The position numbers and the translations under genes are program-made. From IMG/VR virus record IMGVR_UViG_3300009548_000008, positions 1 through 53,352 of that record: DNA of 53,352 nt, one strand, 5' to 3'. The notes below the pieces were generated by a model. It saw only the letters and a list, made by a program, of their open reading frames with translations. It searched no databases and was not told the DNA's origin. Positions within the stretch are counted from its first letter, which is position 1, and every line of letters begins with the position of its first letter. Shown here piece by piece: positions 1 to 53,352 of the stretch. This DNA comes from a virus.

Positions 1-83
1 CCGCCGACGCCGCCCACGCCGCCGCCGCCGCCGCCTACGCCGCCCACGCCGCCGCCGCCGCCGCCGCCGACGCCGCCGCCGCC
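1..83 (+). repeat. GCC trinucleotide low-complexity tract
   Basis: A run of GCC codons is interrupted by GAC, CAC and TAC. It encodes the alanine arm of the truncated gene. Such a tract commonly breaks short-read assemblies, which explains why the contig ends here. Confidence 0.9.
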
Positions 84-179
84 TCAAAAAAGGATCGAGA
101 AAAAGCCCGCGAAGAGATGAAAACCAAGATCGACAAGTGGGTGATTTCCCATCTCAAAAATTGCGAGCAGGTGCACTAA
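3..179 (+). CDS. Ala-rich repeat protein, C-terminal part (5' end missing)
   Basis: The frame is open from the first bases to TAA at 177-179. It encodes almost pure alanine with scattered Asp, His and Tyr, then a charged tail ending in KIDKWVISHLKNCEQVH. This layout, an Ala-rich low-complexity arm followed by a K-I-x-K-W helix, is known to me from a family of phage and archaeal-virus proteins whose N-terminus reads like the last gene of this window (from 53246). I infer both pieces are one gene cut by the contig ends. Function is unknown. Confidence 0.75.
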   Translation, partial: ADAAHAAAAAAYAAHAAAAAAADAAAASKKDREKAREEMKTKIDKWVISHLKNCEQVH

Positions 180-186
180 ATCATGG
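169..186 (+). repeat. 18-bp direct repeat, copy 1
   Basis: AGGTGCACTAAATCATGG covers the last codons and stop (V-H-stop) of the Ala-rich gene and an ATG just after it. The identical 18 bases occur at 53232-53249, at the stop of the gene preceding the Ala-rich gene and across that gene's own ATG. On a circular map the two copies bracket the Ala-rich gene. Confidence 0.85.
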
Positions 187-227
187 TAAACTATAAAAAG
201 GCGGTAAATGAATTGAGCAGGAGTTGA
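183..227 (+). CDS. micro-ORF, 14 aa
   Basis: The ATG lies inside the 18-bp repeat and the frame reads MVNYKKAVNELSRS. It ends in TGA overlapping the TTG start of the next gene. There is no clear ribosome site. It may be the stump left when the Ala-rich gene was inserted or duplicated, or not translated at all. Confidence 0.2.
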   Translation: MVNYKKAVNELSRS

Positions 228-1546
228 TTATTATCACGCAAATCTCAGGCAAAATCGAAGAATGGCAGGAGAACCTTAACGGCAACTTCAACGTCATTCT
301 GGCCGGCCACAAACCGGTATTCGTCAAGCAGGATAAGAACTGGCTCAGGCAGAAGTATCCCGTGGGGAGTTCCGTCGTGGTGTTCTACCAAAACGGCGCG
401 CTCACGTCGATGCGCGGCACCGCAGAGGAATCCGCAACCCCGCCGGCAAAACCGGCAACCCAGGATACGGCAGAAGCACCCAAGGAGAGCCCCCCGGTGC
501 TCGGTATCTTCGACGGCATCAGCAACGGCCAGATCCGCGTTATCTCGGACGGCCAGAAAACCGCCGAAAAATACTCTGCAGATCTTGATCTCCTCAAGAT
601 GCTTGCATCTTCACGGTCCCCCGCGCGGCCCGGCGATCATGTGGGTCTCACGTACGTCGAGACCAAAGCAGGGAAGGTTATCAAGTCATTCGGGCTTGAC
701 CGTCCCGCAGGCGGAACTGTTACAAAGCCCCCGATTAACCCGGGCGTCAACGATACCGCAGAGCGTGCCAAGGTAGCCGGGTTCGAGACCGGAAATGATG
801 TCAAAAAGGAGCAGCAGGTACAGGAACCCGAATTTATACCCCTTGACCTCAACATCTCTCCCGCAGAACTGGCGCAACTCGCAGTCGACGATCCGCCAAA
901 GTTCCACCGTCTCAATACATTCCGCCTCGCCTTCATGGCCTCGCAGAAGGCTATGTTTACCGAGATCCTCCAAGGTACCGGGCGCGAAGGGATCCCTGCT
1001 ATCCTCGAATGGCTCGATAAGGAAACCGATTTCTACACCGCGCCCAGCTCAACAAAGTTCCACGAAGCCCGTGAGGGCGGCCTGCTGTACCATTCACTCA
1101 AGATGTTTGAGCACCTCAAGGAACTTGCAACGATCTTTATGGGAGAGTGGCCCCCGGTAGAATCCCTTGCGATTATCGCACTCCTGCACGATGTCTGCAA
1201 AACGAATTTCTACCGGCTTGAGATCAAGGCCATCCCGCGCCGGGACGAGGAAGGAAAACTCATTCTCTTTGACGGAAAGAAGATCTGGGACGAGACGCCC
1301 GTGTATTCAGTAGAGGACGAGATCCCTCTTGGGCACGGCGAGAAATCCGTGATTCTCCTCCTTCACCACGGGCTAAAACTTACTGATGACGAGATCATGG
1401 CGATCCGCTGGCACATGATGGCGTTTGACGACATCCGGTATTCCTACAATGGAAACGTGGCGATCACGAAGGCGTCGGGAGAAAACCCTCTAATCGTACT
1501 GACGCACATGGCGGATCTGTCCGCGTCATTCCTCGATGTAAGATGA
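224..1546 (+). CDS. HD-domain phosphohydrolase, 440 aa
   Basis: The C-terminal third carries the metal-binding pattern of HD phosphohydrolases: a histidine in YHSLKM (about residue 290), the HD pair in ALLHDVCK (about 322), histidines in HGEKSVILLLHHG and RWHMMAFD, and the last aspartate in THMADLSA. This pattern resembles YhaM-type exonuclease HD domains of phages. The N-terminal ~80 residues could be a small nucleic-acid-binding fold, and the middle is Pro/Ala-rich linker. The start is TTG at 224, directly behind AGCAGGAG. A role in nucleotide or nucleic-acid turnover is inferred. Confidence 0.75.
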   Translation: MIIITQISGKIEEWQENLNGNFNVILAGHKPVFVKQDKNWLRQKYPVGSSVVVFYQNGALTSMRGTAEESATPPAKPATQDTAEAPKESPPVLGIFDGISNGQIRVISDGQKTAEKYSADLDLLKMLASSRSPARPGDHVGLTYVETKAGKVIKSFGLDRPAGGTVTKPPINPGVNDTAERAKVAGFETGNDVKKEQQVQEPEFIPLDLNISPAELAQLAVDDPPKFHRLNTFRLAFMASQKAMFTEILQGTGREGIPAILEWLDKETDFYTAPSSTKFHEAREGGLLYHSLKMFEHLKELATIFMGEWPPVESLAIIALLHDVCKTNFYRLEIKAIPRRDEEGKLILFDGKKIWDETPVYSVEDEIPLGHGEKSVILLLHHGLKLTDDEIMAIRWHMMAFDDIRYSYNGNVAITKASGENPLIVLTHMADLSASFLDVR

Positions 1547-1617
1547 ACAAATCCCCAATGAGAGCACAGCCTGACAAGGGCCGGCTTGAGGGACTAAAAC
1601 ACTACGGAGGTAGTTAA
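1543..1617 (+). CDS. micro-ORF, 24 aa
   Basis: The ATG overlaps the stop of the HD gene in an ATGA junction, as with most true gene pairs here. It encodes MNKSPMRAQPDKGRLEGLKH plus four residues. Its last codons contain the GGAGG ribosome site of the following gene, so it may serve translational coupling. No function is recognised. Confidence 0.35.
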   Translation: MNKSPMRAQPDKGRLEGLKHYGGS

Positions 1618-1618
1618 A

Positions 1619-2245
1619 ATTTCAAAAAAGGATTTTGAGGTGACCGGCCGCATACAGGTGATGGACGGTCAGGAAACGCACATCTGGCGTTTCACCAAGA
1701 CAACGATTGAACACGACGGGAAAGCATCGGATAAAGAGATGGCACTCAAGGCGCTGGCAAATATGAGAACGGTCGTGACAAGCAGCATGGCACAAACCAC
1801 GCTTGACTTCCCCAGCAAGAAAGAGCCGGCCGCCAAAAAACCCGATCCGACCCTCGCGCCCAAATCCGGTGCCGCGCTTCTTGGAGAACCCGAGACGCCC
1901 CCTTGCACCTGCGAGAAAGTAGGCGTTGAGGACAGCAAAGAGGTCTGCCTTGAGTATCTCACCCCCGCCAAGGATTGCCCCGAGGACACCCGCCGCGAAC
2001 GCAACTGTCCGTTTGGCCGGCCCGCAGAAGGGTGGCCGTCCGCAGAACCGCAAGAATCCCCGGCACAGGAGGACAAGACCGGCTGCATCTGCGGATGGTA
2101 CAAGGATGACTGCACGTACAAATCCGGCCCCTGCTCGCAGGAACACCGGACCGCGATGCGGTGCCCCGTTGAGGGAGAAGCCCGGTCAAACAAACCGCGA
2201 GCCAAGCCAGGAACGAAGAAAGAGCCCAAGGGGGACTCTTCATAA
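1619..2245 (+). CDS. unknown protein with Cys-rich C-terminus, apparent ATT start
   Basis: The reading frame extends upstream of GTG 1640 to ATT 1619, which lies 8 bases behind a perfect GGAGG (1606-1610). No other start codon has that spacing, so I choose ATT. The first ~60 residues look like a compact small domain (TGRIQVMDGQETHIWRFTKT). A Lys/Pro-rich linker follows, then a cysteine-rich region with C-x-C near residue 90, and CPEDTRRERNCPF and CICGWYKDDC further on that could bind metal. Possibly a single-strand-binding or replication accessory protein; this is only a guess from its place beside the HD gene. Confidence 0.6.
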   Translation: MSKKDFEVTGRIQVMDGQETHIWRFTKTTIEHDGKASDKEMALKALANMRTVVTSSMAQTTLDFPSKKEPAAKKPDPTLAPKSGAALLGEPETPPCTCEKVGVEDSKEVCLEYLTPAKDCPEDTRRERNCPFGRPAEGWPSAEPQESPAQEDKTGCICGWYKDDCTYKSGPCSQEHRTAMRCPVEGEARSNKPRAKPGTKKEPKGDSS

Positions 2246-2264
2246 TCCCCTTTACAGCGGAACC

Positions 2265-2459
2265 ATGATCGGATTAATACCTCTTATTCTTCTGCTCCTT
2301 GTTTTCATATGGGGAGCATTCCTGTTCGGGGCATATTCATATGCTACACGAGGAATGACTGATAATTGGGATGCGGTGGTGCTTGCGATCTGCTCATTTA
2401 CTGTTGTGCTTGAATACTCCCTTTTATCCATGTTCATTGCAAAGGCGGTCGGATTATGA
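2265..2459 (+). CDS. small membrane protein, two helices
   Basis: The 64-residue product has two hydrophobic stretches, LIPLILLLLVFIWGAFLFG and AVVLAICSFTVVLEYSLLSM, joined by a short polar loop. The stop overlaps the next ATG (ATGA). No family is recognised. Confidence 0.6.
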   Translation: MIGLIPLILLLLVFIWGAFLFGAYSYATRGMTDNWDAVVLAICSFTVVLEYSLLSMFIAKAVGL

Positions 2460-2842
2460 CCATCGGTACATTACCATGGGAAGAGATCGGGCGCGATATC
2501 GACCGTGTGATTCACGATCTCTATGGAGAGAAAAAATACCGGTTTGCCAAGATCGGTGAGATCGCCGAAGTGCTGATCGCGGATCCCGGGCGGTATCCGG
2601 ATTTCCACGGACAGGACGCCCCGGTATCCACAAGGACAGCATTTGCGCGGATCAACCATATGCTCGGTGTTGTCCGCAAGTGGAAGGTATATTCCCGGTC
2701 GTTCCGGTCGGTGTACCTGATTCCCGAGGGATATTTCGAGACCGCAACAAAAGGAGGATCCCGCCATGCCAATCCAAGGGTGGCTGCCCGGAAAGTGTTC
2801 CCAGTGCAGCGAACGGACGTACCGGCGGTGCCGGCTACTTGA
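2456..2842 (+). CDS. unknown protein, 128 aa, possible winged-helix
   Basis: The first ~95 residues (MTIGTLPWEEIGRDIDRVIH to VYLIPEGYFE) look like a folded domain; the segment IGEIAEVLIADPGRYPD...RTAFARINHMLGVVRKWKVYS could be a helix-turn-helix. The last ~25 residues overlap another small ORF with a perfect ribosome site and may be little constrained. It is ATGA-coupled to the upstream membrane protein. Confidence 0.55.
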   Translation: MTIGTLPWEEIGRDIDRVIHDLYGEKKYRFAKIGEIAEVLIADPGRYPDFHGQDAPVSTRTAFARINHMLGVVRKWKVYSRSFRSVYLIPEGYFETATKGGSRHANPRVAARKVFPVQRTDVPAVPAT

Positions 2843-2879
2843 AAAGGAGGGTGAACCAAATGCAAAAATCAAAAATTGA
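2766..2879 (+). CDS. 37-aa Cys-rich micro-protein nested between two genes
   Basis: The ATG sits 8 bases after AAAGGAGG, one of the best ribosome sites in the window. It encodes MPIQGWLPGKCSQCSERTYR then RCRLLEKEGEPNAKIKN. The C-x2-C-x7-C pattern suggests a mini zinc finger. It overlaps the 3' end of the upstream gene by 77 bases and the next gene's 5' end by 20. Confidence 0.5.
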   Translation: MPIQGWLPGKCSQCSERTYRRCRLLEKEGEPNAKIKN

Positions 2880-3537
2880 ATGGACAGACGCGACATATAA
2901 CCCGGTCACCGGATGCCTGCATGGGTGCCCGTACTGCTATGCCCGGAAAATAGCCGAGCGATTCCACGGGCCGGCTGGGTTTATTCCGGCATTTCACCCG
3001 GAGCGGTTGCAGGATCCCGGGAAGATGAAAAAACCACAGACGATCTTTGTGTGTAGCATGGCGGATCTTTTCGGGGAATGGGCGCCGGATTCATGGATCG
3101 ATATGGTGTTTGCCGAGATCCAGAAAGCCAAACAGCATACCTACATATTCCTGACGAAAAATCCCAGCCGGTATCAGAAAATCCCGGGCACATACCTCTC
3201 ACAAAATACGTGGTGGGGAACAACAGTGACTGGGGTAAATGACATCGACAGGATCCACGAGCTTCAGTGCCTGCCGGGATACGCGAACAAATTCGTCTCG
3301 TTTGAGCCATTGCTATGGGGAATGCCGCACCTTGACCTGACCGGTATCAAGCAGGTGATCATCGGTGCACAGACCAATCCCGATCATTATGTGGGCCTCG
3401 AATGGGTTCTAAATATCTGCGAGGCAGCAGACCGCGTTGGTGCCAAGGTATTTATGAAAGACAGTCTTTCAGGAAAGTGGCCAGATCGGGAATTGCGCCG
3501 GGAACTGGCATGGCCGATCCACAAAAAGGTGGCATGA
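2860..3537 (+). CDS. phage Gp37/Gp68 (DUF5131) family protein
   Basis: The 225-residue protein starts MQKSKIEWTDATYNPVTGC and contains GCLHGCPYCYARKIAERFHG, a C-x3-C-x2-C cluster characteristic of the Gp37/Gp68 family and reminiscent of radical-SAM iron-sulfur binding. It continues with FVCSMADLFGEWAPDSWID and YIFLTKNPSRY, both family hallmarks. Family members are common in phages and archaeal viruses; the reaction is not established. The start is ATG 2860 behind AAAAGGAGG. Confidence 0.85.
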   Translation: MQKSKIEWTDATYNPVTGCLHGCPYCYARKIAERFHGPAGFIPAFHPERLQDPGKMKKPQTIFVCSMADLFGEWAPDSWIDMVFAEIQKAKQHTYIFLTKNPSRYQKIPGTYLSQNTWWGTTVTGVNDIDRIHELQCLPGYANKFVSFEPLLWGMPHLDLTGIKQVIIGAQTNPDHYVGLEWVLNICEAADRVGAKVFMKDSLSGKWPDRELRRELAWPIHKKVA

Positions 3538-3671
3538 TGGATCTCACCGCCGAGCAGGTCATCGACGCATGGCAGAAGTGGATGCTGGAAGAGTTCGGGG
3601 CCTTGGAGCAGGTCCGGTATGATCGCGGGATGAAACGGATCGAGGATATCCTCAAGGGAGCGGCACCATGA
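3534..3671 (+). CDS. unknown small protein, 45 aa
   Basis: Two ATGs in a row (3534, 3537) overlap the stop of the Gp37/68 gene; AAAAAGGTGG precedes them. The product MMDLTAEQVIDAWQKWMLEE and onward is predicted largely helical and acidic. No family is recognised. Confidence 0.45.
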   Translation: MMDLTAEQVIDAWQKWMLEEFGALEQVRYDRGMKRIEDILKGAAP

Positions 3672-3769
3672 CCAACCTCGAATTTAAACCGCACCCCCAA
3701 GGCCACTCGAAAACCCACGAGATCCTTTGTTATAAATGCCTAGCAAATAACAAAGGTGGATCCCAATGA
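3668..3769 (+). CDS. 33-aa micro-protein with C-x2-C
   Basis: The ATG overlaps the upstream stop (ATGA). The product contains ILCYKCLANNKGG, half of a zinc knuckle. TTATAAAT inside this ORF looks like a TATA box that could start a transcript for the genes behind it. Confidence 0.4.
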   Translation: MTNLEFKPHPQGHSKTHEILCYKCLANNKGGSQ

Positions 3770-3852
3770 CCCGCAGCGATTGGGAAGCCCTGATAGCCGC
3801 CACGGTTCTGATGATCATAATCCTAGTTATCCTGTACTGGGGGTTATCATGA
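3766..3852 (+). CDS. single-helix membrane micro-protein, 28 aa
   Basis: The ATG overlaps the previous stop and lies behind AAAGGTGG. The sequence is MTRSDWEALIAATVLMIIIL then VILYWGLS, one hydrophobic helix with a short N-terminal head. No family is recognised. Confidence 0.45.
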   Translation: MTRSDWEALIAATVLMIIILVILYWGLS

Positions 3853-3955
3853 CCAGTACCACAGAGGCAGATCCGGAGTGTGCATCTCAATGACCGAGTA
3901 CCCCGACGCGACCAGATGGATCGATGCCCATTCCACCGCAAGAAGGAGATTGTAG
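3849..3955 (+). other. two overlapping micro-ORFs (14 and 21 aa)
   Basis: 3849-3893 encodes MTSTTEADPECASQ and 3890-3955 encodes MTEYPDATRWIDAHSTARRR plus L. Each start overlaps the previous stop as in neighbouring genes, but neither product is recognisable. They may exist only to keep ribosomes coupled through the operon. Confidence 0.25.
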
Positions 3956-4060
3956 ATGTCACCAACGCGTGAGATCCTCGTGATCGAGATCGTGATCCTG
4001 GTTCTTGCGGCCGTATCGTTCGGCCTGTGGACGGCGCACTGGCTCAGGTGGATCCCGTGA
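3956..4060 (+). CDS. single-helix membrane micro-protein, 34 aa
   Basis: MSPTREILVIEIVILVLAAV continues SFGLWTAHWLRWIP: one long hydrophobic helix. An AGAAGGAGA ribosome site lies just upstream. It ends GTGA, overlapping the start of the nuclease gene. It resembles the other one-helix peptide at 3766 in size and layout. Confidence 0.45.
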   Translation: MSPTREILVIEIVILVLAAVSFGLWTAHWLRWIP

Positions 4061-4503
4061 CAATCACTAAAGCCGAACGCGGATACGTTGCCGAGGATCG
4101 GTGTCTCAAGGATCTGCGCCGCATGGGATTCTGGGCGCACCGGGCGTATGCCTCGAAAGGCAGTCATGGGTTTGACGTAATCGCCATGAACGAGACATGG
4201 ACGCTGCTTGTTCAGGTCAAGCGGTCAAAAGTTCCTATACGGGACGTTGAGAACTACGCGCATTTCCAGAAGGATATTGCGGCCCTCAAGGAGATCCCGC
4301 ACAACACCCGGGCCGTCCCGATGCTCTGGGTCTGGGTCGACACGCAGGCCAAAACAGCAAAACGGCCATGGCAACCCGGGCACTGGCGGTATTTCAGCGT
4401 GTTCAAGATCGGCCTCATCGAAATTGATTTCCAAGGTGATCCTCGTGGTAAAGCACCAGCCAGTCAGCCAAGCGAACCTGCTGATCCAAAACCGACAGGC
4501 TGA
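4057..4503 (+). CDS. Hjc-like Holliday junction resolvase / PD-(D/E)XK nuclease
   Basis: The 148-residue protein has the order of elements of archaeal Hjc: an early glutamate region (KAERGYVAEDRCLKDLRRMG), the serine-containing loop AYASKGSHGF, the metal-binding aspartate in FDVIAMN, and QVKRSK. The usual E-x-K of the fold reads Q-V-K here, so metal binding may be altered. It would resolve branched replication or recombination intermediates before packaging. GTG at 4057 is chosen because of the GTGA overlap. Confidence 0.75.
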   Translation: MTITKAERGYVAEDRCLKDLRRMGFWAHRAYASKGSHGFDVIAMNETWTLLVQVKRSKVPIRDVENYAHFQKDIAALKEIPHNTRAVPMLWVWVDTQAKTAKRPWQPGHWRYFSVFKIGLIEIDFQGDPRGKAPASQPSEPADPKPTG

Positions 4504-4969
4504 TAATCATGTCCTGTGGAAATCGGATCCTTGGCTCTGGTATCGGCTCATTTTTCTTTGGGCACCCGATCAAAAGGGCGGCTGCGCGTGGTGTGGCAAC
4601 TGGAGTACAGCTCTCGTTGTCTGCCACCCCGGGGACAGTCAGCTCTATCAGGATAAGGAAGTTTACAATAACTTTCGTGCCTGCGGCTGCTATCTCCTCT
4701 GTCATTCGTGTGCACAGGCAGAACGTCAGGGTAAAATCATATGCCCTCGTTGTCGCCGGGTGTGCCATTATATTCCGGCGGGAATAGACGGTAAAGGCGA
4801 TGGGGCCGTATGCTGGGACTGCAAAAGCCCCGGAGAGAAAGAACGGCTTAAGTTCAACAAGGAACACCGGACCCGGACCCGAGCGGAACGAGACCGGGAA
4901 ACATACAAACGGTTTCACCCGACTATCAAACGGGTGATCAATGGAGTATGGAGGACGATTCAACGATGA
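4445..4969 (+). CDS. zinc-ribbon protein, 174 aa
   Basis: GTG 4445 follows GGTGAT and gives a 174-residue product overlapping the nuclease gene by 59 bases. Cysteine pairs are CAWC, CHSC, CPRC and CWDC, enough for two zinc-binding sites, so it may be a double treble-clef or degenerate HNH-like protein. The C-terminus is highly charged and basic. The start is uncertain; a later start would lose only the N-terminal ~30 residues. Confidence 0.6.
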   Translation: MVKHQPVSQANLLIQNRQADNHVLWKSDPWLWYRLIFLWAPDQKGGCAWCGNWSTALVVCHPGDSQLYQDKEVYNNFRACGCYLLCHSCAQAERQGKIICPRCRRVCHYIPAGIDGKGDGAVCWDCKSPGEKERLKFNKEHRTRTRAERDRETYKRFHPTIKRVINGVWRTIQR

Positions 4970-5409
4970 ACAACCTACAAGGCCCAACGCTCGCGGATCT
5001 CGCGGGAGAACGCCGGATCCGGAAACTTGAGGATACCCGGCTGAACATTCAGGAGAACATCCTGGCCGCGCTGGATAAAATCGCGTGCATTGATCATGAG
5101 ATTATCGATGAGAAGAAAAAAATCGGGTTGATTGACACCCTTACCGGAATCGAAAGCGAATTTAAGATCAACGGAGTGTATCTCCCCAAAGATGCCTTCT
5201 TGTATTGCCCGGAATGCCGGCGCGTCTCCGTGGTAAAGGAATGCGACGGGTGGCCCACATGCCCCGTCCATGGTGCCACGTTGGCACTCATGATACTTTC
5301 CGTATGGACTGATCCCCTCACGCACGAACGGGTTTACCTCAAGTTATCCCCGATTACCGGACAAGAGAAAACCGCAAAAATCACCCGGATTATCCCCGGT
5401 CGAGAGTGA
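4966..5409 (+). CDS. coiled-coil plus zinc-ribbon protein, 147 aa
   Basis: The first half (RIRKLEDTRLNIQENILAAL and on) is a predicted coiled coil; a CPEC...CPVH zinc site follows near residue 85. GGAGG at 4950-4954 serves ATG 4966, which is ATGA-coupled to the gene before. Its opening resembles the coiled-coil gene at 16310 (RRLRKLKESRANLIAIIQEK). Confidence 0.55.
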   Translation: MNNLQGPTLADLAGERRIRKLEDTRLNIQENILAALDKIACIDHEIIDEKKKIGLIDTLTGIESEFKINGVYLPKDAFLYCPECRRVSVVKECDGWPTCPVHGATLALMILSVWTDPLTHERVYLKLSPITGQEKTAKITRIIPGRE

Positions 5410-5415
5410 TTAAAT

Positions 5416-5742
5416 GTGACGGAATTAGAAAAGATCATCGCCGGCATTGAGAAACTTCTTAATGACATACCGGAGTACGAATACGGACCACCCCATATGG
5501 TCATGCTGCGCCCCGAGACCTACGCGATCCTTGCGCCGCAACTCAAAAAGCGGGTGAGTACCGGCGGGGTTGAACTGGTCATGCATAACCTCGATATTCC
5601 GATCGTGTGCTGGCGACCGGACCCACTCAACCCCCAACCGTGCCCGATCCCGGAGGGCGAGGCATGGCTGATCAAGTTGCCAAAGATCCCGGCCGTTGTG
5701 ATTGACGAGACACAAAATTACATGTGGTCACGGGAACGGTGA
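5416..5742 (+). CDS. unknown protein, 108 aa
   Basis: GTG 5416 follows the previous stop by 6 bases. The protein begins MTELEKIIAGIEKLLNDIPE and has a mixed alpha/beta pattern ending YMWSRER. No motif or family is recognised. Confidence 0.5.
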   Translation: MTELEKIIAGIEKLLNDIPEYEYGPPHMVMLRPETYAILAPQLKKRVSTGGVELVMHNLDIPIVCWRPDPLNPQPCPIPEGEAWLIKLPKIPAVVIDETQNYMWSRER

Positions 5743-5746
5743 GGGA

Positions 5747-6019
5747 ATGCCCATGGTTAAGTACGTCATGTGCACAAAATGCCACCTCATCGGGACGCTC
5801 AGCCAGAAACAGGATGTCTACGAGACGCCCTGCCCCGGGTGCGGCCATACGCTGGTACGCATCCACCCGGACGATTTCAACGAGCTCTTGTATCGCGCCG
5901 ACGTTCCCGCGATGAGAAGATGCTTCAACGACGATTTCCTGCGGTGGCGGCAGGTACAGGTACGCGCAAAGTACCGGGGTATTATTCCCGGGGTGAGAAT
6001 TCTCTCCGAAACCTTTTAG
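5747..6019 (+). CDS. zinc-ribbon protein, 90 aa
   Basis: MPMVKYVMCTKCHLIGTLSQ leads into CPGCGHTLVRIHPDDFNELL: a C-x2-C...C-x2-C zinc ribbon in the first 40 residues followed by a helical tail. ACGGTGAGG precedes two possible starts (5747, 5753). Confidence 0.55.
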   Translation: MPMVKYVMCTKCHLIGTLSQKQDVYETPCPGCGHTLVRIHPDDFNELLYRADVPAMRRCFNDDFLRWRQVQVRAKYRGIIPGVRILSETF

Positions 6020-6061
6020 GTGATGGAGTGTTACAGGATTAAAAAGGAGGATTGATCGAAA

Positions 6062-6364
6062 ATGTCTGATTATCTGGATAAGGAAGCGGTGCTCAAGGCG
6101 TGGGAAGATACAGTCAATGTTCCCGGTACCGAATGTATGATTAAGAGAGTACAGCGCGGGGAGTTTGATGATCTCGTGGCACGTACCCATCCCGACATGG
6201 CAAAAGACATCGCGAGTCTTGCCCTGCGAGTGGAAGCAGTCGAACAAAAACATCTCATGGATGACAGCCGGCTGAATACACAGGAGGGTCATATCGACCG
6301 GTTGGAAACAGCCCTGAAAGCACTACAGGAAGAGGTCGCCGGGATCCGGAGACATATGCCATGA
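6062..6364 (+). CDS. coiled-coil protein, 100 aa
   Basis: A strong AAAAAGGAGG lies 11 bases before the ATG. The protein ends in heptad-like repeats (IASLALRVEAVEQKHLMDDS and RLETALKALQEEVAGIRRHM). The segment H-P-D-M-A-K-D-I is repeated near the C-terminus of the next gene as Y-P-G-M-A-K-D-I, so the two share a module. Confidence 0.6.
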   Translation: MSDYLDKEAVLKAWEDTVNVPGTECMIKRVQRGEFDDLVARTHPDMAKDIASLALRVEAVEQKHLMDDSRLNTQEGHIDRLETALKALQEEVAGIRRHMP

Positions 6365-7422
6365 CAGAGCAGCCGAAGGAATACATCATCACGGAAGATC
6401 AGATAAAAGGTCTTTCTTTTGTTGCTGCCACGAATCCTATTTCAGATTGTGACAAAGTCCTCTCAATAATATCCGAAATATACTCCCGCCCGGTCAGCAC
6501 CTCGCCAGAGAGAGCCGCGTCGGAACCAACTCACTGCATCCACGAATGTGTATGTTCTTTCTACGAAAATCGGAAAGGTGTTTTGAGCAAAGAACCCTGC
6601 GATTTAAACAGCCTATCGGCATGTCCACATTCGAATAGTGGTCATGACGACGCCGCGATAGAGCAGGCAGCCCGGGAGAAAGTGCTGGAAGAAAATATGG
6701 CATTAATCCGCGACGTTATCTCAAAAGATCAGTCCGGTCTTGCAGAAGCATTGGCAAAAATACGAACTCTCGCAAAAGGATACGATTGGATCCCGGACGG
6801 AGAATGGGGAAGTTACGACTATACGCAGCGTACAGTAGAAACGCTCCAAAAAGAATGTGGGTATCTTCTGGCCGAAATTGAAAAGATTGCATACGAGGGA
6901 TTGCGAGATTCTGGAAACCGAGTTATTGCGCATGTTCAGTCCTGCGAAGAATCCTTAATTTCCAACCAACTGGCACAGAAAGCACATGAGCCGGAATCAT
7001 TCATCTGCGCAAACAACAAGTGTCTAATTTTGGGGTGTATCCATCGGGGAGTTCATCAACACAATGAGCAGTGTGATCGATATGGGCACACCACCTGCCA
7101 GAAGTGCGTCCCGGTCAAAGATTCAGTCTCGCAACCAAGTCCAGTACCTACAAGTGGCACGGGTACGGCTCTGGAAGGTGCGACGGTTGAGCATATGCAG
7201 ACAGAAAGGACTTGTAAGATATGTAAGCATCCAACCTGTCCACAGCGAACAACCTCTTCAAATGCGTACAAAGTTTGTATAGCGGATGGAAGTTTCGTGG
7301 ATAAAGAACCGGAACAAGACGAGTGCACCTATCCCGGCATGGCAAAGGACATCGAGGATCTGTGTGGTCGTGTGAAGATCCTTGAAGAGCGAGTGGATAC
7401 CAATGACCGATCCATTCTTTAA
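6361..7422 (+). CDS. Cys-rich protein with C-terminal coiled coil, 353 aa
   Basis: ATGA-coupled to the coiled-coil gene. Three cysteine-rich stretches (CIHECVCSFYENRKG, CANNKCLILGCIHRGVHQH with CQKC, and CKICKHPTCPQRT) alternate with helical segments. The final ~30 residues (GMAKDIEDLCGRVKILEERV) repeat the module of the preceding protein. The cysteine spacing looks like separate small zinc fingers. Base composition is more A/T-rich than the neighbours, which could mean recent acquisition. No function is recognised. Confidence 0.6.
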   Translation: MTEQPKEYIITEDQIKGLSFVAATNPISDCDKVLSIISEIYSRPVSTSPERAASEPTHCIHECVCSFYENRKGVLSKEPCDLNSLSACPHSNSGHDDAAIEQAAREKVLEENMALIRDVISKDQSGLAEALAKIRTLAKGYDWIPDGEWGSYDYTQRTVETLQKECGYLLAEIEKIAYEGLRDSGNRVIAHVQSCEESLISNQLAQKAHEPESFICANNKCLILGCIHRGVHQHNEQCDRYGHTTCQKCVPVKDSVSQPSPVPTSGTGTALEGATVEHMQTERTCKICKHPTCPQRTTSSNAYKVCIADGSFVDKEPEQDECTYPGMAKDIEDLCGRVKILEERVDTNDRSIL

Positions 7423-7522
7423 ATGTTATATTTGCCCACACGATCCAGAAACGTGCAATCCGCCATATGATTGCCCGGAAGAGGAACAGAAGGAGACCGG
7501 TACAGTGGAGGAAAGGAAATGA
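7403..7522 (+). CDS. 39-aa Cys-rich micro-protein
   Basis: Overlaps the previous gene by 20 bases. The product MTDPFFKCYICPHDPETCNP then PYDCPEEEQ has four cysteines in 17 residues, a likely single zinc site. It resembles the CKICKHPTC stretch of the gene it overlaps. Confidence 0.45.
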   Translation: MTDPFFKCYICPHDPETCNPPYDCPEEEQKETGTVEERK

Positions 7523-7782
7523 ATCAGAAATACATTGCCGAATCCCTTTTACAATTACCAGAAAAAATCCATGTCATTAAAATTGACGCATTTGGTGACA
7601 ATATTGAATTGATGCTACAATTCGCGGAGAATATTGATGACGCGGTTAAACAAACTCACTGGTGGTTTGATCATCAAAAAACGTTTAAACGAGCAAGAAT
7701 TTGCGGAATGAATGGCACAACTATCGAATTTATAAAAGACAAGACCCGCACCACAGGGGCAGATTCGGAGCGTGGGGGGTGA
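7519..7782 (+). CDS. unknown protein, 87 aa
   Basis: GGAGGAAAGG directly precedes ATG 7519, and ATGA links it to the upstream gene. The sequence shows an alternating pattern in KIHVIKIDAFGDNIELMLQF. No family is recognised. A/T-rich codon use matches the 6361 gene. Confidence 0.5.
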   Translation: MNQKYIAESLLQLPEKIHVIKIDAFGDNIELMLQFAENIDDAVKQTHWWFDHQKTFKRARICGMNGTTIEFIKDKTRTTGADSERGG

Positions 7783-7791
7783 GGTGATTCC

Positions 7792-8088
7792 ATGATCAAC
7801 GCTGACGAAATGATGATGATATTCAAATCAGTCGGATGGTTTGAGAAAGGCCGGTGGGTCACGCCGTACTCGCAGATGCGGGAACGCATGGGAGAGATCC
7901 CCGTGCAGAAATACGAGCTGATCCAGCACGACGCCGAACCGATTTTCAAAGCCGGCGCCTGCATAGGGTACCGGAACGTCGAAACCGTGATCGGGATCTT
8001 CACCGCAGAGGAGATCGATATCATCCACGGGGATACCGTCGAGATGCAGGAACAGATGAGCCGGACCGAAATCCGGTCCCTCCCATAA
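7792..8088 (+). CDS. unknown protein, 98 aa
   Basis: The GGTGAGGTGATT ribosome region fits ATG 7792. The segment VGWFEKGRWVTPYSQMRERM is followed by a beta-rich stretch ending IIHGDTVEMQEQMSRTEIRS. No family is recognised. Confidence 0.5.
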   Translation: MINADEMMMIFKSVGWFEKGRWVTPYSQMRERMGEIPVQKYELIQHDAEPIFKAGACIGYRNVETVIGIFTAEEIDIIHGDTVEMQEQMSRTEIRSLP

Positions 8089-8130
8089 CACAAAGTCTTT
8101 TCTTGTATGCGTGTTACAGAGAATACATTA

Positions 8131-8478
8131 ATGGCAGAAACCGCTCTTACGCCAAAAGAACTCAAGGAGGGTAAAAACATCCGGATTCTTGCGGGCAACC
8201 TCCTTGCATTACGGGAGATTGATGAAAGCCCCAACAGCGCTATCGCACGGATGCTGGAAGAGAACAAGCAGCTTCGCGCGCAGATCGAAACCCTCTCGAA
8301 AATGCCCCCCGGGGGGACCGGCGCCGCAATCGACCCGGAGGCCATTCGGTCCATCGTCAACGACTGTCTCAAGATCCCGGTGGATAACCTGATGAAACGC
8401 ACATTCACCGCAGAGCAGATCGGAAATATCATGCACGGCAAGCTCAACGAAATACTCGAGCCCTTCATGGAGCACTGA
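8131..8478 (+). CDS. helical protein with coiled coil, 115 aa
   Basis: I choose ATG 8131 (MAETALTPKELKEGKNIRIL); the in-frame ATG at 8107 has no better ribosome site. RMLEENKQLRAQIETLSKM is a short coiled coil. A short gap of 42 bases with T-rich sequence separates it from the previous gene. Confidence 0.5.
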   Translation: MAETALTPKELKEGKNIRILAGNLLALREIDESPNSAIARMLEENKQLRAQIETLSKMPPGGTGAAIDPEAIRSIVNDCLKIPVDNLMKRTFTAEQIGNIMHGKLNEILEPFMEH

Positions 8479-8483
8479 TCATT

Positions 8484-8858
8484 ATGGTAGAACCGAAGAA
8501 ATCACTCAAAATCAAAAAACCCGCGCAGAAAGAAGATCAACTCGCAACTCCGGCCGCAAAGGCAGATGTGCCCGCCAAACCGGAAACTCTGGAAAAAACG
8601 GTCACCCCCGCGTCTGTAACCCCGGCAACACAACCCGCGAAATCTCCGCAACCCGATATCGTCGTGCCGCCAAAAGTGGTACCCGTAGGACCGCGCACCG
8701 CCCTGATCAAAGACGGGATCATCCCATCGACGCCAGGCCACAGTATTATCATTGCCAACCAGAACGTATTTCGGCATACCGAGGAGCACGGCACCCCCGC
8801 AGCCACCCACAAGGCCGTTATTTCGCCCGACGATAACAAGGTTCTCCGGGGCAATTAG
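8484..8858 (+). CDS. Lys/Pro/Ala-rich low-complexity protein, 124 aa
   Basis: The N-terminal 60 residues are low-complexity Lys, Pro, Ala and Thr; the rest ends GTPAATHKAVISPDDNKVLR. It may be an unstructured adaptor encoded next to the packaging genes. No motif is seen. Confidence 0.5.
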   Translation: MVEPKKSLKIKKPAQKEDQLATPAAKADVPAKPETLEKTVTPASVTPATQPAKSPQPDIVVPPKVVPVGPRTALIKDGIIPSTPGHSIIIANQNVFRHTEEHGTPAATHKAVISPDDNKVLRGN

Positions 8859-8860
8859 GT

Positions 8861-8986
8861 ATGCCGGAAAAACCGCTTGAATCAGAGGACGAACCCGGCC
8901 TGCCGCAAAAAAAGATTTTCCACGGGGCCCGGCTGACCAAAAAGGAGAAAGACGAGATCAAGAAAGTGGACGTACCGGAGGAATAA
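8861..8986 (+). CDS. 41-aa charged micro-protein
   Basis: MPEKPLESEDEPGLPQKKIF followed by HGARLTKKEKDEIKKVDVPE and a final Glu. The stop shares its last A with the next ATG. Acidic N-terminus and basic middle; unknown role. Confidence 0.45.
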   Translation: MPEKPLESEDEPGLPQKKIFHGARLTKKEKDEIKKVDVPEE

Positions 8987-9219
8987 TGGGGCTCGATTGT
9001 TATGGTGTCTTATACGAGACGGATGAATTTGGTAAGACAACCTGCGCAAAATACATGAGATATCTCAAAGGGCCGGCCCTAAATGCACTTGAAATGCACG
9101 GGGTTGAGATGTCATACAATGATCCTTTACTACAAGGATTAAAGAAGGCACCCACGCAATACCCCTTTAAAAAGGTTGAACTCGGTGGGGGTTTTTTCCT
9201 TATATTATACTGGATTTGA
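8986..9219 (+). CDS. unknown protein, 77 aa
   Basis: A GGAGG in the last codons of the previous gene gives the ribosome site. MGLDCYGVLYETDEFGKTTC starts the protein and a hydrophobic GGGFFLILYWI ends it. No family is recognised. Confidence 0.45.
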   Translation: MGLDCYGVLYETDEFGKTTCAKYMRYLKGPALNALEMHGVEMSYNDPLLQGLKKAPTQYPFKKVELGGGFFLILYWI

Positions 9220-9225
9220 TACACC

Positions 9226-9300
9226 ATGGCACAGTACCGCAAAAAACCCGTTGTAATTGACGCCTTCCCGGGCAAGACGATCCGATTAATCAAGGAGTGA
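9226..9300 (+). CDS. 24-aa remnant of the phage YRKKPVVIDAF family
   Basis: MAQYRKKPVVIDAFPGKTIR then LIKE. The opening Y-R-K-K-P-V-V-I-(D/E)-A is very common at the start of ~80-100 residue phage proteins; here it stops after 24 codons. It is either a truncated copy or a minimal form. An A/T-rich TTATATTATAC sits 20 bases upstream and could be a promoter. Confidence 0.45.
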   Translation: MAQYRKKPVVIDAFPGKTIRLIKE

Positions 9301-9304
9301 ATGA

Positions 9305-9937
9305 GTGACCGGCACCACAACCACGTTACAGGCGGCAACCCGCCAGATGTGGGAACGGCAGGAAGGAGAAAGCGCAAAAGCGTGGAATGCATTCCGGCTG
9401 TATAGAGATATGGAGCCCACCGAGCGCAGCATTGCCAAGATTGCTGCAAAGTTGGGGTATTCCGCCCCGGTGCTCTGCGAACGGTGGTCGATGCGGAATA
9501 ACTGGGTCGCCCGGGCCTTGGCATACGATGAATACACCGATTTACAGGCACGGAACCGCAGGGAACGCGAACGTCTCGCCGCCAGCGACCGGCGGATCCA
9601 GATCGCCAAGAACATGCAGCTCGTAGGCGGCGCGGCCATCCAGGATCTCGGCAAGAAGATCCAGGACGCGCTCCGGAGTGGTAAAGCCATCCCGAAGATC
9701 TCCCTCAAGGACGCCACCGCGATCATCAACGCGGGTGTCCAGATCGAACGGCTCGAAAGTGGAGAATCCACCGCGAACCTAGCCGTTGAGGGCACGATCC
9801 GGATCGAGGATGTAATGAAACGCGAACGCGAACTTATGGATATCATCAAGGAGGCGATCCGTGCAGAAGCCGATCCCGAGACCACACGGCGCATCATCGG
9901 GTACATTGAATCCCGCTGCGCTGCCCAGCGTGACTGA
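9305..9937 (+). CDS. terminase small subunit-like protein
   Basis: The 210-residue protein contains ERSIAKIAAKLGYSAPVLCE followed by RWSMRNNWVARALAYDEYTD, the helix-turn-helix and 'W..R..AYD' signature of small terminase subunits. A coiled-coil middle and helical C-terminus (oligomerisation) follow. GTG 9305 lies behind AAGGAGTGA. It overlaps the large terminase gene by 8 bases, as expected for the pair that recognises and packages viral DNA. Confidence 0.8.
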   Translation: MTGTTTTLQAATRQMWERQEGESAKAWNAFRLYRDMEPTERSIAKIAAKLGYSAPVLCERWSMRNNWVARALAYDEYTDLQARNRRERERLAASDRRIQIAKNMQLVGGAAIQDLGKKIQDALRSGKAIPKISLKDATAIINAGVQIERLESGESTANLAVEGTIRIEDVMKRERELMDIIKEAIRAEADPETTRRIIGYIESRCAAQRD

Positions 9938-11561
9938 CAACCTCCGGCAGGAATTTGTCGGGAGTTTCAAGTCCACCCGTAACGTAGTCGACATCATCAC
10001 GTTCGCGGAGGATCCCGCGTATCTCGGGGAACGATTATACCCCCGGCAGAAAGAGATCTTCCGGGAATTTTACGACCCGACAAAATCATGGGAAGAACTG
10101 CTTTTGATCTGCGGCCGGGACTCCACGAAGACCTTCATGGCGTCAATCATCGCCTGCTATACCGCGTATCTTTGGGAAGAGATCCCGGATCCCTATTGGC
10201 TCTATCAGGGCCGGGTGAGCCGCGATAAAGAGGTTTCAATCCCCTGTATAGCGAAGAAACAGGAGCAGGCCGGTATCCTGTTCGATGAAATCAAAGCCAA
10301 GATATCCCGGAGCCCATACTTCAAGGGCAAGACCGTCCGGATCAACAGCCTCGATATCGAGCTCACGAAGAAACTCCGAATAGAGGCCGTCACCAGCAAC
10401 TCCGCGTCAGAAGTCGGAAAGACCGCGCTTGCGGTCCTCTTTGACGAGCTGGGGAAGTACGGGACCGAGAAGGGCACCCGGGACGGTGAGGAAGTCTATG
10501 ACACCATGAAACCGTCCGTGGGCCGGTTTGCCTCCAACCGGCTGGAGTTCCTTAAGCGGTGCGCGGGCGACGCTAACCTTGAGATGATCGTGCGGTTCCT
10601 CGGCCGGGTAATCAGCATCACAACGCCCATGGCCGAGCAGGGGATCCTCTGGCGGCTGTTCTCACAATGGGAGACTGACAAGCGCAATCAGATCCCCACC
10701 ACACTCCTGCTGTACAAGCGGCCAACGTGGGAGATGAACCCCAACTACTCTTTCGACTCGTCGTTCATCAAAGAGGAGATGCGCACCAACCCGTCATTCT
10801 GGCGTGAGTGGGGCGCTGAGTTCGAGAAAGCGCTTGATGCGATGTTCAAACCGGAACTTATCGATTCCTGCATTGCCAAGATGAAGGCCGCGATCGATCC
10901 TGGGATGATTGACTATACCTCAGCGATCGATACCTCCAAGACAAAAGACGCGTTCGCGTTCTGCATCGGTCATATGCTGGCCGGCCGGGTGATCATCGAC
11001 GAGATCCGGTACTGGATCAGCGAGGATGGCCACCGGCACAACTGGGCCCAGATTGAACACGACGTCCGGCTGCTCTGCATGCAGTACCGGGTTGAACAGA
11101 TCGCCCACGATGGATTCGAAAGCGAAGGCGTGCGGCTTCATTTCCATAATTTCCTGCTGGACGAGACGGTATTCACGCTGCAGTATAAGATGGACATCTA
11201 CGACTGCCTTGAGAAACGGCTCTATAACCATGAGATCGAGTATCCGGGCCACCCCCGGCTGCTGGCCGAACTCAAGGCGCTGCAGCGCAAATGGAACGGC
11301 GACAAGTTCACCGTGCACCATCCCGCGATCGGCCCAGTCACCAACGATGACGGTCCCGACGTAGTGGCAAACGTGGCATACCGTTTGTATAACCATTACG
11401 TCACGACCCGGGAGGGCATCAACGACGAGATCCGGACCACGGACAGTATCGAATGGCCGGACGACCGGCGATATCTTGACGCGGATTCCATGGGGCATCT
11501 TGCGCAACGGTTTCCCTCAATGATCTCGTCCGGGCAGGACCACATGGAAGGGGGCGAGTAA
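9930..11561 (+). CDS. terminase large subunit
   Basis: GTG 9930 (GTGACTGA overlap) gives 543 residues. The ATPase half carries LLLICGRDSTKTFMASI, a Walker A variant with Thr before Lys-Thr, and Walker B AVLFDEL. The nuclease half has DYTSAIDTSKTKDAFAF, HDGFESEG and a final DDGPDVVAN, matching the RNase H-like acidic triad. It cuts concatemers and drives DNA into the prohead through the portal two genes downstream. Confidence 0.9.
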   Translation: MTDNLRQEFVGSFKSTRNVVDIITFAEDPAYLGERLYPRQKEIFREFYDPTKSWEELLLICGRDSTKTFMASIIACYTAYLWEEIPDPYWLYQGRVSRDKEVSIPCIAKKQEQAGILFDEIKAKISRSPYFKGKTVRINSLDIELTKKLRIEAVTSNSASEVGKTALAVLFDELGKYGTEKGTRDGEEVYDTMKPSVGRFASNRLEFLKRCAGDANLEMIVRFLGRVISITTPMAEQGILWRLFSQWETDKRNQIPTTLLLYKRPTWEMNPNYSFDSSFIKEEMRTNPSFWREWGAEFEKALDAMFKPELIDSCIAKMKAAIDPGMIDYTSAIDTSKTKDAFAFCIGHMLAGRVIIDEIRYWISEDGHRHNWAQIEHDVRLLCMQYRVEQIAHDGFESEGVRLHFHNFLLDETVFTLQYKMDIYDCLEKRLYNHEIEYPGHPRLLAELKALQRKWNGDKFTVHHPAIGPVTNDDGPDVVANVAYRLYNHYVTTREGINDEIRTTDSIEWPDDRRYLDADSMGHLAQRFPSMISSGQDHMEGGE

Positions 11562-11759
11562 GTGCCGATCATCATCGAGGGCAGCCTGGAAGATTGTATC
11601 GAGAAAGCCCGGCAGATATCCGCCGATATTGAGGATAATGTGAGATGGAAAATCGTCATGGAGCCGATCTTTGCCACCCATTACCGATGTTTTGAACCAA
11701 GAAGAAGGCCTCGTTTAAGATTAATAAAACGGATTAAGGTAAGTGATACTCATGGTTAA
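11562..11759 (+). CDS. unknown basic protein, 65 aa
   Basis: GTG start directly after the terminase stop; ends with many arginines (CFEPRRRPRLRLIKRIKV). It overlaps the portal start by 8 bases. Perhaps a DNA-binding helper for packaging; no family is recognised. Confidence 0.45.
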   Translation: MPIIIEGSLEDCIEKARQISADIEDNVRWKIVMEPIFATHYRCFEPRRRPRLRLIKRIKVSDTHG

Positions 11760-13641
11760 GCTCATTCCCCCCCAGCTCGTCAACTTTTTCTCATCCCGGA
11801 AACCCGATGAGGACACCCCGGCCGAGAACGCCCTTTCGGATGCCGATGTCAGGGATTATGTTGGCATCATGTCCGAGATGGTCCCGCTCGGTGCCGCCGA
11901 CCTGACAACGGACTTCACACAGTACCCCTCGCAGCGTCAGCCCGACGGGTACATCAACAAGGCGCTTGATTCAGACGTGTATGGCGGCCGCAAGATCTCA
12001 TATATCAACCGTTTCGACCGCTTCGAGCAGCTTGAGCAGGTCAGCCCCCGGGTATCCATGGGACTGTCGAAGTTGGGTTTGAAACTCCGCGGATCCGAGT
12101 TCAAACTCTATATCGCTATCGATGCCGCGTTGACGGACGAGATCAAGCACGGCATGTTACAGGATGGCCAGCAGTTCGTTGAGAATCTGGGACTACAGGA
12201 ACATTTCGCCGCAGCCGGCCGACTCACGGGACGGGATGGCACCGTGCCAATCCTGAATACCTCCGACAAGCGCGCCGGAAATGGGGAAGGCATCACGAAA
12301 CTTGACTATATCCCGATGAGCCACTGCACCCTGCTCCCCCGGGACGTGCAGCCCATGAGCGGCTTCCAGAACATCGAGCAGTTGTGGGAATACGGCACCA
12401 TCCTTGGCGAAGTCACGCAGTGCATCATCAACGAGCGCATGATGGCAAAACGTGAGATCCATTACCTCAAAAACGGCCGCATCACCCTGATCCGGTTCAT
12501 GCACCAAGGATACGGGTGCCGGGACATCTACCAGCGGCGCACCAAAGGCATCTACGGGATCTCGCTGATGGATCAGCTGGACGTTCCCGCGATCAAACCC
12601 CTGTGCGATATCATCTGGGGATACAGCAAAGCCATCGGCCGGTACGGGTTCGGCCGGCTCCATATCGAGAACGAGATGCTTGCCAAGATGGTAGAGGCAA
12701 AACTGCTCACGCCCAAACAGGCCGCCAATATTGCCGCGATGGAACAGAAGGTACTCAACACGCTTGAGCCCAACCGGGATATCCTCACGATCGGTAAGAC
12801 CGTCAAGGAAGTCGCGGGCACCTTCGGGGCATCCGAGGGGATCCTTGCATTCAAGGAATCGCTCGAACGGGATATCTCGTACGTGCTCTGCGAGACCGAA
12901 GCCGGCAGCGGCAAAGCCCGGGGCACCACCTTCGCGTCTGCCTCTTCTGCGGACAGCGACAATAACCGCGTGCTCGAAGCCATGCGGAACCAGATCCGGG
13001 ACGCCTTCGAGTCGATCATCCAGCGGCATCTCACGCTGATTGGATGGGCCGCAGCGGACGCTATGGCCGTCAAGATCGACCTCGCGCCCATTGAACTCCC
13101 CCCCATGGAGATCCAGGCGCTCCTCCAGTATAACGCTCAGGCACTCCCGCAGGACCAGCTCACCCGGGATCAGCTCTTTGAGATGTGCGGTTGGCACCTG
13201 CCTCCGCTGCCTTCTGTGGGGAACGAGAATATCGGGCAGCCCAACCCGGCGCAGCCACCCGAGACGCCCGGGAATGGCGAACCGCTTGTCCCGGGCCTCA
13301 CCCAGCAGGAAAAACCCACATTCTACCTGACCTCAAAAGGCCGGTGTTATCTCACGGCCGCCGGGATGCACAAGAGACGCGGGGAGGGCCTCGGCCTTAA
13401 ACTCGCAGCGGGCCGGTACAAAAAGACCCGTGAAGGTACGATGATCAATCTGTATGGCGCGAACGTCATGGTCCTAAATGGGGATACTGAAGAGGAATCG
13501 TTCGAGCGCCAGACCGGGATCACGCTCGAAGAGGCCGCGGAACTGGCCCAGAAGGAAAAGGATTTCGAGAAATCTACCGGTGGATGGGACGCGGCAATCC
13601 AGCGGCTCTACATGAGCCACGGCAATAAAGGGCCGGTGTGA
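11752..13641 (+). CDS. portal protein
   Basis: ATG 11752 gives 629 residues. Size, position after the terminase and the segment GKARGTTFASASSADSDNNR then VLEAMRNQIRDAFESIIQRH match the region of portal proteins that precedes the pore-lining helix. The middle shows FEQLEQVSPRVSMGLSKLG. The last ~100 residues (TSKGRCYLTAAGMHKRRGEG onward) are an extra domain beyond a typical portal. It forms the dodecameric ring for DNA entry and tail attachment. Confidence 0.75.
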   Translation: MVKLIPPQLVNFFSSRKPDEDTPAENALSDADVRDYVGIMSEMVPLGAADLTTDFTQYPSQRQPDGYINKALDSDVYGGRKISYINRFDRFEQLEQVSPRVSMGLSKLGLKLRGSEFKLYIAIDAALTDEIKHGMLQDGQQFVENLGLQEHFAAAGRLTGRDGTVPILNTSDKRAGNGEGITKLDYIPMSHCTLLPRDVQPMSGFQNIEQLWEYGTILGEVTQCIINERMMAKREIHYLKNGRITLIRFMHQGYGCRDIYQRRTKGIYGISLMDQLDVPAIKPLCDIIWGYSKAIGRYGFGRLHIENEMLAKMVEAKLLTPKQAANIAAMEQKVLNTLEPNRDILTIGKTVKEVAGTFGASEGILAFKESLERDISYVLCETEAGSGKARGTTFASASSADSDNNRVLEAMRNQIRDAFESIIQRHLTLIGWAAADAMAVKIDLAPIELPPMEIQALLQYNAQALPQDQLTRDQLFEMCGWHLPPLPSVGNENIGQPNPAQPPETPGNGEPLVPGLTQQEKPTFYLTSKGRCYLTAAGMHKRRGEGLGLKLAAGRYKKTREGTMINLYGANVMVLNGDTEEESFERQTGITLEEAAELAQKEKDFEKSTGGWDAAIQRLYMSHGNKGPV

Positions 13642-13653
13642 GGATACACGATC

Positions 13654-14058
13654 ATGCCTATCGCTCTCACAAAAGGACTTAACCAGCAATGTGCTTACTG
13701 TGGGATTGCTATTAAGGACGAGGAGATCGCGGGGCAGATAGACGGCCAGTATGTCGATTACCTCAAGCACCGAACGGGAGTTATTGATCGGATGCTATTC
13801 TGTTCGGGGTGCTGGGAGCACATCGAGCTGAGTAACAAATCCAATCTGGGTGACGCCATCCTTAAGCGCAAAGAGCTGGAGGCAGAAGGCGCGAAGACGG
13901 AGCCGATCGTGCTGGATCTCACCAAAGCCGAACCATCGCCACTCGCCACCAAAGAACAGTCCGATCACATCCTTGAGAGCGTACAGGCCGATCAGGATTA
14001 CTTGAAAGAGCATCCGCTGGATTTCACGGCGCCGGAGCATGTGGGGACGGGTATCTGA
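13654..14058 (+). CDS. zinc-binding protein, 134 aa
   Basis: CAYC near residue 12 and CSGC near 50 form one likely zinc site; the C-terminal half is acidic and probably flexible. It lies directly after the portal gene, so it may be a packaging or head accessory. No family is recognised. Confidence 0.5.
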   Translation: MPIALTKGLNQQCAYCGIAIKDEEIAGQIDGQYVDYLKHRTGVIDRMLFCSGCWEHIELSNKSNLGDAILKRKELEAEGAKTEPIVLDLTKAEPSPLATKEQSDHILESVQADQDYLKEHPLDFTAPEHVGTGI

Positions 14059-14414
14059 TGACCAACACCGGAGATTATCAGGCAGACTGGTTCGGCAAAC
14101 CCGTCTATCATATCGCGCAGACGCAGAACAAGATCGTCCGGGTGAAACCCGAAGCCGCAGATCTCTTTTACGCAGATGAAATCAACAGCGGCCGGCATAT
14201 CGCGGAACTACAAATCGCGTACCGTGGACTCAAGTATCTCGGAGGTAAAGAGGTACCCGTGCTCGGGACCATCATGGACGGAAATAAGATGCCCGCGCAT
14301 ATCGTCCCGATCGTGCCCACCCTGTATCTTCCCGGCGGGACGTTCTGCCGGCGTGCGTTTGTGGCGGCACAATATACCGAGCGGGTTACAGACGGATTCA
14401 TGGAGGCATCATGA
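14058..14414 (+). CDS. unknown protein, 118 aa
   Basis: ATGA-coupled. A mixed alpha/beta protein with VPVLGTIMDGNKMPAHIVPI and LYLPGGTFCRRAFVAAQYTE. No family is recognised. Confidence 0.5.
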   Translation: MTNTGDYQADWFGKPVYHIAQTQNKIVRVKPEAADLFYADEINSGRHIAELQIAYRGLKYLGGKEVPVLGTIMDGNKMPAHIVPIVPTLYLPGGTFCRRAFVAAQYTERVTDGFMEAS

Positions 14415-14563
14415 TTGAACTCTGTATTAATTGTGGGTACCGTTCGCGGATCCATATATGCCTGAATCCCCAGTCTCCTTTTTTTAACCAGTATGCAGGA
14501 AACACGTGCCGGGAATGGAAACCGCAGGTACACACCCCGGATGAATGGAGTAAGTGGAAATGA
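14411..14563 (+). CDS. 50-aa Cys-containing micro-protein
   Basis: ATGA overlap with the previous stop. Begins MIELCINCGYRSRIHICLNP and has four cysteines (CINC, C, C); a likely zinc site. Ends PDEWSKWK. The layout C-x2-C...C...C-x-x-W recalls short phage zinc proteins. Confidence 0.5.
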   Translation: MIELCINCGYRSRIHICLNPQSPFFNQYAGNTCREWKPQVHTPDEWSKWK

Positions 14564-14856
14564 TACCCGAAACCATCAGGATAGGCGGCTATGACGTGAA
14601 GATTGAATACGTGAACAACATGATCCCAGACTCAGCGGCATACGGCCAGTACATCCCCCGTATGAAAACAATCCAGTTAGATCCCGGCGTTTGTGAGCAG
14701 CAGAAACATTCCACCTTCATTCACGAACTGCTTGAGGCCATTGTCGAGATCTACGAGCTGGATGCCCTGAAAGAAAACCATCATGAGATCGTGCTGCTCG
14801 GCGAGGCGTTGTACCAACTTCTGAAAGATAATCCCGGGGTGGTGCCGAGTGGATAA
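14560..14856 (+). CDS. HExxE-type phage metallopeptidase-like protein
   Basis: The 98-residue product contains STFIHELLEAIVEIYELDAL then HHEIVLLGEALYQLLKDN. The pattern H-E-L-L-E-A-I plus a downstream H and E/LYQ is the arrangement seen in small phage ImmA/IrrE-like proteins where the second metal histidine of HExxH is glutamate. Activity is unproven. ATG 14560 overlaps the upstream stop. Confidence 0.6.
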   Translation: MIPETIRIGGYDVKIEYVNNMIPDSAAYGQYIPRMKTIQLDPGVCEQQKHSTFIHELLEAIVEIYELDALKENHHEIVLLGEALYQLLKDNPGVVPSG

Positions 14857-14980
14857 GGATATCTCGGATCTTCTTGAAGAACCGGCGCCCGGAATCGAGC
14901 ATGAAACGCAGTGGCCGGCGTGGCCTACGGCGGGATACGTGAGATGGCTTGTGGGTGAACTAGATGGAGGGATTTACTAA
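14849..14980 (+). CDS. unknown acidic protein, 43 aa
   Basis: GTG 14849 overlaps the previous stop. The sequence is Trp-rich in its middle (THE segment TQWPAWPTAGYVRWLVGEL). The stop is immediately followed by the ATG of the phosphoesterase gene. No family is recognised. Confidence 0.4.
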   Translation: MDKDISDLLEEPAPGIEHETQWPAWPTAGYVRWLVGELDGGIY

Positions 14981-15790
14981 ATGACAAAACGGATTTTACT
15001 TTTATCGGATCTTCATATCGGCTCAAAATGGGGGCTCTGGCCCCCAAATTTCAAGGCAGAGAGCGCACGGAGCGATCTGATCGAGGACTTCCCCCAGAAC
15101 GCGGTGAATGCGGCAATCTGGGACCACTGGAAGAAGATGCTCGCGGTACTGAAAAAAGAGAGACCGGACTGCATCATCCTCAATGGCGATCTCATCGAAG
15201 GCGCCCAGAAAAAGGAGGGCGGCCGGGGACTCGTCACTCCCGAACTTCTGATCCAGGTCAAAGCGTGTATCAAGATCCTGAAAACCCTGCCGAAAGTCCC
15301 GATGTATTTCACTGCAGGAACGGATTACCACCAGCTCCCGGATGGTATCAGTGCCGATACGTTCATCGCTCAGGAAATGGGTGCGGAGTTCGGTGACGAA
15401 CTTGTCATTGAGGAATGCGGGTTACGGATCTTCGCACGGCATGTAATCGGCACCTCAACCTCAAGCTGGCAATATCTCACAACCGCACCCGCAAAAGAAC
15501 AGCTCCTCCTCTATCTCAACCGCTCACGTGAAAAATACGGGCCTATTGATGTCTGTGTATTCTCACACCGGCATGTATTCACCGCCGCCCAGTTCTTATC
15601 CGGTATCGCTGTCGTTACTCCTTGTTGGCAGGGAAAGACAGTTTTTGCTGTAAAAAAGGGCATCATAGGCACGCCGGATATTGGATGGGTTATGCTCCAC
15701 ACCGATGGCCCGCGAAAAATCTGTGTTGATACTACCGGCATACTCTCCGTAGTAAAACCCTGTAAAACCGTCGGGAGGGATCGACAATGA
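14981..15790 (+). CDS. calcineurin-like metallophosphoesterase
   Basis: The 269-residue protein has the family's metal ligands in order: LLLSDLHIGS (D10, H12), ILNGDLIEGA, then FTAGTDYHQLP in place of G-N-H-E/D, and VFSHRHVFTA near the end. The replacement of GNH by GTDYH suggests altered metal or substrate preference. It could be a nuclease or phosphatase. A GATGGAGGG ribosome site precedes the ATG. Confidence 0.75.
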   Translation: MTKRILLLSDLHIGSKWGLWPPNFKAESARSDLIEDFPQNAVNAAIWDHWKKMLAVLKKERPDCIILNGDLIEGAQKKEGGRGLVTPELLIQVKACIKILKTLPKVPMYFTAGTDYHQLPDGISADTFIAQEMGAEFGDELVIEECGLRIFARHVIGTSTSSWQYLTTAPAKEQLLLYLNRSREKYGPIDVCVFSHRHVFTAAQFLSGIAVVTPCWQGKTVFAVKKGIIGTPDIGWVMLHTDGPRKICVDTTGILSVVKPCKTVGRDRQ

Positions 15791-16044
15791 AAACAAAACG
15801 TGTTCCACATGGTTCACAATCTCAAAACAATACGATCATAATCCCCGAACTGGAAGAAGCCGCCCTCCATTATTCCCCCCGCGCAAAACCGTGGATACCT
15901 GGTGGCCGGGACGAACTTACCCTCAAGACATATTATGGCCGGGTCGATATCAAAGATCTCGCAAAAGCACTGAATCGCAGCATCCCCAGCATCAAGAATA
16001 AAGCAGTGGCGCTGGGTCTTCACGTCTGGGAGGCAAAGGCATGA
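15787..16044 (+). CDS. helix-turn-helix DNA-binding protein, 85 aa
   Basis: ELTLKTYYGRVDIKDLAKAL followed by NRSIPSIKNKAVALGLHVW is a Myb/SANT-like helix-turn-helix with the typical 'S..S...KA..LGL' recognition helix of phage regulators. ATGA overlap on both sides. The N-terminal third is flexible. Confidence 0.6.
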   Translation: MKTKRVPHGSQSQNNTIIIPELEEAALHYSPRAKPWIPGGRDELTLKTYYGRVDIKDLAKALNRSIPSIKNKAVALGLHVWEAKA

Positions 16045-16313
16045 TCCCAGGGCTCGGCAATATCCTCTCTTATCTTGTCGCCGGATTGGGTATACTCGGC
16101 GGACTGCTCAATATCAGCATGAACACCGGCACCCGGTTCAGGTCCTATGTGATCTGGTCAGCCGGGAATGGTGCCGGCAGCATTCTTTATTATCTGGCGT
16201 ACCTTGGCATTCTGGAAATTACCATTGGGTTTCTGGCATTACTGGCTATGAACCTGGTTTATACCGGTATCGACGTTGCCGGGTGCTGGAATACCCGGGG
16301 GGTGCCGGCATGA
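16041..16313 (+). CDS. membrane protein with three helices, 90 aa
   Basis: Hydrophobic segments ILSYLVAGLGILGGLLNISM, VIWSAGNGAGSILYYLAYLG and ITIGFLALLAMNLVYTGIDV. The repeated small-residue faces suggest oligomer packing. The overall look recalls small PnuC/SemiSWEET-like halves, but I cannot assign it. Confidence 0.5.
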   Translation: MIPGLGNILSYLVAGLGILGGLLNISMNTGTRFRSYVIWSAGNGAGSILYYLAYLGILEITIGFLALLAMNLVYTGIDVAGCWNTRGVPA

Positions 16314-16540
16314 CCCAACCCGGCCCCACTCTCTCCGATGCAGCGAACCCACAGCGCCGGCTCCGGAAACTCAAAGAAAGCCGGGCGAATCTGATCGCCA
16401 TTATTCAGGAAAAAGAGGATTGCCTTGATATTATCGATGCAGAGATCGCAGACCTCGATGCGGCCCTGGTCAGCAATATCCCAGAGAGCTGGATAGAGCG
16501 GGCGATCTGGAAGGCAAGGAAATGGATCCGGGGGTGTTGA
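16310..16540 (+). CDS. coiled-coil protein, 76 aa
   Basis: ATG 16310 overlaps the membrane protein stop. RRLRKLKESRANLIAIIQEK onward is a coiled coil, similar in opening to the 4966 protein, ending WIERAIWKARKWIRGC. Confidence 0.5.
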   Translation: MTQPGPTLSDAANPQRRLRKLKESRANLIAIIQEKEDCLDIIDAEIADLDAALVSNIPESWIERAIWKARKWIRGC

Positions 16541-16544
16541 AGGA

Positions 16545-16691
16545 TTGACGGAAGATCTCGGATCGCTCGTGGTATCGATCCGGTGCCGGTCAGTCCCCGA
16601 ACCCCGCAAGAATCGCATACGCCTTGATATCCAGTCGGGCCGCGCCGGGAGCAGTCTGATTGTTGAGGCAGCCGGGAAGGTGCATGAATGA
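16545..16691 (+). CDS. unknown protein, 48 aa (TTG start)
   Basis: TTG 16545 lies behind TGAAGGA. The product reads MTEDLGSLVVSIRCRSVPEP and ends VEAAGKVHE. Its stop overlaps the next ATG. Low-confidence small gene filling the gap before the amidotransferase-MuF fusion. Confidence 0.35.
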   Translation: MTEDLGSLVVSIRCRSVPEPRKNRIRLDIQSGRAGSSLIVEAAGKVHE

Positions 16692-18205
16692 AGCAGGCGG
16701 TTTTTGTTGAGCACACGCCCGGCGGAGGCCCGGGGTACCTTGATCTCTTGTTTGGCGATAAGGGTATCGGGACCACAACCGTACAGGCGCACAAGAGCGG
16801 CATTACCGGCACCGAGAAGGCCGATTTCCTTATCCTCATGGGTTCGGATCAACCCGTCAAAAAGATGCCGTGGTACGATGTGGAGATCCAACTGATCCAA
16901 CAGCATCTCCAACTCAAAAAACCGATCATGGGTGTATGCGCGGGCGCCGAACTCATTGCGCTCGCAAAAGGCGGAAAATTAATCCGACTCAAACACCGCG
17001 AGTATGGCTGGACGCCTGTAACGAGCCCCTTAGGATCCTCGTGGGTATTTGAGTGGCACGAGGACGCATTCAAAACACCCGCGGGAGCGCACGAGATCGT
17101 TACCGGCGCCGACGGCGGGATGTGTCAGGCATACCGGGGCCCCGGATATCTCGGCACGCAGTTCCATCCCGAGATGACTGCCCGGATCCTGGACGACTGG
17201 ACTAACAAGGATCCCGCCGTATCTGCAACCGCGAGCCACGAGAACGCCCTGCGGTTATTATCGTCGCAGAGACTCGCGGGGTATCTGGTCAATCTCCTCG
17301 TAGGCCCCAAATGCGCTTGCGGGGCCGGGCATCATCCCCACGTGATCGCCCGACCGTATGGCGGCGCGAACCTCGATCTGAACCGGAAAGAATACCTGAT
17401 GGCCCGGGTCCTGCAGGACGCGCTTGAGCAGATCGCCCGGAGGATCAACGATCAGGCCGGATCCGCCCGGGAAGCGCTCGCAGGGTTTGATACCGCTCGC
17501 AGGGATGTAACGGGGCCGGCATTCCGCACGCAGATCGAGCACCACGTCCAGCAGACCGTCCAGATGGGCACCGAGAACGCCCAGCGGTTGCTTGTCGCCG
17601 CCCGGGAGCGGCAATGGCACCGCCGGCATGGAGCGGCCGGTAAGAAATCGACGCCTTTTGTCCCCCCGCTGCCGTCCGTGTCGCCCCAGCTGATGACTCC
17701 TTGGAGTAAACTCGTCAAGGGGATCACCGATCATACCGTGCAACATTTCGACCGGATCGCGGATGATTTTAAAGACCGGCTCACGGACACGCTCAAGGAT
17801 GGATACCAGAACGGCGAGAGTGCGGCACAACTGGGTACTCGGGTGAAGGAAGCGCTCGGTGTGGATAGGAACCGGGCGAATGAGCGAGCGCGGACAATGA
17901 CGATAGAAACGTACAACCAAGCCCATATTATCCAGTATCAGGAAGCCGGGGCCTCTGGTGTGGAATGGAGTGCAGCAGAAGATGAGCGCGAATGTGACTA
18001 CTGCGCGGATCTCGATGGCTCAGTATGGGCGCTTGATGATCCGGACCTTATCCGGCCTCCCGCCCATTCCAACTGTAGGTGTGTACTCTTACCGGTGCTT
18101 GACGATATCCCCGACGATGCCCCGCAACCCTCGCAGGACACGGTTGATTTCTGCCAAGATTGGCGCGAGAACTATTTCGATATCCCGCTTTACGCCCCAT
18201 CCTAA
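16688..18205 (+). CDS. class I glutamine amidotransferase fused to MuF-type head morphogenesis protein
   Basis: Residues 1-190 form a class I amidotransferase: nucleophile loop MGVCAGAELI (C84), FEWHED, and the catalytic pair in GTQFHPEM (H160, E162), so the Cys-His-Glu triad is intact. After a C-x-C...H linker, residues ~230-505 are a MuF/SPP1 gp7-like domain: helical body, then ERECDYCADLDG and PPAHSNCRC, the family's zinc-like end. MuF proteins are minor head proteins near the portal and are often injected with DNA. The gene lies in the head cluster as expected. No synthase partner for the amidotransferase is seen. The enzyme may act on virion or host protein or small amides; this is inference. 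Confidence 0.85.
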   Translation: MKQAVFVEHTPGGGPGYLDLLFGDKGIGTTTVQAHKSGITGTEKADFLILMGSDQPVKKMPWYDVEIQLIQQHLQLKKPIMGVCAGAELIALAKGGKLIRLKHREYGWTPVTSPLGSSWVFEWHEDAFKTPAGAHEIVTGADGGMCQAYRGPGYLGTQFHPEMTARILDDWTNKDPAVSATASHENALRLLSSQRLAGYLVNLLVGPKCACGAGHHPHVIARPYGGANLDLNRKEYLMARVLQDALEQIARRINDQAGSAREALAGFDTARRDVTGPAFRTQIEHHVQQTVQMGTENAQRLLVAARERQWHRRHGAAGKKSTPFVPPLPSVSPQLMTPWSKLVKGITDHTVQHFDRIADDFKDRLTDTLKDGYQNGESAAQLGTRVKEALGVDRNRANERARTMTIETYNQAHIIQYQEAGASGVEWSAAEDERECDYCADLDGSVWALDDPDLIRPPAHSNCRCVLLPVLDDIPDDAPQPSQDTVDFCQDWRENYFDIPLYAPS

Positions 18206-18207
18206 AA

Positions 18208-18230
18208 CATTTATACTTTTTATACCACAT
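18208..18230 (+). promoter_or_regulatory. TATA-type promoter, leaderless gene
   Basis: AAAACATTTATACTTTTTAT ends 12-20 bases before ATG 18239. The first TATA-like core (centre ~18212) lies about 27 bases before the ATG, the archaeal distance to a transcript start, and no ribosome site is present, which points to leaderless mRNA. The AAAACATTTAT core recurs at 37936. Confidence 0.55.
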
Positions 18231-18238
18231 ATTATACT

Positions 18239-18466
18239 ATGCCAAAAAAACCAAGCGAAGATCCTGCGGTGAGCCTGAATGTCACCGTGCGGCAGAGTGT
18301 TTTTAACCGGATAGAAAAAGCCCGGGGTCCGGTCAAGCGGTCAACATGGGTCGAGATGGCCTGCGAAGAGAAGTTGAACAATATCAGCGCGATCACCAAA
18401 CTGGTGGCTGCCGGGAAACTTACGGCAGCGCAGGCCCAGAGATTGCTTGAAATGAAGGTGTCATGA
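18239..18466 (+). CDS. ribbon-helix-helix-like regulator, 75 aa
   Basis: VSLNVTVRQSVFNRIEKARG then PVKRSTWVEMACEEKLNNIS: a beta strand with two helices as in ribbon-helix-helix repressors, followed by a helical tail (LVAAGKLTAAQAQRLLEMKV). It starts a new transcription unit between packaging and head genes, so it may time late expression. Confidence 0.55.
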   Translation: MPKKPSEDPAVSLNVTVRQSVFNRIEKARGPVKRSTWVEMACEEKLNNISAITKLVAAGKLTAAQAQRLLEMKVS

Positions 18467-18690
18467 TGGGGGTAGACGTTCTATTATCCACAAAGAAGAA
18501 TATTCCTTTGTCCCTAATCACTCGTATTCAAGTAAAGATCATCGCAATTTGGTATATTCTTCTCGGCCGTGGGGTCTGGTATCGTGTTGATCTCGCGGGG
18601 ACTGGAGACTTTCATTTATCCGCACATTCCCGCTCCAATCACCTCTATATCTTTGAAAGCAACATCCTTGATGGGTTGGAGGTATCCTGA
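18463..18690 (+). CDS. unknown protein, 75 aa
   Basis: ATGATGG overlap with the upstream stop. A hydrophobic stretch ITRIQVKIIAIWYILLGRGV could be membrane-associated. No family is recognised; it could be a coupling ORF. Confidence 0.35.
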   Translation: MMGVDVLLSTKKNIPLSLITRIQVKIIAIWYILLGRGVWYRVDLAGTGDFHLSAHSRSNHLYIFESNILDGLEVS

Positions 18691-18968
18691 TGGCAAACAC
18701 CCACATCTGCCGGTGCCAAGCGGGTTTTGTCGCCAAAGCCCGGCGCCGGTTCTCATTCCCGGCGGGGATGCTGCCCGGCTGGAAACTCAGCGATACCGTG
18801 ATCTTCCAGGAATGCACTGCGCCGGCACCATCCGCGATCGGGTCGATCGTTGGCGGCCAGCAGATGATCCCGAATGGCGTGCAGGGTGCATACCGGATTG
18901 TGTCATCAAGCCCCAAGGCCCCGGACGGTACCGCAACGCCAACGCTGACGGTGGAACGGATTTCATAA
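18690..18968 (+). CDS. probable small virion protein, 92 aa
   Basis: MANTHICRCQAGFVAKARRR then a Gly/Pro/Ser-rich beta pattern ending ATPTLTVERIS. Its size, composition and place before head genes fit a small structural protein. GGAGG lies in the last codons of the preceding gene. Confidence 0.5.
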   Translation: MANTHICRCQAGFVAKARRRFSFPAGMLPGWKLSDTVIFQECTAPAPSAIGSIVGGQQMIPNGVQGAYRIVSSSPKAPDGTATPTLTVERIS

Positions 18969-18999
18969 TCTTTTTTTCATCGAATTTAAGATTTATTTT
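18969..18999 (+). promoter_or_regulatory. T-run terminator followed by TATA-type promoter
   Basis: A run of seven T (18971-18977) behind the stop is an archaeal-type terminator. TTTAAGATTTATTTT follows and fits a TATA box (18991-18999) ~27 bases before a start near 19020. The same order, T-run plus AATTTAAGATTTAT, occurs at 21808-21831. Confidence 0.5.
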
Positions 19000-19041
19000 C
19001 TTCTGCGTCTCTTGTATCCCTATCAAAAGGTGTACACCCTT

Positions 19042-19404
19042 ATGACGCTTCGTTATGCTATTGTAGATTTTAAAAATCAGTCGTTGAGCAACGCCTCGAA
19101 CGGCCTGATCGCTACTGTCTTGGGAGCCGCATTCAACCCGTTAAGCCAACTGGGACTCGCACCCAGTAAGAGCAACCGGATCTATGTGACCGTCAAGGGC
19201 TCGGTAGCGTTTGCGCCCCAGTACAAGCGAAACACCGACCAGTATTACCCGCTGGGGTACGCTGCCACGAACCCCCCCTCAGTCCTGCCGCTGCAGCCGT
19301 TCACCTTCGAGGCCGTTGTTACCGCGAACGATACCGCCTTTGACGTGTTCCCCGGCACCACGGGAACGTACAGCTTGACGGTGGAGATCGATGCCGACTC
19401 GTAA
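19042..19404 (+). CDS. probable capsid decoration or head protein, 120 aa
   Basis: ATG 19042 behind AAAGGTGT. The protein (MTLRYAIVDFKNQSLSNASN...) is beta-rich and ends GTTGTYSLTVEIDADS, as in small virion decoration proteins. It is the first gene of a promoter-led unit that continues into the PKD protein. No family is recognised. Confidence 0.5.
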   Translation: MTLRYAIVDFKNQSLSNASNGLIATVLGAAFNPLSQLGLAPSKSNRIYVTVKGSVAFAPQYKRNTDQYYPLGYAATNPPSVLPLQPFTFEAVVTANDTAFDVFPGTTGTYSLTVEIDADS

Positions 19405-19419
19405 GGACCGGTGATCTCC

Positions 19420-21801
19420 ATGCAGTCTCTTGGTGACCGGCTGGTGATCCGGCCATGGAGGAAGTGGCAACTTGCAGCCATGGTATTGTTGATAATACTA
19501 ATCCTGTTTACCGGGTCAGTAAGTGCGATTGTACCATCCTATTATCTCGGTCAATATTCCCCATACCTCGTATCGGCAATGAATTTTAATAGTTCCACCC
19601 TCACAGTGGACGATACCGGATATACTACATGGACTAATAGCGGGGGGGTAGAGAATACAACAACCCCAAAATTCGGAGCCGGTGCTGCGTACTTTGGAAC
19701 AGGCCGCACAAATTATATTTATGGCAATGCAAACTCAAATCTCGCATTTGGAACAAACCCATTCACTATAGACTTCTGGTATAACACATCTGCGCCGGCT
19801 ACGCCACAAACCATTTACGATTGGAGGGCAGCATCGGGGAGTGGTGCATACTCAACCATTTACATATCAGCAGGTTCTGTATTGTGTTACTATGTTAATT
19901 CGGCATTCAAAATTGTTGGCGGGACGACTGTAACTGCAAATGTGTGGCATGAAATCATCGTTGAAAGAAGCGGTACTACAACTACAATGTATTTGGATGG
20001 GGTTTCGCAAGGCTCATGGACTGATTCTACAAGTTATCTCGTGGGAGCAAGTGCCCCGGTTTTGGGGAATGGGGCTGCTCGTGGAACTATATGTATAATC
20101 GGATCAATTGATTCGGCATTTGTATGGAATGGTGTAGCCATTCCTATCACTCAATTGTACCCGCAGACACAGGAAATTGGGGTTGCGGCATTACCTGTTA
20201 CCATTACTGCGAATACTACATCCGGTGCTATCCCCCTCGCTGTCCAATTTACTGATACAAGCGGCTGGCCAAATCCCGGTAATGCCGGATTGACGAGTTA
20301 TTCATATTCTATCAATAATAATACTCAGGTTTTTATTAATGGAACAAATTTTGCGAACGAGAATATTACCTATACATTCCCGGTCGCAGGAACCTATCAG
20401 GTAAATCTCACTCTGACAAATAACGCCCTGTTATCGAATACGAGCGCGAATACTACGATCACGGTATCTGGTGTACTACCCGTAGCAGCGTTTACTATGA
20501 ATACAACAGCCGGGTATTCACCTCTTGCCGTGAGTTTCACGGATACCTCGAATCCCGTCGGGACCGCGTGGCAATGGGGATTCAACAACGTCACCGGCAA
20601 CAACACATGGACGAATTTTGCCACGGCAGAAAACCCGGTCTGGACGTTCGGTATCGGCAACTATTCAGTAAACCTGACGGCAACCAATTCCGGTGGGTCC
20701 AGTAAATTCACGAATACGACGTTCATAAACGTGACAGCTGTTCCACCCGTAGCAGCGTTTACTATGAATACAACAGCCGGGTATTCACCCCTTGCCGTGA
20801 GTTTCACGGATACCTCGAATCCCGTCGGGACCGCGTGGCAATGGGGATTTAACAACGTCACCGGCAACAACACGTGGACGAATTTTGCCACGACGGAGAA
20901 CCCGGTCTGGACGTTCGGGATCGGCAATTATTCAGTAAACCTGACGGCAACCAATTCCGGTGGGTCCAGCAAATTCACGAATACGACGTTCATAAACGTG
21001 ACAGCTGTTCCACCCGTTGCATCGTTCACGGTTTCTCCAATATCTGGTATTCCCCCGCTTGGAATTTCGTTGAATGATACTTCTACAAATACTCCAACAT
21101 CATGGTCATGGGGCGCGAAAAACGTCACCGGGAATAATACATGGATACCTATCGGAAATAGATTACAGAATGATGTGGCGATGCTCGGCTCCGGGAACTG
21201 GTCGATTAATCTCACTGCTGCAAATTCCGGCGGGTCAAATATCTCGACACAGATCTCATTTGTCAATGTCTCAGGAATTGTACCGTTGCCAATCGGGAAC
21301 TTCACCGAGAATGGATTATATACCCAGACTTCTGGCAATGCACCATTCCCCGTGCAGTTCAATTATGTGCAATCTAATGGGACAACTTCGTGGTTCTGGA
21401 TGTTTGGCGATGGCAGCACCTCAACCGATCAGAATCCACTGCATACCTATACCGTGGCAGGGATCTATACCGTGAATCACTCGGTAACCAACTCATTCGG
21501 GACCGGATGGACGAACCGGACCGGGGCAGTAATGGCGATCATGGTATCAATGTTCACCCCATGGCCGGGGCCGGTTACCCGGTGGTACCCGGCTGGTGTC
21601 TATTTCCAGGACCAGAGTGCCGGTTCACCGACGAGCGTAAACTGGTCCTTCGGTGACGGCACGATCGCAAACCTGACGACTGCGATCTATCACCAGTTCC
21701 CCCACTCGGCAGCGTCGCAGGTATATACCATCACAGAAACGGCCTGCACCGCGTCAGCGTGTTCGACCAATTCCTCGATCGTACAAATCCATCCCACCTA
21801 A
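19420..21801 (+). CDS. secreted LamG/PKD surface protein, 793 aa
   Basis: GGTGATC (19410-19416) fits ATG 19420. A signal peptide (WQLAAMVLLIILILFTGSVSA) precedes a LamG-like lectin fold (about residues 45-250; FTIDFWYNTSAP, WHEIIVERSG) and five PKD-type domains marked by YSPLAVSFTDTSNP, WQWGFNNVTG, WFWMFGDGSTSTDQNPLHTY and VNWSFGDGT. Two PKD units are nearly identical. Many N-x-S/T sites suggest glycosylation. PKD domains occur in methanogen surface proteins, so it may decorate the virion or the host envelope. Sitting between head genes is unusual. Confidence 0.8.
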   Translation: MQSLGDRLVIRPWRKWQLAAMVLLIILILFTGSVSAIVPSYYLGQYSPYLVSAMNFNSSTLTVDDTGYTTWTNSGGVENTTTPKFGAGAAYFGTGRTNYIYGNANSNLAFGTNPFTIDFWYNTSAPATPQTIYDWRAASGSGAYSTIYISAGSVLCYYVNSAFKIVGGTTVTANVWHEIIVERSGTTTTMYLDGVSQGSWTDSTSYLVGASAPVLGNGAARGTICIIGSIDSAFVWNGVAIPITQLYPQTQEIGVAALPVTITANTTSGAIPLAVQFTDTSGWPNPGNAGLTSYSYSINNNTQVFINGTNFANENITYTFPVAGTYQVNLTLTNNALLSNTSANTTITVSGVLPVAAFTMNTTAGYSPLAVSFTDTSNPVGTAWQWGFNNVTGNNTWTNFATAENPVWTFGIGNYSVNLTATNSGGSSKFTNTTFINVTAVPPVAAFTMNTTAGYSPLAVSFTDTSNPVGTAWQWGFNNVTGNNTWTNFATTENPVWTFGIGNYSVNLTATNSGGSSKFTNTTFINVTAVPPVASFTVSPISGIPPLGISLNDTSTNTPTSWSWGAKNVTGNNTWIPIGNRLQNDVAMLGSGNWSINLTAANSGGSNISTQISFVNVSGIVPLPIGNFTENGLYTQTSGNAPFPVQFNYVQSNGTTSWFWMFGDGSTSTDQNPLHTYTVAGIYTVNHSVTNSFGTGWTNRTGAVMAIMVSMFTPWPGPVTRWYPAGVYFQDQSAGSPTSVNWSFGDGTIANLTTAIYHQFPHSAASQVYTITETACTASACSTNSSIVQIHPT
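20479..21012 (+). repeat. tandem duplication of an 89-codon PKD unit
   Basis: Copies 20479-20745 and 20746-21012 are 267 bases each and differ at only about nine positions; almost all are silent, the one amino-acid change being FATAENP versus FATTENP. A third, diverged PKD unit follows. The pattern points to a recent duplication or gene conversion with selection on the protein. Confidence 0.9.
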
Positions 21802-21807
21802 CCTCAT

Positions 21808-21832
21808 CTTTTTCCAAATTTTAAGATTTATC
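21808..21832 (+). promoter_or_regulatory. T-run terminator followed by TATA-type promoter
   Basis: CTTTTTCC after the PKD gene is followed by AAATTTTAAGATTTATCTC. ATTTAT (21826-21831) lies ~28 bases before ATG 21859 and there is no ribosome site, so the prohead protease mRNA may be leaderless. The motif repeats the one at 18985. Confidence 0.5.
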
Positions 21833-21858
21833 TCATTTCGCACATCATCATAATCCTG

Positions 21859-23610
21859 ATGCCGGAATTCCCCCTTTTAGGCAGTCTCAACAATTACACC
21901 ATCCTCTCAGCGAGCGGCTCGAAACTCATTATTGACGGGCCATTCTTCACCTGTGATGAGCTCAACAAAAATGGGTGGGGCATCCCCGAGAGCGAGGCAC
22001 AGGGATTTGCCGCGACCTTCACGGGCCTGCCGATACGGTGGTGCCCGATGGGTAAGACCGTGCTCGATCCGGATTCTGGCGACATTGTCGCTGCCGAACA
22101 TTTCTGCGATCTCATCAACTCGCAGAAAACCATCGTGGGGAAGATGCTCGATGTCTACCCCAACGGCCGGAACGACAAGGGCAACCTCGTCTACTGGCAG
22201 AAAGGCGAGATCACAGACCCGGCTACCATAGCAGGGATCATGGCCGGCAAGATCCCCACGAATGTCAGCATGTGGGCTTACGGCTCTGAAATGCTGGACG
22301 ACGGGATGGTCCGGGGCGCGAGAGGGATGAGCGAATCGATCGTGACCGAACCCGCGTATCAGGAAGCCAGTTTCAACTACCAGATCGTCGCGGCATCACT
22401 CAGGAAGAAAGGAGGTCATATGGGCGCAACAGGCGCGTATGTTCCGAACAACCCGAAAGATTACGGGAAATCCACGGGATCGTGGGATGCACCCGGTCTC
22501 AAGGATTTTACCTCCAAAAGTTGGGATGATCTGACGGAACAGGAGAAGAACGGGATCCGTTCTTGCTTCGCCGCAGTGACCGATGACACGTTTGGAGGCT
22601 GTAAGTTACCCCACCACAACCCGAACGGCACCGTCGTTAAGGCCAGTGTGGATAACGCGATGGCACGACTTGGTCAGACCCAAGGATTGGGCGCGATCAA
22701 GAGCGACGTGGAGGCACATCTGCGCAGCCATCAGGTAAACGATTTCAAAGAGGAAAAAGGAGCCACTATGGAACCTGAAAAACTCACTACACAGCAGGTC
22801 GGCCTCGACGGAAAACCCGTCGTCGGCGCTGCTGTTACACCCGGTGTCACGATCAATATCGGGGCATCGGCCGAAGGCGCCAGTAAGAAAGGCGCTGATG
22901 CACAGGATGGCGACGGCAACAACGCGGTCTGCGCAAAGTGCGGGACTGCACTCCCGAGAGGAGCTGATTTCTGCCCGAAGTGCGGTGCGGCCCTGCATGC
23001 AAAGTGCGGAGCCTGCGGTACTGCCGTCCCCGTTGGAGCAAAATTCTGTCCCGCATGTGGAGCATCCATGTCACCCCAGAACCCCGCGACCGGCACGACC
23101 GGCGACAACACCGCACAGGCCGCCGCCACGTTACAGGCGGCCGTTGCGGACGCTATGGCGAAAGCCAAAGACGAGGACAACCGCCGGGCTCTTGCAGCCT
23201 CTATCGCAGAGGTACAACTGCAGACCGGCGTGATCACCGAGGCCGACGCGCCCAAGAAGATCGAGACGCTCAAGATTCTCTCGGCATCCATTCTGGAAAC
23301 CCAGCTGGCCGAGGTCAAACTCATGGCCGCCAAGATCGCTGCTGGGAACGAGCAGGGACTCACCAGCGGATCCCTCCCGGGCCCCATGGTCAAGGTCGGC
23401 GCCGGCGGACTTCTCCCGAAGTTCCAGCACGGACTTCCGCCCGAGCACATCATCAAGGCCGTATTCCAGCGGCTCGGTGCTCAGGTCGACAGCAAGTTCC
23501 AGCAAATGGACTGGGACAAGGTCTTCAAGTACGGCAATATGAAAAACTTCCCCGGAAGCGCCAACTGGAAGGGCACGTATCACCAGGACCGGGAACTCCT
23601 GCCGGTATGA
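21859..23610 (+). CDS. prohead protease with scaffold and zinc-ribbon insert, 583 aa
   Basis: Residues 1-180 resemble phage prohead proteases: GKMLDVYPNGRNDKGNLVYW, then IPTNVSMWAYGSE and SESIVTEPAYQEASF. A second domain (CKLPHHNPNGTVVKASVDNA) is seen in virus proteases as a post-catalytic module. Residues ~355-400 hold two tandem zinc ribbons (CAKCG...CPKCG, CGACG...CPACG). A helical Ala-rich scaffold follows, ending in a short conserved tail. It would mature the gpT-type capsid protein encoded three genes downstream. The zinc ribbons are unusual here. Confidence 0.7.
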   Translation: MPEFPLLGSLNNYTILSASGSKLIIDGPFFTCDELNKNGWGIPESEAQGFAATFTGLPIRWCPMGKTVLDPDSGDIVAAEHFCDLINSQKTIVGKMLDVYPNGRNDKGNLVYWQKGEITDPATIAGIMAGKIPTNVSMWAYGSEMLDDGMVRGARGMSESIVTEPAYQEASFNYQIVAASLRKKGGHMGATGAYVPNNPKDYGKSTGSWDAPGLKDFTSKSWDDLTEQEKNGIRSCFAAVTDDTFGGCKLPHHNPNGTVVKASVDNAMARLGQTQGLGAIKSDVEAHLRSHQVNDFKEEKGATMEPEKLTTQQVGLDGKPVVGAAVTPGVTINIGASAEGASKKGADAQDGDGNNAVCAKCGTALPRGADFCPKCGAALHAKCGACGTAVPVGAKFCPACGASMSPQNPATGTTGDNTAQAAATLQAAVADAMAKAKDEDNRRALAASIAEVQLQTGVITEADAPKKIETLKILSASILETQLAEVKLMAAKIAAGNEQGLTSGSLPGPMVKVGAGGLLPKFQHGLPPEHIIKAVFQRLGAQVDSKFQQMDWDKVFKYGNMKNFPGSANWKGTYHQDRELLPV

Positions 23611-23621
23611 GGTGAAAAGAA

Positions 23622-24707
23622 ATGTCACTCACAGCATCAGTTAACGTCCCCTTCAAGGCATCGGACGCAGTTGAATACGTCCCGGTTTCGGGCACGGCCA
23701 TCTACACGGGCGCCCTTGTGGAACTCACCGCGGCCGGGCTCCTCCAGCCGTGGACCAACGGGGCCACCAACTCCTTCGCGGGAGTTGCCCTTGAGGGCAC
23801 TATCGTCCCGCTGGCAGAGAACAGCCAGGGCGGCGTCGCACCCTTCACCGGCATCATGTCGCCCAACAAGCGCGGGATCAATGTTGGCCGGAGCGGCAGA
23901 CTCTATCGGTTCCCGTTCTCCGGGGCGGCCGTTACGAACCTCGGAAACCCCATCTATGCCACGGACGACCACACGATCACCATCACACCCCAGACCCAGC
24001 GGATCGGCACCTGTGTCGATTACGAGTCCGGGTATCTCTGGGTGGATTTCAGCGGCTTTGCGATTCCCCCCGTGACGCCCTCGTCATTCCCAGTTGACCT
24101 GTCGGCCGCAACCGGCACAGGAGTCTCTCTCGCAGAGAAGGTCGGTTCCACAGGCACGCCGGTTGCTATCAGCACGGCAAACCAGCAGGGGATCTCGGAA
24201 TACTACACCACGGCGCTCACCACGGGTACCACGTATGGCCACTACATCATGCTCACCTCGATCGGTGTGGGTGTTGAGGCCATCGCAGCCCGGTCCCGGA
24301 CCTACCTCTCGACCGCCGCTGCAGCCAACGCACACGGTTATCACGCAACCCTCGAGCTCGATACCTCTGCCGGCAATGTTACCGGTCTTGGTACGGGTCT
24401 CCACGGCAATGTCGTGATCCCCAACCGGGCCGTCGCGGCCGGTACGTATTTCGGCGTCTATGCCGAACTCTACGCCAACGGCAACACCGCTGCACTTCCC
24501 GCAGGTTCCAACGCATGTCTTGGCATCAACTCCCAGCCAGGAACGGCCATGGACCTTGTTGCCAACGCGATCTCCTTTACGGGGACCGATGCAACCGGAG
24601 CCATGATCTACTCCGCTGGTGAGGCAGCCCCCGCGATCGTGGGTTCGATCAGGATCCTCGTGAATGGCGCGATCAGATACCTGTACTACGGGAGTGCGCA
24701 GGCCTGA
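23622..24707 (+). CDS. probable capsid decoration protein, 361 aa
   Basis: The first 130 residues (PFKASDAVEYVPVSGTAIYT, LLQPWTNGATNSFAGVALEG, GRLYRFPFSG, YATDDHTITITPQTQRIGTC) follow the beta pattern of DUF2190-type decoration proteins. The second half is a longer beta-rich, Ala/Thr/Gly-rich domain. Located between the protease and capsid genes. GAGGTGAAAAG precedes the ATG. A typical decoration protein is ~120 residues, so the C-terminal domain is an addition. Confidence 0.65.
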   Translation: MSLTASVNVPFKASDAVEYVPVSGTAIYTGALVELTAAGLLQPWTNGATNSFAGVALEGTIVPLAENSQGGVAPFTGIMSPNKRGINVGRSGRLYRFPFSGAAVTNLGNPIYATDDHTITITPQTQRIGTCVDYESGYLWVDFSGFAIPPVTPSSFPVDLSAATGTGVSLAEKVGSTGTPVAISTANQQGISEYYTTALTTGTTYGHYIMLTSIGVGVEAIAARSRTYLSTAAAANAHGYHATLELDTSAGNVTGLGTGLHGNVVIPNRAVAAGTYFGVYAELYANGNTAALPAGSNACLGINSQPGTAMDLVANAISFTGTDATGAMIYSAGEAAPAIVGSIRILVNGAIRYLYYGSAQA

Positions 24708-24717
24708 GGTGTGAACC

Positions 24718-25086
24718 ATGCGGAAAATTTCACTCATCCCCTACAAGATCGCCGAAGGCCCCATGCAGAGAATCCCGCAGCCTGACGGAACCATCAAGGA
24801 GGTCAAACTGCCGGATATGATGTTCGACATGAAGCGATCTATCGGCAACGTCCTATTCATTCCAGAACTCAATCTGGATATCCGGGCAGCCATCGAGCAC
24901 GACAGGATCGCCCGGAAGGTTGAAGCCGCGGGTGACGAGGTGGTTCTTGAGGAGGCCGAATACGCCAAGATCAAGACCGCCATGGATCTCTTCAAGGGTT
25001 ATGGCCGGAAGGATCTTGAGTTCATCCACCGCATAAGGGATGCGCCTGAAATTGATGCAAACACACCCGACACAGGAGGTAAGTAA
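24718..25086 (+). CDS. unknown head-region protein, 122 aa
   Basis: GAGGTGTGA precedes the ATG. Charged helical protein with GNVLFIPELNLDIRAAIEHD and a C-terminal RKDLEFIHRIRDAPEIDANT. It lies between decoration and capsid genes, ending in AGGAGG that serves the capsid gene. No family is recognised. Confidence 0.5.
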   Translation: MRKISLIPYKIAEGPMQRIPQPDGTIKEVKLPDMMFDMKRSIGNVLFIPELNLDIRAAIEHDRIARKVEAAGDEVVLEEAEYAKIKTAMDLFKGYGRKDLEFIHRIRDAPEIDANTPDTGGK

Positions 25087-25088
25087 TC

Positions 25089-26105
25089 ATGCCAACCGAT
25101 CTTTCAACACTCTATCCTGAATTTACAAACCTGATCATCCAGACGTACTTCTTCTGGTTGTACGATATCTGGGTGCAGCCCGACTGGGCTAAGGTCACGC
25201 AGATCGTCCCGTCCACCAAGGACGCCGAGTTCTACCCGACCCTCACGCAGGTACCCCGCATGAGTCTGTGGGAAGGCCGCAGGCGGTTCGAGCGGGCCGG
25301 CGCCAAGCAGTCCTACATGGTCATGAACGCCATGTACGATGCCGGTATCTCGTTCCCCCGCACGGTCTTCGCGGACGACCAGTACGGGATCCTCATGAAG
25401 AAGATCTCGGACCTTGCGGTTGAGGGGAAGCGTATGCCCATGGAGCTCGCGTACAACATCATCAACAACGGCGCGATCTCCTCGACCACCAACGCCAATT
25501 ACGCCGTTGGTATCGACGGCCTGCCGCTCTTCTCACAGAGCCACCCGGGTGCAGTCGATAACGCTTCTCTCGCGCAGACGCAGAGCAACTATGTCGGCAC
25601 CGGGAATACCAATCCCCTGACAATCAACAACCTCAATACCGCGATTGCCGCGATGAAGAACTTCATCGACAATCAGGGAAGGCCCCTGTGGATCGTGCCC
25701 GATACGCTCATTGTGCCGCCCATCCAGGGAATGCTTGCCCGGCAGATCCTGCACTCGACATGGCTGATGTCTGTCGGTCCGGGTGGATCCAGCGGTACGC
25801 CCACCACCGCTACCACAAACATCCCGACCTTCAACGTGTTCAACGTTGACGCTGGCGGAGATCTCAAGACCATCATCGAGACCCCGTACATATCGGATGT
25901 GAACGCGTGGTATCTGGCCTGCACGACCCGCGTGGCAAAACCCGTCCTGTTACAGGAGAGGATGCCGCCCGAGCTCACCGTCAAGATGGACCCGAACACG
26001 TCCGATCTGGTCTTCCAGACCAACGACATCTACTGTTCCATCATGGCCCGGTGGGGCGCAGCGCCCGGTGACTGGCACACAATCTATCAGGGCAACGCCA
26101 CGTAG
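25089..26105 (+). CDS. major capsid protein, Mu gpT-like
   Basis: The 338-residue protein contains AVGIDGLPLFSQSHPGAVDN, the 'DGLPLFS..HP' signature of Mu gpT-type major head subunits, plus PTLTQVPRMSLWEGRRRFER in the N-terminal arm and WIVPDTLIVPPIQGMLARQI in the middle. AGGAGGTAAGTAATC is the ribosome site, one of the strongest in the window, fitting high expression. It should adopt the HK97 fold and build the icosahedral head. Confidence 0.85.
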   Translation: MPTDLSTLYPEFTNLIIQTYFFWLYDIWVQPDWAKVTQIVPSTKDAEFYPTLTQVPRMSLWEGRRRFERAGAKQSYMVMNAMYDAGISFPRTVFADDQYGILMKKISDLAVEGKRMPMELAYNIINNGAISSTTNANYAVGIDGLPLFSQSHPGAVDNASLAQTQSNYVGTGNTNPLTINNLNTAIAAMKNFIDNQGRPLWIVPDTLIVPPIQGMLARQILHSTWLMSVGPGGSSGTPTTATTNIPTFNVFNVDAGGDLKTIIETPYISDVNAWYLACTTRVAKPVLLQERMPPELTVKMDPNTSDLVFQTNDIYCSIMARWGAAPGDWHTIYQGNAT

Positions 26106-26140
26106 GACCATCTCCACTCCCTTTTTTTGGAGGTACTACG

Positions 26141-26590
26141 GTGACAAGTCTAGTCTGGTCGAATCCCAAGCTGGCACAGCAACAGACCAAGGGATACGCC
26201 TACGATATCCCTCTGATTACCTCGTGGGCTTCTTTTATCGAAACGACGATTCAGAACGAACTTGCCATGAATGGCCTCAATCCGACGCCGCCGCTTCCGG
26301 GCGACACCAACTACGGTGTCAATGAAACCGGGAGCGGTGTGCTGCTCGAAGTCGCCCAGATGTGGCTCTGCCGGGATATCCGTAACCAGCAGAAATTTGA
26401 CGGAACGTATCCGGATTCGCTGGCAGAGGGTACGCAGAAAGAGGCGGTATCGATCAACGATTCGATCGAACGATTCGACAAAAAGGGCCGTGACGCCCTC
26501 GATAAGTACATCCGGGCCAACACCGGAGCGGAACTCGACTCAGCCGACCAATATGCGGGGATGATGTTCCTCGCAGGAGAAGATCTTTGA
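26141..26590 (+). CDS. head-tail connector-like protein, 149 aa
   Basis: GTG 26141 behind TTTTTTTGGAGGTAC. Helical protein (TSWASFIETTIQNELAMNGL, EVAQMWLCRDIRNQQKFDGT) in the place where phages encode the gp6/gp15-type connector right after the capsid gene. Function is inferred from position and helical content. Confidence 0.55.
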   Translation: MTSLVWSNPKLAQQQTKGYAYDIPLITSWASFIETTIQNELAMNGLNPTPPLPGDTNYGVNETGSGVLLEVAQMWLCRDIRNQQKFDGTYPDSLAEGTQKEAVSINDSIERFDKKGRDALDKYIRANTGAELDSADQYAGMMFLAGEDL

Positions 26591-27027
26591 TGGCAGCAGA
26601 GAGCGGCATTGATGCCACAACGTACCAGCACGGCAAAGAAATCGCCGGGCTTCAAGCCACGGTTGAACTTCAAGGAAAAACACTTGGCGCGAGTATTGAT
26701 CTTCTCCGCGAAGAAGTCCAGAAAATGCGGGGTGAGATGGCAACCAAAGACGATCTCAAGAATGTTACTCTGACCTGCCCGGAATGCCCCAAAATCTGCG
26801 GCAGCATCTCCCGTATTGAGATTGATCTGTACGGGAAGGACAGCACCGGCAAAGAGACCGGCCGGCCCGGGCTTGTTACACAGGTGGGGGAAAACAGCCG
26901 ATTCATCGCCAACGTGCAAGCTTATTGGGCCGTGATCCTCACGGGCGCTATTGCAGCGGGATTCCTGATTGCCTATGTGCTGCCCCGGGTGTTCCCCTGG
27001 ATCGCCCGAAGTGTCCTTGGAGGGTAA
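26590..27027 (+). CDS. coiled-coil membrane-anchored protein, 145 aa
   Basis: The ATG shares bases with the upstream stop (TGATG). Residues 10-55 form a coiled coil (GLQATVELQGKTLGASIDLL); CPECPKIC follows; one C-terminal transmembrane helix (WAVILTGAIAAGFLIAYVLP). Resembles small phage membrane proteins with a XhlA/haemolysin-like layout, so a lysis or adsorption role is possible, though its place among connectors is odd. Confidence 0.5.
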   Translation: MAAESGIDATTYQHGKEIAGLQATVELQGKTLGASIDLLREEVQKMRGEMATKDDLKNVTLTCPECPKICGSISRIEIDLYGKDSTGKETGRPGLVTQVGENSRFIANVQAYWAVILTGAIAAGFLIAYVLPRVFPWIARSVLGG

Positions 27028-27029
27028 CG

Positions 27030-27377
27030 ATGCCCGGCTTCTACCCACACCGCTGCAACATTCAGGCCCGTGCGCAGATCGGTAGCGATGGGCTCGGACC
27101 CGTGGAGGGATGGGTAGCCCGCCAGAAAAACGTGCCGTGCAAGTTCGAGATGATGAGCGCCGATATGGTCTTGCGGCTCTACGGGGAAGGCGTGATCCGA
27201 GCAGCCCGGCTCTGGCTCCCCCCGGAGGCAACGATCCACGAGAACTCCTATCAGGTCACGACCACGCAGGGCATATTCACGGGCACATGGATCGTCAAAT
27301 CCGTGAAACAGTACACGGTACTCCCTCATTGGGAAGTGGACTTGATCCCCGACATGAGCACTACAGCAGGACAGTAA
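27030..27377 (+). CDS. head-tail joining protein, 115 aa
   Basis: ATG 27030 behind TTGGAGGGTAACG. Beta-rich with TTTQGIFTGTWIVKSVKQYT and HWEVDLIPDMS, like phage head closure/stopper proteins of ~110 residues. Position between connector and HK97 gp10-like gene supports this. Confidence 0.6.
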   Translation: MPGFYPHRCNIQARAQIGSDGLGPVEGWVARQKNVPCKFEMMSADMVLRLYGEGVIRAARLWLPPEATIHENSYQVTTTQGIFTGTWIVKSVKQYTVLPHWEVDLIPDMSTTAGQ

Positions 27378-27379
27378 CC

Positions 27380-27904
27380 ATGGCAGACGACGACATGACC
27401 CCCGAACAAATGCAGGAAAAGATTATGTCGGTAGGTCAGGCCATGCACCAGGGAGCTTTCCTCGGGCTGCAGCAGGCCTGTCTCGCCCGTCAGTCAACCG
27501 CGATGCGGTACTGCACGCCGGGGTACTCCCCGTATGACGACATGGTATTTCCCACGAAGATCGCTCGGGTCAATGCAGCCACCGGGAAAAGAAGCGTCCG
27601 GCACACCGCAGAAGGCGGAGAGGAGGCCAACTATTCCGGCGCACCGTTTGACACGGGAATCTTGCGAGCCGGGATATATCCCTATGTCGTAGATGGGGGT
27701 ACCGAGATCACCGGAGGAATCGGCTGCGGATCTATCGCGCAGGGCCCCGGGACAATTCCCGGTTATGCCCTGTACGTTCATGAAGGCACCAGTAAGATGT
27801 TCGCCCGGCCGTTCCTACGGGACGCCTGCGAGGACGAGGAAGAGGACACCCGGCAACGGATCGCGATGGCAATCCAGCAGGCCGTTGGGGAGCTGAGTGT
27901 ATGA
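27380..27904 (+). CDS. HK97 gp10-like tail completion protein, 174 aa
   Basis: The C-terminal half reads TGILRAGIYPYVVDGGTEIT and GYALYVHEGTSKMFARPFLR, the 'Y..Y.HEGT....ARPFL..A' signature of HK97 gp10 family neck proteins. ATG 27380 is 3 bases after the previous stop. It joins the tail tube to the connector. Confidence 0.8.
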   Translation: MADDDMTPEQMQEKIMSVGQAMHQGAFLGLQQACLARQSTAMRYCTPGYSPYDDMVFPTKIARVNAATGKRSVRHTAEGGEEANYSGAPFDTGILRAGIYPYVVDGGTEITGGIGCGSIAQGPGTIPGYALYVHEGTSKMFARPFLRDACEDEEEDTRQRIAMAIQQAVGELSV

Positions 27905-28371
27905 CGCCGGTACAATTAGAGGCCCTGCTCGCGTATTTCACCGGTGATATCCAGCTTCAAACCCTGCTCGGAGCTGTTACCGGGGACACCAAGTGGGGAT
28001 ACGCTGTATTGCCCCCGTGTTATCCGTCGGTAACGTTCTGGGACACAGAAACCCAGACGCCCCGGGCAGGGTACGATTCAACCGGGGTTTCCGAGAACGC
28101 CGTTAACCTTGCGATCCACATCTGGACGCACGATGAAGGTGTGGTGATCGGGACGACAAAATACAGTGCGATCTCGTTACAGCGGGCGATTGCTGCCCGG
28201 GTGGGAGTTCTCGCTAAACACATCGAAACCAGCACGGCACTTACCGCAGTGTTCGACAGTCTCAACGTAGTCTCGTTCGACGCCCGACCGCTGCCATTCG
28301 AGGAGGATACGCATGTCCATCACACATTATGTTTACTCAAGTTCACCCACGTCAGTATCGAATCGCTATGA
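27901..28371 (+). CDS. tail terminator-like protein, 156 aa
   Basis: ATGA overlap with the gp10-like gene. LLAYFTGDIQLQTLLGAVTG, NLAIHIWTHDEG and HHTLCLLKFTHVS give the alpha/beta pattern of DUF3168/gpU-type tail terminators, which cap the tail tube. Gene order (gp10-like, terminator, tube) is standard. Confidence 0.65.
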   Translation: MTPVQLEALLAYFTGDIQLQTLLGAVTGDTKWGYAVLPPCYPSVTFWDTETQTPRAGYDSTGVSENAVNLAIHIWTHDEGVVIGTTKYSAISLQRAIAARVGVLAKHIETSTALTAVFDSLNVVSFDARPLPFEEDTHVHHTLCLLKFTHVSIESL

Positions 28372-28403
28372 GACTAATCCAGAAAACAAGGAGGTAAAAA
28401 ATT

Positions 28404-29195
28404 ATGGTTGATCCAGTTGCAGGCACCTTCACCGGTGCGATGTGCACGGTATGGATTGCCGGATCGCGGGATTATCTCGTAACGACCGGCTCGTATGATT
28501 TACAGAACATCTTTGACAGCCCATATCCCACCGGAGATACGTTCGCGCATAATGTCTATGTGGGCCGGAAATTCAACAAGCTCTCGTTCGAGCGGCAGAT
28601 GACGGACGGCTCGCTCGTGGCGTACCTGCTCAACGCGTCGCCCATCACGGGAACGCCCACCACGATCGTTACCGCGGGCGCAAATCTTAACACCGCGGGC
28701 AATCTCACTCTGGCAGGAGCATCACCACTTGCAGCCGGGTCCGGGCTGTTACAGCTCACGACTGCAGGAGCTACTACGACCAACGCGAGTATTGTCTACA
28801 TCACCGCTGTGGGTCTTGACGTGAACGGCAATGTGATCCACGATTCCTTCGCGATGCCAGCTTTGGCTCCTGCGGCCACCGTGCTTACTACCACGAAGGT
28901 CTTTACCTCGGTGCTCTACATCGACAACCCCACCGCGCTCGGCTCGAGCGTGACCTGCGGGATCGCGTCGATTGCCGGCACTACTTCGATCAGCGGCTCC
29001 ACAGCACTCCCGGCGCTCGTCAATATCGCCATGAAGATCATTGACCCCGCCACATCCAAGGAAGTCATCATGACATTCGCTAACTGCTATGTCAAGAGCG
29101 ATCCGGTGACGTTCAAAGGCGGCAAATCAGTCTCGACAACCGTTGAGATGGTGATGCAGAACCCGAACACCGATATCCAGGCACAGTTCGCATGA
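28404..29195 (+). CDS. tail tube protein, 263 aa
   Basis: AAGGAGGTAAAAAATT is a very strong ribosome site, fitting a major structural protein. The N-terminus (GRKFNKLSFERQMTDGSLVA) and C-terminus (TFANCYVKSDPVTFKGGKSV then STTVEMVMQNPN) fit a tube protein; the middle, a Thr/Ala/Gly-rich beta domain, may project outward. Followed by the chaperone genes as in siphoviruses and myoviruses without sheath. Confidence 0.65.
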   Translation: MVDPVAGTFTGAMCTVWIAGSRDYLVTTGSYDLQNIFDSPYPTGDTFAHNVYVGRKFNKLSFERQMTDGSLVAYLLNASPITGTPTTIVTAGANLNTAGNLTLAGASPLAAGSGLLQLTTAGATTTNASIVYITAVGLDVNGNVIHDSFAMPALAPAATVLTTTKVFTSVLYIDNPTALGSSVTCGIASIAGTTSISGSTALPALVNIAMKIIDPATSKEVIMTFANCYVKSDPVTFKGGKSVSTTVEMVMQNPNTDIQAQFA

Positions 29196-29791
29196 CCGGA
29201 CCCGATGAAGACCCCGCGATCGCAGCACTCAAGAGCCGGGAAGCAGAGCGGGTGGCAGCCGAGCGGGAACAGCAGAAACGCGAAGAGGTTGCCAAGGAAG
29301 CCGCCCGGTGGCAGCGGGAGATCGATACCCTGATGGATCGCGTCTCTCACCCGGAGCGCAACGTTGAATGCGTGGACCTCACGACCGGCCAGCCGGTACC
29401 TCCTGTAACAGAAGACGGCGTCCAGAGAGCTCCCCCCGGGGCCCTTGAGATGCCACTCTTTTTCACTCGCGCAAAATCGGCGGAGATCACTGCCCTTCTC
29501 GACCGCAAGCAGGAGTTACTCGGGGCAATGCGGGAACTCGCATCACAACCGCCCGCACCAGGGCAGGACGCCGGGTATACCAAATACCAGTCCGATCAGT
29601 ACGCCCGGGAACTCGGCGGAATCATGCGGAAACTCTACGCAGCCCTGACCGCGAATCCATACATCACGGAAGAATGGCTCGCGGAAAACGAGGACAAATG
29701 GCGCCCTGTGGACCTCAATGCGCTAATCCACCGGTACCAGCAACGCGGCGCGGAGGCGATGGCACGGGTCCGCTCCTTTCTCGGTAAGTGA
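29192..29791 (+). CDS. tail assembly chaperone, 199 aa (gpG-like)
   Basis: ATGA overlap with the tube gene and placed just before the tape measure, where tail assembly chaperones lie. Helical, charged; ends ALIHRYQQRGAEAMARVRSF then LGK-stop. The +1 frame is open across its 3' end into a second chaperone-like segment (29778-29933), suggesting a programmed frameshift product. Confidence 0.6.
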   Translation: MTGPDEDPAIAALKSREAERVAAEREQQKREEVAKEAARWQREIDTLMDRVSHPERNVECVDLTTGQPVPPVTEDGVQRAPPGALEMPLFFTRAKSAEITALLDRKQELLGAMRELASQPPAPGQDAGYTKYQSDQYARELGGIMRKLYAALTANPYITEEWLAENEDKWRPVDLNALIHRYQQRGAEAMARVRSFLGK

Positions 29792-29933
29792 ATACGGGAA
29801 ATTGTGGGCGGTGTTCCTGCGCTGGATGAAACTCACATGGAAGGAATGGGGAGCGATGGACGAGATCGAACGAGAATTCTGGCTTGCGGCGTATAACGGG
29901 CTTTATGGCCCACCGAAGGACGGGAAGAAATGA
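29778..29933 (+). CDS. frameshifted extension of the tail chaperone (gpT-like part)
   Basis: In the +1 (or -2) frame relative to the upstream gene the sequence reads SVSEYGKLWAVFLRWMKLTW then KEWGAMDEIEREFWLAAYNG and a short tail. Its W..F..W....W.EW...DE pattern is typical of chaperone extensions. No ribosome site precedes its possible GTG or ATG starts (29811, 29826). The shift could occur at CTCCTTTCTCGG (29773-29784). Its stop overlaps the tape-measure ATG. Confidence 0.5.
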   Translation, partial: FSVSEYGKLWAVFLRWMKLTWKEWGAMDEIEREFWLAAYNGLYGPPKDGKK

Positions 29934-31252
29934 CTGATACCGACTTGGGAAACGTGTTCTATAATATCACGGCAAATGATCAGACTAGTGGCACGTTAGC
30001 TGGTGCGGCTCAAAACTTCTATTTCATGTTTAATTCCATTAGGGAAGGCGTTTCCATGGTACAAACGGCGTTTGACGATACCGTCGGCGCCGCCATGGAT
30101 TATGAAGATTCGATCGAACACCTTTCGATCACCACGAATACTTCCTTTGATGACGTGCAGCGGTGGAAAGAAGCCGCCACCTCCATGGGTGTAGATTTTG
30201 ATGCGTTTTCAAGCACCATGACCATGATGACGCAGAAGATCGGTGCGCAGGGAACAGCGGGTGATGACCTCCGGCAGCGCATTGAGGCTCTTGGTGTGTC
30301 GGTTATAGACGCCAACGGGAATTACCGCTCAACATCAGATATAATGCAGGATCTACTTCCTGCGCTCTCCAATGTTGGAGATGCCCAAACACGGGATGCG
30401 GACGCTCTTGCCATTTTCGGAAGATCGTGGCAGAACATCGCCCCGATGATCGACGATGGGACCACAGCCGTGAATAATTTCAAAGCGGCGTCGCCCGTGA
30501 TGAGTGATGAGGACGCCCAGAAGGTCCAGAACTTCCGGATCGAATGGGGAATCCTTTCGGAGAGATTTGAGATTTTCCAAGACACCGTCGGCACCTACAT
30601 TATTGCGTTTTTCCAAGATGTGGCTCAAGCCGGAGCAGTTGCGGGCGTCGAAATTTCCTCGTTAGGAATGGCGCTTGATGGTGTCGAGGAATATATCAAA
30701 ACCGGCAACATGGCGGAGCTAACAAACGCCATGGATCGCATTTCAAATCCGGGCAAATATACAACGAATTTCCTCGATACCACCACGGTGGCGCTTCATC
30801 AGGCCACTACAAGCACATCCGGGGCAGTAGAGACCGCAAAACAGCAGGAAGAGGCCCAGAAAAAAGTGGAGGAGGCTCAAACAAAAGCCGAAAAGGCAAG
30901 TGCAGAGGATCAGAAAAAAGCCGATGCACACACAGCCACTCAGACGAAACTCGCGCAGACTATTGAAGATAACTCCCAAAAACTTGAAAATCTCGAGGGA
31001 GAAACCACAAAAACCGCAACCGCTTCGGCGGATCTTGCATTACGAATTACAGAACTTAAACAGAAAATTAATGATGAAATCAATTCCTACAACAAGAACG
31101 CTACAACGATATATGTCACGGTCACGCCCCCGGCCGGCAGTTCTCCCACAGAGGTAGGTACTGCAGTAGGATCGGCCATCAACGATCAGCTGGCCGACAC
31201 CGCGAACCTCCGCACGCAGCGGATCGCTATGGGAATCGGGGGGAACGATTAG
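29930..31252 (+). CDS. tape measure protein, 440 aa
   Basis: N-terminal QTSGTLAGAAQNFYFMFNSI, then ITTNTSFDDVQRWKEAATSM and DADALAIFGRSWQNIAPMID are typical of tape measure proteins (DALAIFG.S). A long coiled coil of Glu/Lys/Ala follows (~residues 290-385), then a Thr/Pro-rich end. At 440 residues it is short, which predicts a tail of only a few tens of nanometres. Confidence 0.8.
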   Translation: MTDTDLGNVFYNITANDQTSGTLAGAAQNFYFMFNSIREGVSMVQTAFDDTVGAAMDYEDSIEHLSITTNTSFDDVQRWKEAATSMGVDFDAFSSTMTMMTQKIGAQGTAGDDLRQRIEALGVSVIDANGNYRSTSDIMQDLLPALSNVGDAQTRDADALAIFGRSWQNIAPMIDDGTTAVNNFKAASPVMSDEDAQKVQNFRIEWGILSERFEIFQDTVGTYIIAFFQDVAQAGAVAGVEISSLGMALDGVEEYIKTGNMAELTNAMDRISNPGKYTTNFLDTTTVALHQATTSTSGAVETAKQQEEAQKKVEEAQTKAEKASAEDQKKADAHTATQTKLAQTIEDNSQKLENLEGETTKTATASADLALRITELKQKINDEINSYNKNATTIYVTVTPPAGSSPTEVGTAVGSAINDQLADTANLRTQRIAMGIGGND

Positions 31253-31255
31253 ATC

Positions 31256-31600
31256 ATGACGGGCTCGGTGCAGTTCGGGACGCAGGTGCTCAGTATGCCC
31301 TCAAAGGTCAGCATGAAACAGGACGCATACTCGATGAGCTGCCAGTTTGATTGCGAGACCACTTCATACAGTGAGATTGCCGCGCTCGTGGCGTACACCG
31401 GCCCCGCAAAGGCCGATCAGCTTCTCGATGGGTATGTCGATGTGCAGACCCTTTCGGCCACCACCCAGAAACGGACCCTTATCATCAACGGCACATCATA
31501 CCCGAACTGCGTGATCAGCGAGCCGCTCCAGATCACCGAACGGCTCTATCCCTACGTCTGGACGTATACCGTGAAATTCGTACAGTCAACGGCAGGATAA
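31256..31600 (+). CDS. tail protein, 114 aa
   Basis: Beta-rich protein between tape measure and baseplate: SVQFGTQVLSMPSKVSMKQD, ISEPLQITERLYPYVWTYTV. The ending Y-x-W-T-Y-T-V-K-F-V recalls LysM-tail or gp53-like adaptors and distal-tail strand patterns. Family not certain. Confidence 0.55.
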   Translation: MTGSVQFGTQVLSMPSKVSMKQDAYSMSCQFDCETTSYSEIAALVAYTGPAKADQLLDGYVDVQTLSATTQKRTLIINGTSYPNCVISEPLQITERLYPYVWTYTVKFVQSTAG

Positions 31601-31613
31601 AGGAGAGATCATC

Positions 31614-33623
31614 ATGGTAGCACCGTACCCACAGGCAATTTTACAGTTTAACGCCGGTGGATATTACACTAACAAGGCCGTCGTGGCCGGCGATACCATT
31701 CGGCAGCAGAGCGCAACCGTTCACGCCACGGTGGTTTCCGTCACAGTAACTTCCGGATCCTGGACGACTGCAAGTCCGGCGGTGGGGTCGATGGTAATTC
31801 AGCCCACAGATGGTATGTGGGTAAGCGGCCAGTTTTTTGACGATACAACCCAAAGCGCTTCAAACGAGGCATATATCACCAGCGTAACGGTGATCCCGTT
31901 TAACACGAGCATTGCCGGGGGGCCAATTATCCTTACCAAAAGCGTGAAGATCCGCCGTGCATCTTCCGACAAGATGTACCGGGCAACGTTTACCTTTAAC
32001 CGGCTGACAACGGGAGGTCCGCTATCGTCCCTCTTTTGGGTACCGGTATCGTTCTGGATGCCGGATTATACCGGCATATGGAACCCCGTTTTCGTGGGCG
32101 TCATTCCCTCATCGCAGAGCAATGTGAATGCCTATGGTGGCGATCAGGTCATGACCGGTTACGATCAGGGAATTTATCTTACCATGCAGAATCTCCCCCC
32201 GGCACTCCTGTCGCTACCGAACCGGCCGGACGGCACTGAGACCATGACGCCTTACGTGTATGTTTTGGGGTGTCTCGGATGTCCCTTGTCTTTCGCTACT
32301 GCCCCTGCATGGGAGATTTCAGATGGTACTAAATGGGCGCTTGGCACCGGCATTTCCCCTGCGGTAACCGGAGGGTTTGGGAATCCAGCCAACCCGAATG
32401 CATGGGGATCGGCAAACCTTCCTGCGATAGAGATCCCCTTCACCACAAAAACCACACCGATCACAGCTATCACTCAGATCTGCACATACACCGCCCAACT
32501 CTTTTACACCCGTTGGCAGATCATATCAGGAGTAATCCAGCCCTGCGCATATCTGGCCGATTATGCAAACATTGACAGTGGATCTCTGGGTATCAACCTT
32601 CCTGCTGCATTAAACTTGACAAACCCTGAGATCTATGGAGCGCAGCCTGCCGCGGACGGTTCGCATTTCCTCAAGGGCCCCGTTACGCTGATCCAAAAGG
32701 GAGAGGCGCAATACAACTGGGTCACGCTCCGGTATCAGACCCTTGCGGGCGTCTGGCAACAGATGGACAGTATCAATTACGGATATTCGGATAACGTCTA
32801 TGATTATTACCTCAACCCTACCGGCACCGCACTTAAACGTGTTTACTACGAGGAGAATACCGACGTCACGAATGCAACCGACGCCCTCGTGCGGCTGCAG
32901 TTCCTCTGTAACTATTATTTCTCGCAGATGAGCACTTGGAAAGCGACCTTCAAACGCCGGTCGGATCTGCAGCTCTACCAGCAAATTATCTCCGCAGGAT
33001 ATTCGGCGCAAAACCTTCCCGATGGAACATACCGGATCATCGATATTGAATATAATTGGACGGACGGGGGATCGACTAACGAGGTTACGGTCACATTTAT
33101 CCTTGCTTCGGCATTCACCGCGCAAATTAACATTGGCCATGTATTCCTGAATCCGGTATTGGAATACCGGAAGATTGCGGCATCTCTTCAAAACGCAATC
33201 CTGCCGACTGTAACAGGCACCATCGTTTCAAAATCGAATGAGGTTGCGATCTATAATGTTACGGTGAGCGCCGGGTACAATATCGTACTTACTGGGTCAG
33301 GGACCTGCCCGGCATCCGTGGGGGCGAGCGGCACCATCACAACGGTAAACTACACGACGGGCGCGATTACCCTTACGATTTCAAGCACGGTGTATAATGC
33401 GACGGTTTCGACATTATATATGTCCTCGATATCCCCGGGTCAAGCCGTGACCGTCCAGGCCCTCCGCGGCACTGTGACCTTCATGTCCTCAGATTGTACC
33501 GCAGCGGCGGGAAAAGCCCTCGTAAAAACAGGGTATTGCGTTGATTACCCAAACATCACGGTAAATGCTGCGTGTATTGCAACGATAGACACCAATGGGA
33601 CGTACATCATTACGCCCGCGTGA
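31614..33623 (+). CDS. baseplate/tail hub-like protein, 669 aa
   Basis: A large beta-rich protein with KIRRASSDKMYRATFTFNRL near residue 120 and the segment LPDGTYRIIDIEYNWTDGGS near 470, the 'G.Y.I....Y.W..G...N.VT' pattern of gp44/gpD-like hub domains that form the central baseplate trimer. The C-terminal 120 residues are an Ig-like beta domain. AAGGAGAGATC precedes the ATG. The hub call is moderate. Confidence 0.55.
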   Translation: MVAPYPQAILQFNAGGYYTNKAVVAGDTIRQQSATVHATVVSVTVTSGSWTTASPAVGSMVIQPTDGMWVSGQFFDDTTQSASNEAYITSVTVIPFNTSIAGGPIILTKSVKIRRASSDKMYRATFTFNRLTTGGPLSSLFWVPVSFWMPDYTGIWNPVFVGVIPSSQSNVNAYGGDQVMTGYDQGIYLTMQNLPPALLSLPNRPDGTETMTPYVYVLGCLGCPLSFATAPAWEISDGTKWALGTGISPAVTGGFGNPANPNAWGSANLPAIEIPFTTKTTPITAITQICTYTAQLFYTRWQIISGVIQPCAYLADYANIDSGSLGINLPAALNLTNPEIYGAQPAADGSHFLKGPVTLIQKGEAQYNWVTLRYQTLAGVWQQMDSINYGYSDNVYDYYLNPTGTALKRVYYEENTDVTNATDALVRLQFLCNYYFSQMSTWKATFKRRSDLQLYQQIISAGYSAQNLPDGTYRIIDIEYNWTDGGSTNEVTVTFILASAFTAQINIGHVFLNPVLEYRKIAASLQNAILPTVTGTIVSKSNEVAIYNVTVSAGYNIVLTGSGTCPASVGASGTITTVNYTTGAITLTISSTVYNATVSTLYMSSISPGQAVTVQALRGTVTFMSSDCTAAAGKALVKTGYCVDYPNITVNAACIATIDTNGTYIITPA

Positions 33624-33730
33624 GGATCGGCGATGAAGGGCTAACACCCCCGATGCCAGCCGCCGGGAAGGGGGATCCCGGGAAAAAGATTAAGGTTCCA
33701 TCCCTCAACATACAGGTTAGGAGATAAAAA
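33624..33730 (+). other. 107-base gap before the fibre genes
   Basis: Holds GCCGCCGGGAAGGGGGATCC with C/G-rich inverted pieces and the AGGTTAGGAGAT ribosome site of the next gene. I see no convincing ORF or promoter. Confidence 0.4.
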
Positions 33731-34321
33731 ATGCAATTACCCACAGAGATGCCACCGGCACAGGAATTAACGCCAATCGATCTCACAGTAGCACCTATCT
33801 CCTCAATTGCGTTGAGCATACCGCTCGTAGCCGGAACCATCCTGCCGAGTACCGGGTATCCGCTTATTGTGGCTATAGGTCCGCCTGACAGTGAGTTTGA
33901 CGGTACTACAGAACTCGTATGGGTCTCTTCCGGTACCAACCCTCTCATAATTTCACAACGAGGCGTTAACGGCACGGTGGCAAAGAATTGGCCGGTAAAC
34001 TCGATTGTGGGGATCCCCATGTCAGCACTCCATTACCAGAATGTTGTCGATAACATCCTTTTCCTTGCCGGCGCGTGCCAACTCTCATTAGTGATGGGTA
34101 CTGTATCGAACGTTCAGGATGGCGTACCAGTCCCATATTCGCCCGGCGGGACGCCCCGGATGGTAATTCCGATAGGTATATCTCCGGGTAACGATGGAAC
34201 GCGGTATAACCTGCCGCCAACGCTCCAGAGTTTCACGGCAACGGAGTTTACGGTGAACATCAAGACGAACACGGGGGATCCCGGTAATCCCATGACGATC
34301 ACATGGATAGCGGTGCTTTAA
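33731..34321 (+). CDS. fibre-region protein, 196 aa
   Basis: TAGGAGATAAAAA precedes the ATG. Contains LVWVSSGTNPLIISQRGVNG, a pattern seen in phage tail fibre/baseplate wedge proteins ('V....G..LTV.RG..GT'). Ends in a hydrophobic beta strand (PMTITWIAVL). Probably links the baseplate to the fibres encoded next. Confidence 0.55.
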   Translation: MQLPTEMPPAQELTPIDLTVAPISSIALSIPLVAGTILPSTGYPLIVAIGPPDSEFDGTTELVWVSSGTNPLIISQRGVNGTVAKNWPVNSIVGIPMSALHYQNVVDNILFLAGACQLSLVMGTVSNVQDGVPVPYSPGGTPRMVIPIGISPGNDGTRYNLPPTLQSFTATEFTVNIKTNTGDPGNPMTITWIAVL

Positions 34322-34322
34322 G

Positions 34323-35732
34323 ATGAAGAAAATTATCACGGTTTTATTAGCGGTGCTCCTGATGGTATCCTCGGTCGGAGCAACGTGCCCGACGTTCTGG
34401 AACGACCCGGGCCTGACCTGTATCACGTCCCAGAACTGGCATGACTTTGTAAATAACTGGACCTACCAGAACACCTCGATATGGTTAAATTTCGGCAATT
34501 TCCTCTCCCACTCCGGTGGAACAATGACGGGAAAAATTAATGCCGGGGGGTTCAATATTTCCAACATCGGGAACCCGGGATCAAGCCAGGATGCCGTCTC
34601 TCTCTCATACCTCAATGCAAACCCGGTCCCGAATAGCAGTTATGCCCTGAAAAATCAGATCCCATCTGCAGCATCGGGAAATGTAATTACCGGGACAGGA
34701 TCGGGGATACAAGACAGCGGCGTGCTTCTCTCATCCTTGGATACCATTGCAAACCAATCAGCGGTAAATAACACAATCTGGTCGAATTTCGGGAACTACG
34801 ATACTAATATCAATGCAACCGCAAGGAACACTTCAATCTGGTCGAATTTCGGGAACTATGCCACGATCTCGCTCCTTAACAGTGTCAACCAATCGCAGAC
34901 GAATAACCTTACAAGTGTAAATAATACGGCGTGGGTGAACTTTGACACCATTACTCATACTACAGCAATGAATACCTCGATCTGGACCAATTTCCAGAAC
35001 TATGAGACTGTAGTAAATGCTTCTGCCACGAATGCTTCAATCTGGTATGCCCTCGGGAATGTTTCCGTCCCGGTAGATTATACGGGTTTGTTTTTGCAGA
35101 ACGGGACGCGGATAATGACCGGTTCCCTGAATACGGGGGGATTCAATATCTCGAATATCAGCACACCGGTAGCCTCCAGTGATGCCGCGACAAAATCCTA
35201 TGTCGATTCACATTCAAGTCCCGGTTCTCCGAACACGGTGTACAGTGCCCTCACCAGTTCACAGGATGGGAATATTACTGTCTGGAATGGAACATCTACA
35301 AGATGGCTGAACGATTCGGGGTACACTATTCCCTCACTGATCGCGGCAGTTCCGATTGTCAATTCCTCATATGCAACCACGACTTACGTCAACAGCATGG
35401 TGGATACATGGAATGTGGTTACTACATCATCTGCATCGCTTGCAGTTGGCAACGGATATATCCCTACCAACACTTCGAGAACACTCCTCACACTCCCTGT
35501 AGTGGCCTCTCCCGGACAATCCGAAAAAATCACAGGATTCGGATCTGGGGGATGGGTGATTAAGCAGAATGCTGGGCAAACGATCTACTTTGCCGGATCG
35601 GTCAACACCACCCCAGGAACCCCCGGCAATGTCACGTCGAATACTGCATACGATAGTATCTCTCTTAGATGTGTGGTAACAAATATGTCTTGGGTAGCAG
35701 AATTATTTACTGGAAATTTACAGGTGAACTAA
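34323..35732 (+). CDS. tail-fibre repeat protein with N-terminal signal peptide, 469 aa
   Basis: MKKIITVLLAVLLMVSSVGA is a clear signal peptide followed by two cysteines. Two fibre repeats of the type 'GT.TG.(I/L)N.GGFNISNI..P....DA...SYV' occur near residues 64 and 262; between them NTSIWSNFGNY-like units repeat four times with many N-x-S/T sites. Tail fibres normally lack export signals, so this protein may be displayed on the host surface or be an exported adhesin. Confidence 0.7.
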   Translation: MKKIITVLLAVLLMVSSVGATCPTFWNDPGLTCITSQNWHDFVNNWTYQNTSIWLNFGNFLSHSGGTMTGKINAGGFNISNIGNPGSSQDAVSLSYLNANPVPNSSYALKNQIPSAASGNVITGTGSGIQDSGVLLSSLDTIANQSAVNNTIWSNFGNYDTNINATARNTSIWSNFGNYATISLLNSVNQSQTNNLTSVNNTAWVNFDTITHTTAMNTSIWTNFQNYETVVNASATNASIWYALGNVSVPVDYTGLFLQNGTRIMTGSLNTGGFNISNISTPVASSDAATKSYVDSHSSPGSPNTVYSALTSSQDGNITVWNGTSTRWLNDSGYTIPSLIAAVPIVNSSYATTTYVNSMVDTWNVVTTSSASLAVGNGYIPTNTSRTLLTLPVVASPGQSEKITGFGSGGWVIKQNAGQTIYFAGSVNTTPGTPGNVTSNTAYDSISLRCVVTNMSWVAELFTGNLQVN

Positions 35733-37337
35733 ATGCCGCAAAACATTAGTCCAATAGGTATCCCGAATGCTCCGGGATTCCTTGAGAATAATGGGTCTGG
35801 TACGCTTTCGTGGGCAACGGTATCCAGTGCCATATTTACTACACATTATGTCAACGATGTAGATTATCCCATTAGTAGTGTAGGAAACCAGATCATAGTA
35901 TATACTAGCATAACTGCAACCAGAGCCGTAACACTTCCCTTAGCCAGTACTTGTGCAGGGGAGGTGATCATTGTAGGAAGTGAAATGATGGGACCCGGGG
36001 GAAGTGATTTTGATATTGCTGTTCATCGGTCGGGTTCAGATACAATAGCTATTGGCAGAGGCTCTTTTGCCTATATATATGATATCACTAGCTGTGCGCA
36101 ACCCGCAATATTTATCAGCGACGGGAATTCTCAATGGATCCTTGTGGGGATATCCCCGTCTTTTGGTGTTAGTTCAACACAATTTCTTCGCAATGATGGC
36201 ACATGGGCCGTCCCTCCCGGCGGCGGCAGCGGCAATGTCACCGGTCCGGCTAGTAGTATTGTAGGGGACATAGCCCTTTTCAATAACACCTTGGGCACTG
36301 TAATCTCTGACAGTGGAACACTCCTTGCCTCATTAGCCCCTCTTGCATCTCCGCAGTTCACTGGGGACGATGCATCGTTTACAGCGAATGGACAAGCTAG
36401 TACGACATGGGACGGTCCTAGTGATCCTTATGGGAATGGTTGCTGGAACGATCAAAACCTGTTTATTTCTCGTCTATGTAATTATAGTATTACCGGTGGC
36501 CAGTCTCCGGTATCGTCGGTTAAAGGTCGGGGTATCCGTATCCGGGATGTCGTTCTCGCTACAGGGGGTGCCTACGAGAATGGTATATACTGTCAGTTGA
36601 TGAACTATGCAGCAAACGGACAACAGTGCTCAGTTTATGCTGAGGGCGATAAATTCCCCGGTGCTGGTCCGACATGGGGTGCCGTATCACAATGCTGTGA
36701 CGCTACGAATGCCGCTGATCCCACTACGGAGGCAGTAGGGCACGAAATTGATATTTCCGGAACTGGTACAGACGCCAACATGCAACGCATCGGACTTGAT
36801 ATTGTCGGGTATACCCAACAGGGTGCGAAGGCACACATTGGTGCAGGGCTGAGGATCGGTCCGCAGAACGAAGATCCTTCCGTGTGTACCTTTGACAACG
36901 GGGTATACCTCTATGGGGATATCACGAAACCCATTACAATTCTGAACTCTTCCGGAGCAGTAATATTCTCTGTCGATAGCTCCGGGAATGTAACGGCAGC
37001 AGGGAGTATTATGTCTGGCAGTCAGGTAAACAATCTATCCGCGTATGTACTCATAAATAATACTACGCCTGGAACATTGATAAATGCAGTTTCGGGGAAA
37101 CACATTGTTGCGACTATAACCGGGACCGGTAGTGGCGGGACTTCAACGGTAATATTGACCATAACGGGAACACAAAATAAGGGTCCGGTCAATATGACTT
37201 GGAATTGCGGTGAGTCTGGTCTTATAGCATTCCCTCCAAACCTAGAATTTGACGTTAATACCCCAGTAACATATTCTGTCACCGGTACAGGAATCATGTT
37301 GGTTTACTTGACAGCCGGATATTATCTGACTAACTAA
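35733..37337 (+). CDS. tail fibre / receptor-binding protein, 534 aa
   Basis: Starts right after the previous stop. The segment VSSTQFLRNDGTWAVPPGGG is a common joint of phage fibre proteins (W.....G.....), and LAPLASPQFTGDDASFTANG resembles fibre collars. The middle holds 'GRGIRIRDVVLATGGAYENG' and a beta-helix-like stretch. The C-terminal 100 residues form an Ig-like domain. Likely to contact the host receptor. Confidence 0.65.
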   Translation: MPQNISPIGIPNAPGFLENNGSGTLSWATVSSAIFTTHYVNDVDYPISSVGNQIIVYTSITATRAVTLPLASTCAGEVIIVGSEMMGPGGSDFDIAVHRSGSDTIAIGRGSFAYIYDITSCAQPAIFISDGNSQWILVGISPSFGVSSTQFLRNDGTWAVPPGGGSGNVTGPASSIVGDIALFNNTLGTVISDSGTLLASLAPLASPQFTGDDASFTANGQASTTWDGPSDPYGNGCWNDQNLFISRLCNYSITGGQSPVSSVKGRGIRIRDVVLATGGAYENGIYCQLMNYAANGQQCSVYAEGDKFPGAGPTWGAVSQCCDATNAADPTTEAVGHEIDISGTGTDANMQRIGLDIVGYTQQGAKAHIGAGLRIGPQNEDPSVCTFDNGVYLYGDITKPITILNSSGAVIFSVDSSGNVTAAGSIMSGSQVNNLSAYVLINNTTPGTLINAVSGKHIVATITGTGSGGTSTVILTITGTQNKGPVNMTWNCGESGLIAFPPNLEFDVNTPVTYSVTGTGIMLVYLTAGYYLTN

Positions 37338-37366
37338 GAGTGCAATCTTACAATGAGGATGATAAA

Positions 37367-37624
37367 ATGAGGTTTGGCAGAGGATATTTCGGAAGGAGCC
37401 CGTTCACCAGGGATCGGCAGGACATCCCCCCCGCCCCATTATCCCCTGTAACCAGCATCCGGGCTTCGGCGCAAACCACTATGGGCATGTCGATTGCCCC
37501 CACCCCACTGGCAGGCATAACAATTACCGCCTCATCGTGGAGCATGTCGATTGCCCCCACCCCACTGGCAGGCATAACAATTACCGCCTCATCGTGGAGC
37601 ATGTCGATTAACGGAGTCGATTAA
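37367..37624 (+). CDS. small repeat protein, 85 aa
   Basis: MRFGRGYFGRSPFTRDRQDI opens the protein; GAGGATGATAAA lies before ATG 37367. The second half consists of two identical 19-residue units, M-S-I-A-P-T-P-L-A-G-I-T-I-T-A-S-S-W-S. The alternating pattern suggests a beta repeat, perhaps an extendable fibre accessory. Confidence 0.55.
   Translation: MRFGRGYFGRSPFTRDRQDIPPAPLSPVTSIRASAQTTMGMSIAPTPLAGITITASSWSMSIAPTPLAGITITASSWSMSINGVD
37487..37600 (+). repeat. perfect 57-bp tandem repeat (two copies)
   Basis: 37487-37543 and 37544-37600 are identical base for base; the first nine bases of a third copy follow (ATGTCGATT). The unit encodes 19 residues. Perfect identity implies a very recent duplication or slippage and a copy number that may vary between genomes. 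Confidence 0.95.
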
Positions 37625-37625
37625 A

Positions 37626-37928
37626 ATGACCATATTTACTTCAGGAACAACCGTAACGCTGACGATTACCACCACTGATGGTGAGGGGGTGCCGGCAAAC
37701 CTCGATGCCCCGCCGGTTGGTACGCTGTTGGCGGATGATGAACGGACGATCATACAGTCCGGAATCACAACAACCCTGACCGCGACCGGGACTTATACGT
37801 GCACGATAACGCTTCCCGCCACGATTGGCACCACAATGTATTATGCCCGGTTTATCGGGGCAGCCAGCTTAAAGCCAATGATCGGTTGTGAGGAGATAAT
37901 CGCATCATTCACCGGGACGCTGCGCTGA
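37626..37928 (+). CDS. Ig-like beta protein, 100 aa
   Basis: GTTVTLTITTTDGEGVPANL, then TGTYTCTITLPATIGTTMYY: the strand order of a small bacterial/viral Ig-like domain. It lies just behind fibre genes and may be a virion surface protein. Confidence 0.55.
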   Translation: MTIFTSGTTVTLTITTTDGEGVPANLDAPPVGTLLADDERTIIQSGITTTLTATGTYTCTITLPATIGTTMYYARFIGAASLKPMIGCEEIIASFTGTLR

Positions 37929-37930
37929 CA

Positions 37931-37949
37931 CAAAAAACATTTATTTTAG
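37931..37949 (+). promoter_or_regulatory. TATA-type promoter
   Basis: ACAAAAAACATTTATTTTAG lies ~25-30 bases before ATG 37969 and shares AAACATTTAT with the promoter at 18208. No ribosome site precedes the ATG, so the mRNA may be leaderless. Confidence 0.5.
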
Positions 37950-37968
37950 TTAAATAAAACGAAGTATT

Positions 37969-38370
37969 ATGAAAAAACTCGTTATCTTATTCCTTGTCGC
38001 AAGTATTCTTGTTTTTCCCTGCTGCGCGCTCAATATCCCGTCTAGCGAAAGGATCCATCTGGGGGATATCATCCAGGAAAACCAGTCGGTCGCCTACCTG
38101 AATGGCAACGTTGTCCCAAGCGGGTACAGGCTCCTCCTGCTTTCCCCGGACAACATCACTGTATCAGATGCGGCGATCTTCACCTATCATTATTCGTTGG
38201 GGATCGATGGGAGTTACGATTACAAAACTCCAACCCGTATGAACGATGGCGGGTATATCGACGGTATTTCGGAGGGATCCTATTATGCGTGCCCGCAGGT
38301 CGGATTACCGTTTTTTATGAACCAAGATCGGCTTAACAAATACTGTTCGTACCTTTTTACGGCGCTTTAA
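37969..38370 (+). CDS. secreted protein, 133 aa
   Basis: MKKLVILFLVASILVFPCCA is a signal peptide, possibly a lipobox-like end. The mature part has YRLLLLSPDNITVSDAAIFT and several tyrosine-rich turns; no family recognised. It has its own promoter just ahead of the lysis genes. The third signal-peptide protein in this genome. Confidence 0.6.
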   Translation: MKKLVILFLVASILVFPCCALNIPSSERIHLGDIIQENQSVAYLNGNVVPSGYRLLLLSPDNITVSDAAIFTYHYSLGIDGSYDYKTPTRMNDGGYIDGISEGSYYACPQVGLPFFMNQDRLNKYCSYLFTAL

Positions 38371-38423
38371 TTTCAAATCCCTTTCTTTTTCCCAAAGATA
38401 TTTTTACCCCCCGCGCACATCTC

Positions 38424-38451
38424 CTTTTATACCCCGCAAAAGTGAGCGGGG
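38424..38451 (+). promoter_or_regulatory. promoter with overlapping dyad upstream of lysis genes
   Basis: CTTTTATACC is TATA-like. The perfect inverted repeat CCCCGC...GCGGGG (38432-38437 and 38446-38451) follows at once, between the TATA box and the GGGGAGGAAG ribosome site of the holin-like gene. A repressor site that delays lysis is plausible; a terminator is less likely because no T-run follows. Confidence 0.45.
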
Positions 38452-38467
38452 AGGAAGTTGTACAACT

Positions 38468-39460
38468 ATGATAGACCCACAGACTGCGCAGTACCTTCTT
38501 ACGGGGGCTGTGATGGCGGCTGGTATCATCTATGTTACCGCGTTCGCCGGGTACCGTCTCTATGGCGGCGAGAAGTTTGATCCTAAAAAATACGCCGAAA
38601 CGTTCGGGTATGTCTCCCTCTTTGCGGTGGCGGCATACCTCTCGACGGGCGCGATGCCGGACTTTAATGCCCTACTGACCCAGTTCCTCAACGGGATCCC
38701 CGCGCAGGGTGCGACCCTCACGGCCATCATGACGATCGTAACGGCGTTCCTGCATCAGAACCTTAAATCAAGTGCACCGTCTCCAACACCTGTCAATGGC
38801 CCACAGGCACAGGCTGCACATATTCAGCAGCCAAAGGCTACACTGTCCCAAGCCTCCACAGCACCCAGTTCTCCCACAGTTGCGCCGGCTGTAACCCCGG
38901 CAAACCCCAACGTCAAGGCCGCGCCCGCAGGATTCAAGCTTGATATCCCGGCGGTCTGGGTAGACGACCCGATTGATCCAAGCGCAATAAATTCGCTTAC
39001 GGATCCCCATAACGATCAGAATGTCGTGACGGTCCCCCACGACCAAATTAACACGCTTTCCGGTCTCATCGGGATTGACAAGATCAACGTGTTCCTCTCG
39101 GCAATGGGGCTGGAACAGATTGGAGCCCCCCGGCTGAATGTCGCGTTTGCTTTTGCATGGGATCCCCATGTACATCCCGAGGCGCCCCTTCTCCACACAG
39201 ACAACGTTGTATTCACCGGCCAGACCAATCTCCCCGGGATTACGGTGGAGAAAGGTGCTGTCGGTGAGGTAATCCGCGAGCGTTACATCCCGCAATACGA
39301 GTACCAGCGGGCAAAAGGTCCGCACACGCTCCGAATCGCTGCGGTCGCCCGCGAGGTCTCGAACGTCTGGCATTACGCCAATGGCTCATATACGGACTTC
39401 TCGAACTTCCCCCGTGTCGGGGATATCGTCGTTCGTGATATCCAGATCGTTATCGTTTGA
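38468..39460 (+). CDS. holin-like membrane protein with C-terminal domain, 330 aa
   Basis: Three hydrophobic segments in the first 100 residues (LLTGAVMAAGIIYVTAFAGY, YVSLFAVAAYLSTGAM, GATLTAIMTIVTAFLHQNL) resemble phage holins. A Pro/Ala/Thr-rich linker (105-150) leads to a soluble domain of ~180 residues with no recognised family. It directly precedes a cysteine peptidase, so I propose it opens or primes the membrane for lysis. Typical holins lack the soluble domain. Confidence 0.5.
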   Translation: MIDPQTAQYLLTGAVMAAGIIYVTAFAGYRLYGGEKFDPKKYAETFGYVSLFAVAAYLSTGAMPDFNALLTQFLNGIPAQGATLTAIMTIVTAFLHQNLKSSAPSPTPVNGPQAQAAHIQQPKATLSQASTAPSSPTVAPAVTPANPNVKAAPAGFKLDIPAVWVDDPIDPSAINSLTDPHNDQNVVTVPHDQINTLSGLIGIDKINVFLSAMGLEQIGAPRLNVAFAFAWDPHVHPEAPLLHTDNVVFTGQTNLPGITVEKGAVGEVIRERYIPQYEYQRAKGPHTLRIAAVAREVSNVWHYANGSYTDFSNFPRVGDIVVRDIQIVIV

Positions 39461-39469
39461 GGGAGCCAC

Positions 39470-40198
39470 ATGGACCGGCCCTTCAAGCTCGGTAAGAAAG
39501 CCGCCCGGCACGACCGGCGGAACATTCTTTTTCGGGACATCCTGACACAGCAGGCCGTACCTGATACCTACAGCGTAGATCCGACTGTGCCGCCCGTCAT
39601 GGGAGGGAACGACCGGGTCGGGGACTGTGTGATGGTCTGCCTCTATAACATCCTCCGTCAAATCACATGGAAGAACCAAGCCAAACTCCTCCAGCTGACA
39701 GACGATCAGATCGTGCAGGAATATCTCGACCGCACCAACGGCCACGATGTCGGCATGAACATCAACGATGCCCTGAACTGGCTGACAAACGTGGGCTGGA
39801 TCTTCCCGGACGGCACTACGTATACAATCGCCGGGTATGCGCAGGTGGATTTCACCAACCCCGACGAGCTCAAACTCGCAGCATCCGGCCATCTCGGTCT
39901 TGTTACAGGGGTGGAACTGCCGGACAACTGGTCTGCCGCGTTTGCCAACAACACCCGCGTACCGTGGACGGATACCAGTCAGCCCCCGGACAACCACGAG
40001 GGGCACTGCATGTACCTCGAAGGATACGATCCGACCTATATCACGTTCGATACATGGGGTGGCTACGAACCCGCAACGTGGGCATGGGGGAAGCTCTACA
40101 TGGACGAATGCTTCTACGTGCTCCCCCCGGTTGGCAGCTACCAAGACCCGTTCGTATCCCTTGACGCCCTCCATGCGGCGCAGGAGGCAATCCCATAA
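39470..40198 (+). CDS. papain-like cysteine peptidase, probable endolysin
   Basis: NDRVGDCVMVC carries the nucleophile (C53), HEGHCMYLEGYD the histidine (H179) and YITFDTWGG the aspartate in the position of papain's Asn-Ser-Trp-Gly (D194). This order is that of papain/C39-like peptidases. Position after a holin-like gene and before a non-coding region suggests the lysis enzyme. Methanomicrobiales lack pseudomurein, so the target would be an S-layer or sheath protein (inference). Confidence 0.65.
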   Translation: MDRPFKLGKKAARHDRRNILFRDILTQQAVPDTYSVDPTVPPVMGGNDRVGDCVMVCLYNILRQITWKNQAKLLQLTDDQIVQEYLDRTNGHDVGMNINDALNWLTNVGWIFPDGTTYTIAGYAQVDFTNPDELKLAASGHLGLVTGVELPDNWSAAFANNTRVPWTDTSQPPDNHEGHCMYLEGYDPTYITFDTWGGYEPATWAWGKLYMDECFYVLPPVGSYQDPFVSLDALHAAQEAIP

Positions 40199-40547
40199 AG
40201 AACCCTGCAGGCGAGCGCTCGCTGATCATCCCCGCAAGGTAAGCACGATTGTCCCTCCTCTTTCGGTCGCCATGACCCGGGACCGCGGGAGTCCATCACC
40301 ATGTCCCGGGGAACCAAAAGGCACGGGTTCTCAATGAGCGCCTAAGAGGACCATTTAGTTTCCTTCGTGAACAAGATACCAGTCCCATGGTACAAATCGG
40401 GAGGGCCTTGCACCCCCTCCATTTTCCATTCTCATGATTCTTCAGGAATGCCCGATATCTTTGATTTTTGGCACCATTTACCCATGTTACATATCCATGT
40501 ATAGAGAACTACTATAGGACCTGGAAAAAGGCCGTTTTTGAGCGAAT
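40199..40547 (+). other. non-coding stretch with strong hairpins
   Basis: No convincing gene. It contains the perfect palindrome GCGAGCGCTCGC (40211-40222) and a perfect 8-bp stem CCCGGGAC/GTCCCGGG (40276-40283 with 40303-40310). C/T-rich and T-rich tracts follow (40358-40366, 40425-40433). The first palindrome could stop transcription of the lysis genes; the second could belong to a small RNA. Confidence 0.45.
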
Positions 40548-40576
40548 CTTTATTATCCTATCATTTAAAATATATA
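40548..40576 (+). promoter_or_regulatory. A/T-rich promoter region
   Basis: TTTATTATCC and TTTAAAATATATACTAA lie 10-35 bases before ATG 40585. The first could position a transcript start just before that ATG; the second would start transcription downstream, near ATG 40606. Confidence 0.4.
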
Positions 40577-40584
40577 CTAATAAT

Positions 40585-40734
40585 ATGCGAACCGTAATAG
40601 CCAAAATGAACTTATCTGGTGTCCGAAAGAGCCAAGCCGCTGCCGTGGAGGTACTAAAAACCATGCTCAAGGACCACAAGGGCCGGCGCGATACCAAGAT
40701 CATCCGCGAGAAGATCCGGCAACTTGCGGTATAA
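40585..40734 (+). CDS. small basic protein, 49 aa
   Basis: MRTVIAKMNLSGVRKSQAAA continues VEVLKTMLKDHKGRRDTKII and a basic end. Strongly basic and helical; could bind nucleic acid. Preceded by TATA-like sequence and followed by a run of ten T, so it is a stand-alone unit. An internal ATG at 40606 is an alternative start. Confidence 0.5.
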   Translation: MRTVIAKMNLSGVRKSQAAAVEVLKTMLKDHKGRRDTKIIREKIRQLAV

Positions 40735-40747
40735 CTCTTTTTTTTTT
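40735..40747 (+). terminator. T-run terminator
   Basis: Ten consecutive T (40738-40747) directly after the stop of the basic protein gene; oligo-T runs end transcripts in archaea. Confidence 0.6.
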
Positions 40748-40781
40748 CAAATTTTCCAAAAAGGGAACCCTTATACTAAGA

Positions 40782-40833
40782 ACGAATTTCGTATTTAAAT
40801 TATATATAAATATATAAGATATTCACGAAATTC
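40782..40833 (+). promoter_or_regulatory. A/T-rich core framed by inverted repeats (promoter/operator or origin)
   Basis: GAATTTCGT (40784-40792) and its reverse complement ACGAAATTC (40825-40833) frame 32 bases that are nearly pure A/T (TATTTAAATTATATATAAAT...). The core contains several TATA boxes; transcription to the right would run through the hairpin at 40882 and the CRISPR-like unit at 41000. An A/T-rich core between inverted repeats is also the look of a replication origin. Confidence 0.5.
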
Positions 40834-40875
40834 ACAGATCCTGACCTTGATCAGATCCGGCTCGCAACAAAACCA

Positions 40876-40926
40876 GGTTCTGTTAACTTGACGGGTCTTA
40901 AAACCCGCTGTTAACTGTCGGGACTT
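40876..40926 (+). repeat. ~51-nt inverted repeat, left copy
   Basis: Begins with GGTTCTGTTAACTTGACGGG, then 14 variable bases, GTTAAC, two bases and TCGGGACTT. The same layout in reverse complement lies at 42379-42429. Inside, GTTAAC (40882-40887) pairs with GTTAAC (40910-40915), and CGGGT pairs with ACCCG, giving one hairpin. Confidence 0.85.
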
Positions 40927-40999
40927 CCTGACTTGCATTTTGGATCAGCGTCAGCCACTTGTTATCTCCTATGACTTCAATGCCGCACGCCTCAGCGGG

Positions 41000-41036
41000 C
41001 TTCGAGCGAATCATCCAAGAGAACAAGGATTGAAAC
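41000..41036 (+). CRISPR. solitary CRISPR-repeat-like unit
   Basis: The 37 bases from CTTCGAGCGAATC to GAACAAGGATTGAAAC have the length and the 3' end (AAGGATTGAAAC) of archaeal type I/III CRISPR repeats. Only one copy exists in the window, and no cas gene. It lies in a gene-free stretch downstream of an A/T-rich promoter and in the orientation that would give an AUUGAAAC handle on a + strand transcript. Solitary repeat units in phages are known to produce RNA anti-CRISPRs; that role here is inference. Confidence 0.55.
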
Positions 41037-41066
41037 TATACCTATCCGATATGGGGTTATGTGCAT

Positions 41067-41078
41067 AACTATAAATAC
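41067..41078 (+). promoter_or_regulatory. TATA box, leaderless gene
   Basis: AACTATAAATACT is centred ~26 bases before ATG 41100, so the transcript probably begins at or near the ATG. AACTTATAAATACT at 48434 is nearly the same sequence. Confidence 0.6.
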
Positions 41079-41099
41079 TGATACGACCTATGACTAACT

Positions 41100-41237
41100 A
41101 TGACAAAACAATGGAAAGTGAGTTTTGCCGTTTCGGAGGAAGATTTTAACCGGGGTAAGAAACTTCCCCGCGAGATCAACATCTCCGAAGAACTGAGAAA
41201 AGCATACGGAAAAATCCTCGACAAAGCAGGTGTTTGA
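41100..41237 (+). CDS. small ribbon-helix-helix-like protein, 45 aa
   Basis: MTKQWKVSFAVSEEDFNRGK then KLPREINISEELRKAYGKIL and a short end. Strand plus two helices as in Arc/antitoxin-type DNA-binding proteins. Leaderless from its own TATA box, directly upstream of the ibrA-like fragment and right beside the CRISPR-like unit, where regulators of anti-CRISPR loci are often found (inference). Confidence 0.5.
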   Translation: MTKQWKVSFAVSEEDFNRGKKLPREINISEELRKAYGKILDKAGV

Positions 41238-41238
41238 A

Positions 41239-41394
41239 ATGGTAACCGTATCAGGAAAATTAGCAAGATCATGGATCGAGGAATACAAAAAACAACCGGG
41301 ATCACATTGCGATTTCCTCCCAGTATCCCGGAGAAACCATACAATCATCTCTATGATCGAATGCATCAGGCCGGCCTCACGCTCCATCAGATGA
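41239..41394 (+). CDS. 51-aa ORF overlapping the ibrA-like fragment
   Basis: ATG 41239 follows CAGGTGTTTGAA, a fair ribosome site. The product MVTVSGKLARSWIEEYKKQP continues into a basic tail. It overlaps the next gene in another frame. It may be a leader that lets ribosomes reach that gene, or the true N-terminus joined by a frameshift. Confidence 0.3.
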   Translation: MVTVSGKLARSWIEEYKKQPGSHCDFLPVSRRNHTIISMIECIRPASRSIR

Positions 41395-41870
41395 GGATTT
41401 GCCAGCCCTATGGTGACGATCAGAGAAAAGGGCTCTGGTTGTTCCATATCATTGAACCGGAAACATGGTCAAAAGTTGTTGCCCGCGTCAATGGTGCGAA
41501 CCAGGGAGCGCTCTATGCGCAGGATTCCGGTGATATTCTCGGTGTTGGGAAAATTACCCGACCGCCGGGTCACACATGGGAAAGCTTCGCGCACCTCCTT
41601 TTAGAGTCGATGCCGGAAAAAACACGGGAACATTACGAGAACAAGATCGCCGTCTTCCTGCACTGGTATTCAGATCGGGGATATGGCAGGACAATTCCCG
41701 ATGAAGGCGAGATGACCAAAGACAAACCCAGCTGGAAACGAATATGCAAGGCACTCCTGAGAAACGATTATTGGTGCAAGGGACTTTCTTTCAGCCAAAA
41801 CAAACCGGTGGCGTATGCGAATTATGTTAAAGTGATGAAGAAACGGAGGGAAAAATGGGGGATATTTTAG
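41271..41870 (+). CDS. IbrA-like protein, C-terminal domain only (N-terminal PAPS-reductase domain missing)
   Basis: YDRMHQAGLTLHQMRICQPY, GDDQRKGLWLFHIIEPETWS, GHTWESFAHLLLESMPEKTR and PSWKRICKALLRNDYWCKGL match the DUF3440 half of IbrA-type phosphoadenosine phosphosulfate reductase family proteins as I know them. Full-length IbrA is about 400 residues; here the ~200-residue ATP-pyrophosphatase half with its S-G-G-K-D motif is absent and upstream DNA is non-coding. It overlaps the ibrB-like gene by 16 bases. Either a decayed remnant or a domain kept for another job. Confidence 0.7.
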   Translation: MDRGIQKTTGITLRFPPSIPEKPYNHLYDRMHQAGLTLHQMRICQPYGDDQRKGLWLFHIIEPETWSKVVARVNGANQGALYAQDSGDILGVGKITRPPGHTWESFAHLLLESMPEKTREHYENKIAVFLHWYSDRGYGRTIPDEGEMTKDKPSWKRICKALLRNDYWCKGLSFSQNKPVAYANYVKVMKKRREKWGIF

Positions 41871-42373
41871 AGTGGACAAAGGAGCACCCGGTATCTCATG
41901 TGCAGTGGGTACCGACTGAAAAGGTATTTGCAAACGATTACAATCCAAACACGGTTGCACCGCCTGAAATGAAACTCCTGAAAATCAGCATAGAATCTGA
42001 TGGTTTCACTCAGCCGATTGTTGTATGGGAACACGATGAAGGATATGAAGTCGTGGATGGGTTTCACCGGCATCTCGTGGGAAAACAATTGGGACTCACA
42101 CATCTTCCTGTGGTTGTAATCAATGGAAATCGCACCGAGAAAACAGATCGGATTGCCTCGACTATCCGGCATAACCGGGCGCGGGGAAAACATCAGGTTG
42201 CAGGTATGAGTGAGATCGTTCAGGAGTTGTCACGGCGTAATTGGTCAGAAGCAAAAATTGGGCGTGAACTTGGAATGGAACCAGACGAGGTATTGAGACT
42301 TAAACAAATCGGTGGTCTTGCTGAAATGTTTGCGGATAAAGAATTTTCAGAAGCTTGGGACGCTGAATTGTAA
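41855..42373 (+). CDS. IbrB-like ParB-domain protein
   Basis: The 172-residue protein has VPTEKVFANDYNPNTVAPPE, the ParB box GYEVVDGFHRHLVGKQLG, and a helix-turn-helix region (MSEIVQELSRRNWSEAKIGR then ELGMEPDEVLRLKQ). This is the IbrB partner that follows IbrA in bacteria and phages; the pair is known as transcription regulators in E. coli prophages and is suspected of acting with sulfur-type nucleotide chemistry. With IbrA truncated, IbrB may work alone as a DNA-binding regulator, possibly at the flanking GTTAAC repeats. Confidence 0.75.
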   Translation: MGDILEWTKEHPVSHVQWVPTEKVFANDYNPNTVAPPEMKLLKISIESDGFTQPIVVWEHDEGYEVVDGFHRHLVGKQLGLTHLPVVVINGNRTEKTDRIASTIRHNRARGKHQVAGMSEIVQELSRRNWSEAKIGRELGMEPDEVLRLKQIGGLAEMFADKEFSEAWDAEL

Positions 42374-42378
42374 AACAA

Positions 42379-42429
42379 AAGTCCCGAAGGTTAACGCATG
42401 AAATCATGTCCCGTCAAGTTAACAGAACC
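42379..42429 (-). repeat. ~51-nt inverted repeat, right copy
   Basis: Read on the minus strand from 42429: GGTTCTGTTAACTTGACGGG, 14 bases, GTTAAC, two bases, TCGGGACTT, the same order as the left copy. The first 20 bases are identical. The inner hairpin differs in sequence (CATGA/TCATG instead of CGGGT/ACCCG) but keeps its place. The repeat starts five bases after the ibrB stop. Confidence 0.85.
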
Positions 42430-42445
42430 CAAAACCACAACCCTT

Positions 42446-42468
42446 TTAAATATAAAAAATATAATTGA
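42446..42468 (+). promoter_or_regulatory. TATA-type promoter
   Basis: TTTAAATATAAAAAATATAA lies ~25-40 bases before the AAGGAGAT ribosome site and ATG 42490. It begins the replication-gene transcript. Confidence 0.55.
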
Positions 42469-42489
42469 ATTTCCCCAAGGAGATCCAAT

Positions 42490-42648
42490 ATGGGTAGACC
42501 AAAAAACACAGAACAGACCGAACAGGTAAACGTGACTTTCCCTAAAGATCACGTCAGACATTTCTCGGAGAACGGATTGAGCATACAGGATTTTTGCCGG
42601 CTTAAAGTGAAGGAAGCCGTCGATAGGGGCATCACTTTGGCCGGGTGA
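42490..42648 (+). CDS. small DNA-binding-type protein, 52 aa
   Basis: MGRPKNTEQTEQVNVTFPKD then HVRHFSENGLSIQDFCRLKV: a basic 'GRPKN' tip, a strand and helices as in ribbon-helix-helix regulators. CCAAGGAGATCC precedes the ATG. It shares its start with the next protein (GRPKNT), pointing to a common ancestor. Confidence 0.55.
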   Translation: MGRPKNTEQTEQVNVTFPKDHVRHFSENGLSIQDFCRLKVKEAVDRGITLAG

Positions 42649-42653
42649 GTTGA

Positions 42654-43127
42654 TTGCCGCGCGGAAGACCAAAAAACACAATCCCCTCGGCGCACATCAT
42701 CGTCACAATTCCCGAGCCATATATCGAGAAGTGCGGCGAATTCGGGTACAGTCCGCAGGATCTTATCCGTCATCTCCTCAAGACGATGTTTGAAAACTCC
42801 CCTGACAATCCAGTCCTTAACGCATTTCAGCGCCAGATTGAGATCGACAAGGAAAAGCGCAATCGGGATTCACAGCAAAAGACCGCCGAACAACAGACGC
42901 ATAAACAGTATCTCTCCGTTATACAGGATTATTGCAATCAGCACAACCTGACACATGAGAAGATGCTCGATAGCGTGAATGGCGATTGGGGCACGTTGCA
43001 CCCGCTCACGATCGAGGCCGAGATTATCCAGCTCCTTAGGGACCGGGGGATGTCGCCCGAGCCGAACCACGTGTACGAACAGCTGAACAAATTAGTGCGC
43101 CAGAAAGCCGCACCTATTATCAGGTGA
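42654..43127 (+). CDS. GRPKNT-type DNA-binding protein with helical C-terminus, 157 aa
   Basis: TTG 42654 behind GGGTGAG. MPRGRPKNTIPSAHIIVTIP then EPYIEKCGEFGYSPQDLIRH repeats the layout of the preceding small protein, then adds a helical part with NRDSQQKTAEQQTHKQYLSV and HPLTIEAEIIQLLRDRGMSP. Probably a transcription regulator or replication accessory upstream of MCM. Confidence 0.5.
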   Translation: MPRGRPKNTIPSAHIIVTIPEPYIEKCGEFGYSPQDLIRHLLKTMFENSPDNPVLNAFQRQIEIDKEKRNRDSQQKTAEQQTHKQYLSVIQDYCNQHNLTHEKMLDSVNGDWGTLHPLTIEAEIIQLLRDRGMSPEPNHVYEQLNKLVRQKAAPIIR

Positions 43128-43132
43128 TAATT

Positions 43133-43375
43133 ATGAGCAAACGAAGCCAGATCCGATCCCGGTGCCAGTGCGGGCACCAGATTATTAAAATTGATGGCGA
43201 ATGGCTGCACGTCCAGCCTCACCCCGAACATGCCTGCGCGTGCAAGAACCCGGCACCGGGCCTTATCGATCACCGGCTCGGCGCAAAACCCCCCAAGACA
43301 ACTGCAGCCGGGATATGCTGCAACAGCGACTCGATGTTACGCAAAGGAGATACCGGATATGGTGGCACCTGCTGA
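43133..43375 (+). CDS. zinc-binding protein, 80 aa
   Basis: MSKRSQIRSRCQCGHQIIKI, then CACKNPAPG: a C-x-C-G-H...C-x-C arrangement fits one zinc site. CAGGTGATAATT precedes ATG 43133. It overlaps the start of MCM by 17 bases and is therefore probably co-translated with it. Confidence 0.45.
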   Translation: MSKRSQIRSRCQCGHQIIKIDGEWLHVQPHPEHACACKNPAPGLIDHRLGAKPPKTTAAGICCNSDSMLRKGDTGYGGTC

Positions 43376-45470
43376 GAACTCCCTTGACCCCCGCGCCGAT
43401 ACATGGGCGAAATTCTTCCGGCAGCAGCCGGCCTATATGGGGCAATTCGCCGAGATCAGCCGGCAGTACCCGTTCCTCCGGTGCCTCGTTGTGGATATTC
43501 GGGACGTGCAGAAATGGGGAAAGGCCGGGCTTGATTTCGCGGACGACATTATTACCAATCCCGAAGGCGTTATCGCCGATATCCGTTCAGCAATCCGAAA
43601 TCACAACTTAGTCTCAAGCGCAGGCCGGAAAAGCCCAGTAAATATCGAGACCCTAAATATCTACTTCCAGGGGCATGTCAAAACAACGCCCATGCGGGAA
43701 CTCCGGTACGAGAATGTCCTGACCTATGTGGCGCTGAAAGGAGTTGTCACCCGCGTTACAGAGGTACGGCCAAAACTTGAGGAAGCGGTGTTCCGGTGCC
43801 CACGCGGTCATTTCACGAAGAGAAAACAGACCGGGGGTGTTATGGCAGTCCCGGTAGAATGCGGAACCGATGGGTGCGGGAAACGCATTCTTGATCTTGT
43901 CCCCCAGCGATCGACATTCGTAAACCAGCAGATGATTCGGATCCGGGAGAACGTTGAAACGCTGAAGCCCGGCCAGCAACCCCAGACGCTTGATGTTGTG
44001 GTCCGGGACGACCTCTGCGACCGTCTCATGGTGAACGATCACGCCACTCTCTACGGGATCCTCCAATCGAGCCAGCGTGTCGCAAAGGGTACGAAGACCA
44101 ACGTGTTTGATTTCCACCTCGATCTGATGAGCGCCGTTACAGACGTGCGGGGATTTGAGGAAGTCTCTATCTCGGACGAGGAAGTCAAACAGATTGAATC
44201 TCTTGCCTGCACGAACGCCCTTGAGAAGATCGTGCGGTCAATTGCCCCGTCGGTGTTCGGGAACGCCGAGATCAAGGAAGCGATCGCGCTCCAGCTGTTC
44301 GGCGGGATAACCAAGGAGAATAGCGACAGCACCCAGACCCGGGGATGGATCAATATTCTCCTTGTCGGGGATCCCGGGACTGGCAAAACGGGACTCATCC
44401 GGGCCGCCGTCGCGCTCGCGCCCCGGGGCCGGTTCGCAACCCTCGCGGGATCCAGCTCGTCCGCAGCCGGGCTTATCGGCACGGTCCGGCAGGATGATTT
44501 CACAGACGCATGGGTACTCGAGCCGGGCAGCCTCGTGTTTGCCGATGAAAGTATTCACGGGGTTGATGAAATTAACAAGGCTGAAGGGGAGATCCGGAGC
44601 GCCTTCTATGAGCAGATGGAAGATGGCAAGATCACCATCACGAAGGCAGCCGCCCGGGCTATGCGGGCCCGCACGGCAATCCTGGGGGGCGCCAACCCCA
44701 AACACGAGCGGTTTGATTATTATGCCGGGGATCTCGAAGACCAGATCGGGATGGCGCCGGCGTTCCTCTCGCGGTTCGATCTCATCTTTATGGTGGAGGA
44801 CCGGCCCGAGCAGAGCCGCGATCAGGCCATCGCGCAGCACATCGCCAACAAACACCGGCTCGGGGAACTCCGCATGGCCGGCAAGATCGGCGACGCTCTT
44901 GAAAGCGATCTCAAACAGGTCGAGCCGGAAGTACCCGCGGACCTCCTCAAGAAATGGATCGCCCATGCGAAACGCACCATTACGCCCGTGCTCACCCATG
45001 ACGCCATGGACGTGATCACCAGCTACTACGTGCAGACCCGCGGGATGGCCGGCCCCAACAAACCAGTTCCGGTAACTGCCCGGGCGGACGAAGCCGTGAT
45101 CCGGATCGCGGAAGCGCTGGCGCGGTTGCGTCTCTCCGAGAGTATCACGAAAGGCGATGCCGAGAAGGCAGTGCGGATCTTCCACGAATGTTTTAAGCGC
45201 GTTGCCACAGACCCCAAGACGGGCAACCTCGACGCCGGGATGGTCGGGGACGGGCAACCCAAGACCAAGACAGATATTATGGGCGCGGTCAAGCATATTA
45301 TCAGTAAAGACAAGGACGATCACCCGCGGGGCACGCCGCGGCAGTACCTGATGGATCGGCTCAGCGAAGAAGGGTTCAAAGACGCCGACCGGGCCGTGCT
45401 GGTAATCGAGAAGATGCTCCGCAGCGGGGAACTTATGGAGCCCCGGGACGGGTACTTACGCTTAACTTAG
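43359..45470 (+). CDS. mcm: MCM replicative helicase
   Basis: ATG 43359 behind AAAGGAGAT gives 703 residues. Order: N-terminal domain, a zinc site (CPRGH ... CGTDGCGK, about 147-170), AAA+ core with Walker A GDPGTGKT (337-344), Walker B region LVFADESIHGVDEINKAE (about 392), the MCM segment YEQMEDGKITITKA, the arginine finger SRFDLIF (about 471), and a C-terminal winged helix (about 625-700). It unwinds viral DNA and probably recruits the host replisome, since no viral polymerase is encoded here. Confidence 0.95.
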   Translation: MVAPAENSLDPRADTWAKFFRQQPAYMGQFAEISRQYPFLRCLVVDIRDVQKWGKAGLDFADDIITNPEGVIADIRSAIRNHNLVSSAGRKSPVNIETLNIYFQGHVKTTPMRELRYENVLTYVALKGVVTRVTEVRPKLEEAVFRCPRGHFTKRKQTGGVMAVPVECGTDGCGKRILDLVPQRSTFVNQQMIRIRENVETLKPGQQPQTLDVVVRDDLCDRLMVNDHATLYGILQSSQRVAKGTKTNVFDFHLDLMSAVTDVRGFEEVSISDEEVKQIESLACTNALEKIVRSIAPSVFGNAEIKEAIALQLFGGITKENSDSTQTRGWINILLVGDPGTGKTGLIRAAVALAPRGRFATLAGSSSSAAGLIGTVRQDDFTDAWVLEPGSLVFADESIHGVDEINKAEGEIRSAFYEQMEDGKITITKAAARAMRARTAILGGANPKHERFDYYAGDLEDQIGMAPAFLSRFDLIFMVEDRPEQSRDQAIAQHIANKHRLGELRMAGKIGDALESDLKQVEPEVPADLLKKWIAHAKRTITPVLTHDAMDVITSYYVQTRGMAGPNKPVPVTARADEAVIRIAEALARLRLSESITKGDAEKAVRIFHECFKRVATDPKTGNLDAGMVGDGQPKTKTDIMGAVKHIISKDKDDHPRGTPRQYLMDRLSEEGFKDADRAVLVIEKMLRSGELMEPRDGYLRLT

Positions 45471-45480
45471 AGGTGTACCG

Positions 45481-46014
45481 GTGACAGAACGTGAAGTCCG
45501 GTGTAGCGATATCCCTTCAGAATGGAAGGAACGACTTGCCCGGAAGGCGTGCCCCGTTTGCGGGAAAGAACGCATAGATTTTGATGGCCGACATCGCGGC
45601 TATGAACCCCATCGGGAACCCGGTACCTTCCTTGGTGGAACACCCTGTTGCTCGCCAGCCTGCACGGATCTCTATTGGAAAACCCATAAAACATGGCAGC
45701 AACACCGCGAGCAGATCTTCAAGGAACGAAAGGGAATTTGTGCGAAGTGCGGGTATGACCTTACAAAATATCCCGCGTGGGACGGGGATCCGCGGCTTCC
45801 CACATCAAGGTTTATCCAAGGGCGATCATGGGTCCTGGATCATATCGTGCCGATCGCCATGGGCGGTGCGATGTGGGATCCTCAGAATCACCAAATCCTT
45901 TGTGAAATCTGCAATAAGGAGAAAACCGCCAAGGATCTTGGTAAAATTGCACAATGGAAAAAACTTAACCTGCCCGATGCTAGTGGCACCAAGCAGGGAA
46001 CCTTAGAGGTGTAA
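45481..46014 (+). CDS. HNH endonuclease, 177 aa
   Basis: A first zinc site (CPVCGKERIDF, CCSPACTDLY) is followed by CAKCGYDL and the HNH core WVLDHIVPIAMGGAMWDPQN then HQILCEICNKEKTAKD. GTG 45481 lies behind TAGAGGTGTACC. Could be a homing, restriction-like or packaging nuclease; its place between MCM and methyltransferases leaves the role open. Confidence 0.75.
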   Translation: MTEREVRCSDIPSEWKERLARKACPVCGKERIDFDGRHRGYEPHREPGTFLGGTPCCSPACTDLYWKTHKTWQQHREQIFKERKGICAKCGYDLTKYPAWDGDPRLPTSRFIQGRSWVLDHIVPIAMGGAMWDPQNHQILCEICNKEKTAKDLGKIAQWKKLNLPDASGTKQGTLEV

Positions 46015-46019
46015 CAGCA

Positions 46020-46502
46020 ATGAAAGCAATGAGTTTTAACGAAACGCAGCCCCAATATCGGGCGCGAAGGAAGATCGATACCCGGCGGGTATCCTGCCGG
46101 ATCCGGCCGGGCGAAGAGTTCATGGCAGTAGAGAAGATGCAGGGGATCAAGAAGGGCGCGCATCGGGTCTCGATGGGAACGGCCGTGTGCTATTCCGTAA
46201 CCGGCGAGCGCGTGGACGAGATTATCCGGCGGCCCGTGCGGAAAGTTCCGGACGAGATCTTCCCCTATGCCCGGACGTGCTGCCGGTGGTATCAATCCGG
46301 GCTTTGCACCCCTGCAGGTATGAATACCCAACGATGCTGTATTACAAACTGTCCCGGCATCCGGTGCGTGGATCTTGAAGGGTTCCCCCGAATAACCGAG
46401 GAGCAGTTCGTTGATCTCCTCCTCCGGATCAACCGGCACCGTTTCCTCAAGCGAGATTCGGTTATTCAGCTGGTCCGGTTCATTCCCCGGGAGAGACCAT
46501 GA
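46020..46502 (+). CDS. unknown protein with Cys-rich middle, 160 aa
   Basis: TACARTCCRWYQSGLCTPAG-like stretch (YARTCCRWYQSGLCTPAG then MNTQRCCITNCPGIRC) holds eight cysteines that could bind iron-sulfur or zinc. Basic N-terminus. TTAGAGGTGTAACAGC precedes the ATG. No family is recognised. Confidence 0.5.
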   Translation: MKAMSFNETQPQYRARRKIDTRRVSCRIRPGEEFMAVEKMQGIKKGAHRVSMGTAVCYSVTGERVDEIIRRPVRKVPDEIFPYARTCCRWYQSGLCTPAGMNTQRCCITNCPGIRCVDLEGFPRITEEQFVDLLLRINRHRFLKRDSVIQLVRFIPRERP

Positions 46503-46639
46503 GCCGATTGCACGAAATGAAGGTCCGCCGCGCCATGGATTCAAAAATGGTAAAACTTGCGGACAAAACAGAAGAAACGATGAAAGAGTGGGCGGAAAAA
46601 TCGGAGAATCCTGGCATCCGCATTCAGACGATGGTATGA
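46499..46639 (+). CDS. 46-aa helical micro-protein
   Basis: ATGA overlap with the preceding gene. MSRLHEMKVRRAMDSKMVKL then ADKTEETMKEWAEKSENPGI; predicted helix. Its end overlaps the methyltransferase fragment. Unknown. Confidence 0.4.
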   Translation: MSRLHEMKVRRAMDSKMVKLADKTEETMKEWAEKSENPGIRIQTMV

Positions 46640-46923
46640 CCGGCCAAGTGGGGTTCAAAGACGACGGTTCGTATAAGCGCGAGTTTAAAGGCTGGAAACC
46701 GGGATGCTCTTGTGATGTGCCGGTTCCTCCTGTTCCGTGTGTAGTACTCGATCCCTTTATGGGATCCGGAACCGTGGCCGTGGTTGCCCGGGAGCTGAAC
46801 CGGTCAAGCATCGGGATCGAGCTGAACCCGGAGTATGTGAAGATCATCAAGAAGCGGCTGCAGGCCGGATCGTGTCTGGATACCGGCGTCGTGAACTATC
46901 ACTTTGAGAAGGCGTCTCCATGA
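46636..46923 (+). CDS. DNA methyltransferase fragment (C-terminal half only)
   Basis: GWKPGCSCDVPVPPVPCVVL then DPFMGSGTVAVVARELNRSS, with IGIELNPEYVKIIKKRL, is the C-terminal S-adenosylmethionine-binding part (motifs X and I) of beta-class N4/N6 methyltransferases. The catalytic (D/S)PPY block that should precede it by ~150 residues is absent. It is either a remnant of a deleted gene or works with a missing partner. Confidence 0.7.
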   Translation: MTGQVGFKDDGSYKREFKGWKPGCSCDVPVPPVPCVVLDPFMGSGTVAVVARELNRSSIGIELNPEYVKIIKKRLQAGSCLDTGVVNYHFEKASP

Positions 46924-47105
46924 TAACACCCTGCATAATCCTCACGGAAGAACGGGCTGCCGATCTTGATTTCATTTTTTCCGATGAGATCCTGCCCGGT
47001 ATCCGTATCGCGCCGTACCTTACGGAAAGAAAAGCAAAACGGGATGCAAAAAGATTAGGGGGCACATTTGCCAGAATTGATTACGAGAAGGTGTTTTTCA
47101 CATGA
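46920..47105 (+). CDS. unknown protein, 61 aa
   Basis: ATGA overlap. MITPCIILTEERAADLDFIF then SDEILPGIRIAPYLTERKAK. Alpha/beta small protein; no family is recognised. Coupled to the C5 methyltransferase. Confidence 0.45.
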   Translation: MITPCIILTEERAADLDFIFSDEILPGIRIAPYLTERKAKRDAKRLGGTFARIDYEKVFFT

Positions 47106-48385
47106 GTGTACCTGCAGAGGAGCGGCCGGTAGTTGTCGATATGTTCTGCGGCAGCGGGGGAGAGAGCCAAGGAATAGACTGGTCAGCGAAGAAAGCCGGC
47201 GTAAAAATCGACATGTTTGCGATCAATCACTGGGAGCGTGCTATTGAAACCCACCGGGCCAATTTCCCAAGCGCGGAACACATCTGCCGAGATGTGCAGG
47301 ATATTAACCCTTCGGACCTGGTGCCGGGCCGGAAGGTTGCGCTCCTATGGTCTTCCCCTGCCTGCACGCATTTCTCCGTTGCCCGCGGAGGGAAACCGTG
47401 CGATGACCAAAGCCGGGTAACTCCCTTCACGGTCCTGGACTGGCTGGATAAACTCACCGTAGACCGCGTTATCATCGAGAACGTGCCGGAGTTCCGGTCG
47501 TGGGGCCCTCTTGATAAGGAGACGCACCGGCCGATATCCGATCTCAAGGGACAGACCTTTGAAGCATTCTTGGGAATGATACGGAGCATGGGCTATACGG
47601 TAGATTACCAAGTCCTTAACGCCGCCGATTACGGTGCCCCGACGACGCGCCGCCGGCTGTTCATTCAGGCCGTGCGAGCCGGGAGCGGGAAATCAATTCT
47701 CTGGCCGGAAGCGACGCACACCAAGCCGAGCACCCAAGCCCGGATCCCCGCGGAAAAGACAAAACCGTGGGTACCGGCAAGCGAGATTATCGATTGGACG
47801 CTTCCCACGCAGATCATTGACGAGAGATCAAAACCTCTCGCCGCAAACACCATGAAACGAATCTTCCGGGGAATCGAAAAATACTGGGGGGACTATGCAA
47901 AGCCGTTTCTGGTGCGCTACAATGGCGGGGAAAACCGGATCCACTCGGTAGATGATCCGCTCCCCGTTTTGGACACCTCGAACCGGTACGGGCTGGTACA
48001 GCCCTTTATCCCCCAACATTCCTGCGGGGAAGTGCGCCCAACGACCGGCCCGCTTTCAACGGTTGCGACAAGGGGTGCAATCGGTCTGGTTGAACCGTTA
48101 ATCATGGAGTATTACGGCAACGGGAAATGCCAGCCGGTATCAAAACCGATCCCGACTCTCTCCACACGGGACCGGTTCGCCCTTATCACTCCGGAAAATG
48201 TCCGGATCGGGTTCAGGATGCTCAAACCTCACGAGCTTGCGGCAGCGCAGAGTTTCCCGAAGGAATATATCTTTACCGGAAATCGCGGTGAAATTGTCAA
48301 GCAGATCGGCAACGCAGTATGCCCGAAAATGGCCGAGGCCCTGACTGCAAACTACATGAAGGAACTGGCCGTGGCACTTGTATGA
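47102..48385 (+). CDS. DNA cytosine-5 methyltransferase
   Basis: 427 residues with motif I VVDMFCGSGGES (13-20), catalytic motif IV LLWSSPACTHFS (C88, in the phage-type S-P-x-C-T-H form), motif VI VIIENVPEF (126-128), motif VIII APTTRRRLFIQ, and motifs IX-X (MLKPHELAAAQSFPKEYIFT, KQIGNAVCPKMAEAL). It transfers a methyl group from S-adenosylmethionine to cytosine, most likely shielding viral DNA from host restriction. Confidence 0.92.
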   Translation: MSVPAEERPVVVDMFCGSGGESQGIDWSAKKAGVKIDMFAINHWERAIETHRANFPSAEHICRDVQDINPSDLVPGRKVALLWSSPACTHFSVARGGKPCDDQSRVTPFTVLDWLDKLTVDRVIIENVPEFRSWGPLDKETHRPISDLKGQTFEAFLGMIRSMGYTVDYQVLNAADYGAPTTRRRLFIQAVRAGSGKSILWPEATHTKPSTQARIPAEKTKPWVPASEIIDWTLPTQIIDERSKPLAANTMKRIFRGIEKYWGDYAKPFLVRYNGGENRIHSVDDPLPVLDTSNRYGLVQPFIPQHSCGEVRPTTGPLSTVATRGAIGLVEPLIMEYYGNGKCQPVSKPIPTLSTRDRFALITPENVRIGFRMLKPHELAAAQSFPKEYIFTGNRGEIVKQIGNAVCPKMAEALTANYMKELAVALV

Positions 48386-48444
48386 GCATCGTGTGTGCCT
48401 CCTGCGGATTCCCCCACATTGGCACAATAAATAAAAACTTATAA
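48382..48444 (+). CDS. 20-aa zinc-knuckle micro-ORF
   Basis: ATGA overlap with the methyltransferase stop. Reads MSIVCASCGFPHIGTINKNL with one C-x2-C pair. Its 3' end lies over the TATA box at 48436, so it may not be a real gene. Confidence 0.25.
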   Translation: MSIVCASCGFPHIGTINKNL

Positions 48445-48470
48445 ATACTTTCACGATCAATACGGTATTG
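48433..48470 (+). promoter_or_regulatory. TATA box with dyad operator at the predicted start
   Basis: AACTTATAAATACT (TATA core 48438-48445) resembles the promoter at 41067. The perfect 13-base dyad CAATACGGTATTG (48458-48470) lies where the transcript should begin, as expected for a repressor site. Confidence 0.55.
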
Positions 48471-48745
48471 TCGGGGTGAGCGAAGGAGAACCTTCAAGCA
48501 GCAACTCCCGCGGGAGATCGCGGGCAGGGCACGATTAAAGGCGGCATCCTTGGTGTCCTGTGGGTAAACAAGCAAACATGTCCGAAGACGGCTTGAACTT
48601 TGAGCAGTCTTCCGGCGCCGTTATGATTCCGGGTTTTTACGGTTGAGCGCCGCGAGAGCCAAGATCCGCAGAAGGACAGAGCCGAGCAGGAATGCCGGCA
48701 CGAGCACGCCCTGAAGAGGGCCACTTAATTGTAAACCCTTTTATG
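48466..48745 (+). ncRNA. candidate structured non-coding RNA
   Basis: No supported ORF on either strand. Behind the TATA box lie stems GAAGG/CCTTC (48482-48495), palindrome CTCCCGCGGGAG (48505-48516), CCGAAGAC/GTCTTC (48582-48612), and CGGCG/CGCCG (48613-48652) with an inner CCGT/ACGG. The stretch ends near CCCTTTTATG (48737-48745), a modest T-run. It matches no RNA class I know; RNase P, SRP and tRNA signatures are absent. Confidence 0.4.
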
Positions 48746-48755
48746 ATGAAATAAA

Positions 48756-48859
48756 GCCGGCGCAGCGGGGATCGAGATACTTACGCGAACTCTTTATGAT
48801 CCCGTTGGCCGGCGTTTCCTTACAAAGAGGCGAAAAAAGAGTACCGGCAGGATGCCGGT
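48756..48859 (+). ncRNA. hairpin cluster in the 5' leader of the 48892 gene
   Basis: Two nested stems: GCCGGC (48756-48761 with 48808-48813) around GGGATC/GATCCC (48768-48773 with 48798-48803). A perfect 7-bp hairpin ACCGGCA-GGA-TGCCGGT (48843-48859) follows. The GAGGTGATCTGATT ribosome site of the next gene comes ~20 bases later. A leader element controlling that gene, or the end of the upstream RNA, are both possible. Confidence 0.4.
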
Positions 48860-48891
48860 AAGAGTGATGTGATTTATGAGGTGATCTGATT

Positions 48892-49260
48892 ATGCAAACA
48901 TTTGATGAGTATTCTCGACAGTGTAGCGTAGGGTGTGAATGCGCGAGTGTATTTCATTGGCGGGAATGGTGTAAAGAGATTCCTGCATTAGAATTTCCCC
49001 CGCAATGGAAAATTAAGGTTATCCCCCCGTTTGGTGGAGCCTTAATCCGGTTCGTGGTTGTTTCGGAGTTCCGAGAGGTGTCTGTATATCTTGATGGATA
49101 TGATCAACTCGGATGCATGGATAAAAAACCGTACTGGGAAATATACCCCGGATCTGGAGAATCTGGAGATTCAGATAGGTTTTGGATGGCAGAAACTACC
49201 GAACTTATCGCTGGAATCCAAAAATCCATTGATAAAATGAAACCAAAGGATGTATTATAA
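48892..49260 (+). CDS. unknown protein, 122 aa
   Basis: Ribosome site GAGGTGATCTG is nearly a full match to archaeal 16S. MQTFDEYSRQCSVGCECASV carries three cysteines; later VSEFREVSVYLDGYDQLGCM and WEIYPGSGESGDSDRFWMAE. Alpha/beta; no family is recognised. A/T-richer than neighbours. Confidence 0.5.
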   Translation: MQTFDEYSRQCSVGCECASVFHWREWCKEIPALEFPPQWKIKVIPPFGGALIRFVVVSEFREVSVYLDGYDQLGCMDKKPYWEIYPGSGESGDSDRFWMAETTELIAGIQKSIDKMKPKDVL

Positions 49261-49514
49261 TGTTCGACCTTGAAAAAGCAGAACGGGATATGAACGCCGC
49301 ACTAGATACCGAGCAGTGCGCCGGGTGCGAGGCCGTACAGATCTGTACCCGCTGGAATCCTAATGGAAGTTGGGATTATCGAAAAGGTGTTTCACCGTGC
49401 CGGCCAGTACCTGTCTTTGATTGCCCTCCAGATGCAGCGAAACGGGATTGCCAAGGCTGTAAGCGTACTGCGCTATGCAAAGCTGATATGCACCGGTCCG
49501 TAGCTATCCGGTAA
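49260..49514 (+). CDS. Cys-rich protein, 84 aa
   Basis: CAGCEAVQIC, then SPCRPVPVFDCPPDAAKRDC and QGCKRTALC: eight cysteines arranged as two C-x2-C-x5-C groups, suggesting two zinc or iron-sulfur sites. Starts on the last base of the previous stop. Unknown role. Confidence 0.5.
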   Translation: MFDLEKAERDMNAALDTEQCAGCEAVQICTRWNPNGSWDYRKGVSPCRPVPVFDCPPDAAKRDCQGCKRTALCKADMHRSVAIR

Positions 49515-49559
49515 CGCCAGATCCGGATCGAAGAGATTCCAACCCCAAAAACAAATCGG

Positions 49560-49670
49560 ATGCATATCATAATCCATGATGAAATGAAAAATCCGGTATC
49601 CAAAATCATCGATGCAGACGCAGAACAAGACGCGCGCAGACATGCGTATAGATTACGGAGCGAGAAATGA
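49560..49670 (+). CDS. 36-aa micro-protein
   Basis: MHIIIHDEMKNPVSKIIDAD then AEQDARRHAYRLRSEK. The frame continues upstream without stop to 49515 (RIEEIPTPKTNR), where no standard start codon exists; a non-AUG start is possible. ATGA overlap with the next gene. Confidence 0.4.
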   Translation: MHIIIHDEMKNPVSKIIDADAEQDARRHAYRLRSEK

Positions 49671-49909
49671 AGATCTGTACTATTTGTGGGAACATGATTT
49701 CCCCTCATCCGATGCACCGTGATATCGGCGACATTTGTGCAGACTGTAAAAACGAAATGTTTGCACCTTTCGGTTTGACGTTCGATCTCGATCCAACAAC
49801 CGATCACGGGCGTCCTAAACTGAAAGGCAAGCACATGATCGTGACAAAATCACCGGAACAAAAGGAGATCGAACAAAGAAGAAAGAACCGAAGGACTGCA
49901 GGATGGTAA
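49667..49909 (+). CDS. zinc-ribbon protein, 80 aa
   Basis: MKICTICGNMISPHPMHRDI then GDICADCKNEMFAPFG: a C-x2-C...C-x2-C zinc ribbon in the first 35 residues with a basic C-terminus. GGAGCGAGAA precedes the ATG. Confidence 0.5.
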   Translation: MKICTICGNMISPHPMHRDIGDICADCKNEMFAPFGLTFDLDPTTDHGRPKLKGKHMIVTKSPEQKEIEQRRKNRRTAGW

Positions 49910-49910
49910 A

Positions 49911-50390
49911 ATGACCCTCGTTGATCAGTATTACGGTGAAGAAGCGCAGGCGTCTCAACGTAAAGACTTCGACACCGAGAGCCTGGAGCGGGATTTCAAA
50001 CGGGCGCAGGAAGACAAAGCCCTGATCGAGAAGTTCATCCGGATCACTCGGGAGCAATTCGAGCGAGCAAAAGCAACGCCGCACAAGACATACGTGGAGT
50101 TCCGGAAAGAGCACAATTATTCATCCGGTCACATCAATTACCGGATCCGGGTCTATGCCCTCCCGGATATCCCGGACGCCCAGCACAACGCCCGGGAGCT
50201 GATAATACAGTGCCCCGAGCTGGATGGCTATCACAAGGAGAAAGGCACCTATAACAACCCCTTTCTGGGCAATGAGAAAAAGGCGGCGGTGGAATTCGCG
50301 CAGACAATTATTGCCAAGTTTCCCGGGTGTGAAGTTGTCGGGAACGCGGCGGATCTCATCCCCAAGAAAAAGGAAGTTATCAAGGTATAA
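49911..50390 (+). CDS. unknown charged protein, 159 aa
   Basis: Starts one base after the previous stop. Helical, charged N-terminal half (RDFKRAQEDKALIEKFIRIT), then HNYSSGHINYRIRVYALPDI and an alpha/beta C-terminus. No family is recognised. Forms a pair with the next gene. Confidence 0.5.
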   Translation: MTLVDQYYGEEAQASQRKDFDTESLERDFKRAQEDKALIEKFIRITREQFERAKATPHKTYVEFRKEHNYSSGHINYRIRVYALPDIPDAQHNARELIIQCPELDGYHKEKGTYNNPFLGNEKKAAVEFAQTIIAKFPGCEVVGNAADLIPKKKEVIKV

Positions 50391-50392
50391 CC

Positions 50393-50902
50393 ATGCTTGA
50401 AAAAGGAGAAGTTGAAACGCTGCCGGCTGAAGTAAAGACCGTGCAGATCGGGGCCGTGATCGATTACGTCACGGGATGCCCCGCGGACCGCGTACTGACC
50501 AACATAACGCTCATTGATGATGCCATGGAGGAGATCCAGACCGCTATCCAGCAGCACGTCGGGCTCCTTGCCAAACAGCGCGAGCAGTTGCTTGAGCGGG
50601 CAAAAGCCGAGGGAATTAAGGAGGACGGCAGCGCTCTCCTCGTGGAGAAACTCAGCAAGAAGAACCGGAACAAGATTGAGAATCTCGAGGCGTTTACGCG
50701 GATGTTCCCCGACGGCGTCAGGGAGATCCGGATGGAGCAGCAGAAAGAACTCGAACGCAAACACGCTAAGGCCCTCAAGGTGCTGCGCGACAGCCCGATC
50801 ACGCTCGGGATGGCCGACAATATCATCGGGGAGAAGGAGGTTACGGCCTTCGTGGGATTCCAACCGCAGACGATCTCGTATCAGGTCGTGAAGCGGAGGT
50901 GA
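50393..50902 (+). CDS. unknown coiled-coil protein, 169 aa
   Basis: AAGGTATAACC precedes the ATG. VGLLAKQREQLLERAKAEGI and IRMEQQKELERKHAKALKVL are long charged helices; the end (FVGFQPQTISYQVVKRR) is beta-like. No family is recognised. Confidence 0.5.
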   Translation: MLEKGEVETLPAEVKTVQIGAVIDYVTGCPADRVLTNITLIDDAMEEIQTAIQQHVGLLAKQREQLLERAKAEGIKEDGSALLVEKLSKKNRNKIENLEAFTRMFPDGVREIRMEQQKELERKHAKALKVLRDSPITLGMADNIIGEKEVTAFVGFQPQTISYQVVKRR

Positions 50903-50908
50903 GGGGGC

Positions 50909-51079
50909 ATGAATCGAAGATTAGGACTCGATCTGGGATACATCTTGTTAGGTGCGGGGCTTGCTTCGTTGGTACTGAAACCCCTTTTCGGCGCATCGTT
51001 TACGCCCCTTGAGCAGACAATTGTGTTTTGTGCTGCCGCGATCTGCCTGTCTATCGGTGCTTTGGGTTGTGAGAAATAA
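50909..51079 (+). CDS. small membrane protein, two helices, 56 aa
   Basis: AGCGGAGGTGAGGGGGC precedes the ATG. Hydrophobic segments LGYILLGAGLASLVLKPLFG and QTIVFCAAAICLSIGALGC. No family is recognised. Confidence 0.55.
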   Translation: MNRRLGLDLGYILLGAGLASLVLKPLFGASFTPLEQTIVFCAAAICLSIGALGCEK

Positions 51080-51080
51080 C

Positions 51081-51557
51081 ATGCCCCAAAAACCCTTTAT
51101 TTTCCTGTCTCCAAGAGTGGATTGCGGATCGGGTAACTTTCAGCCTCGCCTCGACACGTCGGCTTTTCTAAACCGGTCCGCACACATCTTTTCAGGCAGA
51201 ATTTTTCGAGGTGTAAAAACGAAGAAAATTCTATGGGTCAGCAGACACTCACCACAACCTGCCCAGATTGAAGCATTGAACAAAGCATTTCCCAACGATG
51301 AAATCAAGATCGTCCGTCATAAGGGCGCAGTCTGGGAAGGCTCGCATCTGCTCAAGTTGGTCAAAAAAGGTCAGTACGACGAGGTTGTACTGGTTGCCCC
51401 TCCTGACGTTTTCGCCTATGTGGTATCATATGGGATACCTGTCATACGCGCCGTCATGGCAAGGGGGAAGGGAAGAAGTTACGAGTTCCTCCGTTTCGAG
51501 AGGGTTATCGAAGCAAAGTTCAGGACAGTACCATTATTGGAGGACAAAATTAGATGA
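51081..51557 (+). CDS. unknown protein, 158 aa; alpha/beta domain from residue ~45
   Basis: From KKILWVSRHSPQPAQIEALN the sequence alternates strands and helices: NDEIKIVRHKG, YDEVVLVAPPDVFAYVVSYG, IPVIRAVMARGKG. This looks like a Rossmann-type half. The first 44 residues (from ATG 51081) lack pattern and may not be translated; no better start is visible. Confidence 0.5.
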   Translation: MPQKPFIFLSPRVDCGSGNFQPRLDTSAFLNRSAHIFSGRIFRGVKTKKILWVSRHSPQPAQIEALNKAFPNDEIKIVRHKGAVWEGSHLLKLVKKGQYDEVVLVAPPDVFAYVVSYGIPVIRAVMARGKGRSYEFLRFERVIEAKFRTVPLLEDKIR

Positions 51558-52006
51558 AAGAAATTCCGCTATCTCAAGGAAAAGTTGCTCTTGTTGATGA
51601 CGAGGAATATGGGCGCCTCTCTCAAAATAAATGGTACGCTCGCAAAAGTCGTAATACATACTACGCTTCGCGCATGTCCCCTCATATTAATGGAAAACGT
51701 CACCAAATCCAGATGCATCGGGTAATTATGATGCCCCAAAATGGCATGGAAACTGACCACATCAATGGCAATGGTCTTGACAACCGTCGGGGTAACTTGA
51801 GACTAGTGTCTATCCGTGAAAACGCTCAGAATAGGCATGAACAGAAAACCTCAAAATTTGTTGGAGTACATTGGGTTTCTTCACGAAAGAAATGGGAGGC
51901 TCAAATCCACTTCAATAAAAAAGGATATAATCTCGGGCAATACCCCGAAGAAGAAACCGCAGCAACAGTGTATGCGGTAGCGTATGAAGTATTGAACACG
52001 AGGTAA
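51554..52006 (+). CDS. HNH endonuclease with AP2-like DNA-binding domain
   Basis: HQIQMHRVIMMPQNGMETDH then INGNGLDNRRGNLRLVSIRE is an HNH_3-type core (H...DH...N..N); KFVGVHWVSSRKKWEAQIHF then GQYPEEETAATVYAVAYEVL is an AP2 domain. This pairing is typical of free-standing phage homing endonucleases. A/T-richer than its neighbours, which fits a mobile gene. ATGA overlap with the upstream gene. Confidence 0.85.
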   Translation: MKEIPLSQGKVALVDDEEYGRLSQNKWYARKSRNTYYASRMSPHINGKRHQIQMHRVIMMPQNGMETDHINGNGLDNRRGNLRLVSIRENAQNRHEQKTSKFVGVHWVSSRKKWEAQIHFNKKGYNLGQYPEEETAATVYAVAYEVLNTR

Positions 52007-52011
52007 ACGTT

Positions 52012-52155
52012 ATGAAAGGCAAAATCAAGGAAATACGGATTGCAGGTGATTGCGACGGTTGCGAAGTTGTCACCCTGCATGTTGAGCTCGAAGGGGATCT
52101 TCCCCGGGAACTAAGCATTGGGGATGAGGTTGATATCTCATTACCCGGGCGGTAA
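52012..52155 (+). CDS. unknown small beta protein, 47 aa
   Basis: MKGKIKEIRIAGDCDGCEVV then TLHVELEGDLPRELSIGDEV, ending in DISLPGR; alternating strand pattern as in a small barrel. GAGGTAAACGTT precedes the ATG. No family is recognised. Confidence 0.45.
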   Translation: MKGKIKEIRIAGDCDGCEVVTLHVELEGDLPRELSIGDEVDISLPGR

Positions 52156-52158
52156 ATT

Positions 52159-52566
52159 ATGAAGTTCATATTCTTCCCCATCCCGGATCCGGAAGGTGGA
52201 TCAGACAATATTGTTACGCGGTTCTGCGACAACCCCGCGATCCGCGTCAAGAAGGTCGATTTCATCCCAGCATCTCAAGACGGGATGTACCTCAAGGCCG
52301 CCCGGCTCATAGTAGCGTACGAATCACTTTCCGACGAGGAGCAGCAACAGCGGGCCGCCCGGTACGAGAGCATCACGCTCAAGCGGCTTGCAAAGACCGC
52401 CCGGTCCCTGTGGGAGCAGCCGGGATATATGACGTTAAAGAGCGACGCCACCCGGGTCCTGCACATCCAGGCCTTTTGCGGCGTGAGCAAAGAGGAGGCC
52501 GAGACCATCACGGATCTCATCAAGATCCCCCATGTGATCGAGAAACTGCTGGAGGGCGAGCCATGA
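52159..52566 (+). CDS. unknown protein, 135 aa
   Basis: Begins KFIFFPIPDPEGGSDNIVTR; a charged helical middle (SDEEQQQRAARYESITLKRL) and a C-terminus VLHIQAFCGVSKEEAETITD. No family is recognised. Overlaps the next start (ATGA). Confidence 0.5.
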   Translation: MKFIFFPIPDPEGGSDNIVTRFCDNPAIRVKKVDFIPASQDGMYLKAARLIVAYESLSDEEQQQRAARYESITLKRLAKTARSLWEQPGYMTLKSDATRVLHIQAFCGVSKEEAETITDLIKIPHVIEKLLEGEP

Positions 52567-52721
52567 GAAACGCCGTTCAACTCTATATCGACCCCGCAGT
52601 TTTTGATTTCGCAAATAACCCGGATGCATTATCTCAGGCGTTTACGGTATTCAAAAACGGCGGATCTGTTGGCCGCAGGAATGCCGTTCCGATTGTGATC
52701 GTTGATCAAAGAGAGGGATAA
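52563..52721 (+). CDS. unknown protein, 52 aa
   Basis: MRNAVQLYIDPAVFDFANNP then DALSQAFTVFKNGGSVGRRN. GGAGGGCGAGCC precedes the ATG. No family is recognised. Confidence 0.45.
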   Translation: MRNAVQLYIDPAVFDFANNPDALSQAFTVFKNGGSVGRRNAVPIVIVDQREG

Positions 52722-52722
52722 T

Positions 52723-52857
52723 ATGCCCCGCAAAAAGACCAGCGCCTCATACAACTGCGCTCGTGGCTGGGTCCGGTATCTCGTCAGGGACAAGGGGTAC
52801 ACGCCCGAAGAAGCGGCCGAAGAGGTCCGGAACGAACAGTGGTCGATTAACTGGTGA
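52723..52857 (+). CDS. unknown basic protein, 44 aa
   Basis: MPRKKTSASYNCARGWVRYL then VRDKGYTPEEAAEEVRNEQW; GAGAGGGATAAT precedes the ATG. A basic tip plus helices; could bind DNA. Confidence 0.45.
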   Translation: MPRKKTSASYNCARGWVRYLVRDKGYTPEEAAEEVRNEQWSINW

Positions 52858-52862
52858 ACACC

Positions 52863-53240
52863 ATGGAGAAAAAACAATTTGTAAAAGTGCTGCCGAACAA
52901 CGAGATCGAGCTGCACGGTGCTGATGAGACATACCAATGCCCCATCAGCGAAATTGCTGAGATGGAGATCTGTTTCGATGATGGAATGGGATTCGGATGG
53001 ATTGATGGAGACTGCAAAAAAGTTCCATCAAAACCGCAGAGGTGGATCTTGATAGTGATGATCGGACGGAACCCCGAGAGAAAACGCATATTGTTCATCG
53101 CTTCATCAGAAATGGATGCTGAAGGGTACCGTTTAATGATCAACCAGATCCGCCATGCAAGTTTCACTCTATCTGTGAGCCCCCCATCAGAATCATGGTT
53201 TGCGAGGGTTTTACGGAGTATAAAAGCGAAGGTGCACTAA
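52863..53240 (+). CDS. unknown protein, 125 aa
   Basis: GGTGA at the preceding stop serves ATG 52863. NNEIELHGADETYQCPISEI then CFDDGMGFGWIDGDCKKVPS and RWILIVMIGRNPERKRILFI. Its last two codons and stop (V-H-stop) lie in the 18-bp repeat shared with the end of the Ala-rich gene. No family is recognised. Confidence 0.5.
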   Translation: MEKKQFVKVLPNNEIELHGADETYQCPISEIAEMEICFDDGMGFGWIDGDCKKVPSKPQRWILIVMIGRNPERKRILFIASSEMDAEGYRLMINQIRHASFTLSVSPPSESWFARVLRSIKAKVH

Positions 53241-53249
53241 ATCATGGCT
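53232..53249 (+). repeat. 18-bp direct repeat, copy 2
   Basis: AGGTGCACTAAATCATGG, identical to 169-186, spanning the stop of the previous gene and the ATG (53246) of the Ala-rich gene. Confidence 0.85.
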
Positions 53250-53352
53250 CAAAAATTATGGAAATCCTTAAAATTTAAGGATGAAAAAATCGTGTCGGAT
53301 TATGACAAGTCCGAATGGATCGTAGGAGAATACAGGAAGACTCCATACCCGG
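53246..53352 (+). CDS. Ala-rich repeat protein, N-terminal part (3' end missing)
   Basis: MAQKLWKSLKFKDEKIVSDY then DKSEWIVGEYRKTPYP up to the contig end. 'L-W-K-S-L-K...S-x-W-x-x-G-E-Y/W-R...P' is the opening of a family of phage and archaeal-virus proteins whose C-terminus is an Ala-rich repeat arm followed by a K-W helix, exactly what lies at the start of this window. Joined directly, the two parts are out of frame (codon frame 2 versus 3) and too short, so the middle is missing. Confidence 0.75.

What the first reader, a model, noticed from the sequence alone, without database searches (positions are those of the whole stretch)
40782..41100. Solitary CRISPR-repeat-like unit in a viral non-coding locus: candidate RNA anti-CRISPR
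Seen: 37 bases at 41000-41036 end in AACAAGGATTGAAAC and have the size of an archaeal CRISPR repeat; there is no second copy and no cas gene. It lies between an A/T-rich promoter framed by inverted repeats (40784-40833) and a small regulator gene with its own TATA box. Known: solitary repeat units in phages can make crRNA-like RNAs that jam Cas complexes, and some archaeal viruses carry mini-CRISPRs aimed at rivals. Inferred: a + strand transcript from the A/T-rich promoter would contain this repeat with an AUUGAAAC handle and a pseudo-spacer of ~40 bases starting at 41037. In an archaeal virus this would be new to my knowledge.
Basis: partly seen in the sequence, partly recalled or inferred. 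Interest (0 to 1): 0.85.

Follow-up and report, generated by a model that had tools for sequence, protein, structure and literature searches.

The report
Solitary CRISPR repeat in methanogen virus
A virus that probably infects methane-making archaea carries one lone, nearly perfect copy of the host's CRISPR repeat between two genes, most likely to make a decoy RNA that ties up the host's CRISPR-Cas machinery; such lone repeats are a known viral trick, but none has been tested in archaea to my knowledge.

Summary
The 37 bases at 41000-41036 match, 36/37 over the full length, the repeat of a 56-unit CRISPR array in a Methanomicrobiales genome, and 35/37 a ~80-unit array in a Methanoregula genome. 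The next best match in the window is 21/37. Rfam's CRISPR-DR7 model finds exactly these 37 bases (E = 2.3e-5) and scores them above the host repeat. No second copy, leader or cas gene was found. Both arrays belong to type I-B systems whose effector modules differ but whose Cas6 (89% identical), adaptation genes and leader are shared. The virus is a head-tailed archaeal virus whose MCM helicase resembles those of this order. The sequence after the repeat matches no virus examined and contains a palindrome and TATA box of the next gene, so it is probably not an acquired spacer. Best explanation: a solitary repeat unit acting as a type I-B RNA anti-CRISPR (Racr). That function is inferred; transcription, Cas6 cleavage and conservation are untested. 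It is a new, well-supported member of a known kind.

The parts
41000..41036 (+). solitary CRISPR repeat unit (37 nt), type I-B repeat of Methanomicrobiales
   Evidence: 36/37 to G001 array repeat, 35/37 to G003; Rfam CRISPR-DR7 E 2.3e-5 over 1-37
41029..41036 (+). predicted 8-nt 5' handle ATTGAAAC left downstream of the Cas6 cut (inferred)
   Evidence: sequence; Cas6 cut 8 nt from the 3' end of type I repeats is established knowledge; G001 and G003 carry Cas6b
40784..40833 (+). A/T-rich inverted repeat with TATA-like sequences; candidate promoter of the RNA or part of a replication origin
   Evidence: 24-nt arms 79% complementary; inner palindrome 40800-40817; promoter or origin activity is inferred
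40853..40948 (+). strongly foldable element (three-way junction with GTTAAC-CGGGT/ACCCG-GTTAAC hairpin) between the A/T-rich repeat and the CRISPR unit
   Evidence: RNA fold -31.2 kcal/mol, z -3.3 (+) and -3.1 (-); no Rfam match, no copy in viral contigs
41037..41077 (+). sequence after the repeat ('pseudo-spacer'); contains palindrome GTTATGTGCATAAC 41056-41069 and TATA-like TATAAATA 41070-41077 of the downstream gene
   Evidence: no match in viral contigs or phages
41100..41237 (+). downstream 45-aa ORF, function unknown
   Evidence: no Pfam or PADLOC match
40588..40734 (+). upstream 48-aa ORF (in-frame ATG of the 40468-40734 ORF), function unknown
   Evidence: no Pfam or PADLOC match

Best explanation
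41000-41036 is a solitary repeat unit (SRU) that mimics the CRISPR repeat of the virus's Methanomicrobiales host and works as an RNA anti-CRISPR (Racr) against a type I-B system. A + strand RNA, probably started in the A/T-rich region near 40790-40820 or reading through from the 48-aa gene, carries the repeat. Host Cas6 binds and cuts it 8 nt before its 3' end. The products (upstream RNA ending in the cut repeat, and/or AUUGAAAC plus a non-targeting tail) occupy Cas6, Cas7 and other Cascade subunits in unproductive complexes, leaving fewer for crRNAs aimed at the virus. Shown: repeat identity, solitude, intergenic place, lack of leader and of a recognisable spacer, and a host-group type I-B system with Cas6. 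Inferred: transcription, Cas6 processing, inhibition.
For: Full-length 36/37 match to the repeat of a long array, with the 3' 26 bases (Cas6 and handle side) identical. Rfam CRISPR-DR7 match on the exact boundaries, scoring higher than the host's own repeat. Only 2 of 232 genomes of the order have a copy within one mismatch. The arrays sit beside type I-B cas operons with a shared Cas6b, 89% identical. The virus is archaeal: MCM helicase with virus relatives only in archaeal viruses and 43-45% identical to chromosomal MCMs of this order. No leader similarity beyond the repeat itself and no spacer-like target downstream. As a class, related 3' repeat cores in 36 viral stretches are mostly solitary, and 20 of 29 solitary ones lie outside ORFs against ~13% non-ORF background, P about 1e-11. 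Racr mechanism and IMG/VR-wide SRUs: PMC10651486.
Against: No transcript data. The assumed promoter lies ~185 nt upstream, with a folded element in between. No conservation could be shown: related viruses found (terminase 55-57%) are 10-22 kb fragments in which this region was not seen and which have no such unit, and the 24-mer occurs in no other IMG/VR contig. No spacer of the three arrays targets this virus, so the host link rests on the repeat and the MCM. Adjacency to acr genes, typical of some Racrs, was not testable (no acr library; neighbours have no PADLOC hit). A recent neutral capture would look the same.
Confidence: 0.6

Rival explanations
1. Neutral or transient remnant: the repeat was picked up by recombination with, or off-target insertion from, a host CRISPR array and has no function.
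For: Single copy in a single virus, no conservation shown; near-identity to host repeats is also what a recent capture predicts. The Methanoregula genome itself has a stray repeat pair ~2 kb beyond its array, so repeats do drift.
Against: Exactly one complete 37-nt unit with no leader, spacer or array flank from the host attached; as a class such units are strongly non-random in viral genomes (PMC10651486).
Confidence: 0.18
2. Minimal mini-CRISPR: the repeat plus the following ~36 nt make a crRNA that, with host Cas proteins, attacks a rival virus.
For: Archaeal viruses SPV1/SPV2 do this with 1-2 spacer arrays (PMC6858448); type I-B crRNA could in principle mature from one repeat plus 3' trimming.
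Against: No second repeat; no leader; the first 18 nt of the would-be spacer occur in no IMG/VR contig and no phage record above chance; the stretch holds a palindrome and TATA box of the next gene, so it looks like promoter DNA rather than a captured spacer.
Confidence: 0.07
3. CreA-like guide: the repeat makes a crRNA-like RNA that leads host Cascade to repress a promoter (of the virus or the host) through a short seed match, as in CreTA.
For: Archaeal type I-B systems support this (PMC9458426, PMC8501985); the unit lies just upstream of a promoter.
Against: CreA repeats are typically degenerate (PMC9458426) whereas this one is 36/37; only three matches of at least 10 of the first 12 bases exist in the window, about the number expected by chance, none in this locus. 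Host promoters were not tested.
Confidence: 0.07
4. Integration or recombination site: the repeat serves as attP for insertion into host CRISPR arrays.
For: Viral integration into CRISPR arrays through repeat-like sequences is known (cited in PMC10651486).
Against: No integrase or recombinase among the window proteins scanned; no provirus with this terminase in 232 genomes of the order (though that search had no positive control). The record may be incomplete.
Confidence: 0.05

Closest known systems
RNA anti-CRISPRs (Racr) / solitary repeat units, Camara-Wilpert et al. 2023 (PMC10651486)
   Same: One intergenic, leaderless copy of a host CRISPR repeat at >=90% identity over >=90% length, no second repeat within 100 bp, no cas genes, in a virus whose likely host group carries the matching system
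   Different: Subtype I-B and an archaeal virus (functionally tested Racrs are I-C, I-E, I-F, V-A); the repeat here is barely structured, unlike the I-F stem-loop; no transcript or activity shown; a 96-nt foldable element lies upstream
[quoted passage not shown] 2019 (PMC6858448)
   Same: Leaderless stand-alone repeats similar to the host repeat in archaeal virus genomes
   Different: Different hosts (hyperthermophilic Sulfolobales versus Methanomicrobiales) and virus types (e.g. portogloboviruses versus a head-tailed virus); their function was left open
Virus-borne mini-CRISPR arrays (SPV1/SPV2; PMC6858448)
   Same: Host-type repeat in an archaeal virus without cas genes
   Different: Those have two or more repeats, host-like leaders and spacers against relatives; none of these is present here
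CreA antitoxin RNAs of CreTA (PMC8501985, PMC9458426)
   Same: Ectopic repeat used by type I-B Cas proteins in archaea
   Different: CreA repeats are degenerate and usually paired, with a spacer matching the creT promoter; not found here

Membership tests
Solitary repeat unit (SRUFinder definition, PMC10651486) | >=90% identity and >=90% coverage to a known CRISPR repeat | tested here: met
   36/37 (97%) over 100% length
Solitary repeat unit (SRUFinder definition, PMC10651486) | no full or partial second repeat in the flanking 100 bp (identity not above 70%) | tested here: met
   best ungapped 37-nt match within ~300 bp is 49%
Solitary repeat unit (SRUFinder definition, PMC10651486) | located in an intergenic region | tested here: met
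   between the 48-aa ORF ending 40734 and the 45-aa ORF starting 41100; only short ORFs of 42 aa overlap it
Racr (functional RNA anti-CRISPR) | repeat matches the subtype of the host's CRISPR-Cas | tested here: inconclusive
   matches type I-B arrays of Methanomicrobiales; the actual host is not identified by spacer or provirus
Racr (functional RNA anti-CRISPR) | transcribed and processed by Cas6 or equivalent | not testable with these tools
   no RNA data; Cas6b present in repeat-sharing genomes
Racr (functional RNA anti-CRISPR) | expression inhibits CRISPR interference | not testable with these tools
   needs an experiment
Virus-borne mini-CRISPR array | at least two repeats flanking a spacer | tested here: not met
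   one repeat only
Virus-borne mini-CRISPR array | host-like leader upstream and spacer with a viral target | tested here: not met
   no leader similarity beyond the repeat itself; no target
CreA of CreTA | match of the pseudo-spacer's start to a nearby promoter | tested here: not met
   three distant chance-level matches in the window; host genome promoters not tested

The most novel reading that the evidence does not exclude
The locus 40784-41069 encodes one composite decoy RNA (a 96-nt folded domain plus the repeat) that acts through Cas6, the part shared by two otherwise different type I-B systems, and would be the first functional Racr of an archaeal virus, effective against both effector variants.
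Probability: 0.2. Interest if true: 0.75.

Novelty: new member of a known kind. Interest (0 to 1): 0.5.

Why it matters
Racrs have been functionally shown for subtypes I-C, I-E, I-F and V-A in bacterial test systems. This is a clean archaeal candidate with a matching repeat, a matching Cas6 sequence and a clear system type, so the question whether archaeal viruses use repeat mimicry against type I-B can be tested directly. It also gives a host-group link for an otherwise orphan environmental virus of methanogens.

Tried and rejected
Chance resemblance: rejected (36/37 versus 21/37 next best; Rfam E 2.3e-5). Array fragment or mini-array: rejected (no second repeat). Captured host leader: none beyond the repeat itself. 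Pseudo-spacer against rivals: no target. CreA-type seed: chance-level only. Spacers of the three repeat-sharing genomes against this virus: none beyond 12-17-nt chance matches. Provirus relatives by terminase in 232 genomes: none (no positive control). Conservation in relatives: terminase relatives L083-L085 are partial and carry no such unit; MCM and DUF3440 routes gave no homologous intergenic region. Plasmid and phage collections: no real match to the unit. The GTTAAC hairpin element was not found in other viral contigs. Two general Cas6 family models missed the Cas6 of these genomes; PADLOC and direct protein search found it.

Full report
What was checked. The unit at 41000-41036 is CTTCGAGCGAATCATCCAAGAGAACAAGGATTGAAAC. 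A scan of 84,980 genomes for its last 24 bases found exact copies only within CRISPR arrays of three Methanomicrobiales genomes. Over all 37 bases the viral unit differs at one position from the repeat of HGW-Methanomicrobiales-3 (56 repeats, spacers 34-39 nt), at two from Methanoregula OWC_0058 (~80 repeats) and at five from BL5_bin5. The next best match to the host repeat anywhere in the window is 21/37. Rfam's CRISPR-DR7 model finds exactly 41000-41036 at E 2.3e-5, 34.8 bits, below its 37-bit curated threshold but above the 31.7 bits of the real host repeats. Among 232 genomes of the order only two have a copy within one mismatch and none an identical one, so the true host species is probably not in the collection.

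The host system. Both close arrays adjoin type I-B operons. G001 has Cas8b/Csh1, Cas7/Csh2, Cas5h, Cas3, Cas1, Cas2, Cas4; G003 has Cas8b, Cas7 of the Cst2/DevR group, Cas5, Cas3, Cas6b, Cas1, Cas4. The effector genes thus belong to two I-B variants, but the repeat, the leader region (87.5% identical over 305 bases that include the first repeat and the end of cas4) and Cas6 (89% identical) are shared, and the Cas1 and Cas4 proteins hit the same best models. An RNA recognised by this Cas6 would therefore fit both variants. This last step is inference.

The virus. The window is an IMG/VR virus record with a terminase, Mu F-like and gpT-like head proteins and a weak tail tape-measure match, i.e. 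a head-tailed virus. Its MCM helicase has its virus relatives only in archaeal viruses and is 43-45% identical to chromosomal MCMs of Methanomicrobiales. No provirus with its terminase was found in the order (no positive control). No spacer of the three repeat-sharing genomes matches the window beyond chance. The host assignment is therefore reasonable at order level by repeat and MCM, and unproven at species level.

The locus. The 365-nt gap 40735-41099 holds, in order: an A/T-rich inverted repeat (40784-40833) with TATA-like sequences; a 96-nt element that folds far better than shuffles on both strands (z -3.3 and -3.1); the repeat; then a 6-2-6 palindrome (41056-41069) and a TATA-like box (41070-41077) in front of a 45-aa ORF at 41100. 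The stretch after the repeat thus looks like promoter DNA of the next gene rather than a captured spacer, and it matches no other virus examined. The minimum of cumulative GC skew lies at 41388, so the A/T-rich inverted repeat may also be, or instead be, part of a replication origin. The assumed promoter for the decoy RNA is therefore not secure.

A wider class. A looser pattern of the repeat's 3' core (ATCCN5AACAAGGATTGAAAC) hit 36 stretches of viral contigs, far more than the roughly one or fewer I would expect by chance from 19 fixed bases in a collection of this size (own estimate). Most are single copies; after setting aside mini-arrays, 20 of 29 lie outside ORFs although ~87% of those contigs is covered by ORFs (ORF calls are simple, so the P of about 1e-11 is approximate). 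This agrees with the published SRU survey (PMC10651486).

Mechanism. The best fit is a Racr. In the studied I-F case Cas6f cuts the Racr and the RNA upstream of the cut nucleates a Cas7 filament without Cas5 and Cas8; the handle alone is not inhibitory, and a non-targeting crRNA also inhibits (PMC10651486). For this locus the same logic predicts Cas6 cutting between 41028 and 41029, with the upstream RNA, and possibly the downstream RNA that begins with AUUGAAAC, sequestering Cas proteins. Shown here: identity, boundaries, solitude, host-group system. Not shown: RNA, processing, inhibition, conservation.

Comparison and novelty. The unit meets the published sequence definition of a solitary repeat unit; the functional Racr criteria could not be tested. 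The claim of novelty in archaeal viruses fails: stand-alone leaderless repeats in five archaeal viruses were reported in 2019 (PMC6858448) and SRUs of archaeal hosts in 2023 (PMC10651486); a 2024 review also lists single repeat units in archaeal viruses (PMC11656645). What is added is a head-tailed virus of methanogens with a type I-B repeat and a named Cas6 to test. New member of a known kind; interest moderate.

Noticed in passing
window 40784-40948 and 41388: A/T-rich inverted repeat and strong hairpins about 0.5 kb upstream of the cumulative GC-skew minimum (41388) and 2.5 kb upstream of the MCM gene: candidate replication origin of the virus.
   Followed up: partly
G001:C11:113400-122100 and G003:C14:40200-48600 (L107, L110): Two type I-B loci share repeat, leader (87.5%), Cas6 and similar Cas1/Cas4 but carry different effector modules (Csh-type versus Cst2/DevR-type): apparent swap of the interference module next to a conserved adaptation/Cas6/array module.
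   Followed up: partly
G003:C14:32446-32482 (L109): A repeat plus a degenerate second repeat about 2 kb beyond the end of the Methanoregula array; the full copy carries GAG like the G001 repeat rather than the array's own GAA.
   Followed up: no
L113-L148: 36 IMG/VR stretches with the core ATCCN5AACAAGGATTGAAAC; most are solitary and intergenic, and their first 13 repeat bases vary widely while the 3' part is kept, suggesting only the Cas6/handle side is under constraint or that many host repeats are sampled.
   Followed up: partly
L114/L138, L135/L141, L147: Viral mini-arrays with two repeats 70-73 bp apart; one 117.8-kb contig (IMGVR_UViG_3300009528_000013, L141 and L147) carries two separate ones with diverged repeats.
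   Followed up: no
window 41271-42373: DUF3440 protein plus ParB-N protein side by side; DUF3440 relatives occur in at least 592 viral stretches at up to 83% identity, a widely spread phage gene reaching an archaeal virus.
   Followed up: no
window 16688-18205: Mu F-like head protein with an N-terminal class-I glutamine amidotransferase-like domain, an unusual fusion.
   Followed up: no
window 1-90: The record begins in a CCG/CCGCCGACG-like repetitive stretch, perhaps an assembly edge.
   Followed up: no
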